Shown here piece by piece: positions 1-40,553 of a stretch of 40,553 bases of DNA. The position numbers were made by a program, and so were the translations under genes. Under the pieces are notes generated by a model. That model was given only the letters and a program-made list of their open reading frames with translations. It did not search any database and was not told the origin of the DNA. Every line of letters begins with the position of its first letter. Within the stretch, counting starts at the first letter, position 1. This DNA is from an archaeon (GTDB taxonomy: Archaea; Iainarchaeota; Iainarchaeia; Iainarchaeales; DTGL01), in the NCBI GenBank assembly GCA_029258755.1, contig JAPDKC010000003.1, forward strand, positions 1 through 40,553. The letters run 5' to 3'.

Positions 1-44
1 CTCATAACCACCATATTTAATAACCCAACCACCCCTTTTACATA

Positions 45-89
45 TGGGGCAGTTCGTGTGTATCACCTCAGTGATACTACACTGCCCCA
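45..89. other. Bulged hairpin downstream of hel308
   Basis: Two arms, TGGGGCAG at 45-52 and CTGCCCCA at 82-89, are perfectly complementary. Inside them GTATCAC (60-66) pairs with GTGATAC (71-77) around a four-base loop, and TGT (57-59) can pair with ACA (79-81). This gives roughly 18 base pairs with a four-base bulge on one side and one base on the other. It lies about 70 bases past the hel308 stop codon, so it could be a 3' end structure of that transcript or a small RNA. No U-run follows directly on either strand. The outer arm resembles a tRNA acceptor stem, but there is too little sequence inside for a tRNA. Confidence 0.45.
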
Positions 90-160
90 CTTAATAAAAT
101 TTTACCAACAATTTTTGAAACAGAACCTCTTCACGGTTTTTCGCTTTTTTAGCCGTAATT

Positions 161-2272
161 TTAGCTCTTTTGCTTAAGCTGGGCTTTTATCTTTAAAGCT
201 ATCTTTTCGCCTACAATTCTTGCGAGATCCTTTGTATCGGTCTTCTTTATCACGCTTATGGTTTTTAGGCCTGCTCTATACAGCTTCCTAGCACGAACTC
301 TGCCAATATAGCGCAGCTCAACGAGAGGCAAAAGCTCTTCCTTGACACCATGCTTGAGGCGCTTTCTAAGTTTGCGCATCTTTACAGCATTTTCTTCAGC
401 ATCTATAAGCTTTGCTAGCTCGCTAGCAGCATATGCAAGCCAGTCGCATATCTGAAGCTTTGAGTAGAGTATTCCTGGCTGCGCATTGTAGGTTTCCATA
501 ATGCTTTGCTCGCTTTTCTCATTTATCCATTCCTCAAGCATTAGGGCTGAATAAAACTTATCAAGCATATTTTCATCAAAAAATTGCTGTTTAGCAACAT
601 CTATAGGCATTTCATCGCTTCTGTTCATAAGCAAGTTCCAAAGCTCTGATTCCTTGTTTCTAGAAACGCTAAGCCATGGACTAAACTCAGTTGTGTCAAC
701 TAAACAGTATAATAAACCAAGCTCTGTAAGCTCCTGTTTGAGGCATTTTATCATAGCATATGCGCTTACAGGGTCTAAGTAAAGCTCTGCAACCCTCCTG
801 CCGAGAGATGTTGCAGTTATTCTTTCATTATTTTCCTCTACAAACCCATAATCAATCAAATCATCTATTATCGCATGCACTTTTTCGATGAGGGCAGATA
901 GCTTACCATACTGCTGACAGTAAAATGTTTTTGAGAAAAATTCCTCCAAGGAATTATAATCGAAGATGAAATGCGTAGCTATTGCAGCAAGGGTTTGCAT
1001 GCGCAATATAGGCATGTAAGCGAAAGCAGAGTTTACATCTTCGGGTATGCCCTCTATATAAACATCCCAAAGCTCATCCTTTTCTATATCGCTTCTAGCA
1101 ACAATTATTGCTTGCCCATATGAGTCATATTTCGGCCTGCCTGCTCTGCCAGCCATCTGCTTGTATTCGCTTACTGGTATGCGCTGCATCCCGTATTCTG
1201 AATATCGGTACAACGAAGGAATTACAACGCGAAACGCAGGCAGATTTACGCCTAAAGCTAGTGTTGGCGTGGCAGCAAGCACTTTTATTCTTCCTTCTCT
1301 AAACGAATCCTCTACAAGCTCGCGTTGTTTGGCAAGCAAGCCAGCGTGGTGAAAGGCAACGCCTTTCTCGACCAATGAAGCTAAAAGCTTGCATTGCTCA
1401 GTTGGCTGTTCAAGCACATTGAGCACTTTTTCAGCCAGCTTTTTTAAAGAAATTTTTTCCTTTGGCAAAAGATTTTTTACAACAATAGGGGCTGCTTTTT
1501 TAGCTAGATTTTCAGCATTTTTTCTTGTGCTCATGAAAAATAGCACTTGCTTTTGCATCGCTAGCGTATCATTCACTATCGCTTCTACATAATCGCTTCC
1601 TTTAAGCTCTATAATTTCTTCTGAAAAATAAATAGTGTTTTTGAAATAGATCCCTTCCATAAGCTTCACAGGCCTATAATCGCTCACAACAAGCTCTGCT
1701 TGCAGCCACTCTGCTATTTCGCTTGCATTAGGGATTGTTGCGCTTAGCGCAACTATTTGGAGCTCTGGCAGGATATAGCGCATCTTAACTACAACTGCTT
1801 CCAGAGTAGCGCCTCTTGAGCTAGAAAGCTCATGTACTTCATCCACTATAAGCAGGCCAACATTTGAGAGCCAGCTTGCTCTATGAGTTATTAAGGAATC
1901 AAGCTTTTCATTTGTGGTGCATATAAGGTCGTAATTGCTCAAGTAATGCGAACTTGAGTCAAAATCGCCTGTGCTTATTGCAATCCTTATGCCTAAATCA
2001 GCGTACTTTTTCTTCCAATCTTTATAGTGTTCGGATGCAAGCGCTTTTAGAGGTGACGTATATATAACCTTTTTCCCCTTATTCAAAATGCAATTTAGGA
2101 AGCATAGTTCAGCTATTATCGTTTTTCCGCTTGCGGTGGGAGCGCAAACAACCAAATTGTTGCTAAACCAGGGCTTTGCAAGCACCGCTTCCTGCATCGG
2201 ATTGAATTTCTCAAAGTTGTTTCGCTCAAGCACTATGCTTTTTATTTCCTCTAAAGAAAAGTCTTGCTGCAT
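161..2272 (-). CDS. hel308: Hel308-type superfamily 2 DNA helicase
   Basis: ATP-dependent 3'-5' DNA helicase of the archaeal Hel308/Hjm (Ski2-like) family, expected to act at stalled replication forks and in recombination. The protein has 703 residues, normal for the family. Visible motifs are a Q-like motif (FNPMQ, about 24-28), Walker A APTASGKT (44-51), the DEVH box near 144, SATIPN of motif III, and motif VI QMAGRAGRP near 370. The C-terminal part is helical and ends in a helix-hairpin-helix-like stretch (RYIGRVRARKLYRAGL), matching the winged-helix, ratchet and HhH architecture of Hel308. The next gene upstream on this strand (2298-2549) lies 25 bases away, so the two may be cotranscribed. 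Family assignment is firm; the role is from homologues. Confidence 0.93.
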   Translation of the reverse strand: MQQDFSLEEIKSIVLERNNFEKFNPMQEAVLAKPWFSNNLVVCAPTASGKTIIAELCFLNCILNKGKKVIYTSPLKALASEHYKDWKKKYADLGIRIAISTGDFDSSSHYLSNYDLICTTNEKLDSLITHRASWLSNVGLLIVDEVHELSSSRGATLEAVVVKMRYILPELQIVALSATIPNASEIAEWLQAELVVSDYRPVKLMEGIYFKNTIYFSEEIIELKGSDYVEAIVNDTLAMQKQVLFFMSTRKNAENLAKKAAPIVVKNLLPKEKISLKKLAEKVLNVLEQPTEQCKLLASLVEKGVAFHHAGLLAKQRELVEDSFREGRIKVLAATPTLALGVNLPAFRVVIPSLYRYSEYGMQRIPVSEYKQMAGRAGRPKYDSYGQAIIVARSDIEKDELWDVYIEGIPEDVNSAFAYMPILRMQTLAAIATHFIFDYNSLEEFFSKTFYCQQYGKLSALIEKVHAIIDDLIDYGFVEENNERITATSLGRRVAELYLDPVSAYAMIKCLKQELTELGLLYCLVDTTEFSPWLSVSRNKESELWNLLMNRSDEMPIDVAKQQFFDENMLDKFYSALMLEEWINEKSEQSIMETYNAQPGILYSKLQICDWLAYAASELAKLIDAEENAVKMRKLRKRLKHGVKEELLPLVELRYIGRVRARKLYRAGLKTISVIKKTDTKDLARIVGEKIALKIKAQLKQKS

Positions 2273-2297
2273 AAATAGAGATTGCCTGCTTCATTTT

Positions 2298-2549
2298 TTA
2301 TTGTAATTCTTCTATTTCTTCTGGCTCTCTTGCCTGCTCCTTAAGCATAACGAACCTATATGCCTCCTCTAAAGCCATTATTGCCTTTGGAATATCGCTA
2401 ATCCTTAGCGAGCTAGAACTCTTCCAATTATCTTCCTTATCTTTGAAACGTCTTGTTATCGTTACCGTATAAAAAGTGTTCTTTCCTTCATTCTGCCAAA
2501 GAGCAACTTGTATGTTTCCCGCCAAGAATTTTCTATAAGGTTTATTCAT
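2298..2549 (-). CDS. Small conserved hypothetical protein
   Basis: An 83-residue protein of unknown function. It begins with a basic segment, has a probable beta-sheet core (IQVALWQNEGKN, FYTVTITRRFKDK), and ends with a helix of Ile/Ala/Leu/Tyr pattern and an acidic tail. The pattern recalls small archaeal and viral proteins with a strand-rich core and one C-terminal helix, a shape often linked to single-stranded nucleic acid binding, but I cannot name the family. The start is supported by an AGAGGTG ribosome-binding site seven bases before ATG. It lies just upstream of hel308 on the same strand, which would fit a DNA-metabolism role; that is inference. Confidence 0.75.
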   Translation of the reverse strand: MNKPYRKFLAGNIQVALWQNEGKNTFYTVTITRRFKDKEDNWKSSSSLRISDIPKAIMALEEAYRFVMLKEQAREPEEIEELQ

Positions 2550-2619
2550 TTAAAGCACCTCTATATATACTCTCACTAGAATTAGTTAAAAATTGGTTTA
2601 GAGTAGATTTCCGCTAAAC

Positions 2620-3258
2620 CTAAGAGGCCCATTTGAGCAGAGTGCTCAAAACCTTTATCTCTTTATCAAGCTCTGCTATCTTTTCTTCAAGCTCCTTTAT
2701 TTTTCGCTTACTTTCTTGCTTCCTAAACTCTATGAGTTGCTGGCTGTACTTTGCAAGCTTTTTATCCTTCTTGTAAACAAAAGATTCCTCCACTGTTAAG
2801 CGAAGCTGCTTTCTGTAATCTATATCTTCAACAAACATTTTTATCATCGGCTTCCATCTCGGATCAGCAACTAAATGTGCGGGCAGCTTAACTGTATTTG
2901 CATCGTTGCGATAATCGCTGTCTATTAAGTACTTAAAAATGTGCTTCCAGTAGATTGGCTCAGCGTACTTCTTCACAAAATTAGCTACATTGTAAATGTT
3001 CGCATTGAAGAGGCGTTTTTGCCAGGTAGCCTTTTTTCCAAGAAGCTCGCGCTTCTGTTTCTTTTTTTCTTCTATTAATGCTTGCAAGCGTTTCTTCGAT
3101 GGATAGATAAGCTTTGGCCATTCTTTGCTTGAACTTATTGCTACTCTCACTATGCCTCCGTTAGCAAAGTATTCCTTCAATGCTTCTTCCAACTCTTTGT
3201 CTCTTGCTTTCACTCTGCTTCTAAACTGCTTGAAGCTCGTTAGGGTAAGTTCTTTCAT
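2620..3258 (-). CDS. Hypothetical protein with C-terminal coiled coil
   Basis: A 212-residue, strongly basic protein I do not recognise. Charged helices occupy roughly residues 15-30 and 55-80 (lysine/arginine/glutamate-rich), and residues 165-208 form a clear heptad-like coiled coil. The middle contains Trp- and Tyr-rich segments (YWKHIFKYL, DPRWKPMIKMF) that may form a globular domain. There is no signal peptide or membrane segment, so it is probably cytoplasmic and perhaps nucleic-acid binding. Its start codon is about 90 bases from the divergent nac start, with both promoters in that gap. It might be cotranscribed with the small gene at 2298-2549 (70-base gap). Confidence 0.7.
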   Translation of the reverse strand: MKELTLTSFKQFRSRVKARDKELEEALKEYFANGGIVRVAISSSKEWPKLIYPSKKRLQALIEEKKKQKRELLGKKATWQKRLFNANIYNVANFVKKYAEPIYWKHIFKYLIDSDYRNDANTVKLPAHLVADPRWKPMIKMFVEDIDYRKQLRLTVEESFVYKKDKKLAKYSQQLIEFRKQESKRKIKELEEKIAELDKEIKVLSTLLKWAS

Positions 3259-3351
3259 ATGCTTAAAAATAATGAGTATCGCTTTTTATTTGTTTCCAAA
3301 GCTTTGAAAGCCCATTTAAACTTTTTCGCTCCTAAATTTAGAACGATCACT

Positions 3352-3681
3352 ATGTTCGGAATAAATCCTATGCAGATGAGAAAGCTAATGAAACAGCTTA
3401 ATATTAAATCACATGACATTGAGGCAAAAAGGGTTATAATAGAGCTCTCTGATAGTAAGCTTATAATAAAAAATCCGAAGGTAACAGCGATAGAGATGCA
3501 GGGGCAGAAAACCTATACTATAATTGGCGAAGAAAGCATAGAAAAGCAGGAAGAGATAAAGGAAGATGACATAAAGCTCGTTCAGGAGAAAACAGGTAAA
3601 AGCTTTGAGGAAGCGAAAAAGGCGCTTGAGGAAGCTAAGGGAGATATAGCGCTAGCTATAAAATCTCTTTTAGGTAGCTAG
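3352..3681 (+). CDS. nac: Nascent polypeptide-associated complex protein (archaeal NAC)
   Basis: Archaeal alpha-type NAC, a homodimeric ribosome-associated factor that contacts nascent chains. The start at 3352 gives 109 residues beginning MFGINPMQMRKLMKQL, as in family members; the frame is open about 31 codons further upstream but that part is not family-like. The NAC beta-barrel covers about residues 18-60 (VIIELSDSKLIIKNPKVTAIEMQGQKTY has the family pattern), and a UBA domain lies at about 70-107 (LVQEKTGKSFEEAKKALEEA then GDIALAIKSLL). A TATA-like CATTTAAAC lies near 3312-3320 and would give a short leader. The stop codon overlaps the end of the convergent gene at 3678 by four bases. Confidence 0.93.
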   Translation: MFGINPMQMRKLMKQLNIKSHDIEAKRVIIELSDSKLIIKNPKVTAIEMQGQKTYTIIGEESIEKQEEIKEDDIKLVQEKTGKSFEEAKKALEEAKGDIALAIKSLLGS

Positions 3682-5045
3682 CTTAGCAAAGCCAGTTCTG
3701 TTGCTTCAATGTACCCTATTTTCTCTCTTATAAGGGAAAAGTTTACGCTAGCTGTTATTGTATCCCCTATATTGTGTCCAGCAAGCACGCTTGCTTTTAC
3801 CTTCTCTTTAACTTCTACGCTAACATTATTATCAGTATCTTGTAAGCTTTCTATCTTTAGATACGCTCCTTGGGCAACCTTTGCATCTATTCCGTATGCA
3901 GAAAGTATTTCTTTTATAGAATCTGCAAGCTCTTTAGCGCTTTCGCCAGCGAGTGCCTCTTCAAGCTCAATCTTGGCTGAGAAGAACGCATTGGCGTTAG
4001 AGATGCTATAGCTTAGCTCTTTTTCTTTCAACAAAGCATCTATCGCTTTCCTTAGCTTTGCATAATGCTCTGGCTTGCTGGAATCCATAGTTATATTAAT
4101 CTTTAGCTTGTTAGCATCTTCCTCAAAACTAATATCGCTTACATTTTCAAGCGAACTAAGTTCTTTATTAAGGTCCTCTTTTAACCTTTCTTTATTTTCA
4201 TCTTTATAGTCGCTAAGATCAACTTCTACATAAAAGCTGCTTTTGGTATAAACTTTCAGCTCTGTGTTGTTTACATCGCTCAGCATAAGCTTTTGCTTTA
4301 GTTCATTGAGATCAAAGCCATCGTAGCTAAACTGTTCAGCGATTATAAACTTTGGCTCCAGCTCAACTATGCTTGCATTAACATCCTGCGTAAAGAACCT
4401 TGGCTTCAAGCTTAGGTTTTCTTTCTCATACGCTATTGCAGAACCTTTAACAATAGCTTTGCCTTGAAGCTGCAGGTAGAGAGCTACTCTCAGCTTGTCC
4501 CCTGGCTTGGACTCTATGCCAACTATCCCTACAACAAACGGCACATCTAGGTTTATGTCCTTTCTTTTGTTGAGATCATTTAGGGCTTGCAAGCTTATGT
4601 TTTGCTTAACCTTGAGCATTGCTTTTACATAAAGAGCTGCATCCTCAAGCAATTTCTGCTCTTGAATCTGCGCCAATAAGCTTTCTGTATTGTAATCGCT
4701 TTCTAAAAGCAAATCGCACATAAACTCAAGCTTTCCATTTTTTGTGCCTATATACTTAGCATTATATATTTCGCGAACGCTTGGAAGCGCTTTTAACTTT
4801 GAGGTAAGCTCATATGGGTTTGCGATGGTTGTTTTTCCGTAAAGCACATAGGTTGAGGTTAGCTGCTCTATTTCCGCCTCTATATCCTCCGCTTTGTATG
4901 CTTTTATTGCCGGCTTTACTGTTTCTTTTGGTTTTTCCTTTTTTGGTGTTGTAAATCTGGGATTGAAAGCTAAGCTTATAACAGACCCTATTATTATAAT
5001 GGCTAAAAATGCTGAGAACAAAAGTCTGCGTTTCTCTTTATCCAT
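3678..5045 (-). CDS. Membrane-anchored extracytoplasmic protein, unknown function
   Basis: A 455-residue protein with a basic N-terminus (MDKEKRR) followed by one hydrophobic helix (about 9-27), then a long soluble region, so most of it should lie outside the cell. No known domain is recognised. The soluble part alternates helices and strands in blocks of about 90-110 residues (around 50-150, 225-330 and 335-430), which suggests repeated alpha/beta modules with similar design rather than identical sequence. There is no cell-wall or second membrane anchor. It is convergent with nac and divergent from the pilin-like gene at 5202. Confidence 0.7.
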   Translation of the reverse strand: MDKEKRRLLFSAFLAIIIIGSVISLAFNPRFTTPKKEKPKETVKPAIKAYKAEDIEAEIEQLTSTYVLYGKTTIANPYELTSKLKALPSVREIYNAKYIGTKNGKLEFMCDLLLESDYNTESLLAQIQEQKLLEDAALYVKAMLKVKQNISLQALNDLNKRKDINLDVPFVVGIVGIESKPGDKLRVALYLQLQGKAIVKGSAIAYEKENLSLKPRFFTQDVNASIVELEPKFIIAEQFSYDGFDLNELKQKLMLSDVNNTELKVYTKSSFYVEVDLSDYKDENKERLKEDLNKELSSLENVSDISFEEDANKLKINITMDSSKPEHYAKLRKAIDALLKEKELSYSISNANAFFSAKIELEEALAGESAKELADSIKEILSAYGIDAKVAQGAYLKIESLQDTDNNVSVEVKEKVKASVLAGHNIGDTITASVNFSLIREKIGYIEATELALLS

Positions 5046-5201
5046 CTCAGATCACTGCAATTAGCCTAACCAATTTTTCACCTCAAAAAGAATAAAAAGG
5101 TTCTTTACATGCGATTTCCAAAATCGAACCTGCAGCAAAATAATTAAATATATGAACTTAGTATTAATATTTACCAAAATTTGCCGATGGGAGGGATCTT
5201 T

Positions 5202-5753
5202 ATGATTAAAATTGATTACAAAGGACAGGCGTTTTCAACATTTCAAATCTTAATAGCCGCTGTTGTGGCGATAGTTATTCTAACCATTTTACTAAGTATC
5301 TTAGGAATTATACCTTTTCCATTTCTCCAAGAAGATCCTACACAAGCGGCAAGGGATGCTCTAACCAATGCTTATTCCCATCTCACCACGCATGTTAAAA
5401 CAGGGTCTGTAACCTTTCATCCTGGATATACAATGCTAGCTCGCTCAATAGTTGTGGGTAGTAACGTTGCTATAGAGGAAAAACAATTGTGTTTGAGTTT
5501 AGGAGATTTTTCCCAAGATACGGAAACTTGGAGTGGCGACCCTGAAAAAGGTCGCATAGCATATAAAGGCAATGTTCCAAAGAAAGTTAGATTATCACTG
5601 TTGTGTGATGTTGGTGAGCGCCTAAAAGATACTTTAGACCTGTATGGCGAAGAGAGTGGCCTAAGCTCGAGCTGGGTGGATGAATGCCCATGTGTCACAA
5701 GTACGCCAAAGGAAGTATGCTGTGTTATTGCTCTTCGATACAATATTCCTTAG
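5202..5753 (+). CDS. Type IV pilin-like secreted protein
   Basis: The ATG at 5202 is chosen over a TTG at 5181 because a strong GGGAGGGA ribosome-binding site sits just before it; the product has 183 residues. It starts MIKIDYKGQAF, then a hydrophobic helix (about 18-37). A short basic leader, Gly-Gln junction and long hydrophobic stretch resemble archaeal class III signal peptides of the QXSXEXXXL type cut by prepilin peptidase, although the Ser and Glu positions do not fit the consensus exactly. The rest is a beta-rich head with six cysteines near the C-terminus, which could form disulfides. A TATA-like AAATATATG lies near 5145. The pilin assignment is moderate; an ordinary N-terminally anchored protein is the alternative. 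Confidence 0.6.
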   Translation: MIKIDYKGQAFSTFQILIAAVVAIVILTILLSILGIIPFPFLQEDPTQAARDALTNAYSHLTTHVKTGSVTFHPGYTMLARSIVVGSNVAIEEKQLCLSLGDFSQDTETWSGDPEKGRIAYKGNVPKKVRLSLLCDVGERLKDTLDLYGEESGLSSSWVDECPCVTSTPKEVCCVIALRYNIP

Positions 5754-5766
5754 ATATAATTTTTGC

Positions 5767-5787
5767 AAAGGGTGTTCAGCACCCTTT
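5767..5787. other. Perfect 8-bp hairpin after pilin-like gene
   Basis: AAAGGGTG (5767-5774) and CACCCTTT (5780-5787) form a perfect stem around a five-base loop, 14 bases past the stop codon at 5753. It may stabilise or end the transcript, but an A-run, not a U-run, follows on the plus strand, so it is not a classical intrinsic terminator. Confidence 0.4.
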
Positions 5788-5841
5788 AAAAAGCAATGTG
5801 TAGCATAAAATTTTATTACTGCTTTTTACCGGGGTGAAAGC

Positions 5842-6567
5842 ATGGCCTTTAGCGATGGAGACATTGTCAAGGTTCATTATACCGCTTACCAAGACAATGA
5901 AGCGTTTGAAACAACTAAAGAGGATGTTGCTGTTAAAGAAGGCATATTTGATGAAAAGCGCGAATATAAGCCAATTATCGCAATAATCGGCGAGCGAAAC
6001 TTCTTTGAAAAAGTTGATGAAGCGCTTAAGAATATGCAGGTTGGCGAAAAAAAGCGCATAACGCTAAGCCCAAAAGATGCTTTTGGCGAACGCAATGAGG
6101 AGCTAATAAGGGTTGTCTCGCTTAGGGAATTTAAAAAAAGGAATATAGCGCCTTTCCCAGGTCTTGTTGTTGAATTAAACGGCTTGCGAGGCCGAGTGCA
6201 GAGCGTAAGCGGTGGTCGCGTTAGAGTTGATTTTAACCATCCGCTTGCAGGAAAAACAATAGAATTTGAGCTTGAGGTAGTTGAAAAGGTTGAGGGTAAG
6301 GAAAACAAAGCAAAGGCGCTTATTGAAAAGTTCTTTTCGTTTGCAGAGAAGGACATAAGTTATGCTATCAAGGATGATACGCTTGTGGTTGAAGCAAAAG
6401 CCGATAAGCTTGTTGGCGTAGAAGGACTTAAAAGAGCCTTTGCCAAAGCAGCTTTCAAATGCTTGAATGTAAGCAAGGTTAAAATTGCCGAGATATTTGA
6501 AAAGGAGGAGAAAGCGGAAAAAAGCCAGGAAGCTAGCGATTCTAGCGAAAAACGCCAGCAAGAATAG
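5842..6567 (+). CDS. FKBP-type peptidyl-prolyl isomerase, long archaeal form
   Basis: Cytoplasmic prolyl isomerase and chaperone of the SlyD-like FKBP family, 241 residues. The split FKBP domain spans about 1-150: the first strand (GDIVKVHYTAY), the helix and loop of the active site (VDEALKNMQVGEKKRITLSPKDAFGER read in pieces), the inserted flap domain at about 90-130, and the hallmark closing strand NHPLAGKTIEFELEV. Residues 155-220 form an extra domain as in long archaeal FKBPs, followed by a Lys/Glu/Ser-rich tail. A GGGGTGA ribosome-binding site lies six bases before ATG. Placement just before psmB puts folding and degradation functions together, though psmB appears to have its own promoter. 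Confidence 0.9.
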   Translation: MAFSDGDIVKVHYTAYQDNEAFETTKEDVAVKEGIFDEKREYKPIIAIIGERNFFEKVDEALKNMQVGEKKRITLSPKDAFGERNEELIRVVSLREFKKRNIAPFPGLVVELNGLRGRVQSVSGGRVRVDFNHPLAGKTIEFELEVVEKVEGKENKAKALIEKFFSFAEKDISYAIKDDTLVVEAKADKLVGVEGLKRAFAKAAFKCLNVSKVKIAEIFEKEEKAEKSQEASDSSEKRQQE

Positions 6568-6597
6568 CCTTTTAAATGTTGTGCTAAAGAAAGAATA

Positions 6598-6607
6598 GTA
6601 TAAATAA
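6598..6607 (+). promoter_or_regulatory. TATA box of psmB
   Basis: GTATAAATAA lies 25-34 bases before the TTG start of psmB, followed by GGTGAG about five bases before the start. The spacing predicts a very short leader; a second, weaker TATA-like TTTTAAAT lies near 6570. Confidence 0.5.
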
Positions 6608-6631
6608 CCTCTTTTTCTGTTGGTGAGCTAA

Positions 6632-7279
6632 TTGAATGAGGAAAAGGTAAAAACAGGAACAACAACAGTAGGAATAATAGCAAAAGATGCTGTTGTGCTT
6701 GCTGCTGATATGCAAAGCACCTTAGGAAATCTTGCGTATGAGGAGGAAGCAAAGAAGATATACAAGATAACCGATCGCATAGCTTTAACCAATGCTGGTA
6801 GTGTTGGTGATTCGCAGGTATTAATAAGGTTTTTGCGCGCTCAGGCAAAGCTTTACGAAGCGGAGCATAACAGGCATATAACGCCAAGGGCGCTAGCGAC
6901 CTTTCTTTCGAATGTTTTAAACGCAAACCGCTTGTTCCCATATATGGCTCAGTTTATAGTCGGAGGCTTTGTCGATAAGCCAGCGCTTATAGAGGTTTCG
7001 CCTTATGGCGATCTTATAGAGCGCGAGCGCTTTGCGCTTTCCGGCTCAGGAACACATCTTGCGCTTGCGATTTTGGATAGCGATTATAAGAAGGATATGA
7101 GCAAGGAGCAAGCAATAGAGCTTGCTGTCAAGGCCATAAGCGCAAGCAAGAAGCGCGATATATACACTGGCGGCAAAAGAATCTCTGTTGTGGTTATAAC
7201 AGAAAAGCAGATAGAAGAGCTAAGCGAAAAGGAAGTTGAGAAGTATCTTAAAAAGGTAGAAAAAAAAGCAAATAAGTAG
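6632..7279 (+). CDS. psmB: Proteasome subunit beta
   Basis: Catalytic beta subunit of the archaeal 20S proteasome, an N-terminal nucleophile hydrolase. The start is TTG at 6632, preceded by GGTGAG; the nearby ATG at 6636 is out of frame. The nine-residue propeptide MNEEKVKTG precedes the catalytic threonine, Thr10. Relative to this Thr1, the catalytic Asp17 and Lys33 are present as Asp26 and Lys42. The SGSGTHLA segment is also conserved. The length of 215 is normal apart from a lysine-rich C-terminal tail. The aCPSF1 gene follows after about 47 bases, an arrangement also seen in other archaea. Confidence 0.96.
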   Translation: MNEEKVKTGTTTVGIIAKDAVVLAADMQSTLGNLAYEEEAKKIYKITDRIALTNAGSVGDSQVLIRFLRAQAKLYEAEHNRHITPRALATFLSNVLNANRLFPYMAQFIVGGFVDKPALIEVSPYGDLIERERFALSGSGTHLALAILDSDYKKDMSKEQAIELAVKAISASKKRDIYTGGKRISVVVITEKQIEELSEKEVEKYLKKVEKKANK

Positions 7280-7326
7280 CGTTTTTGCTTATTCGGGATA
7301 GGCTCACTAATGCAAGCTGTGATAGG

Positions 7327-9219
7327 ATGGAAAAGATAGAGGAGATAAAGGCGAAAATAAAGGAGATTCTGCCCGAGGAAGCAGCCATTACAAAAGTTGA
7401 ATTTGAAGGACCAGAGATCGCTTTGTATACAAAAAACCCAGCGGTCTTCTTTGAGAACGAAAACCTGGTTGCTAAGGTGGCTTCAGAGCTTAAGAAAAGG
7501 ATAAACATAAGAACAGACAAAAGCTTGCTCAAAGACCCTGCTGAAGCCAAGGAAAAGATACTTGAGATTGTGCCCAAGGAAGCTGATATTAAAGATATAA
7601 AGTTTAACACTGCCTTTAGCGAGGTTGTGATAGAGGCCATAAAGCCAGGGCTAGTTATAGGAAAAGAAGGAAGCACATCAAAAGCAATAATACTGCAAAC
7701 AGGATGGACGCCAAAGATTTGTAGAGCGCCAACCTCAAAATCGGATATATTGCGTGGCATAAGACACCATTTGCACAAATACCATAAAGAGAGGAAAGAG
7801 ATACTTAAGAATGTTGCAAAGCGCATTTATAGAGAGGTACATATAAATAACAATTACTGGATAAGGGCTGTCTTCTTAGGTGGTTTTAGAGAAGTTGGAA
7901 GGAGCTGTATATTAGTAGAAACCAACGAAACAAGGGTATTGTTGGATTGCGGCATAAATGTTGCCTCGAATAAGGAGCCTTTCCCTTATCTAGATGCCTT
8001 GCATTTCCCTTTAGATGAGATAGATGCTGTAATAGTTACGCATGCTCACTTAGACCATTCTGGCTTTGTTCCTTATCTATTTAGGCATGGCTATAAAGGA
8101 CCTGTGTATTGCACAGAGCCCACTCGCGACTTAATGGTGCTATTGCAATTTGATTATATAGATGTGCTTGTTAAAGAGGGTAAAGAGCCGCCTTACAGCG
8201 AGCAGGATGTAAAGCAGATGATAAAGCATTGCATTCCTCGCGAATACAACGAGGTTACAGATATAGCACCGGATATGAGAATAACCTTGCATAATGCTGC
8301 TCACATACTTGGCTCAGCATCGGTGCATTTACATATAGGTCAAGGAGATCATAATTTGCTATATACAGGGGATATAAAATATGGCTTTACTAGGCTGTTT
8401 GATAATGTTGATACTAAGTATCCAAGGCTTGAGACGCTTATCATAGAAAGTACTTATGGTGGCAAACAAGATATTCAGCCAAACAGACAGAAAGCAGAAC
8501 AGATGCTTATGAGTGTTATAAATGAAACTCTTGAAAAAGGCGGCAATGTGCTTATTCCCGTATTTGCTGTTGGAAGAGGCCAGGAGATAATGCTTGTGCT
8601 GGAAAATTTCTATAGGCGTGGAGAATTCAAAGGCAAATGCTATATTGATGGAATGACGGCAGAAGCAAGCGCTATTCATACAGCATATCCAGAATATCTA
8701 AGAGAAAGTGTTAGAAGAAGAATATTGCAAAATGATTCGCCGTTTACATCCGAGATATTTGAGATAGTCAAGGAGAACGAAAGGGAAGAGATAATAAGCA
8801 ATAGCGGCTCCGTAATAATAGCAAGCAGCGGAATGCTTACTGGCGGTCCTTCGGTTGAATATCTTAAAGCCCTTGCTGAGGATGAGAAAAATACGCTTAT
8901 ATTCGTTGGTTATCAGGGCGAAGGTTCTTTGGGCAAGAAGATACAAAACGGCACGAGAACAATACCCGTTGTTACCAAAAAAGGAAAAACAAAGGCCCTT
9001 AAGATAAAGATGCGTGTTGAAACCGTCGAGGGCTTTTCTGGCCATAGCGACCGAAACCAGCTAATCAACTATGTGAAGAACCTTAAGCCAAAGCCGAAAA
9101 GAGCAATAGTAAACCATGGTGAGCAGAGCAAAGCATTAAGCTTTGCAAACTTTATAAGTATGCGCTTCAAAACAAAGGCAATTGCACCGCAAAACCTAGA
9201 CGCTAAAAGGTTAGCATAA
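7327..9219 (+). CDS. Beta-CASP ribonuclease / termination factor aCPSF1
   Basis: Archaeal CPSF1-type nuclease that cleaves U-rich RNA 3' ends and drives transcription termination. ATG 7327 gives 630 residues starting MEKIEEIKAKI, matching family N-termini; the frame is open to a TTG at 7285 without family similarity. Two KH-type domains cover about 1-150 (with VIGKEGS), then a metallo-beta-lactamase domain with THAHLDH (His239, His241, Asp243, His244) and further metal ligands in AAHILGSASVHL and YTGD. A beta-CASP domain follows (DGMTAEASAIHTAYP, SSGMLTGGPS), and GFSGHSD and NHGE close the active site. All catalytic motifs are intact. Confidence 0.95.
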   Translation: MEKIEEIKAKIKEILPEEAAITKVEFEGPEIALYTKNPAVFFENENLVAKVASELKKRINIRTDKSLLKDPAEAKEKILEIVPKEADIKDIKFNTAFSEVVIEAIKPGLVIGKEGSTSKAIILQTGWTPKICRAPTSKSDILRGIRHHLHKYHKERKEILKNVAKRIYREVHINNNYWIRAVFLGGFREVGRSCILVETNETRVLLDCGINVASNKEPFPYLDALHFPLDEIDAVIVTHAHLDHSGFVPYLFRHGYKGPVYCTEPTRDLMVLLQFDYIDVLVKEGKEPPYSEQDVKQMIKHCIPREYNEVTDIAPDMRITLHNAAHILGSASVHLHIGQGDHNLLYTGDIKYGFTRLFDNVDTKYPRLETLIIESTYGGKQDIQPNRQKAEQMLMSVINETLEKGGNVLIPVFAVGRGQEIMLVLENFYRRGEFKGKCYIDGMTAEASAIHTAYPEYLRESVRRRILQNDSPFTSEIFEIVKENEREEIISNSGSVIIASSGMLTGGPSVEYLKALAEDEKNTLIFVGYQGEGSLGKKIQNGTRTIPVVTKKGKTKALKIKMRVETVEGFSGHSDRNQLINYVKNLKPKPKRAIVNHGEQSKALSFANFISMRFKTKAIAPQNLDAKRLA

Positions 9220-9307
9220 AATATTTCCTTTGGCAAAAATCTTTTTCTCTACATAACAAATTTTATCTAGTAAACACCTTCTCAGAATGAAGAAAGGCAA
9301 ATATGTG

Positions 9308-9415
9308 CTTATACATAAGTAAAAAAGAGCTTATTTTTGCTTTTTTTAGGAAAAATAGGCATTTAAGGCGTTCTACATAAAAAGAAGCTTATTTCTGGCT
9401 TTTTTAAGCGAAATA
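9308..9415 (+). terminator. Tandem terminator-like direct repeats after aCPSF1
   Basis: Two imperfect direct repeats of about 40 bases lie at roughly 9308-9352 and 9371-9410. Each starts with a CATAA-containing motif, continues with AAAAAG and AGCTTATTT, and ends with GGCTTTTTT or GCTTTTTTT. In each copy the A-rich left part can pair with the GCTTTTTT right part, giving a weak hairpin ending in a U-run. They follow the aCPSF1 stop by 90-190 bases and precede the promoter of the RNA at 9445, so a role as transcript ends is likely but inferred. Confidence 0.45.
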
Positions 9416-9427
9416 TTTTTATATAAG
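9416..9427 (+). promoter_or_regulatory. TATA box of candidate RNA gene
   Basis: TTTTTATATAAG is a good archaeal TATA box. Its centre is about 24 bases before 9445, exactly where the left arm of the long inverted repeat begins, so it predicts transcription starting at the paired 5' end of that RNA. Confidence 0.6.
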
Positions 9428-9444
9428 TTTGTTATTTTATTTGT

Positions 9445-9609
9445 AAGGGTTAGGGGGCTTTGGATGGTACCGGCGGAAAAGCAGGGCGATGAGCGTTTGA
9501 AAAGGATTTATGCTGAACTAAAACAAGGCGGCAATATCGTTAGCGATGATTGCCCTGCTTTTCAAAAAGCCGGTCTAATTCTGAAATCACCTCACCGACC
9601 CTAACCCTT
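9445..9609 (+). ncRNA. Candidate structured RNA, about 165 nt
   Basis: Three perfectly complementary arm pairs nest inside one another: 9445-9455 with 9599-9609 (11 bp), 9469-9474 with 9569-9574 (6 bp) and 9477-9487 with 9552-9562 (11 bp). A further hairpin lies at 9530-9554 (GGCAA/TTGCC, then ATCG/CGAT around TTAG), slightly competing with the third pair. The ends are base-paired and a TATA box sits at the right distance upstream, as in stable RNA genes. I see no signature of tRNA, 5S rRNA, RNase P RNA or SRP RNA. A 46-codon reading frame also lies inside (see 9464-9604), so a small mRNA with strong structure is the main alternative. Confidence 0.5.
9464..9604 (+). CDS. Possible 46-residue small protein within the structured RNA
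   Basis: An ATG at 9464 opens 46 codons to a TAA at 9602-9604. The product starts MVPAEKQGDERLKRIYAEL, a plausible helix, and ends KAGLILKSPHRP, with one cysteine. A G-rich stretch (TTAGGGGG) lies about seven bases before the ATG, only a loose match to a ribosome-binding site. Codon choice resembles neighbouring genes. The same bases form long perfect inverted repeats, so either the RNA structure or the peptide could be the selected product, or both. I cannot decide from sequence. Confidence 0.3.
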   Translation: MVPAEKQGDERLKRIYAELKQGGNIVSDDCPAFQKAGLILKSPHRP

Positions 9610-9662
9610 CCTAATTCTCTGCATAGCTCTGTTTTTATTGATTTTTAGGTAAAAAGTTTTTT

Positions 9663-10154
9663 ATGAGGATAATAATAACCGGTTCACCAGGCACTGGAAA
9701 AACCACTATAGCAAAGCTTTTGGCTAAGAAGCTTAGATGCAAGCTAATAAATGAGGCTGACTTCTCGCTTGAAAGGGGCATAGCAAAATGGGATCATGAA
9801 AATGCTGAGCTTGAGATTCCCCTAGGGAAGCTAAAAAAGGGGCTTGAGAAAGAGCTTGAAAAACATGAGAGAGTGATTTTAGAAGGGCATACGCTATGCG
9901 AGATAAAGCTTAACGTAGATGCTGTTGTTTTGCTCAGGGTTCATCCAGAGATACTTCAAGAACGGCTTGAGAGAAAAGGATATAATGAGGTTAAAATTAT
10001 GGACAATGTTTTTTGCGAAGGAATTGACTACTGCAAGAAACATGTTTATAGGCGCTACAATCGCTCAAAGATTATAGAGGTTAAGAATGAGAAAGGGATA
10101 AAAGAAACTCTCAACACAATTATTAAGGAGCTGAAAGGCCGTGGCATATGCTAA
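9663..10154 (+). CDS. AK6/Fap7-type adenylate kinase-like NTPase
   Basis: A 163-residue P-loop kinase of the archaeal putative adenylate kinase family related to eukaryotic AK6/Fap7, which has adenylate kinase and ATPase activity and takes part in small-subunit ribosome maturation. Walker A is GSPGTGKTT (7-15). The LID/arginine region reads ERLERKGYNEVKIMDNV, and EGIDYC follows, as in the family. An EGH motif (about 78-80) fits the strand-3 acidic position. The 3' end overlaps the next gene by 14 bases, implying cotranscription. Possible substrates besides AMP are not resolved by sequence. Confidence 0.85.
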   Translation: MRIIITGSPGTGKTTIAKLLAKKLRCKLINEADFSLERGIAKWDHENAELEIPLGKLKKGLEKELEKHERVILEGHTLCEIKLNVDAVVLLRVHPEILQERLERKGYNEVKIMDNVFCEGIDYCKKHVYRRYNRSKIIEVKNEKGIKETLNTIIKELKGRGIC

Positions 10155-11325
10155 GCGTTTCTTTGTTTTTATTATAGCGTGTCTTTTAGGATCTGCCTAC
10201 GCAAGCACAATATTTGAAAAAAGGCTTGCTGATTTTGGTTATGAAGATTTTACAGCAAAAACATACAAATGCAATGACTTCTACATAACCTTGCCTCAGC
10301 TGAGCGGTTACGCATTCCTAAGTTTATATATACTCCCAAAACCCTCCAAGATAGGAAACGCTAGCGTTACTGTGTTTTTTAATAATGCTAAATTAGCCGA
10401 ATTGGAGATAAGCAAGCTAGAATGCACAGAAACATGTTTAGCGAGAATTCCTTTACCATCCGATCTTATTAAGGAAGAAAGCTTGCTTAGAGTGTGCTTA
10501 ATTCCAAGCAGCGGTACAACTCAGCTAACCTTAAGCAATGAATCAACTATAGGCTACTATAAAATGCCTGTATTTGAAAAAAGTGGCTTTAGAAAGTGCA
10601 TAGTTACCGACAACAAATGTGTAGATAAATACAGAGCCGTGCTTGGAGAAGACCTAAACGTTAGGATAGAGGTAACAAACCTTGGAAATGAAAGCGCTTA
10701 TATAGTAGTTGAGGCAAAACGCTCGGTAGCTGGCGAGCGCAAAACAAAGAAAGAATTAGGCAATCTGCGATTTGATGCAAATATTCTGCCAAACGAAACT
10801 AAAGAGTTTTACTATACAGTTCGTGTTAAGGAGAGCTCGCGCTTCAATCTTCCGCCAGCAGCACTTTATTACCAGGATGCTTTTGGCAAGCAAAAAATGA
10901 TTTTATCAAACCCTGTTACTATTTATCCTAAAGGATTCCCTGATGTTAATGCTGTACTAATTGCAGACTCTGCAAGCTTAGATAAAGTTGAGGTAAGAGT
11001 TATTGTTTCAAATAATTCAGCTAACAAACTAAATGATGTAGAAGTAAAGCTCATAGCCAAAGGCGCCAGCGTTACGCCAGAGAAACAAGTGATAAGCGTT
11101 GCAGGGAAAACTCAAGAGAAAGCATCGTTTCAGCTTAAACCATTGCAAAAAGAGCTTTATGTCTCATGCATAGTTTTGGTTGAGGATTATAATCAGGAGT
11201 TAAGATGCAATGAAATAAGGATAAATCTTAAGGAAGAAAACTATGTGCTAATAGCTATTTTTTCTACAATATTCATTATAATAGCATTGGCTGTTTTTAT
11301 CTATTTAAATTCCCAAAAAAGCTGA
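10141..11325 (+). CDS. Secreted membrane-anchored Ig-like protein
   Basis: A 394-residue protein with a GTG start inside the end of the upstream kinase gene. Residues 5-21 form a Sec-type signal peptide (FFVFIIACLLGSAYAS), and residues about 369-389 form a C-terminal transmembrane helix followed by a short basic tail, so the bulk is outside and held by its C-terminus. The body is strand-rich; segments near 160-260 and 265-365 have the look of CARDB/Ig-like domains that carry surface proteins away from the membrane. It has paired cysteines in the first half. No enzyme motif is seen. It is convergent with the giant coiled-coil gene, with only 12 bases between the stops. Confidence 0.75.
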   Translation: MAYAKRFFVFIIACLLGSAYASTIFEKRLADFGYEDFTAKTYKCNDFYITLPQLSGYAFLSLYILPKPSKIGNASVTVFFNNAKLAELEISKLECTETCLARIPLPSDLIKEESLLRVCLIPSSGTTQLTLSNESTIGYYKMPVFEKSGFRKCIVTDNKCVDKYRAVLGEDLNVRIEVTNLGNESAYIVVEAKRSVAGERKTKKELGNLRFDANILPNETKEFYYTVRVKESSRFNLPPAALYYQDAFGKQKMILSNPVTIYPKGFPDVNAVLIADSASLDKVEVRVIVSNNSANKLNDVEVKLIAKGASVTPEKQVISVAGKTQEKASFQLKPLQKELYVSCIVLVEDYNQELRCNEIRINLKEENYVLIAIFSTIFIIIALAVFIYLNSQKS

Positions 11326-11337
11326 CTTATACATAAG

Positions 11338-14300
11338 CTATCTTTGACATGCTTTCAGAACCTTAAGGGTTCTAGGTTCTTCTTTTTTACCTGATTTCAT
11401 TCTGAGTATTGCAATAATTACTAAAATCGTCAAGAAGGCAATTAAATATAGAGTAATACTATCTTCCTCGGAAAGCGTTGCTAAACCGGATTTTGCAACA
11501 ACAAGTGCTTTTAGATAATTTCCAGCCAGCAATTCTTTTTTTGCAAGCTTTAGAAGCTCACTATTTGCGTGAGCATCCTCTAAAAGCTTTGTATAGTAAA
11601 GCGCTTCTTCTTTCAAAGAGGTCTCAAGTTCTGCTAGTTTCCTGTCTAGATGCAATAGCTTGCGATACTTCTTATCGAAATTTTCTTCTTTTGCAATTGC
11701 AATCGCTTTTTCTAGCATATTCTGCTTAATAAGTTGATTTACTTTTCCCCATATAGGATCCTCAGCAAGCTCTGCTTCTTTAACCAAATTTTTAAGCATG
11801 TGCTGATCGAACTTTGGCATATAATTTGCTCCCAACAGCTCATCATTTGTTACGCTTGAAAGCTGCTTCTCCAAAAAATTTAACCTAGAATAAAAGCTTG
11901 TGCTAAATTGGTTAATAAAATCAATTGCTTTTAGCAGATATGCTACGCGACTTTGGATCTTCAGATTTAAGCTTCTGTTTAGATCTTCTAAGCGCTTCTC
12001 CATAGAGTTCAATGCCTGCTTCGCTTCAGGAAGCTTAGCTTTACCTATATAGTTTAGCAAGCGTTCATAAGTGGCTTTTATATCCTCAATTGCAATTTCA
12101 ATATTAGAATCTCTAAGCCCTGTTTCTGTAGCTTTCTTCTCTAAATCGCTTGTTCTTTTCATTAGGTCATCGGCAAGCTCCGCAAGCTTTTCTGCAACAT
12201 CCTTGGCCTGAATATGTAAAAGCTTGTTATAAGCTTTTTCTAGAATCTGCAGCGCTTTTTTCCTATCTTCGCTAAAAAGCTTCTCCGCTTCTGCCAGCTC
12301 TTTTTTGGCATGCGTTATGTTTTGCTCTAAATAAGTAAAATACTTGATAAGCCCGAGCTCTTTTGCTTTTTCTAACTTGTTATTCAGCTCATTGAGCTTT
12401 CCTTCCAAGGATTGCTTCGCAAACAAATATCTTTCCGTTATGCTAGCATACTCCTTTTCCTCATTTTTAAGCAACAATGCTTGCTCATAGAGCTTCTGCA
12501 CCTCGCTCAGCTTTGCATTAGAAGCATGCCTTGCCTTAAGAAGAAGCTCTTTTGCTTTAGGAGCGAATTCTTTAGAGTCAAGCAAACCTTTCAGAATATA
12601 TCTTGTTTTGGCTATAAGAGCTTGTTTAAAACTGTTGTAATCCTCTATGGTCAATTGCAAATAAATCTCTTTTTTCTCGAGCTTATCTAAGCTAGGAAGT
12701 ATCGCAACTAAATGCGATTTGCTCTTCTCTAGCTTTATTGTTTTCCCCAAAGCATCGTAAGCATTAGCTTCAATTATATTGCTAGTTTCTAAAGGAAGAA
12801 ATAGCATAACGTTTCTTGCGGAAAAAGGGATCTTATTTTCTATTGAGCATAAGTAAAGAATTTTTGCTGTATTTGAATCCCTTTCCTCTGAAAGAATCTT
12901 TAATGAGATTCTTACTGGAGCGTAAATTGTGTAAGAAACCTCAAATGTGCTATTTGGTTTTACATCTGTTAAAAAGGCGACAATAGCATTATTATCTGTC
13001 TTTAGCTCGATCGCTAAACCTCTATAAAAAAGAATTGCTCTGTGCCCAATATTGGGAAACTCAAGCTTAAGCTTTGGTATTGTTGCATTGCTTTTTATTT
13101 TGTATGCTTCGCTTATCCTTGCTATATTAGAACTCATAGTAACGTTTACTTTTTCTCTTTTCAGCTCTATATTCTGAAGGGAGGAAAAGCTTGCTAATGT
13201 TTTGCCTTTTGGCAGAGATTTGAGAAAAAGACGCAGTGTTTTTGCTTCACACTCTAGCGCTTCAACATTGGCGCTTGCGGAAATAAGCTTACATCTTGAA
13301 AGGCCTTCTGGAAATGTTAGGACTATGCTATTATCAATATCAAGGAAAGGGTTTGTGAAAGAAAGTACGAATCTGCTCTCTAAGACCGTTTTAGGTTTTT
13401 TATGGCTCAGCACAGCTAGCTCTGTTGGTGCCGCAACGAGCGAATAGTGTTCCTTCACATAGCTTACAACAAATTCCTTTACCTTCTCCTTTGTTTTTGA
13501 GTAAAGCGTATTTATCTTATAGCGCAATGAGTTTATGTATGGCATTGCTTTTTCAAGCAGTATTTTATTGGCGAAGAAAAAGCCACCTAAATTAGCAATT
13601 TCTTTATCTTCTACATAACCTTGCTCCTTCAGAAAACTCCAGAGCTTTTTTATTTCTACATACCTTTCTTCTAATTCCTCTATACCATATTCTCCGCGCA
13701 AATGTTCTTCAACAAAAGAGAGCAATAAAGGACAGCTTTTTAGAGGCTCTGAGCTTGAGCTAAGCATAGAGTACTGTTCCGCGAGCTCCGGATCCTTAAC
13801 AAAGTTTATAAGCATGCTCAACCTTTTGTAGCAGTTGCTTTCTAAAAGCTTTGCTTTGTTTCCTTCCTTTCTAGCCAATCTTTCTTTTGCTTCTAGCTCA
13901 ACCTTAACAAAGCTTGCACAGTAGGCAAGCTTTAAGGATTCGTTGGCTTGTTTGAATTTTTCCCTAAGCATTTCAAGCTCGAAGGTTGTACTAGCGTCAT
14001 ACGCCTTTATGTTAGCGTTGCTCAGCCGCTTATTGCATTTATCCAGAAGGTAGTAAAAAGATTCTCTTAAGCTTGCAAGCGATCTAAGCAATTCATCTGC
14101 TTCAAGATTTAGGTTCTTTAGCGCATGTACCTTTTTGCCTAGAGTTAGTGCATGCTTGCTTTCTTTGCTTCTTATCTCATCAAGTTTTGCCGAAAGGGAA
14201 GCTAGCATAGACTCTGCTCTTAGATGAGCATCCGCTAATGAATCAAATGCTAGCGGTTCGTTAGAAATCAGCAAAGGTTCATTAAGCAATGCATGCAAGC

Positions 14301-15345
14301 TTGTGATAAAATTGGAATCAGCATACCTAAACCCTTCGTTTTCAAAAAAGCTTGCTTGCTCTCTAAGCTTGTTAAGCTTGCCCTCTAACGAGTTCTGTAG
14401 CTTGCTGAGCTCCTCCTTCAAAAACATCCTTTTAAGCGAATCCTCTTTAACAAGAGATGCAAATTCGCTTGCCAAAGAATCCTGCGAAGCGGCAATATCG
14501 GAAAGCAAGCTCAAAAACTCACTTGGCGGTGTTTCCTCTATATAAGAAAGCGCTCTTTCCGCTGTTTTTATGCTCGAAAGTATGCTTGCATAATAGCTTA
14601 CTAAATTTGCGAAAACAGGTAAATAGGAGCTTTTGCCAATACCTTCCAGCTCGAAATTAGCTGCAACATCAAGCATCATCTCAAAAAGGGATTTTTCCTC
14701 AATTATCTTCAGGTCAGCGTTTCTAAAGGCTTTGCGCCTACTTATCTTTTCTGCTAAGCGTCTTGCATGGGAAGCATAGCTGTTAAGCTCTAAAAGCTTG
14801 TTACTCCTTATTTGCCTTACATTATCGCTCAACTTTATGTAAAATCTGTAAAGCGGTTCTTCCTTCATTAGGTTTATATCCTGATTTTCGAGATCCATTT
14901 TTTCAAAGATTATGAATTTGAAGCTTGTTTGCAAAGCATTGTCGGCTTCCTCAAATGCTTTTTCTACATGATAGCGCAATTCGTTTGCTTTTTTAGGCAA
15001 TTCACGGAAACGCTCTTGAAGGCAAAGTTCCCTTAGTTCTTTAGCGTCTTCTATTGTTTTGCGATAGTAAAGCCATGATTTAGCAAGATGGTTTTTGTAG
15101 TGGTAAAGTAAGCGTTTGCTTTCGAAAGGCAAGCTTTGGCTGGGAAAATTGAAAAGCTTAGATTCTACAAGCTCAAAGCATTTTTCATTTGTATTGCAGC
15201 TAGGAATCTGTGCCACATCGTAAGTCGCTAGCGAAAGGCATTTCTGCTTATAGAATTCTACTTGTTCATACTCGATGCATGCAGAAAGAAATAAAAGCAA
15301 GACAATAGAAGCTAAAGCAAGCTTCCCAACCAACTCTCTTAGCAT
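11338..15345 (-). CDS. Giant coiled-coil surface protein, possible lipoprotein
   Basis: A 1335-residue protein of unknown function. The N-terminus has a hydrophobic signal ending in LSAC (Cys about 22), a lipobox-like site. About 25-640 is nearly all charged helix with coiled-coil pattern. About 640-900 is strand-rich, with Ig-like character. About 900-1290 returns to long coiled coils, and about 1299-1317 is a transmembrane helix followed by a basic cytoplasmic tail. The protein could be tethered at both ends and form a stalk or loop over the membrane. The body has few cysteines. The reading frame is intact across four kilobases, so it is under selection. The adjacent Ig-like protein may be a partner; that is only proximity. 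Confidence 0.8.
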   Translation of the reverse strand: MLRELVGKLALASIVLLLFLSACIEYEQVEFYKQKCLSLATYDVAQIPSCNTNEKCFELVESKLFNFPSQSLPFESKRLLYHYKNHLAKSWLYYRKTIEDAKELRELCLQERFRELPKKANELRYHVEKAFEEADNALQTSFKFIIFEKMDLENQDINLMKEEPLYRFYIKLSDNVRQIRSNKLLELNSYASHARRLAEKISRRKAFRNADLKIIEEKSLFEMMLDVAANFELEGIGKSSYLPVFANLVSYYASILSSIKTAERALSYIEETPPSEFLSLLSDIAASQDSLASEFASLVKEDSLKRMFLKEELSKLQNSLEGKLNKLREQASFFENEGFRYADSNFITSLHALLNEPLLISNEPLAFDSLADAHLRAESMLASLSAKLDEIRSKESKHALTLGKKVHALKNLNLEADELLRSLASLRESFYYLLDKCNKRLSNANIKAYDASTTFELEMLREKFKQANESLKLAYCASFVKVELEAKERLARKEGNKAKLLESNCYKRLSMLINFVKDPELAEQYSMLSSSSEPLKSCPLLLSFVEEHLRGEYGIEELEERYVEIKKLWSFLKEQGYVEDKEIANLGGFFFANKILLEKAMPYINSLRYKINTLYSKTKEKVKEFVVSYVKEHYSLVAAPTELAVLSHKKPKTVLESRFVLSFTNPFLDIDNSIVLTFPEGLSRCKLISASANVEALECEAKTLRLFLKSLPKGKTLASFSSLQNIELKREKVNVTMSSNIARISEAYKIKSNATIPKLKLEFPNIGHRAILFYRGLAIELKTDNNAIVAFLTDVKPNSTFEVSYTIYAPVRISLKILSEERDSNTAKILYLCSIENKIPFSARNVMLFLPLETSNIIEANAYDALGKTIKLEKSKSHLVAILPSLDKLEKKEIYLQLTIEDYNSFKQALIAKTRYILKGLLDSKEFAPKAKELLLKARHASNAKLSEVQKLYEQALLLKNEEKEYASITERYLFAKQSLEGKLNELNNKLEKAKELGLIKYFTYLEQNITHAKKELAEAEKLFSEDRKKALQILEKAYNKLLHIQAKDVAEKLAELADDLMKRTSDLEKKATETGLRDSNIEIAIEDIKATYERLLNYIGKAKLPEAKQALNSMEKRLEDLNRSLNLKIQSRVAYLLKAIDFINQFSTSFYSRLNFLEKQLSSVTNDELLGANYMPKFDQHMLKNLVKEAELAEDPIWGKVNQLIKQNMLEKAIAIAKEENFDKKYRKLLHLDRKLAELETSLKEEALYYTKLLEDAHANSELLKLAKKELLAGNYLKALVVAKSGLATLSEEDSITLYLIAFLTILVIIAILRMKSGKKEEPRTLKVLKACQR

Positions 15346-15384
15346 TAAAGAATTAATTGGTTAAAAATGTTTATAAAACCTTGA

Positions 15385-15822
15385 TTAACAAAGAACGTAT
15401 TGCTCTTTTGTAAGGTCTATTATCAAGAATCTTTGAGTGCCGGCTGTTAGCTCCAAAATTATACACTTAAGCTCTTCTAAGCTAAATATCTTTGCTCTAG
15501 AAGAGGTTATAAGAACAGCAAGCTCAGGCCTAGCAAGAATCAGCTTAGCTATTGCTGCTAAAAACTCATCTTTGCTCCCAAACTCGAATTCAAATAGAAC
15601 AGCTATGCTTGAGTCATCGAACCAAGCAAGGTCAAAGCTGCCAAGCTGCACTGATTCAAAGCTTAGTTCTGCGTTTCTTTTAACCTTAAAGCCAAGGTCG
15701 CTTCCAAGCATCGAGTAGTATTCCTTTGTTAGCTCTATAAGATTGCCTTCGTTAGCAGTAACAAAATCTTGAAGAGATTTAAAATCAATGAGCTCATTTA
15801 TAAGAGGGCTTTTCGCTTCCAT
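15385..15822 (-). CDS. Hypothetical protein, possibly nuclease-like fold
   Basis: The ATG at 15822 gives 145 residues (MEAKSPLINELIDF...). The frame stays open upstream to 15960, but that part overlaps the AMMECR1 gene and looks like its shadow. The core has an FDLAWFDDSS strand followed by AVLFEFEFGSKDE, an Asp-then-Glu-x-Glu spacing reminiscent of PD-(D/E)XK nucleases, then a helix and the strand ELAVLITSS. This is a pattern impression, not a family match. It is divergent from AMMECR1 with a 58-base gap. It lies about 40 bases upstream of the giant coiled-coil gene on the same strand. Confidence 0.6.
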   Translation of the reverse strand: MEAKSPLINELIDFKSLQDFVTANEGNLIELTKEYYSMLGSDLGFKVKRNAELSFESVQLGSFDLAWFDDSSIAVLFEFEFGSKDEFLAAIAKLILARPELAVLITSSRAKIFSLEELKCIILELTAGTQRFLIIDLTKEQYVLC

Positions 15823-15880
15823 CAAAAAAGATTTTAAGGGAAAAGTAAATAAAAGGTATTTAGCTAATTTAATTGATAGC

Positions 15881-16486
15881 ATGGACAAAAAGTTTAGCAT
15901 AAGTGATGCAAAGCATTTCATAAATCTTGCAAGAAGGGCAATTGAATACTTTAATCTCACTGGGATGCGTTATTCTGAGAGGCCTAAGAAGGAAGAATAT
16001 ATGGAAAAATTTGGCGTTTTTGTAACGTTGCATTCTTTCCCAAGCAATGAGCTGCGTGGCTGCATAGGCCTGCCTTATCCTACGATGCCTTTATGGCATG
16101 CGATAGTTGAAGCAGCGATAGGCGCTTGCAGAGATCCAAGATTCAAGCCGCTAACTAATGAGGAGTTGGAGCATACTATTGTCGAGCTCTCAATACTGAC
16201 AAAGCCCGAAAAGGTAAACAAGGAACGTATTGAAAAGGAGATTATAATTGGGGAGCATGGAATTATAATAAAAAAAGGTTTCGCTAGCGGCTTGCTTTTA
16301 CCTCAGGTGCCAGTGGAATACCATTGGGATTTAGAAACCTTTCTAGAAAATGTCTGCTTAAAAGCAGGATTATATGGCAAAGCTTGGAAAGCGAGCGATG
16401 CTGAGCTTTATAGGTTCAGCGCACAAATATTTAGAGAGCAAACGCCTAAGGGCAAGGTTGTAGAAGTGAATCTAAAGAAATGCTAG
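15881..16486 (+). CDS. AMMECR1 family protein
   Basis: A 201-residue protein of the AMMECR1 family, conserved across archaea and eukaryotes. Its biochemical role is unsettled; in many archaea it sits near Memo-type or radical SAM genes, not seen here. The signature LRGCIG (about 64-69) is present, followed by ACRDPRFKPLTNEELEH in the expected place and a C-terminal YGKAWKASDAELYRFSAQIF region. The start is ATG 15881; the 31 codons further upstream in the same frame do not match the family. It is convergent with the small membrane protein at 16483, overlapping by four bases. Confidence 0.93.
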   Translation: MDKKFSISDAKHFINLARRAIEYFNLTGMRYSERPKKEEYMEKFGVFVTLHSFPSNELRGCIGLPYPTMPLWHAIVEAAIGACRDPRFKPLTNEELEHTIVELSILTKPEKVNKERIEKEIIIGEHGIIIKKGFASGLLLPQVPVEYHWDLETFLENVCLKAGLYGKAWKASDAELYRFSAQIFREQTPKGKVVEVNLKKC

Positions 16487-16713
16487 CTTTCGCTTGCGCT
16501 TTTAATCGAAGCATGGCATTTTTGCAAAGAATCAAAAAGCTCCTTATTCTCGAGTTTACACTTATCAAGAGCTTCTTTTATCGTTTGGCCTATCAAGGGT
16601 TCTATTGTATAATGCTCAATCAGAGCGCCAACAATAGCCCCAAGCAGGAAGAGAAAAACCATCATCACTCTTGCAGCATTCCAAAAACCACTAGCTTTAT
16701 CATCATTTTTCAC
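16483..16713 (-). CDS. Small single-pass membrane protein
   Basis: A GTG start at 16713 is chosen because GGAGGTG lies six bases before it; a TTG seven codons upstream has no such site. The 76-residue product has a short polar N-terminus, one hydrophobic helix (about 16-34) rich in Gly, Ala and Phe, and a charged helical tail with two cysteines (about 52 and 66). No family is recognised. The tail could form a short coiled coil on the far side of the membrane. Confidence 0.65.
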   Translation of the reverse strand: MKNDDKASGFWNAARVMMVFLFLLGAIVGALIEHYTIEPLIGQTIKEALDKCKLENKELFDSLQKCHASIKSASES

Positions 16714-16791
16714 CAAAAACACCTCCAAAGGCAAATAACCCCACTAAAAAGGTAAAAACGATATATTTAAATATGAGAAAAAACTAATAAA

Positions 16792-16832
16792 GATAGGTCG
16801 TTACCTTCAAACCTTCCGCAAGGAAGGCTATC
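16792..16832 (+). other. Leader hairpin with GNRA loop
   Basis: CCTTCC (16812-16817) and GGAAGG (16822-16827) pair around a GCAA tetraloop, and GATAG (16792-16796) can pair with CTATC (16828-16832) outside it. A TATA-like ATATATTTAAATA at 16761-16773 would start transcription near 16793. It may be an RNA leader or small RNA upstream of the PRC-barrel gene. Confidence 0.35.
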
Positions 16833-16883
16833 AATACGTTTAAAAAGAGCTGCAAAAGGTTATGTAGAAGGGTGTTACAGTAA

Positions 16884-16893
16884 GGTTTATAAA
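16884..16893 (+). promoter_or_regulatory. TATA box of PRC-barrel gene
   Basis: A TTTATAAAT core lies about 35 bases before the ATG at 16926, and AAGGTGA sits just before the start. This gives a short leader with a ribosome-binding site. Confidence 0.5.
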
Positions 16894-16925
16894 TAGGAGG
16901 TTTATTTACTTTATAAGGTGAAAGT

Positions 16926-17186
16926 ATGTATAAGTACACTATAGCAAGGCAGCTTGCAACAAAGCGCGTTATAACCAACAGAGGGGAGGAGCTCGGCAAG
17001 CTATCGGATTTGCTAATAAACGAGCGTACAGGGGAGATAGAAAAGCTTATAGTTGAGGTGGATAGAAATAGCAGGATAGCGAAGAGGTTAAAAAGCAGGG
17101 AGCCAATAATAGAAATTCCATATTCGGCCGTAACAGCGGTAAGTGATGTATTTATAGTTGATGAACGAGAAATTGTTGTTGGCTAA
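16926..17186 (+). CDS. PRC-barrel domain protein
   Basis: An 86-residue protein consisting of a single PRC-barrel. The family features are the first strands (ATKRVITNRGEELGKLSDLLI), the turn-forming NERTGEIEKLIVEV segment, and a final IEIPYSAVTAVSDVFIV. PRC-barrels occur in RNA-processing (RimM-like) and photosynthetic proteins; short stand-alone archaeal versions are common, and in some archaea they are linked to CdvB/FtsZ-based cell division. Which role applies here cannot be told. A strong AAGGTGA site precedes the ATG. It is convergent with the NFACT gene, seven bases away. Confidence 0.9.
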   Translation: MYKYTIARQLATKRVITNRGEELGKLSDLLINERTGEIEKLIVEVDRNSRIAKRLKSREPIIEIPYSAVTAVSDVFIVDEREIVVG

Positions 17187-17193
17187 TTCGCTT

Positions 17194-18306
17194 TTATTTT
17201 ATCTCTTCATCTATTTCTACCTTTGCCTTTCCGCTTTTAAAGTCTATCTCCTTTAGCTTAACCCTTCCAAAAGATTTATTATACATAACTTTTCCTTTTT
17301 CCTTTTTGCATTTGAGCTCGTTTTGAGCAAATCTAAACGCTTTCTCCAAATCGGCAAAGCACATGTAAATTAGCTCTGCTTTTTTTCTTAGAAGCTCCGC
17401 CGCCTCGCGCGTTTTTTGTAAAGCATATTTTTGCTTTTCTAGAGAATGTTTAAGCTCTGCAATCTTCGGGCTTAACCGATCTTCTTGCTGTGAAACAAAA
17501 AGCTCATTGAGTGCTTCGTTCACGCTTTTATAACATGCTATTTCCTTCCCTTTAAACATACTAAGCTCGAATGGGATCAGCACATGTTTGCCCCTATGTT
17601 CAATCAGTATTACCTTTTCCTTCTCAAGAGATATTTGTGAATAGAAGCTTTGAATTACTTTATAGAGCTCTTTCAGCTGATTTTCGCTTAACTCGCTAGC
17701 GATTTTTTCCCGAGGAATTTTTGTAACAAAGCATGCTTCTTCGGCAATAACTGGCGATACGCCCGCAAGCTTAACCAAAGCAGGCACTATTTTTTTATCG
17801 CATTTCATTAGCTCAGCGAATCGTTCAAATGAAAGTTCTGCTGGGTTTTCCATTAATGGCGGCTCTTTGTAAGCTAAACCTTTCTTTATTTCTCGTGAGC
17901 TCCATCGTTCATATCTCTTAGGCATCATTATATCGCGCTTCTCATCAAGCAAGATAAGATTTCCCTTAGAGAAAAGCTCTGCAACAAGTATGGAACTGCC
18001 AAAATGGAAGAGGAATACGCGCTCAAAGTTTAGCTGCTCTATCTTCAGCAATCTTTTCATTTTTAGGTATTTGTTTAAGAAAGCACCAAAACCGCTTGTT
18101 TGCTGCTTTGCTTGCATCGCATACTCAAGAGAGAAGAAAGCATTATCGGTAAAAACAAGGTCTCGCTGTCCATTCTTTGTGAGTAATCTTATTCTTATCC
18201 AATCGTTAGGAAGCTCTTGTACCTTAGTAACTAACGCGTTTTCCATATATCTAAGCTCTTCAATTAGATAAGCAAAGGTTATGCCTGGAATCTCAATCTT
18301 AGGCAT
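17194..18306 (-). CDS. NFACT-N (RqcH/NEMF-type) protein without NFACT-R domain
   Basis: A 370-residue protein matching the N-terminal half of archaeal/bacterial RqcH (NEMF, Tae2), which binds obstructed 50S subunits and recruits tRNA for C-terminal tailing. The NFACT-N domain (about 5-165) is recognised by the opening segment, the FLNKYLKMKRLLKIEQ region and the LFSKGNLILLDE strand. A HhH-like segment (about 175-215) and coiled coil (about 285-340) follow. The protein then ends with a short strand segment, whereas usual members continue for some 200-300 residues through the NFACT-R (DUF814) domain. No such domain is encoded downstream. It follows geranylgeranyl reductase by 23 bases on the same strand. 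Confidence 0.85.
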   Translation of the reverse strand: MPKIEIPGITFAYLIEELRYMENALVTKVQELPNDWIRIRLLTKNGQRDLVFTDNAFFSLEYAMQAKQQTSGFGAFLNKYLKMKRLLKIEQLNFERVFLFHFGSSILVAELFSKGNLILLDEKRDIMMPKRYERWSSREIKKGLAYKEPPLMENPAELSFERFAELMKCDKKIVPALVKLAGVSPVIAEEACFVTKIPREKIASELSENQLKELYKVIQSFYSQISLEKEKVILIEHRGKHVLIPFELSMFKGKEIACYKSVNEALNELFVSQQEDRLSPKIAELKHSLEKQKYALQKTREAAELLRKKAELIYMCFADLEKAFRFAQNELKCKKEKGKVMYNKSFGRVKLKEIDFKSGKAKVEIDEEIK

Positions 18307-18329
18307 ATAAAAAGGTTTTAGGGAAGTTT

Positions 18330-19520
18330 TTAAGAGGTTAGGTATCGCAACATTATCTTTGCCAGTCTAGGCCTCTTTATGAGCTTTTTTATTATAAACT
18401 TCTTGCTTTTAGCAAGTTCTCCGCTTTGTAGCATCATTATTTCTTCCCCAGTAAATGATTCTGCTATAGCATTGAGATCCTTATCGCTAAGCGATTCAAC
18501 CATATAGCGTATGCGTAGTATGCGCTTAAGCCTATTTCCATACTTCTCCCACCAGATCTTGTTATATTCATCCAATGCTCTATCTGAGAAGTCACCTTTC
18601 TCAAATGCTTTAACTGCAACGCTTGCCGCTATATCTGCTGCTTCCATCGCTAAGCCCATGCCGCCACCATGGATAGGGTTTACTTGGTGCGCTGCATCGC
18701 CTATGACAATTAGGTTGTTAGCGGTCATCTTTTCGAGCAAGCCACCAACAGGGATTACACCAGAGTTTACCTCTACTATAGAGCCCTTCCTTATCCCTGG
18801 TCTGCTAGCGATCCACTTGTCTAAATATTCCTTTGCTGATGCTTTTATATGCGCACCTATTCCTATGCCTACATTAGCATGCTCCTTGCCTTTGGGAAAA
18901 AGCCAAACATAGCCTCTTGGCGCAACGTTATTGCCAAACCACAAATGAATTAACTCCGGCTGCTCGAACTCTATATTGGTCATCTCGTATTGCAAGCCAG
19001 AATCTAAATCGCTAGCTTTTATTCTTATGGGCAAACCAAGCATATTAGCGATAGCGCTTTGAGGACCATCGCACGCAAACACAAGCTTTGCGGAATATTT
19101 CGCTGAAAAAAGGTCTTGTACCCTTACCTCAACGCCCTTCTTCGTTCTTTTCACACCAACAACATTGCTCCTTACTTTTATGGTTGCACCAGCTTTGCTG
19201 GCTTTTTTAGCCAAGTATTTTTCAAAAATCTTCCTCTCTATTATAAACCCCATTGTTTTTCCAAAATCGATCTCTACCTTCTTGCCATTAGGCGCATAAA
19301 GAGCGGCGCCTTTAATCTTTTGCACAGCCCAGCAGCTTTGCGGCTTTATGCGCAAGCGTCTTAGGTGATTTAAGCTTAGGCCTTCTCCGCATTGCTTGGG
19401 CACGCCAATCTCTTGTTTTCTATCGAGGCAAAGCACATTCAGGCCTTTTTTAGCCAAAGAATAGCTTGCTCTTAAGCCAGCAACGCTAGCGCCAATAACC
19501 ACAACATCATACTCTTCCAT
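18330..19520 (-). CDS. Geranylgeranyl reductase family flavoprotein
   Basis: FAD-dependent reductase that saturates the geranylgeranyl chains of archaeal ether lipids (digeranylgeranylglycerophospholipid reductase family), 396 residues with the ATG at 19520. That start has GCGGTGG upstream; a TTG five codons earlier is weaker. The Rossmann motif VVIGASVAGLRAS is at about 7-19 and the second FAD motif GDAAHQVNPIHGGGMG at about 275-290. KQCGEGLS near 44-51 is the conserved cysteine-containing segment. The enzyme uses the products of the mevalonate genes later in the window. It may be cotranscribed with the NFACT gene. Confidence 0.9.
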   Translation of the reverse strand: MEEYDVVVIGASVAGLRASYSLAKKGLNVLCLDRKQEIGVPKQCGEGLSLNHLRRLRIKPQSCWAVQKIKGAALYAPNGKKVEIDFGKTMGFIIERKIFEKYLAKKASKAGATIKVRSNVVGVKRTKKGVEVRVQDLFSAKYSAKLVFACDGPQSAIANMLGLPIRIKASDLDSGLQYEMTNIEFEQPELIHLWFGNNVAPRGYVWLFPKGKEHANVGIGIGAHIKASAKEYLDKWIASRPGIRKGSIVEVNSGVIPVGGLLEKMTANNLIVIGDAAHQVNPIHGGGMGLAMEAADIAASVAVKAFEKGDFSDRALDEYNKIWWEKYGNRLKRILRIRYMVESLSDKDLNAIAESFTGEEIMMLQSGELAKSKKFIIKKLIKRPRLAKIMLRYLTS

Positions 19521-19611
19521 AAAATACCACCGCAAACAATTCCTTTAAAGGTATTAAATTAAAAAGCTTTTTTTAAATAAGGCACGCTACCTCTTTAAAA
19601 ATCTTAATGTG

Positions 19612-19625
19612 CAATATTTTATATA
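19612..19625 (+). promoter_or_regulatory. TATA box of 58-residue gene
   Basis: A TTTTATATAT core lies about 60 bases before the ATG at 19681. It predicts a leader of about 35-40 bases containing GGTGAG just before the start. Confidence 0.4.
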
Positions 19626-19680
19626 TCGACTTGTTTTAGAATTTGGACAAGCTCTTTTTACATCTTTTGGGTGAGAATGC

Positions 19681-19857
19681 ATGAAGATAGTGGTTGATGG
19701 CGAAGTGATTAAATTTGAGGTTAATGAAGAGATAAGGCAAAAGTTGCTTGAGGAGGAGCGAAAGCTTAGGGCTAGGCAGCCAGAACCATGGACAAAGACA
19801 AAGTTTAGGCGCTATGCAAACTTCGGAAGAAAGAGAAAAAAAGAGCAAACAAAATAA
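19681..19857 (+). CDS. Small basic protein, 58 residues
   Basis: A short gene with a good start: GGGTGAG lies five bases before the ATG at 19681, and a TATA box is further upstream. The product begins MKIVVDGEVIKFEVNEEIR, continues through a charged helix (LLEEERKLRARQ), then PEPWTKTKF, and ends in a lysine/arginine-rich tail. The layout of two short strands, helix and basic tail suggests RNA or DNA binding, but I do not recognise a family. The M16 peptidase gene begins 32 bases after its stop codon, so the two may share a transcript. Confidence 0.6.
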   Translation: MKIVVDGEVIKFEVNEEIRQKLLEEERKLRARQPEPWTKTKFRRYANFGRKRKKEQTK

Positions 19858-19889
19858 ACTTATTTTTATTTAAACTTAAAGCTGATAGG

Positions 19890-21101
19890 ATGATGCCAGA
19901 AGTAAAGCCAGTGCTGCTTAGCGGGACCAAGCTGCTTTGCAATAGAACAGCCAGCGATGTGTTTGCCATAGATATCTGTGTTAATTTCGGCTCAGCTTTA
20001 GAAAAGAAGCCTGGCATTGCTCACTTCATAGAGCATATGTTCTTTTCTGGAACAAGAAGATTTTCGCGGAAGGAGATTGCAAGCAGAATAGATTCTGTAG
20101 GCGGTATTCTAAATGCATTTACATCAAGGGAATATACGCACTACTACATAAAAGTTAAAGCAGAGCACTATAAGCTTGCTATAGATACGCTATTCGAATG
20201 TCTGAACAATTGCGAGTTTTTTCCTAAAGAGCTCGAATTAGAGCGAAGGATAATTTTGAATGAAATAAAGGATATGCAAGATACTCCTGTGAAGTATGCC
20301 ATCTCAGAGTTTACAAAGCTTTGCTTACCAGGTGCTTTTGGCAGAGCTATTATAGGAAACGAAAAAAGCGTACTGAGGCTTAAAAGGGTTGATCTGCTAA
20401 AGGAGTTTAAGAGAACTCATTGTAAGAGCAACATTATGCTAAGCATAGCTGGCCCAAAAGATGTTAGTAGCTATGCAAAAAGGATCGCCTTTCATTTAGA
20501 AAGCTTGAGGGAAGGCAAAAGACTGAAGCTTAAAAAATGCAAGGCAAAACCTAAGAGGAAAGAAAAGCTTATCGAGCGTGATGTTAAGCAGGCGCACCTT
20601 TGCATAGGCTTTCCAGCAGTTAGTTCAGCTGAGCACGGCTATGCTGCTTTTTCTTTAATAGAAGCAATTCTCGGCGGTGGCTTAAGCTCAAGAATCGTTT
20701 ATGAAGTAAGGGAAAAACGCGGCTTAAGCTATGTTGTTGATCCGTTTTTAGAAGCTGAACCCAAACACGGTCTATTTGGAGTTTATCTAACCACAAGGCC
20801 TGAAAAAGTTAATAAAGCTAAAGATATTATAATAAAAGAATTAGAAAAATTAAGAGAGGGAAAAATAACTGCAAAAGAGCTTAAAAGAGCAAAAAATTAC
20901 ATAATGGGAACAAAAACCCTCGAATGGGAGGATTCCTTCGAGTTAGCCAAAGATTCCGCATTTGCGGAGTGTTCTGGGTGGACATGGAAGGACTATATTA
21001 AAACAATCAAAGAGCTTGGTGTTAAAGAGCTTAGAGATGTAGCGCAAGAGCTCATTCCAAGCGAGGAATTCTGTATGGTTGCAATAATGCCTAGGCACTA
21101 A
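19890..21101 (+). CDS. M16 family zinc metallopeptidase
   Basis: A 403-residue insulinase/pitrilysin-family peptidase of the processing-peptidase-like length. The inverted zinc motif HFIEH (His45, Glu48, His49) and the distal ligand Glu125, 76 residues later, are all present, so the N-terminal domain should be active. The C-terminal half carries the REKRGLSYVVDPF substrate-binding motif of the family. There is no signal peptide. M16 peptidases of this type are mainly bacterial and mitochondrial, so lateral acquisition is possible. The ATG at 19893 is an equally good start. Confidence 0.92.
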   Translation: MMPEVKPVLLSGTKLLCNRTASDVFAIDICVNFGSALEKKPGIAHFIEHMFFSGTRRFSRKEIASRIDSVGGILNAFTSREYTHYYIKVKAEHYKLAIDTLFECLNNCEFFPKELELERRIILNEIKDMQDTPVKYAISEFTKLCLPGAFGRAIIGNEKSVLRLKRVDLLKEFKRTHCKSNIMLSIAGPKDVSSYAKRIAFHLESLREGKRLKLKKCKAKPKRKEKLIERDVKQAHLCIGFPAVSSAEHGYAAFSLIEAILGGGLSSRIVYEVREKRGLSYVVDPFLEAEPKHGLFGVYLTTRPEKVNKAKDIIIKELEKLREGKITAKELKRAKNYIMGTKTLEWEDSFELAKDSAFAECSGWTWKDYIKTIKELGVKELRDVAQELIPSEEFCMVAIMPRH

Positions 21102-21156
21102 TGTTTGTTTTTCTAAATAATTTTTTGTTTATTCTTTGCAAAACAAAGCGAAATGT

Positions 21157-21165
21157 GTTTTAAAC
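21157..21165 (+). promoter_or_regulatory. TATA-like box of candidate RNA gene at 21187
   Basis: GTTTTAAAC sits between AAATGT (21151-21156) and ACATTT (21164-21169), an inverted repeat. Its centre is about 26 bases before the start of the folded RNA element, the normal archaeal TATA spacing. Confidence 0.45.
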
Positions 21166-21186
21166 ATTTCTGCTCCACAAAATCTT

Positions 21187-21275
21187 TTGGGTGTGGTGGT
21201 TGGGGCCTCGGAGGCGCGCAAGCGCTAAGGTCGTAATGACCTGAATCCGAGGTTGGGTGCTCAACCCACACCCGC
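21187..21275 (+). ncRNA. Candidate structured RNA, about 87 nt
   Basis: A GC-rich island in AT-rich DNA that folds by perfect complementarity. The outer stem pairs 21189-21196 with 21266-21273 (8 bp). The next stem pairs 21206-21212 with 21246-21252 (7 bp). Inside it are two hairpins: 21213-21217 with 21222-21226 around a GCAA tetraloop, and 21228-21232 with 21238-21242 around five bases. The paired ends and upstream TATA-like box fit a stable RNA. It is tRNA-sized, but lacks U8, a TTCRA T-loop and any normal D-arm, and is not a box C/D RNA by eye. The exact ends are inferred. I cannot assign a family. Confidence 0.55.
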
Positions 21276-21464
21276 TCCCAATACATCTGATTCTCTACAC
21301 AAATATCATCTCAATTACGTGATCGCATTTTCATTTTTTTCTTAAATAAATTTTTGAAACACCACAGAAGAATAAGAATTTCTACATAACAAAGTTAACG
21401 GTGAAAAGCCCTGTTTTTCATTACTTATACATAATTTTTAGCTCTTAAAAGGTTTTCAACCCCC

Positions 21465-21500
21465 ATATATGCCGTATAAGATAGATTATACGGCATATAT
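21465..21500. repeat. Perfect 15-bp inverted repeat
   Basis: ATATATGCCGTATAA (21465-21479) is exactly complementary to 21486-21500, separated by GATAGA. It could be a hairpin in RNA, an operator for a dimeric protein, or a recombination site; no gene lies close enough to decide. Confidence 0.7.
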
Positions 21501-21568
21501 TAGGTGCATTCTTTTATTTTGCTATAAAGGTTCTAGCAAGAGAGTTATGTATAAATTGGCAATATTGC

Positions 21569-21784
21569 TTATATGCCAATGTGATCTCTCCAACTAAATT
21601 TCATCGCTTTTTCTATTTGCTTTTAGCATATCTGCTGCGCGATCTTATGCAAATTATGGATGCCGTAAAAAAGCATCGCTGCCTTTGAGTCTTGAAGAAG
21701 GAAGTTCTGAAAATAATTGGCCTGCGTAACCTTCTCATAACTTCCAAGAGAAGCGGCGGAGCAGGAGCATATAACAGCTATCCC
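21569..21784 (-). pseudogene. Possible decayed gene fragment
   Basis: On the minus strand one frame stays open for about 54 codons from 21784, meets a TAA at 21623-21625, then continues about 17 codons to another TAA at 21569-21571. The reading looks protein-like, with SLGSYEKVTQANYF, KAAMLFYGIHNLHKIAQQ and, after the stop, IEKAMKFSWRDH. The last motif resembles the C-terminal end of some glycosyltransferases, which is a weak hint only. No start codon suits the first part. It may be a remnant of a lost gene. Confidence 0.3.
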
Positions 21785-22052
21785 CTATGCAAAATTCCAT
21801 AACTTTTTTCAAACTACTTTTTTAATTGCTCGAAAAGAAGCTTTTTTGCCTTTTGCCTCGCTATAGAAAGCCCTAAAATAAATTGCACTGTACAGGCCTC
21901 AAGGGGTTTATTCTAAGGTTCCATATGGAAAGGACTGCGCAAAAAAGCAGCGATGCCTGCTTGTTTCAATAGTGTTATGTAGAAAATATTTTTATCGAAT
22001 ATCCATATTTATACATAATATAAATATTAATTATGTATAAAATTGCACAAAA

Positions 22053-22412
22053 TCACTCATCAACGCGCAGGGTTATCGTTTTTTCATACTCTCTATTGGC
22101 ATACCTGAAGTTTGCATAATGCTCCTGTACTTTAACTTTAATTTCTTTTTCCCCGGGAGTTGTATTGGTTTTAGGATACAATTCGAAATAGAGTATTCTT
22201 TCTTCATTTGGCTTTATTCCCTCTATTCTTAACAGCTCTGCAGTTTTGAAGCCACCTTTGGAAAACGCAAGCTCTGCTGGCAGTATAACTCGCACGGTAA
22301 GGTTCTTCTTTTCTGGATCTGTGTTCCTTATAAAAAGGTCAAAATTTACCTTATCACGTTTATGAAGAACCATTCGTAAGGGACTAAACCTGTAATCTAT
22401 AACTATTGGCAT
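22053..22412 (-). CDS. Small beta-sandwich-like hypothetical protein
   Basis: ATG 22412 is supported by AAGGTG six bases upstream, giving 119 residues; the frame is open to 22457 but has no second site. There is no signal peptide, which is notable because the body reads like an extracellular Ig/CARDB fold: alternating strands (VNFDLFIRNTD, NLTVRVILPAELAF, RILYFELYPKTNTTPGEKEIKVKV). It may be a cytoplasmic arrestin-like or Ig-like module. No family is named with confidence. The divergent gene at 22547 starts 134 bases away. Confidence 0.7.
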   Translation of the reverse strand: MPIVIDYRFSPLRMVLHKRDKVNFDLFIRNTDPEKKNLTVRVILPAELAFSKGGFKTAELLRIEGIKPNEERILYFELYPKTNTTPGEKEIKVKVQEHYANFRYANREYEKTITLRVDE

Positions 22413-22546
22413 AGCATTCACCTTATATGAAAATTGTATGTTTCCTATTAAAAACATAATTCACCGCTATGCGAATTTATTTCAATAAAGAAAGATTTAA
22501 AAATGGAAAGAGTTTATTTCTTTTGGCAAAATAATTTGGTGAGAAA

Positions 22547-23026
22547 ATGGAAATCCCTGAAACCTCTTTAATAAGGAAAACCTTGATTCTGCGTAAGCTT
22601 GACCTGCCTCCAAATGTAATGCTAACAAAGCGCTCCCTGCTTAGATGGCTTGCACTTAGCTTAGGTTTGATAAGCGAAAGGGAAAGCAGAACAACGGTGC
22701 TGCATATTCTAGATGGAATCTTTTACTTTTTATTGAGCAAGAAGCAAAATCCAACATCGGCTGATATAAAGCAATATCTAGAGAAAGAAAAGCACTTGCT
22801 CATCTCTGAAAGGCTTGTAAGATATCATCTAAGAAAGCTCACTGAGCTGGGAATCCTAACAAGAAAAAACGCAAGATATGCTATAAACCCTGCTCCGGAT
22901 GCTGAAAGAGAGAACATAGCAAGCGCTGTCTATTACATAAAAGAAGATGTTAGCCAGTGCTGCAAAACTATCGAAAAAGCCTTAGAAAAGCTGTCAGAGT
23001 TTTATACGCCTAGCGAAAACGGTTAG
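22547..23026 (+). CDS. Winged-helix DNA-binding-like protein
   Basis: A 159-residue protein. Residues about 45-115 look like a winged helix: three helices, with RLVRYHLRKLTELGIL as the probable recognition helix and wing start, then TRKNARYAINP as the wing. The N-terminal 40 residues are basic, and the C-terminal helix (VSQCCKTIEKALEKL) may mediate dimerisation. It is likely a transcription regulator, target unknown. GGTGAG precedes the ATG and a TATA-like GATTTAAAAA lies near 22495. The DTD2 gene follows 32 bases after its stop and may be cotranscribed. Confidence 0.75.
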   Translation: MEIPETSLIRKTLILRKLDLPPNVMLTKRSLLRWLALSLGLISERESRTTVLHILDGIFYFLLSKKQNPTSADIKQYLEKEKHLLISERLVRYHLRKLTELGILTRKNARYAINPAPDAERENIASAVYYIKEDVSQCCKTIEKALEKLSEFYTPSENG

Positions 23027-23058
23027 CGTTATATGCTTTTTCAGAAAAATTTATTTTC

Positions 23059-23868
23059 ATGTATGGAATAATTGTTTCTAAGCTAGATCCTGCAGGCATG
23101 CTCATAGCCAAGCATCTAATTGAAAGCGGCTTCGAACAGACAAACGAGCTTTTTGATGGTAACAGCGTATATTATCTAAAGGAAAAGGAAATGAAGCTCT
23201 ATTTTATAAATAAGGATCAGGTGTTCGCTAACCATGTAAACAGCATTGCTTGCGATTTTTTCATATTTGCTTCAAAGCACGCTAGTGCCTCAAAGAAACC
23301 AACGCTTACTGTGCATCCTATTGGCAATTGGGGTAAAGCTGAGTTAGGTGGTAGAGACAACGAGCTCGTAGAAACAAGTGCATCGCTTATGAAAAGCTAC
23401 TTGCTTGAACTTCAAAAACAGAAGGAAGAAAATAAGCTTAATTATGAAGTTAGTTATGAGGCAACTCACCATGGGCCTTATTTAGAAAAACCAACTGTTT
23501 TTATAGAACTTGGTTCGAGTATTGAACAGTGGAAGGATTCTAAAGCAGCTAGTGCGATAGCAGAAACTATACTGGATGCAACAAAGCTTGTGGATTGCAA
23601 AGCAGCTTTAGGTTTTGGTGGCTTGCACTATAATCCGCACTTTACAAGAATAGCTTTGCATACTGACTATGCTTTCTCGCATATGTGTGCAAAATATGCT
23701 TTAGAGTGCTTAAATAAACAAATGGTTAAAAAAGCAATTGAAAAAACTATCGAGAATGTACAAGCGTTTATAATCGAAAAAAAGGGTTTAGCTAGCTTTC
23801 GCCAAAAGGTTTTGGAAATTTTAGAAGAATTCGATATCCCCATTCTAAAAGCGAAGGATATTAGATAG
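23059..23868 (+). CDS. dtdA: D-aminoacyl-tRNA deacylase, archaeal/plant type (DTD2)
   Basis: Removes D-amino acids (and in this family N-modified residues) from mischarged tRNAs, protecting translation. At 269 residues it has the family's usual length. Recognisable signatures are the N-terminal IIVSKLDPAGMLIAKHL, THHGPYLEKPTVFIELGSS at about 137-155, and GFGGLHYNPHFTRIAL at about 192-207, the histidine-rich active-site region. There is no ribosome-binding site before the ATG, so it may be leaderless or coupled to the upstream regulator gene. It is convergent with the IPP isomerase gene. Confidence 0.93.
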   Translation: MYGIIVSKLDPAGMLIAKHLIESGFEQTNELFDGNSVYYLKEKEMKLYFINKDQVFANHVNSIACDFFIFASKHASASKKPTLTVHPIGNWGKAELGGRDNELVETSASLMKSYLLELQKQKEENKLNYEVSYEATHHGPYLEKPTVFIELGSSIEQWKDSKAASAIAETILDATKLVDCKAALGFGGLHYNPHFTRIALHTDYAFSHMCAKYALECLNKQMVKKAIEKTIENVQAFIIEKKGLASFRQKVLEILEEFDIPILKAKDIR

Positions 23869-23900
23869 CATGAGATTATGTATAAAAAGACTATCCAATC

Positions 23901-24905
23901 CTAAAGATACAATCTTCCTCTGCCTGAAGCTTCTTTTGGTGTTTTTGCTCCGATTAGGAAAAGGCCTATGCGCATCTCCTCAATTATCTTTTCCAAGTAT
24001 TTCTGCACGCCTTTTGAACCTGCTTCCTGCTGAGCCTTAAGAACAGGCAAAGCTATGCCGATTAAATCTGCTCCGAGAACAAATGCTTTAACTGCATCTA
24101 TGCCTGAGCGTATTCCACCGCTAGCTATAATAGGGCCTTTGAAGACTTTTCTGCATTCCGCTATGCTGCTTGCTGTTGGAATGCCAAAATCCCACAGCTC
24201 TTTACTTATGCTTTTTCCTGCACGCAAAGCTTCTATCGCAACCCAACTTGTTCCGCCAGCTCCTTGAACATCTATGGCTTTTATATCTGTTTTTGCAAGC
24301 TCTTTTGCAACAGCATAGCTTATTCCATGACCAACTTCCTTAACATAAACAGGCTTGCTAAGCTTGCTTGCAACTCTTGCGATTTCTTTTAAGCATCCTT
24401 TAAAGTTTGTTGTTCCTTCCGGCTGTACTGCCTCTTGTGCAGCGTTTAAATGTATAGCCAAAGCGTCCGCTTGCACAGCTTGAAGAGCTTCCTCAATTTG
24501 CTCGATAGAATAATCCTTCAGCTGCGTTACGCCAATGTTGCCAGCAACAAATATGCTTGGCGCGACATCGCGCACATAATAAGTATCACTAACCTTAGCA
24601 TCTTCAAGCATCGCACGCTGACTACCCAAGCCAAAGCCAATGCCTAGGGCTTCGCAAGCCTTTGCAATATCTTTGTTTATTTTCTTTGCCTCTTCTATGC
24701 CTCCAACCATGCCGCTTACTATTATAGGCGCTCTAAGCTTTTTGCCTAAAAACTCTGTTTCTAAATTAACATCGCTTAAATCTATTTCTGGCAAGCAGCG
24801 ATATTCAAGCAAAACCTTCTCAAACCAAGTTGTCTTTTCCTTAAATTGCACATCTTTGCTTAGCGCAATGCGCAAATGATCAAGCTTTCTATCCCTAATT
24901 GCCAT
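23901..24905 (-). CDS. fni: Type 2 isopentenyl-diphosphate delta-isomerase
   Basis: FMN- and NAD(P)H-dependent isomerase that interconverts IPP and DMAPP, the last step of the mevalonate pathway. The protein has 334 residues, a TIM barrel of the FMN family. Visible signatures include RKLDHLRIAL near the N-terminus, APIIVSGMVGG (FMN/phosphate loop), GLGSQRAML, AIHLNAAQEAVQPEG, VKEVGHGIS, VQGAGGTSW, and ASGGIRSGIDAVKAFVLGAD for flavin phosphate binding. The key glutamine in the LNAAQE segment is present. It closes the minus-strand run that includes mevalonate kinase, which supports its role in the same pathway. Confidence 0.96.
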   Translation of the reverse strand: MAIRDRKLDHLRIALSKDVQFKEKTTWFEKVLLEYRCLPEIDLSDVNLETEFLGKKLRAPIIVSGMVGGIEEAKKINKDIAKACEALGIGFGLGSQRAMLEDAKVSDTYYVRDVAPSIFVAGNIGVTQLKDYSIEQIEEALQAVQADALAIHLNAAQEAVQPEGTTNFKGCLKEIARVASKLSKPVYVKEVGHGISYAVAKELAKTDIKAIDVQGAGGTSWVAIEALRAGKSISKELWDFGIPTASSIAECRKVFKGPIIASGGIRSGIDAVKAFVLGADLIGIALPVLKAQQEAGSKGVQKYLEKIIEEMRIGLFLIGAKTPKEASGRGRLYL

Positions 24906-24928
24906 AAAAAACCATAATTAAAATGTTA

Positions 24929-25390
24929 TTAAAAACCCTGATTACTCTGCTCTTGCTGCACCGGTTTCTGAGAAACCTCTTGTTTGGGTTCTTCTTTCGA
25001 CCCTTTGCAAAGCTCTTTCTTTTTCATCTCCTCCAGCATTTCGCGCTTCAGCTCCTCCTTTAATTCTTCTCTCAACTGTTCCTTCAGGCGTTCTCTATAA
25101 TATTTGCCCTGGTCGCTTAACGCTGTATCTTGAAGCATCATCTTTCCTGCAGATTTGAACATCTTAGCATATACTCCAGATTTTATAATAAAGAAATAAT
25201 AAAGCCCCAAACCTATTGCCACAATTAGGATTGGCATTAAGTAAAAAGATACGCCTCCAAGAAACCTTCCAACAATACCAAAACCAAAGAATACGACGCC
25301 TATAATTATAACTATCATTAAAAACGAAAACAAGAGCATTTTCCCATATGCTGCAGTAAATTCTTTTTCTGCATTTCCCATACCCACCAC
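24929..25390 (-). CDS. Two-helix membrane protein with charged tail
   Basis: A protein of about 150 residues. It has two hydrophobic helices (about 19-41 and 48-69), then a long charged helix (about 95-130, with repeated LREELKEELKREM pattern), and a Gln/Lys/Glu-rich tail that is probably cytoplasmic. The start is uncertain: GTG at 25390 or ATG at 25381, the latter overlapping a GGTGGG stretch. No family is recognised. It is 23 bases upstream of fni in the same run, but nothing ties it to isoprenoid synthesis except position. Confidence 0.65.
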   Translation of the reverse strand: MVGMGNAEKEFTAAYGKMLLFSFLMIVIIIGVVFFGFGIVGRFLGGVSFYLMPILIVAIGLGLYYFFIIKSGVYAKMFKSAGKMMLQDTALSDQGKYYRERLKEQLREELKEELKREMLEEMKKKELCKGSKEEPKQEVSQKPVQQEQSNQGF

Positions 25391-25451
25391 ACTAAAAACA
25401 TACGCAACGCTTCTTTATTAAACTTTCGCCCCAAATCCAGACAATTGATAC

Positions 25452-26198
25452 TCATATGGTTGCAAACGATCGCTCTGTTTTTTCAATCTCTTTGCATATG
25501 TCCCTCTGCCTTTTTATTACCCTTATTCCAAGCTTTTTTGCCTGCTCATGCTGCTCTTTGTTTGAAAGACCCCATGTAGAAAGTAAAACATTCACATTGA
25601 GCTCTTTTACCATAAGTGCGTTCCAAAGGGTATCTTCAATAAATATCATTCTTTTAAATGGAATTTTGGTAAGTGCCTTTATATGCCTAAACTGCTTTCT
25701 TTTATCCTTAGAAATTTGTAAATCAACTATTCGCTTGCGATCAAAACTTATGTGCCAACGCTCAAAGCAAAGCATTATGTCGTTAGCGTGCCTTGTGGTT
25801 GCAATAAAAACATTGTAGCGCTTACATGCTTTTTCAAATTCTTTTAAAGCTGTTTTATGCGGCTTAAATAGCGAAACCCATCGCTTGGCATCTTTTCTTA
25901 TTTCAAATTTTGCATTATAGTATGCTTGCTCAAGCTTGTCTAGCTTTTTTCCTAAGCTTTTTTCAAATTCAAGCAATTCCTGCCTAGTTATGCTTCTTGC
26001 AGGCTTTTCCAAACCAAGGAGCAAAGCGGGCATTATATCCATGCCAGCACGTAAAGCATGCTTTGCGCCTTTCATTATGTTTATAGCTTTCTTCAGAGGA
26101 ATTCTCCCGTAAAGCTTGCAATAAGCTCTATGGGCAACCGTAGCTATGCTCACTATAGGATCTGCCAGCACACCATCAAAATCAAACACAACAAGCAT
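25452..26198 (-). CDS. HAD superfamily hydrolase
   Basis: A 248-residue haloacid dehalogenase-type phosphatase. Motif I is FDFDGVLAD (about 5-13) with both aspartates, a helical C1-type cap follows (about 20-100), motif II is the IATTRH strand (Thr about 136), a basic residue lies in the KDKRKQF region, and motif IV is MIFIEDTLWN (about 190-199). All catalytic positions are present, so it should be active; the substrate cannot be read from sequence. It lies in a run with mevalonate kinase and IPP isomerase, separated from the next HAD gene by 21 bases. Confidence 0.85.
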   Translation of the reverse strand: MLVVFDFDGVLADPIVSIATVAHRAYCKLYGRIPLKKAINIMKGAKHALRAGMDIMPALLLGLEKPARSITRQELLEFEKSLGKKLDKLEQAYYNAKFEIRKDAKRWVSLFKPHKTALKEFEKACKRYNVFIATTRHANDIMLCFERWHISFDRKRIVDLQISKDKRKQFRHIKALTKIPFKRMIFIEDTLWNALMVKELNVNVLLSTWGLSNKEQHEQAKKLGIRVIKRQRDICKEIEKTERSFATI

Positions 26199-26219
26199 AG
26201 AATCACTCTATTATTGTTC

Positions 26220-27014
26220 CTACATGCTTGCTGAGTTTTGTGATTTTACGCCCCTACCAGCCAGTTTGAGCATCTCTTTGCTCTCCTGATGAATATCTAA
26301 TAGTTGTGCCATTTTTCTTATAAAGAGTTTCAATCCTTCGACATGATGCCATTGAATGTTACTTTTCCATGCCATTTCTTTGTCTATGGCAATAATGTCA
26401 CCAAAAGCATCGCCAACTATTTCCTCCCCGTATCTCTTCGCAATGAGCTTTTCAGCATCTTTGGCTGCATCTCCTTTAGTTATGCTTTTGGGATAGATGT
26501 TTACTCCGTGCCGAGTTTTTTCAGCTTTTATATTTGATGTGTCAACATCTTTAATACTTTCAAGTATCTCTTCGCAAGCTTTTGCAAGCTCATCCAAGCT
26601 TGTATTTTTCGAAGGCACAAATCTTATCTGGACGATTTTTTCTGATTTTTCACTTGCGTTTGTTGCATTAATGCCTTTTTGTTTAAGTTTTTCCTCAACA
26701 AGTTTTTCTAGTTTCTTTCTGATTTTCAAAAAGGATTTTGCTTCTTTCGAGAAAATTAGTTTTTCTCCTTCAATTCTGTATGCACCATTTTCGCAGTAAA
26801 TTATGGAATTCTGGAAAAGGTTCCATTTCTTAAGCTTTGGTACAAGATTCCTCAAAACCCAAGGTGCACTTCTTGCTGTTATAAATACGAAGATTTCATA
26901 TCCTTTCTCTTTAGCTTTTACAAGCATATCCATAGCTTCATCTTTCACTTTTCTTTTTTCTGGCGGGAGAAGGTCCGTAAGTACTCCACCTATATCAAGA
27001 AACAATACCTTCAT
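26220..27014 (-). CDS. HAD-like protein with altered motif I
   Basis: A 264-residue Cof-type HAD protein with a C2-type cap, similar in layout to sucrose-phosphate or phosphoglycolate phosphatases. Motif I reads FLDIGGVLTD: the nucleophile Asp7 is present but the usual second Asp, two residues later, is Gly. Motif II VFITARSA and motif IV VGDAFGD are present, and KSITKGDAAK supplies the motif III lysine. Loss of the second Asp usually abolishes or alters phosphatase chemistry, so this may be a changed activity or a binding protein. It is 18 bases from the gene upstream and 21 from the other HAD gene. Confidence 0.8.
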   Translation of the reverse strand: MKVLFLDIGGVLTDLLPPEKRKVKDEAMDMLVKAKEKGYEIFVFITARSAPWVLRNLVPKLKKWNLFQNSIIYCENGAYRIEGEKLIFSKEAKSFLKIRKKLEKLVEEKLKQKGINATNASEKSEKIVQIRFVPSKNTSLDELAKACEEILESIKDVDTSNIKAEKTRHGVNIYPKSITKGDAAKDAEKLIAKRYGEEIVGDAFGDIIAIDKEMAWKSNIQWHHVEGLKLFIRKMAQLLDIHQESKEMLKLAGRGVKSQNSASM

Positions 27015-27032
27015 TGTACAGAAAGAAAGCCC

Positions 27033-27593
27033 TTAGGTTTTTAATTTTGTTTGCTGGTTATTAAGCGTTAATTCTCTTTTTATTTTTTGAATTTCTTTTT
27101 CGTGCTCTTCTGATGCCATATCAAATAGTTGCTCGAAGGCTTCATTATAAAAAGGCACTGTCTCGTTGGGTAAGACTAAACACCCTCTGCCGCCGTTGGG
27201 ATAAACCATCAGAACTGCTGTTTTTGAATCGCCAATTACACAACTAAAGGGGTTTTTGAAGCTAATATATTTCAGTTTTATTTTTTCATTTTTTGAATAT
27301 CTCAGCCAAGAGTTAAGATCTCTGACTGCTTGGTCAATGCTAGTGCTAGCGATTTTTATAATTTCTTCTCTTGTGAGTGGAAGGGAAAACAAGTATTTTA
27401 TCCTAATCTCTCTATTTTTTATCGCATTTATTAAGGAATCGTAGTATTCTTTTTGGTAAGGCCTCGCTATTTGGGAAGAAAGAAAAAGAGATGGGGTCTT
27501 TGCTAAAACTTTGAAAATTTTACTTTCTTCGAGAATTTTCTTAGCTTCTTTGTAATATGCATGATGGCCTCTTATAAAAACAGTCTTTGTCAT
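27033..27593 (-). CDS. PLD-like/TrmB effector-like protein
   Basis: A 186-residue protein. The segment about 25-120 resembles the phospholipase D-like sensor domain found in TrmB-type regulators and related archaeal proteins: a first strand with SLFLSSQIARP, helix with YYDSLINAIKNREIRIKYL, then the strand around CVIGDSKTAVLMVYPNG. The catalytic HKD motif of true PLD enzymes is absent. No winged helix is fused to it, so it may be a stand-alone sensor. It follows mevalonate kinase by nine bases and so is in the same transcript. Confidence 0.55.
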   Translation of the reverse strand: MTKTVFIRGHHAYYKEAKKILEESKIFKVLAKTPSLFLSSQIARPYQKEYYDSLINAIKNREIRIKYLFSLPLTREEIIKIASTSIDQAVRDLNSWLRYSKNEKIKLKYISFKNPFSCVIGDSKTAVLMVYPNGGRGCLVLPNETVPFYNEAFEQLFDMASEEHEKEIQKIKRELTLNNQQTKLKT

Positions 27594-27602
27594 TAAGCTC
27601 TC

Positions 27603-28595
27603 CTAATGAAGTTTTGCCCCATCACCACCGATAGTTGTTACTATTGCTTCTGCTCCAGTGCTTTCAATTGCTTTAGCAACTTTTTGCTCATCGCCTTTTT
27701 TAACCAAAGCAAACATTACGCCGCCCCAGCCAGCGCCGCTTAGCTTTGCTCCTAAAGCCCCAGCTTTTAAAGCCTCTTTTATGCAATCATCGAGCTTTGG
27801 ATGACTTATGCCAAGTTCAGCTAGCAATCTCTGATTTTCATTCATCAAAATGCCTAAGAGCTCAATATCTTCGCTTTGCAAAGCTTTTTCCATCTTATCA
27901 CATATTACTGCAATCCTTTCAAATGCTTGTTCAGCCATTCCCGGGAAGCGCTTCATTAAAGAAGGAACATGGTGCTTTACAGTAAGCATTGTTGGCGCTC
28001 TAACAAGCGTGTTTCCTATAACAACGCTAAACTCATGCTCACCCAAACTTTTCCAAGTAAGCTTTGCCTTTCCTTCCTTTTCAATCTTTTGTATGCGATG
28101 ATAGCCGCCTATAGAGCTCGAAATTATTTCACTTCCAGAAGCTTTGCCACCATGAATCTCCACCTGAACAGGATATAGATAATCAAAATATTCGCTAAGC
28201 TTTATACCAAGTCCAAATAGCTCATTCAATGCTGTCAAGATTGCACTTAGTACAGCTGTGCTTGAACTCATACCTGATTCTACTGGAATCTCTGAGCTTA
28301 TTTTTAGCTCGAAGCCATTGCTAATCTCTTTCTTGCTAGCAACGATTTCAACAAGATTCATTAAGGGCATTAAAGGTTTTTCCCCTTCTCTGGAAATGAC
28401 CTTTCCTTTTTCTAAAACTCCTGAGGCTTTTCCATATTCTTTGCTTTCAATAAGAATTTTATTATCATTCCTTTCGCTAGCTGTACAGTAAGTGCGCTTT
28501 CCTATAGCGGCAATTATCCCTGGATGCCCATAAACAACAGCATGCTCACCAGCAAAAAACAAATTTCCTGGAGCTGATGCTTTAACAACCTTCAA
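27603..28595 (-). CDS. mvk: Mevalonate kinase
   Basis: GHMP kinase that phosphorylates mevalonate to 5-phosphomevalonate. The start is taken as TTG at 28595 because AAGGAGGTG lies six bases before it; the GTG at 28604 sits inside that site. This gives about 330 residues starting MKVVKASAPGNLFFAGEHAVV, the conserved N-terminal motif. The glycine-rich phosphate loop is PVESGMSSSTAVLSA (about 104-118), EIHGGKASGSE supplies the catalytic Asp/Lys region, and KLSGAGWGGVMFAL is the C-terminal GHMP motif. The assignment over related GHMP kinases is strong, from length, motifs and pathway neighbours. Confidence 0.95.
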   Translation of the reverse strand: MKVVKASAPGNLFFAGEHAVVYGHPGIIAAIGKRTYCTASERNDNKILIESKEYGKASGVLEKGKVISREGEKPLMPLMNLVEIVASKKEISNGFELKISSEIPVESGMSSSTAVLSAILTALNELFGLGIKLSEYFDYLYPVQVEIHGGKASGSEIISSSIGGYHRIQKIEKEGKAKLTWKSLGEHEFSVVIGNTLVRAPTMLTVKHHVPSLMKRFPGMAEQAFERIAVICDKMEKALQSEDIELLGILMNENQRLLAELGISHPKLDDCIKEALKAGALGAKLSGAGWGGVMFALVKKGDEQKVAKAIESTGAEAIVTTIGGDGAKLH

Positions 28596-28666
28596 AAAAA
28601 ACACCTCCTTACGAAGTATTCTAAAAATTTAGCAGAAAATTATTTTATTGTTTTTATTTGTTTTGT

Positions 28667-30055
28667 TTATTTCTTTACCTTAATTTGATACAGGAGTGGT
28701 GATTGGGTAGAATATCTTACATATGGCAAACCTTTCTCTGATAGGAAACCAGATCTTCTTAATGCTTCTACGTAAAGCTCTGGAGGTTTGTGACCTTCCC
28801 AAAATAAAAATGGTGTTTCATATTCTGGCTTCTTCTTTTCAAGCTTTTTTAGATATTCTAAGAAATTTATTGGCGCACCTTTTTTGACCTGTGTATCGAA
28901 CCATTTAGCAAATCTTGCCTGTTCTTCTTTACCATAACCTAAAAGACTTATCCATGTTTGAAGCATTATTTTAACACCCTGAAGCTCTGTAGGGGCCCAA
29001 CCAACAGTAACAGCTTTTGTAGCCTCTCTTGAAATAAATGCATGCTCTTTTGGAGCTTCCTTCTCATGTATGCCTCTACTCCAGTATCTGCCTGTAGGGT
29101 CCACTATAGCTCCCTTCGGAGCAACCAAAAGCCTTTCTGCACGCCATGCAGCATGCCCCCAATCCCAAAAGCAGAATGTACCTCCTTTAGCTAGTAACTT
29201 ATACACTGCCGAGAATATTGGCGTAACGTCAGGCGTATGGTGGATTGCTGCGCCACTCGTCACAAAGTTTACTTTTCCCATAAATTCTTTTATCTTAGGG
29301 TTTCTTAACATAGTTGCTATATTTTCTCTAACTGTTATTATCTGATCATCCTTTAATCCAAGCCTTTTGAGCTCTTTCCTTACTTCTTTGAGACCTGCTT
29401 CCATTATATCTACAAGCAAAAGCTTCAGCCTGCTTCTTTCCTTTGGACTTAGCTTTTCTACAATGGGCAAGATTGTACCACCAGCACCACAACCTATATC
29501 AAGAATTACGTAATGCTGCCCCTTTTTTAGCTTAGCAATTCCCTTTCTAATTTCTGGCAAAGCTAACTGGGAGTTGAACTTATTTGCTAAATAAGGTGTT
29601 GGTTTAACAACCTTCTTTCCAATTTTTTGTGGCATTGCTCTACCAACAACCCTTTTCTTAATATCCTCGCCTTTTAAACCAGCCCATTCCTCTTCATAAG
29701 CAAGTATTCCTCTTTCTACAATAGCATCTCTTAAAGCTCTTGTGAATTCTTCTCTAATAACCGGGTCTGTTGCTACAAGTCTTGCAAGTCTCTTGTTTTT
29801 TAATAAATTAGCTATAGCTTCCGGCGTTATGCCCCAACCATGTCTTTGAAACTCTATAGGAAGCTTTGTCTTATCTCCAGCCATTCTTGTTGGATACTTT
29901 GCTTCTTCATAAGGACGTAAAAACCTATGCAGCTCTTGAGTTGTTTTTTCTTTAAATGGCACTTTTTTAGGTGCTAGCAAACCAAACTCCTTAAAAACAA
30001 TTCTTCTTATATTTGGCTTCTTGGGCACTCTACCACCTAGTAAAAAACGTTTCAT
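28667..30055 (-). CDS. SAM-dependent methyltransferase-like protein
   Basis: A 462-residue protein. The class I methyltransferase domain covers about 180-320, with motif I VILDIGCGAGGTILP (about 188-202), an acidic residue in KLLLVDIMEAG for the ribose, and TSGAAIHHTPD near motif IV. About 150 residues at the N-terminus and 120 at the C-terminus are of unknown type; the N-terminus is basic (RVPKKPNIRRIVFKEFG). The substrate is unknown. It is the first gene of the minus-strand run leading to mevalonate kinase, with a 71-base gap, and divergent from the decarboxylase gene. Confidence 0.75.
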   Translation of the reverse strand: MKRFLLGGRVPKKPNIRRIVFKEFGLLAPKKVPFKEKTTQELHRFLRPYEEAKYPTRMAGDKTKLPIEFQRHGWGITPEAIANLLKNKRLARLVATDPVIREEFTRALRDAIVERGILAYEEEWAGLKGEDIKKRVVGRAMPQKIGKKVVKPTPYLANKFNSQLALPEIRKGIAKLKKGQHYVILDIGCGAGGTILPIVEKLSPKERSRLKLLLVDIMEAGLKEVRKELKRLGLKDDQIITVRENIATMLRNPKIKEFMGKVNFVTSGAAIHHTPDVTPIFSAVYKLLAKGGTFCFWDWGHAAWRAERLLVAPKGAIVDPTGRYWSRGIHEKEAPKEHAFISREATKAVTVGWAPTELQGVKIMLQTWISLLGYGKEEQARFAKWFDTQVKKGAPINFLEYLKKLEKKKPEYETPFLFWEGHKPPELYVEALRRSGFLSEKGLPYVRYSTQSPLLYQIKVKK

Positions 30056-30109
30056 TTCTTTTTAAACGTATTGTTAATACTGTTATGTATAAAATATATT
30101 TCAGATGTG

Positions 30110-30120
30110 TTTATAAAATT
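30110..30120 (+). promoter_or_regulatory. TATA box of mvaD-pmk pair
   Basis: A TTTATAAAAT core lies about 35 bases before the ATG at 30148. It would start transcription just before the GGAGGGG ribosome-binding site. Confidence 0.5.
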
Positions 30121-30147
30121 TTAGTAGAATAAAAATTGGAGGGGTTT

Positions 30148-31149
30148 ATGAAAGCTTCGGCAATTGCAAATGCAAATATAGCTTTGGTTAAATATTGGGG
30201 TAAGAGAAATAAAGAATTGATGCTGCCAAATAACGGCAGTATAAGTATGACGACTGCTGGCTTAAATGCCCATACTACTGTAGAATTTGATGAAAAATAC
30301 AAAGAGGATATTTTGATTCTTAATGGAAAGGAATATAAAAAAGGGATGGAAGAGTACGATGATTATGTTGGAAAGTTTCTTAGTGTGGTTAGACAAAATT
30401 ATGACGTAAACTTAAGATGCAAAATAGTTAGCAATAATAATTTCCCAACAGCTGCTGGTTTAGCTTCTTCTGCAGCAGGTTTTGCTGCTTTGGCTGTAGC
30501 TGTGAATGAAGCATTACAATTAGGTCTTGACAAAAAAGAACTCAGCATGCTTGCAAGGCGTGGATCAGGCTCTGCAACTAGATCTATCTATGGAGGATTT
30601 GTAGAATGGAAACGTGGCTCTCGCGAGGACGGAACTGATAGCTACGCTGAGCAGATAGCCAAGCCTGAGTATTGGCCTGAATTTAGGATGGTTGTCTGTG
30701 TTACCACTAAAGAAGCAAAAAAAATAAAATCTCGCGCCGGAATGGCACAAACAGTAAAGACATCACCCATGTATAAAGCATGGCTCGAAACTGTAGATGA
30801 AGATTTGAGAGCTGTGCGTGAAGGCATTCTTAAAAGGGACTTTACTCTAGTTGGCCAAACGGCAGAGCATAATTGCCTAAAAATGCATGCGACAATGATA
30901 ACAACAAAGCCAAGCATAATTTATTGGAATGCCGGAACAATGGATATAATACATGCTGTGCTGGAATGGCGTGATGAAGGCTTAGAATGTTATTTCACTA
31001 TAGATGCCGGTCCACAAGTAAAAATATTATGCCTCGAAAAAGACGCTAAGGAAATTGCTGAAAGAGTGAAAGAATTCCCCCATGTGGAAGATGTTATAAT
31101 TACATATCCTGGCGAGGATGCTAAAGTAGTTGATAAACATCTTTTCTGA
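30148..31149 (+). CDS. mvaD: Diphosphomevalonate decarboxylase
   Basis: ATP-dependent decarboxylase turning 5-diphosphomevalonate into IPP. ATG 30148 follows GGAGGGG closely; the frame extends to a TTG at 30136, which lies in that site. The 333-residue protein begins MKASAIANANIALVKYWGKRN, the family's hallmark; NNFPTAAGLASSAAGFAAL is the phosphate loop, ARRGSGSATRSIYGGFVEW the substrate-binding segment, and TIDAGPQVKIL carries the conserved aspartate. These match the bacterial/eukaryotic diphosphate enzyme, not the haloarchaeal phosphomevalonate decarboxylase. The kinase gene follows ten bases later. Confidence 0.94.
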   Translation: MKASAIANANIALVKYWGKRNKELMLPNNGSISMTTAGLNAHTTVEFDEKYKEDILILNGKEYKKGMEEYDDYVGKFLSVVRQNYDVNLRCKIVSNNNFPTAAGLASSAAGFAALAVAVNEALQLGLDKKELSMLARRGSGSATRSIYGGFVEWKRGSREDGTDSYAEQIAKPEYWPEFRMVVCVTTKEAKKIKSRAGMAQTVKTSPMYKAWLETVDEDLRAVREGILKRDFTLVGQTAEHNCLKMHATMITTKPSIIYWNAGTMDIIHAVLEWRDEGLECYFTIDAGPQVKILCLEKDAKEIAERVKEFPHVEDVIITYPGEDAKVVDKHLF

Positions 31150-31158
31150 GGTGATTAC

Positions 31159-32277
31159 ATGCTTTGTGTTTGCGCCCCAGGAAAGCTATTTATTTCTGGA
31201 GAATGGGCTATTTTAGAGGTTGGCAATCCAGGAATTGTTGCAGCAGTAGATAAGAGAGTATTTGTAGAAGTGAGTGAGTCATGTGATGAATTCATTCATA
31301 TTTCAATAAAAGACTTCGGAATAGAAGACCTAAAAGCAAGATTTAACGGCAGTATCTTACAGTTTGAGAAAGAGCTTGATGAAAAGGAGGAAAAGGATAC
31401 GCTTTTTATGAGAGCTGCGATAGAAGCAGTGCTAAAATACCTGCCAGAAGCGAAACCTTTTGAGATAAAATCTTGGGGCGAAGAAACTACTGTAAACATC
31501 GACGGCGAAATCAAAAAAGTGGGTTTTGGTTCTTCAGCAGCTTCAGTAGTTGCAACTGTTGCTGCCTTGCTCAAGTTTCATGGTGAAGATATACACAGTA
31601 GAGGAGCGAAGGATAAAATCTACAAATTAGCAACTATTGCTCACTACTTTGCTCAAGGAAAGGTTGGTTCTGCCTTCGATGTTGCGGCATCGACGTATGG
31701 GGGCATCTTTGTGTACAAGCGCTTTGATCCAAAGTGGCTTATGAAGCAGTTTGAGGAAGGAAAAAAGGTTAGAGATGTTGTGGAAAGCGTTTGGCCTGGG
31801 TTTTATGTTGAACCTTTAGAAATTCCAAATAATTTCGAGCTTGTTGTTGGTTGGACAAAGGAATCTGCATCTACCTCGGCAATGGTAAAACAGATGTATG
31901 CGTGGAGAGAAAATAACAAGGAAGAATATAAAAGATTATTTGATCAGATAGCAAAACTTGTTGAAGAGCTAATTGTTGCATGGAAAAATAACAATAAAGA
32001 AAAAATACTAGAGCTTCTAAGAAAGAATGAAGATTATCTTAGAGAGCTCGGACAAAAATCGGGTGTTAACATAGAGACAGAAACATTAAAGTTATTGAGT
32101 GAGATTGCTAATAAGAATGGTGGCGCAGGTAAGCTTTCTGGGGCTGGTGGCGGTGATTGTGGCATTGCAGTTGCTTTTGATAAAAAAATCGCAGAGAAGA
32201 TAAAGGAAGAGTGGAAAGAGAATGGAATTAGCGTAATAGATGTGGGGCTTTCTCTGGAAGGAGTCAAGGAGTGTTAG
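31159..32277 (+). CDS. Phosphomevalonate kinase, GHMP type
   Basis: GHMP kinase converting 5-phosphomevalonate to the diphosphate, the step most archaea lack. The protein has 372 residues. The N-terminus CVCAPGKLFISGEWAIL is typical of phosphomevalonate kinases, followed by the phosphate loop KVGFGSSAASVVATVAAL (about 116-133) and GKVGSAFDVAASTYGG (about 168-183). The C-terminal motif is GAGKLSGAGGGDCGIAV. GAGGTG precedes the ATG and the gene forms a two-gene unit with the decarboxylase, whose substrate it makes. Together with the next cluster this supports a classical mevalonate route. Confidence 0.92.
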   Translation: MLCVCAPGKLFISGEWAILEVGNPGIVAAVDKRVFVEVSESCDEFIHISIKDFGIEDLKARFNGSILQFEKELDEKEEKDTLFMRAAIEAVLKYLPEAKPFEIKSWGEETTVNIDGEIKKVGFGSSAASVVATVAALLKFHGEDIHSRGAKDKIYKLATIAHYFAQGKVGSAFDVAASTYGGIFVYKRFDPKWLMKQFEEGKKVRDVVESVWPGFYVEPLEIPNNFELVVGWTKESASTSAMVKQMYAWRENNKEEYKRLFDQIAKLVEELIVAWKNNNKEKILELLRKNEDYLRELGQKSGVNIETETLKLLSEIANKNGGAGKLSGAGGGDCGIAVAFDKKIAEKIKEEWKENGISVIDVGLSLEGVKEC

Positions 32278-32291
32278 ATCTGCCATTTGCG

Positions 32292-33230
32292 TTAAGGCAC
32301 CTTAACCCTTTTAACGAATTCTTCCCAGAGCTCGCCTCTTAAATAACGCAATGCTTCCTGCTTGAATTCCCTATCTAGCTTACCTATTGGTTTATAGCTT
32401 CTTATTACCTCATCCAAAGGCCTGCGCTGTTTTGCTGGCTTAAGCCCTTCTTTAAAACAATAAGTGACTAGGTTTACAATTGATGGCTCCCTTCTTTGCA
32501 GAGCGTCTCTAAGCTTAATCTGCCATTGCACCTGATATTTTACAAAAGGATGTAAAAATTCTGGAATCTTACTTAGATCAGAAAATCTAGCTATTCTTTT
32601 GTTCGTTTCATCTAGGGTAAAATCAATAGCTGCTTTTTGTATTCCTTCTTCAGTGCTTAAATCATATCCTTTTCTCTTAGCTTCTTCGATCCTATCCTTG
32701 CGCTCGCCCATAAACATCGCTCTGCGGAAAGCGATGTATGCACCGTTTGCTTCAAAGAATTTATCTGCGAAAACAACAGCATCTCTAATAACATTCTTTC
32801 CAACCCTACTTAAGGGGGGCAAGCTTCCGTGCTCAGCGATAGCTTCTATAATTTGTTTAGTTGCCTTTTTACCATATCTTTTAGCAAAGAGTGCTTCCAT
32901 GAATCTTGCACTTGCTTCTTCATGCGGTATTTTTTCAGTAGGATATCTTATTCTATCATGCGTTAAGCCTGCAATTCTTGCCTGTATTTGCAGTGCTGGA
33001 TTTTTGCCAAGAAACTCAACGTATTTCATCGCATAAAAACCCACTCTTTGTACATGTCCTAAATGATGTGCTGCGCTAAGCTTACCTTCTCTAGCAAGTT
33101 TTTCAAAAACCATTTTTATATAGCGCTCAATTATTTTTGCTCTCTTCTCCCAAGGAGTTCTTTTATAGCGCCTTTCTTTAAGTGCGACTCTTTTTATTTT
33201 TGGTACTTTTGATGGCTTCTTTGCAGGCAT
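32292..33230 (-). CDS. HD-domain protein
   Basis: A 312-residue HD-superfamily metal-dependent phosphohydrolase-like protein. Likely metal ligands are in HHLGHVQRV (about 56-64), the paired His-Asp of AGLTHDRIR (about 88-96), and a later Asp in IRDAVVFADKFFE (about 148-160). A helical C-terminal part follows. The basic N-terminus (KPSKVPKIKRVALKER) resembles that of the methyltransferase at 28667. The substrate is unknown. It lies 44 bases past the DUF35 gene on the same strand and might be the last gene of the mevalonate run, with its 3' end close to that of the convergent kinase gene. Confidence 0.8.
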   Translation of the reverse strand: MPAKKPSKVPKIKRVALKERRYKRTPWEKRAKIIERYIKMVFEKLAREGKLSAAHHLGHVQRVGFYAMKYVEFLGKNPALQIQARIAGLTHDRIRYPTEKIPHEEASARFMEALFAKRYGKKATKQIIEAIAEHGSLPPLSRVGKNVIRDAVVFADKFFEANGAYIAFRRAMFMGERKDRIEEAKRKGYDLSTEEGIQKAAIDFTLDETNKRIARFSDLSKIPEFLHPFVKYQVQWQIKLRDALQRREPSIVNLVTYCFKEGLKPAKQRRPLDEVIRSYKPIGKLDREFKQEALRYLRGELWEEFVKRVKVP

Positions 33231-33274
33231 AAAATCATCTTACATTAATTTAGCATTTTTCTTTTAAAAATTAT

Positions 33275-33676
33275 TCATTCAACAACCTTGAATTTATAGC
33301 CGTAGGTTATTGTGCCGTATTCATCTGGCTCGGCAATGCGCCTAAACACCTTCTTTACCTTAGCTCCTATCTTTATCTTCTCAGGATCGGAATCAACTAT
33401 TTGGCTAAGCACTTTTGCTCCATTTTCAAGCTCTATTATGGCTAAATAGTAAGGCGCTTCATTCTTGAATCCTTCCGGCGGTACGTGAACGCGGGTATAG
33501 CTTATTATTTTGCCTGTTCTTGGCATCTCGATGCTTATTAGCTTTCCTTTTCTTCTGCAGTTTGGGCATATCGCTCGCGAGGGGAAGAAAGCTTGCTTAC
33601 ATGTTTCACAATAGCTTCCTCTAAGCAAATATCTTTCTGGAAAGCGACGCCAATTTAATGGAGCGGTGTTTTGCAT
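33275..33676 (-). CDS. DUF35 zinc-ribbon/OB-fold protein
   Basis: A 133-residue acyl-CoA-associated protein. A rubredoxin-like zinc ribbon with CETC (about 23-26) and CPNC (about 37-40) is followed by an OB-fold. In methanogens this protein bridges thiolase and HMG-CoA synthase in one complex that shares a CoA-binding site and passes on acetoacetyl-CoA. The start is ATG 33676 with GGGGTGA five bases before it; this site overlaps the thiolase stop codon, so translation is probably coupled. Confidence 0.93.
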   Translation of the reverse strand: MQNTAPLNWRRFPERYLLRGSYCETCKQAFFPSRAICPNCRRKGKLISIEMPRTGKIISYTRVHVPPEGFKNEAPYYLAIIELENGAKVLSQIVDSDPEKIKIGAKVKKVFRRIAEPDEYGTITYGYKFKVVE

Positions 33677-33680
33677 GCGA

Positions 33681-34844
33681 TCACCCCTTAAACCTCTTAT
33701 AGATCGTTACAACAGCTGTAGCACCGCTGCCACCAACATTGTGGGTTAAGCCAATGCGTGCGTTCTTTACTTGTCGCTTGTCAGCTAATCCCATTAATTG
33801 CATGTAAGCTTCTACGGCTTGTGCAACACCTGTGGCGCCAACAGGATGTCCTTTTGCTTTTAGGCCCCCGCTAGGATTTATTGGAATCTTTCCTTTTAGC
33901 GATGTTTTTCCTTTTTCGCTAGCTAAGCCGCCTTCTCCTTTCTTGAAAAAGCCTAGATCTTCTATAGCTAAAATTTCTGCAATGGTAAAGCAATCATGCA
34001 CCTCAGCGAAATCAATATCGCTTGGCCTAATGCCTGCTCTTTCATATGCTTTCTGCGCAGCAATTCTGGTTGCTTTTAGCTCTGTCAAGCTTTCTCTTGA
34101 GCTTAAAGCCAAGGTATCGCTTGCTTGTTCGCTAGCTAAAATCTCGACACCTTTTAAGCCGAGCTCTTTTGCTTTATCCTCGCTTGCTAATATTAATGCT
34201 GCCGCACCATCAGTTATTGGCGAACAATCGAGCAATTTTATTGGCTCAGCAACGTAAGCGGAATTCATAACATCTTCTATTGTTATTTCCTTATGAAACT
34301 GTGCATTTGGGTTTAGCAGAGCGTTAGCATGGTTTTTTACTGCTACGCTAGCCATCTGTTCTTCTGTTGTGCCGTAAGCATGCATATGGGCTCTAGCTAA
34401 CAATGCATACAGGCTTGGAAACGTTGCTCCATGGAAAAGCTCTATTTCTTGGTCACCTGCACCGCCTAAAGCGAAGCTTACTGCTTGCGTACTAAGCTCG
34501 GTCATCTTCTCTACGCCGCCAACCGCAACTATGCTGTGCAAGCCGCTTTTTATAGCTAAATATGCTGTTCTTAAGGCAACGCCGCCAGAAGCGCAAGCAG
34601 CTTCACAGCGCGTACTTGGAATGGGATTTAAGCCTAGCTGGTCAGCAATCAAAGCACCTATGTGCTCTTGTCCTATAAGCCTACCTGAAGCCATGCAACC
34701 GCCATAGATAGCCTCTATCTGTTCACCTTTAAGGCCAGAGCTTTCTATTGCTTTTACAGCTGCCTCTACTATAAGCTCGCGAAACGATTTATTCCAGTGC
34801 TCAGCAAACTTAGTAATGCCTGCTCCAACAATAACAACGCGCAT
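33681..34844 (-). CDS. Acetyl-CoA C-acetyltransferase, archaeal thiolase
   Basis: Condenses two acetyl-CoA to acetoacetyl-CoA, the first step of the mevalonate pathway. The protein has 387 residues, SCP-x-like archaeal thiolase type. The nucleophile is in TRCEAACASGG (Cys84), the catalytic histidines are in EVHD (His283) and GGLKAKGHPVGATG (His333), and a conserved Gly-rich C-terminal segment HNVGGSGATAVVTIY follows. AGGTG precedes the ATG. It lies between HMG-CoA synthase and DUF35, the order expected for the channelling complex. Confidence 0.95.
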   Translation of the reverse strand: MRVVIVGAGITKFAEHWNKSFRELIVEAAVKAIESSGLKGEQIEAIYGGCMASGRLIGQEHIGALIADQLGLNPIPSTRCEAACASGGVALRTAYLAIKSGLHSIVAVGGVEKMTELSTQAVSFALGGAGDQEIELFHGATFPSLYALLARAHMHAYGTTEEQMASVAVKNHANALLNPNAQFHKEITIEDVMNSAYVAEPIKLLDCSPITDGAAALILASEDKAKELGLKGVEILASEQASDTLALSSRESLTELKATRIAAQKAYERAGIRPSDIDFAEVHDCFTIAEILAIEDLGFFKKGEGGLASEKGKTSLKGKIPINPSGGLKAKGHPVGATGVAQAVEAYMQLMGLADKRQVKNARIGLTHNVGGSGATAVVTIYKRFKG

Positions 34845-34852
34845 AGAAACAC

Positions 34853-35881
34853 CTAGAGCTTTATTTTTCTTCTATGCTTAACATAGAGAGCATAATCTAT
34901 GTACTGCTTTTCCTTTATCTTATCCCAAACCTTTACTTTAGCTCTTCTATGCAAGATATTGTCTGTTATGTTTAAAACAAAGGCATCGCTGCCTGCTCCG
35001 CTACCATAGCTTACAGCAAGCACCTTTTCATTTGGCTTTGCAACATCAAGTACGCTTGCTAGGCCTATAAGTGTTGAAGCACTATAAGTATTGCCTATAT
35101 ATGGACAAAGCAACCCTTGCTTTACCCTTTCCAAATCTATGCCTAAAATTTTTGCGGCTTTTAAAGGAAATTTTCCGTTTGGCTGATGGAATACAGCATA
35201 ACTAAAATCGCTTGCTTTGTAGCCGGTTTCTTCCATAAGCATCTTTGCTGCGGATATAACATGCTTAAAGTATGCTTCTCCCGTAAATCTGCCTGTGTGC
35301 TCCGGAAACTCTGCTTTTGGCCTTCGCCAGAAATCAGGCATATCGCTGGTATAGCTGCAGGTATGCTCTATTTCAGCTATCACTTCTTCCTTAGAATCGC
35401 CGATGAAGAATGCTGCTGCGCCACTAGCAGCTGTAAATTCTAAGGGATCGTTTGGCTTGCTTTGCGCGGTATCGCTACCAATAGCTAAGCCTATATCTAT
35501 CATCTTTGCTTTCTTTAATGCATAGCAGACTTGCAGGCCAGCTGTGCCTGCTTTACATGCAAACTCCATATCAACAGCAAAGTACTTGTTGCTTGTGCCT
35601 AAAGCCTCTGCGACTATGCTTGCTGTAGGATTTACAGCGTATGGATGCGATTCGCTACCAACATAAACAGCATTAATCCTTTTTGGATCTATGCAAAAAT
35701 CTTCGCAAGCAACACGTGCAGCTTGAACAGCTAATGTGCAAGCATCTTCATCGCTAGCTGCAACTGCTTTCTCAATTACACCTAAGCCGCTAGCGCTTTT
35801 TTCCCAGACACGCTCAATCTCGCTTACCTTTATTCTAAGCTTAGGGATATAAACGCCGTAAGCTACTATGCCTGCTTCCAT
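34853..35881 (-). CDS. Hydroxymethylglutaryl-CoA synthase, archaeal type
   Basis: Adds acetyl-CoA to acetoacetyl-CoA to give HMG-CoA. The protein has 342 residues, the short archaeal form. The acylated cysteine is Cys109 in FACKAGTAGLQ, the catalytic His is His232 in VFHQPNGKFP, and Glu77 of GSESHPYAVNP is in the usual place. SYGSGAGSDAF is the conserved C-terminal loop. The start codon abuts the stop of HMG-CoA reductase (TAGATG), with GAGGTG just before it, so the genes are translationally linked. Confidence 0.96.
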   Translation of the reverse strand: MEAGIVAYGVYIPKLRIKVSEIERVWEKSASGLGVIEKAVAASDEDACTLAVQAARVACEDFCIDPKRINAVYVGSESHPYAVNPTASIVAEALGTSNKYFAVDMEFACKAGTAGLQVCYALKKAKMIDIGLAIGSDTAQSKPNDPLEFTAASGAAAFFIGDSKEEVIAEIEHTCSYTSDMPDFWRRPKAEFPEHTGRFTGEAYFKHVISAAKMLMEETGYKASDFSYAVFHQPNGKFPLKAAKILGIDLERVKQGLLCPYIGNTYSASTLIGLASVLDVAKPNEKVLAVSYGSGAGSDAFVLNITDNILHRRAKVKVWDKIKEKQYIDYALYVKHRRKIKL

Positions 35882-37168
35882 CTAAACACCTCTAAGCTCA
35901 GCTAAAATCTGCTTAGCGGTGGCTTCATTTATGCTTTGCATTTCTATCATGCGTTTTGCAACTTCTTTTATTTCGCTACCTTTTGCACCAGCTTGCACAG
36001 CTATATTTTCAGCATGCAATTTCATGTGGCCACGCTGAATACCTTCCATGGCTAATGCATATAAAGCTGCAAAATTGTTCGCTAAACCAACGCTTACCAT
36101 AACCTCAGCAAGCTCTTTAGCGCTTTTTACGCCGAGAATTTTTAGGCATAATTTTGCTAGCGGATTCACTTTGGTAGCGCCACCAACAATGCCTACAGCA
36201 AGCGGCATCTCAAGCTCAGCATGCAAATTGCCGCTAGCGTCTTTCCAATACTTGCTTAGCGGCTTATATGTTTTTTCCCTAAACCAAGCGTAAGCATGAG
36301 CACCAGCTTCCAAAGCACGGAAATCATTTCCGCAAGCGATAGCAACAGCATCTATGCCATTCATTATACCTTTGTTATGAGTACATGCCCTGAACGGATC
36401 TGCATAGGCAAATTTGTAGGCATCAATAACCTTATCAACAGCTTGCTCACCAATGGCTTCTTTAGCAAATATCGCATGCGCTTTTGCTTTTCGGTAAATA
36501 GCTAGATTAGAAAGTATCTGTAAGCCAACCTCGCAATCGCAAAGCGTCTCTATCTGCTTACCAAGCTTTTCGCACATTGTATTTACTGCATTAGCGCCCA
36601 TAGCATCTCTTACATCAACAAGCAGATGCAATACAATAAAATCGTTAAACTCCCTTATTTCTATGCTTTTAGCGCCGCCGCCAAAAGAAACTAAAACAGG
36701 ATCACAAGCGTTTGCAAGCTGCAAAAGCTCTTCTTTATGCTTCTCTATGCATGCGATTATTTTCTGATGCTTTTCTTTTCTCGCTTTTATCTGTATCTGC
36801 CCTATCATTATTGGCTCGGAAGCTTCCGCTTTAAAGCCGCCGCTTTTTCTTGCTAATTTTGCCGCTTTGCAAGCAGCAGCAACAACGCTACTTTCCTCAA
36901 TAGCCATTGGAATTAGGTAATCCTTGTTGTTTATTTTGAAATGCGTTGCAATCGCAAGTGGCAAGCAAAAAACGCCAATAACATTCTCTATCATAAGGTC
37001 TGCTGTTTTGAAATCTAAAGGAGCGTTAGCTTTCAATAAAGCTATATCGCTCTCGCTCAAATTGCATCTTTCTTTAAGCAATTGCAAGCGCTCGTTCCAG
37101 TCCAGCTTGTAAAACCCGCTGATATCAGAGCACGCTGGCATAGTAAACATTAACTTATGGGGCAACAT
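35882..37168 (-). CDS. mvaA: Hydroxymethylglutaryl-CoA reductase, class II
   Basis: Reduces HMG-CoA to mevalonate. The protein has 428 residues and class II (bacterial-type) features: soluble, SDISGFYKL N-terminus, ENVIGVFCLPLAIA with catalytic Glu61, VDVRDAMGANAVNT, THNKGIMNGIDA with Lys266, CGND with Asp282, GIVGGATKVNP, and His381 in GIQRGHMKLHA. These line up with the active-site residues of the Pseudomonas mevalonii enzyme. Most archaea have class I, so transfer from bacteria is likely. The exact start among three near Mets (1, 7, 10) is uncertain. It heads a run with HMG-CoA synthase, thiolase and DUF35. Confidence 0.95.
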   Translation of the reverse strand: MLPHKLMFTMPACSDISGFYKLDWNERLQLLKERCNLSESDIALLKANAPLDFKTADLMIENVIGVFCLPLAIATHFKINNKDYLIPMAIEESSVVAAACKAAKLARKSGGFKAEASEPIMIGQIQIKARKEKHQKIIACIEKHKEELLQLANACDPVLVSFGGGAKSIEIREFNDFIVLHLLVDVRDAMGANAVNTMCEKLGKQIETLCDCEVGLQILSNLAIYRKAKAHAIFAKEAIGEQAVDKVIDAYKFAYADPFRACTHNKGIMNGIDAVAIACGNDFRALEAGAHAYAWFREKTYKPLSKYWKDASGNLHAELEMPLAVGIVGGATKVNPLAKLCLKILGVKSAKELAEVMVSVGLANNFAALYALAMEGIQRGHMKLHAENIAVQAGAKGSEIKEVAKRMIEMQSINEATAKQILAELRGV

Positions 37169-37249
37169 TAAAAAAGCTTACGCCTTTTGTCAATAAAAAA
37201 TTCGGCAAAGAGCGAATAAATATGAAGCAATTTGTTTCGCGAGAGTTTT

Positions 37250-37304
37250 AGTTATACAAAAAAGTATAACTTTTTATTAGCTTTAGAATACGTATTCCTT
37301 AAGG
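37250..37304 (+). promoter_or_regulatory. Palindromes upstream of toxin-antitoxin genes
   Basis: Three exact symmetric sites lie just before the antitoxin start: AGTTATAC/GTATAACT with a six-base A spacer (37250-37271), GAATACGTATTC (37286-37297), and CCTTAAGG (37297-37304). AbrB-type antitoxins commonly bind their own promoter, so these are candidate operators. Confidence 0.45.
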
Positions 37305-37312
37305 TGAAGGGA

Positions 37313-37519
37313 ATGGTACATATAGAAAGCACTGTTAAGAAATGGGGGAATTCGCTCGCAATAATAATTCCAAAAAGGGTAGCAAAAAAATTGGGTTTGA
37401 ATGAAGGTGCAAGGGTTGATGTAATGATAAAGGCAAAAAAAAGAATAGATGGTTTTGGAGTATTTAAAGGTGCCAAGCCTTTTAAAGAAGAAAAGGAAAT
37501 GCATAAGGAGTTTTGGTGA
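37313..37519 (+). CDS. AbrB/MazE-like antitoxin
   Basis: A 68-residue swapped-hairpin AbrB-family protein: STVKKWGNSLAIIIPKRVAKKLGLNEGARVDV is the full DNA-binding motif (quoted here only as residues 5-36 in general layout: KKWGNSLAI then IPKRVAKKLGL). It should be the antitoxin and autorepressor of the PIN-domain toxin that follows. ATG 37313 follows an AAGGTGAAGGG stretch; the frame is open to 37232 but the upper part overlaps the palindromes and is not family-like. The C-terminus (KPFKEEKEMHKEFW) would be the toxin-binding tail. Confidence 0.85.
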   Translation: MVHIESTVKKWGNSLAIIIPKRVAKKLGLNEGARVDVMIKAKKRIDGFGVFKGAKPFKEEKEMHKEFW

Positions 37520-37907
37520 TCACGCGCTGTTTCTAGTTGATACCTATGCTTGGATTGAATACCTCATAGGCTCTGAAAGAGGCAGAAAGGTGAAGGAACT
37601 ACTTAAAGATGAAAGGAATATTTTCTTTACTTTGGAATGTTGTTTAGCAGAGCTAAAGGGTTGGTGTTTGAAAGAAAACAAGGATTTCAAAAAATTGTAT
37701 GATATTGTCGTTAGCAACTCAACAATAATATCAGTAGAAACGAGTGATTGGATTAGGGCAGCTGAAATTAGGTTTGCAATGAGAAAAAGGATAAAGGATT
37801 TTGGGCTTATAGACTCTTTACTACTTGCAAAACAAGAGAAGCTTGGCTGCAAGTTATTAACTGGGGATAAGCATTTTAAAGGCTTGAATAATGTTGTTTT
37901 TATCTGA
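37449..37907 (+). CDS. PIN-domain (VapC-like) toxin, start uncertain
   Basis: A PIN-domain ribonuclease, paired with the AbrB antitoxin. The four acidic positions are present in LVDTYAWIEYL, LECCLAELKG, GLIDSLLLA and TGDKHF, so it should be active. Homologues begin just before the LVDTYAW strand, near 37530, but no in-frame ATG, GTG or TTG lies there. The only in-frame starts are ATG 37449, TTG 37455 and GTG 37470, all deep inside the antitoxin gene. An AAGGAG site at 37506-37510 points to GTG 37516, which is out of frame and soon meets a stop. A start-region mutation, unusual start codon or overlap are possible. Confidence 0.75.
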   Translation: MVLEYLKVPSLLKKKRKCIRSFGDHALFLVDTYAWIEYLIGSERGRKVKELLKDERNIFFTLECCLAELKGWCLKENKDFKKLYDIVVSNSTIISVETSDWIRAAEIRFAMRKRIKDFGLIDSLLLAKQEKLGCKLLTGDKHFKGLNNVVFI

Positions 37908-37949
37908 TTCTAACGAAGCTTTAAATTAATTTTCAATCTTTTTTGGTAA

Positions 37950-39434
37950 ATGCCTAGGTATGCAAAAGAGGATGTCGAACTGCTTAAGAGGCATGTTAGC
38001 AATCTGGATAAGCAAGTGTATGTTGTTCATAGTGTGCCTCCGGAGGTTGTAAGCACGCTATTTGCTTATGTAAGCAGATCGCCTGCAAGCTTTAGGGATA
38101 ACTTGCTTAAACTAATTAAAAGCGGGAAAATAAAACGATTGCAAAAAAAGGATTATTTTTCTGAAGCTGAAAGAATCGCAAGCAAATTTCACGAAAAATG
38201 GGTTGTTGGATTTGGACATTTCAGTATTGCTGAGCATGCGGTGCTTAACATTGCAATAGAGGATGTAAGCATTTTGCTTAGCAAGATTATTGAGGACAAT
38301 CGCTTAGCTAGCTATACTGAAAAAAGCACACGCTACCAAATATTCGATAGGAATCGTTACTATAAGCCAAAAAGGATTATGGAAAGTGGGTTTGCTAGCG
38401 ATTATGTAGAATTAATGAATAAGCTTTTCGATTTCTATACCGATAACTTTCAGCAAGCGCTAGCTTATATGAAGGAAAAGTATCCTAGAGAAGAAGGGGT
38501 AAAAGAAAGTTACTATGAGATGAAAATGAAGAGTAAAGCATGCGATGTTATGCGCTATGCTTTGCCCGCGGCAACGCTAACAAACATTGGAGCTACCTTT
38601 AACGCTCGCTCATTGGTGCATGCGATAAAAAAGCTGCTTTCAAATCCTTTGGAAGAGGCCAAGTATATTGGAACGCTTTTAAAGGAAGAAGCAAGCAAGT
38701 TTCTTCCTACAATAATAAAGGCTGCTGAAAAAAGTGAATATATTGAGAAAGCCAACTTTGAGCTGGCTAAGCTTGCCTCAGAGATGTTTGCAAAGCAAAG
38801 CTTGCATAGCATGCAGGAAAAAGCTGTTAAGCTTGTAGATTATGATAAAGATGCTGAAGATAAGCTAATTGCAGCTATGCTTTACAAGCATTTGCATATG
38901 CCCTTCGAAAAGGTTTTTGAGAAAGTAAAAAATCTCAGCTTAGAGGAAAAAGAAAAAGTGTTCAGCAAATTCTTTGAGGGATTAAGCAATAAGGATGCTC
39001 CGTTGCGCGAATTGGAGCATAGCTATTACACATTTGAAATTACAGTAGATTTTGGTGCCTATCGCGATCTGCAAAGGCATAGAATGTGCACGCAAACAAC
39101 GCAGCTTTTAAGCACGAAGCATGGCTATGCTATGCCTGAAGAAATGAAAGAGATCGGCATTGCTAGCGAATTCTCCGAGCTTATGAAAGAAGCCAAGGAG
39201 CTCTATGAAAAGCTTGTTGAGAAGATGCCTTATGAAGCGCAGTATTGTGTTCCCTTGGCTTATAAGAAAAGAACTTTGTTTAGCATGAATGCTCGCGAGC
39301 TTTACCATATAATACGCTTGCGCTCAGGAAAAGCTGGGCATAAAAGCTATAGGAAAATAGCTCAGCTTATGTATCTGGAGCTTAAGGAAAAGCAGCCAAT
39401 GTTAGCGAAATTCTTTAGTGTTAGTATGGATTGA
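37950..39434 (+). CDS. Tandem ThyX-like protein
   Basis: A 494-residue protein made of two ThyX-like (flavin-dependent thymidylate synthase) halves. The first half has GHFSIAEHAVLNIAIED and RLASYTEKSTRYQIF, matching the ThyX substrate segment (about 90-135), but the RHR triplet is replaced by EDNR. The second half has RHR at 376-378 in DLQRHRMCTQTTQ, but the Ser and RY that normally follow are missing. Single ThyX proteins are about half this length. The two halves may build one composite site. It may be a true thymidylate synthase or a relative with another role. A weak ribosome-binding site precedes the ATG. Confidence 0.8.
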   Translation: MPRYAKEDVELLKRHVSNLDKQVYVVHSVPPEVVSTLFAYVSRSPASFRDNLLKLIKSGKIKRLQKKDYFSEAERIASKFHEKWVVGFGHFSIAEHAVLNIAIEDVSILLSKIIEDNRLASYTEKSTRYQIFDRNRYYKPKRIMESGFASDYVELMNKLFDFYTDNFQQALAYMKEKYPREEGVKESYYEMKMKSKACDVMRYALPAATLTNIGATFNARSLVHAIKKLLSNPLEEAKYIGTLLKEEASKFLPTIIKAAEKSEYIEKANFELAKLASEMFAKQSLHSMQEKAVKLVDYDKDAEDKLIAAMLYKHLHMPFEKVFEKVKNLSLEEKEKVFSKFFEGLSNKDAPLRELEHSYYTFEITVDFGAYRDLQRHRMCTQTTQLLSTKHGYAMPEEMKEIGIASEFSELMKEAKELYEKLVEKMPYEAQYCVPLAYKKRTLFSMNARELYHIIRLRSGKAGHKSYRKIAQLMYLELKEKQPMLAKFFSVSMD

Positions 39435-39476
39435 CCAAAGGTGCGCTAAATGTAAACACCGCATATATAAGCTTAC

Positions 39477-39519
39477 AATTGTCCTTGTAAAAAGGAAAAA
39501 TTTATAAATAATTGTCCTT
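39477..39519 (+). promoter_or_regulatory. Promoter with flanking direct repeats
   Basis: AATTGTCCTT occurs twice, at 39477-39486 and 39510-39519, on either side of a TTTATAAAT TATA box (39501-39509). The ATPase start at 39530 lies about 25 bases beyond the TATA box centre, so the mRNA may be nearly leaderless. The paired sites could bind a regulator that blocks the box. Confidence 0.5.
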
Positions 39520-39529
39520 ATTAATAATT

Positions 39530-40553
39530 ATGCTTAAAAGGAACGAGATTATAGATTACTATAAGGAATATGAAAGGTTGCCAAAGGCAATGCCAAGAGA
39601 ACTGAAAGTGCCGCTCAACTCAAATTTTATCATTTCAATAATTGGTCCGAGAAGGGCAGGAAAAACCTATTTTCTTTTTTCACTTTATGAAAAAATTAAA
39701 GATGCTCTCTACCTAAATTTTGAAGATTCCAGAGTTGCTGATATTGAGCCAAAAGAGCTGAGAGAGCTTATAAGGGTGTTTATAGAGATTTACGGCAAAA
39801 GGCCAAAATACCTGTTTCTTGATGAGATTCAAAATATTACGGGTTGGGAAAAAATTGTCAGGGAATTGCATGATTTAAAGAAATATAGAATTTTTATTAC
39901 TGGTTCTTCTTCCAAATTGCTTAGCAAGGAAATAGCAACCCAGCTAAGAGGTCGGTCGCTTTCTTATATTCTTCTGCCTTTCAGTTTTAGAGAATTTCTT
40001 AAATTTAAAGGGATAAACATCGAGAAAGTGTTAAGCAAAGACGAAGAAGCGAGAATAAAAAATCTATTAAGAAACTACATGGAGTATGGCGGATTTCCAG
40101 ACGTCGTTAAGAGCAAAGAAAAAATAAAAATTCTGAAAGAATATTCTGACTTGATTCTTTTTAGAGATTTTGTTGAAAGACACAAAATAAAGAATTTGGA
40201 TCTTGCAAGAGCTTTGCACATGTTCATAATTCAAAATTTTTCTAGGGAGATTTCTGTTAGAGCTTTATTCAATAAACTGAAAATAAAACTTCCTGTATCG
40301 AAAGATACTGTCTACGAATATATTGCAAATCTTCAAGATACTATGTTTTTCTTTTTCCTAAAAAAATTTTCGAAAAAAGTTCATCTTCGTGAAACATGGC
40401 CAAAAAAAGTTTATCTATGCGATACGGGGTTAGCAAAGGTAATAAGATTTACTCCGGATTGGGGCAAGTTAAAGGAAAATATAGTTTTCATTGAGTTGCT
40501 TAGAAAAACGAACGAGAAGCCGCTTACAGAAATTTTCTATTTCAAAGATCATG
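39530..40553 (+). CDS. DUF4143-type AAA ATPase, truncated by window edge
   Basis: An archaeal P-loop ATPase with ATG at 39530; the frame stays open to the last base, so the C-terminus is missing. About 341 residues are visible. Walker A is GPRRAGKT (about 40-47, read as IIGPRRAGKTYF), Walker B is LFLDEIQNI (about 97-105), and sensor 1 is ITGSSSKLL (about 121-129). Then come the family's LRGRSLSYILLPFSFREF and YMEYGGFPDVV segments, and a winged-helix-like part. Members (ATPase plus DUF4143) are common, often in mobile or variable regions, and their function is not established. It begins at a separate promoter after the tandem ThyX gene. Confidence 0.88.
   Translation, partial: MLKRNEIIDYYKEYERLPKAMPRELKVPLNSNFIISIIGPRRAGKTYFLFSLYEKIKDALYLNFEDSRVADIEPKELRELIRVFIEIYGKRPKYLFLDEIQNITGWEKIVRELHDLKKYRIFITGSSSKLLSKEIATQLRGRSLSYILLPFSFREFLKFKGINIEKVLSKDEEARIKNLLRNYMEYGGFPDVVKSKEKIKILKEYSDLILFRDFVERHKIKNLDLARALHMFIIQNFSREISVRALFNKLKIKLPVSKDTVYEYIANLQDTMFFFFLKKFSKKVHLRETWPKKVYLCDTGLAKVIRFTPDWGKLKENIVFIELLRKTNEKPLTEIFYFKDH

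Follow-up and report, generated by a model that had tools for sequence, protein, structure and literature searches.

The 40,553-nt stretch of DNA analysed here (the window) carries an 85-nt structured non-coding RNA gene at positions 21189-21273 of the forward strand. This RNA appears to belong to a new, real and conserved family among the orphan structured RNAs. We consider it probable that it is a stand-alone small RNA gene, one of the two paralogous loci at which an undescribed RNA family occurs in this archaeal order, and that its RNA most likely acts in trans, bound by protein. This reading is built on a computed fold, its conservation and covariation, a recurring promoter pattern and the finding that several genomes carry both loci. 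The window corresponds to contig C8 in the 1.21-Mb genome of a Candidatus Diapherotrites archaeon (G000), whose gene content by Pfam and NCBIfam is consistent with an archaeon (geranylgeranyl reductase, an archaeal D-aminoacyl-tRNA deacylase and the mevalonate pathway).

The RNA was conspicuous in both composition and stability. Its GC content is 64%, compared with 39% for the window overall, and no open reading frame of at least 60 codons overlaps it. The minimum free energy is -46.6 kcal/mol (z = -4.92), which none of 200 shuffles equalled. Thus, the GC-rich stable fold in AT-rich DNA that a preliminary description had reported was confirmed. That description had given a 119-nt span (21157-21275), for which z is -3.0; the ends found here lie inside it. 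When both strands of the window were scanned (20,234 segments), 21189-21273 was the lowest-energy 85-mer of all, and the best frame of the scan began exactly at 21189 on the forward strand.

The predicted fold has the four stems described before, arranged as an outer stem (P1), an asymmetric loop, an inner stem (P2) and a three-way junction with two hairpins (H1 and H2). P1 has 8 bp, with the 5′ strand GGGUGUGG at 21189-21196 (invariant in the four copies of the genus) and the 3′ strand CCACACCC at 21266-21273, and is extended inward by GUUGGG/GCUCAAC. On the 5′ side of the internal loop, or P1 extension, lies the motif GGUUGGG (21198-21204), which is conserved in relatives. P2 also has 8 bp and pairs GCCUCGGA (21205-21212) with UCCGAGGU (21246-21253). 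The hairpins have 5 bp each: H1 occupies 21213-21226, and H2 (AGGUC-GUAAU-GACCU, 21228-21242) is followed by an unpaired GAA at the junction. The GCAA tetraloop that had been pointed out is present in H1 of the window RNA but is not conserved, as relatives carry UAAC or UAAU in its place. The identity of this loop is therefore unimportant.

A TATA box, TTTAAA, was found at 21159-21164 on the forward strand, centred about 27 nt before the first paired G, where a TATA-like box had indeed been noted. Each of the four genus copies retains it, as does the sister-genus genome G005, while much of the flank differs among the genus copies. From its position, the start was placed at the first G of the RNA. 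The window RNA would thus be a stand-alone gene transcribed from its own promoter, as judged from sequence.

The gene matched no known family. Covariance models of Rfam 15 at the gathering threshold gave no matches for the window RNA and 12 relatives, and a lax Rfam search gave only chance matches, none of which overlapped it. A known Rfam family was therefore rejected. The lack of tRNA hallmarks, also noted earlier, held as well: ARAGORN predicted no tRNA gene there, and the covarying structure is a three-way junction rather than a cloverleaf. A missing tRNA was rejected on the ARAGORN result and on the 38 tRNA matches found elsewhere in the genome. Some likeness to tRNA exists in size, in being a stable RNA gene that starts at its first paired base, and in the CCA with which most family members outside the genus end. 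In contrast to tRNA, the family RNA has no D, anticodon or T arms, and the CC of its CCA is paired. Full-text searches of the papers available for this analysis found no description of small RNAs of Diapherotrites. To our knowledge, little work has been done on the small RNAs of DPANN archaea.

Copies of the RNA were found in four of the five genomes of the genus (G000, G001, G003 and G004), each directly downstream of an M16 peptidase gene and on the same strand. In the window, this YfmF-like gene, identified by Pfam and NCBIfam, lies at 19890-21101 (forward strand) and is not part of the RNA gene. It is the constant upstream neighbour of the RNA, in the same order in G001, G003, G004 and G005. 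A DNA search of relatives showed 88% identity to the window RNA for G001 and 80% for G004; the G003 copy was added by model R1. The differences within the genus sit in loops or preserve pairs. P2 shows a compensatory change from U-A to C-G between genomes, H2 one from A-U to G-C in G004, and in G003 one side of P1 is altered with the pair kept as G-U. The RNA is missing from both the M16 and the CoaE locus of G002, the fifth genome of the genus, so it is not strictly essential, has moved, or is absent from that assembly. The RNA of G005, in the sister genus, occupies the same place beside M16, has the same orientation and is preceded by a similarly spaced TTTAAA. The two RNAs share GGUGUGG...CCACACC, GGUUGGGA, the two hairpins and the inner stem, and little other sequence.

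A loose search with a P1 pattern then found G037 and G024. These two share GGTGTGGTTGGGA, more than the GGTGTGGT and closing strand that the pattern had required. Model R2, built from G005, G037 and G024, found nine more genomes (best E = 2.4e-9), and model R3 was built from the resulting 12 sequences. Among the 389 genomes searched, matches to R3 were confined to this order; weak matches in G026, G058, G053 and G055 were judged to be chance on sequence and fold, and two bacterial matches of the genome pattern did not fit R1. That the other families of the order are only patchily covered is partly due to fragmentary MAGs and to a strict filter in the first-look search.

Since MAFFT misplaced the hairpins when aligning G005 with the genus copies, the order-level structure was tested on the model-fitted alignment of 12 sequences. 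Changes on both sides were seen in 22 of 33 pairs, which none of 500 shuffles matched, and 53 cells showed double changes against 18.5 expected. In total, 88.5% of cells pair; when partners were slid by one to three columns, the proportion dropped to 33-49%. Fitting to a model favours pairing, but the size of the compensatory change makes it unlikely to have come from model fitting alone. Of the outcomes that would have refuted the preliminary description, neither a match to a known family nor a lack of covariation was observed. In a held-out test, a sequence-only profile of 11 copies from the CoaE/KaiC locus, built without G005, found the M16-locus copy of G005 (E = 8.8e-6), with a match running end to end on the correct strand.

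R3 itself scored the window copy at 11.5 bits (E 2.9), which is not above background, so the link to the order-wide family runs through G005. Homology of the window RNA to this family is supported, though less directly, by synteny, strand, P1, GGUUGGGA and junction architecture by way of G005, and not by the model score. The window RNA has an xGGYG...CRCCx outer stem, a three-way junction with H1 and H2, and a TATA box at about -28, as the family does, and GGUUGGG is common to it, to G005 and to almost every CoaE/KaiC-locus relative from other families. With the same degree of support, 21189-21273 can be regarded as the M16-locus paralogue of the order-wide three-way-junction RNAs.

In other families of the order, the RNA sits between divergent CoaD/CoaE genes and a gene for a KaiC-like ATPase, the latter often preceded by glycosyltransferase genes. 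Within the window's family, a second form of 62-85 nt was found beside CoaE in G005, G006, G001, G003, G004 and G000, and probable CoaE-side copies were found in G020 and G021. In G000, this short three-way-junction paralogue is at about 20586-20649 of contig C14 (locus L111, about 2149-2212). The short forms have lost the GGUUGGG loop but still show the GGUG/CACC ends, the junction and a hairpin resembling H2. Five genomes (G000, G001, G003, G004 and G005) each carry a copy at both loci. Because the CoaE/KaiC locus is more widespread, it is probably the ancestral one.

At the CoaE/KaiC locus, in most genomes, the RNA is 88-165 nt upstream of the KaiC-like gene and on the same strand, an arrangement that would suit a cis-acting, riboswitch-like leader of neighbouring genes. 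We regard such a leader as quite improbable. The window has no forward-strand gene start within 1.2 kb downstream of the RNA, and the position varies among M16, CoaE and KaiC contexts. G023 has kept the RNA in the absence of KaiC, and in G013 other ORFs separate the RNA from KaiC. Runs of T occur in the RNA-to-KaiC spacers, and separate TATA-like boxes lie near the start of the KaiC-like gene in several genomes; together with the changes of neighbour, these argue for independent transcription units. A riboswitch of KaiC or of M16 was accordingly rejected on gene context. The two ORFs between the RNA and the KaiC-like genes in G013 (locus L087, 6126-7747) appear by eye to be an IS200/IS605-type transposase and a TnpB-like partner.

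We compared the promoters of 22 RNA copies with those of 20 tRNA genes from G000, G005, G012 and G013. In 19 of the 22 RNA copies, the first base of a TATA-like box falls between -27 and -32. GTTTG occurs at about -52 in 11 of them, compared with a shuffle mean of 0.8, and in none of the 20 tRNA promoters from these four genomes. GGTTTG at about -53 is common to many RNA copies; the window copy's own promoter does not have it, and in the other genus copies GGTTTA stands at a comparable upstream position. Many copies (loci L068-L079, L093 and L094) carry an element like GGTTTGnnTTGCRAA, which precedes the TATA box by about 25 nt. This element may be the binding site of a dedicated transcription factor.

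These promoters also bear on whether the feature acts as RNA at all. Because P1 is nearly a palindrome, folding is possible on both strands, as would be expected of a DNA-level inverted repeat, a terminator or the end of a mobile element with no RNA function. Such an origin seems highly improbable, for the promoter is strand-specific, the orientation relative to M16 is kept, covariation extends across the order and one strand scores better. Moreover, each genome has one or two copies, and no relatives were seen among the viral contigs examined. Pattern matches on viral contigs, among the 80 and 39 loci listed, failed the models, and a viral or mobile origin was rejected.

The stem with an asymmetric internal loop and an upper stem resembles that of archaeal H/ACA guide RNAs. 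A degenerate H/ACA or C/D guide for modification of rRNA or tRNA would fit loosely with the size, the internal loop and the archaeal origin, and two paralogues with different loops could mean two targets. The family RNA differs from archaeal H/ACA RNAs, however, in having no ANA box and an extra junction hairpin, and the loop is missing in the short paralogue. The 3′ flanks, read directly (GCTCCCAAT, AATCCATTT, AATCCTATT, AACCCATTC and CTTTTGTCT), show no ANA box immediately following P1, the lower stem. No tandem G-A kink-turn was seen in a by-eye reading of the RNA sequences. The genus copies have no C box (RUGAUGA), the D-box CUGA occurs only in G000 and G001 and is lost in G003 and G004, and no Rfam guide family matches. 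Consequently, there is little likelihood that the RNA is such a guide.

Stable RNA acting in trans within a protein complex is instead favoured by a stand-alone gene in no more than two copies, a fold running from start to end, and a promoter of its own. RNA polymerase would start at the first G, directed by the TATA box 27 nt upstream, so that an unprocessed 5′ end would be expected on the RNA. The transcript would fold into the outer stem, the inner stem and the two hairpins around the three-way junction, and would then act as a protein-bound RNA, either as a component of an RNP or as a regulator of a protein. Conservation is stronger in the 5′ strand of P1 than in the strand it pairs with, which drifts through G-U pairs. 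As this strand and GGUUGGG are conserved beyond their partner, something appears to read that strand or its shape. The recognition site may be P1 together with the purine-rich GGUUGGG strand, with the variable hairpins as stabilisers. The loop cannot be the sole recognition site, since the CoaE-locus copies of the window's genus lack it.

The same conservation could also mean that GGUGUGGUUGGG, the purine-rich 5′ strand, opens to base-pair with C-rich target messages or with a stable RNA, making the gene a trans-acting antisense RNA. Conservation of this strand does exceed the needs of pairing, and the upstream promoter element suggests regulated expression. However, a stable helix hides most of the motif. 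In 12 genomes, with the RNA gene itself set apart, the perfect complement CCCAACCACA was not enriched over a reversed control, and it is absent from G000. The lack of enrichment lowers the antisense explanation while leaving room for short or imperfect pairing, and we consider it unlikely.

If the protein-bound, trans-acting RNA is the correct reading, it might be taken further. Tentatively, and with rather more doubt than confidence, we suggest an order-wide RNA-protein particle assembled on the three-way-junction RNA, duplicated in one family, driven by a dedicated promoter (GGTTTG at -53 and TATA at -28) and with a function that no other RNA is known to have.

Among known RNAs, the Hgc RNAs of Pyrococcus and Methanocaldococcus are orphan archaeal stable RNAs, short and GC-rich, which were found by composition and conservation. 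Compared by description and through Rfam only, the present RNAs are like them in being short, GC-rich, structured genes conspicuous in AT-rich archaeal DNA, and unlike them in having a three-way junction with a GGUUGGG strand, no Rfam match and, in the genomes searched here, a distribution within one order. The orphan structured RNAs obtained from comparative genomics of bacteria and archaea (e.g. PMC2864571) are similar in their covariation, conserved gene context and unknown function. The present family differs in its stand-alone promoter and conserved upstream element, and was not matched through Rfam, where such motifs are collected. The family is now defined by a structure backed by covariation, by its promoter signature and two loci, and by the genomes listed for it, which makes its expression and partners directly testable. 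Reading raw sequence can thus reveal an unannotated RNA gene missed by Rfam.

The preliminary description had paired this RNA with an element at 9445 as a set of undescribed stable RNAs. That part stood for the window RNA, of about 85 nt, on its conservation, covariation, conserved promoter and lack of an Rfam match; the 9445 partner showed no detectable family resemblance, and the second family member in G000 lies on another contig (C14), beside CoaE. The element at 9446-9607 (forward strand) itself has a long stable fold (MFE -65.4, z -5.2) and no Rfam match. It has ends of the GGGUUAGGG/CCCUAACCC type, a TATA-like box (TTTTTATATAAG) upstream and the C/D-like strings GAUGA and CUGA. Elsewhere in the window, a 1335-codon ORF with no Pfam match occupies 11338-15345 of the reverse strand. 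A near-perfect inverted repeat, ATATATGCCGTATAA...TTATACGGCATATAT, lies at 21465-21503, within the long interval that separates the RNA from the following gene, and a similar repeat, ATATTGCAGTATAA...TTATACTGCACTATAT, was found near the M16 gene in G002 (L026).
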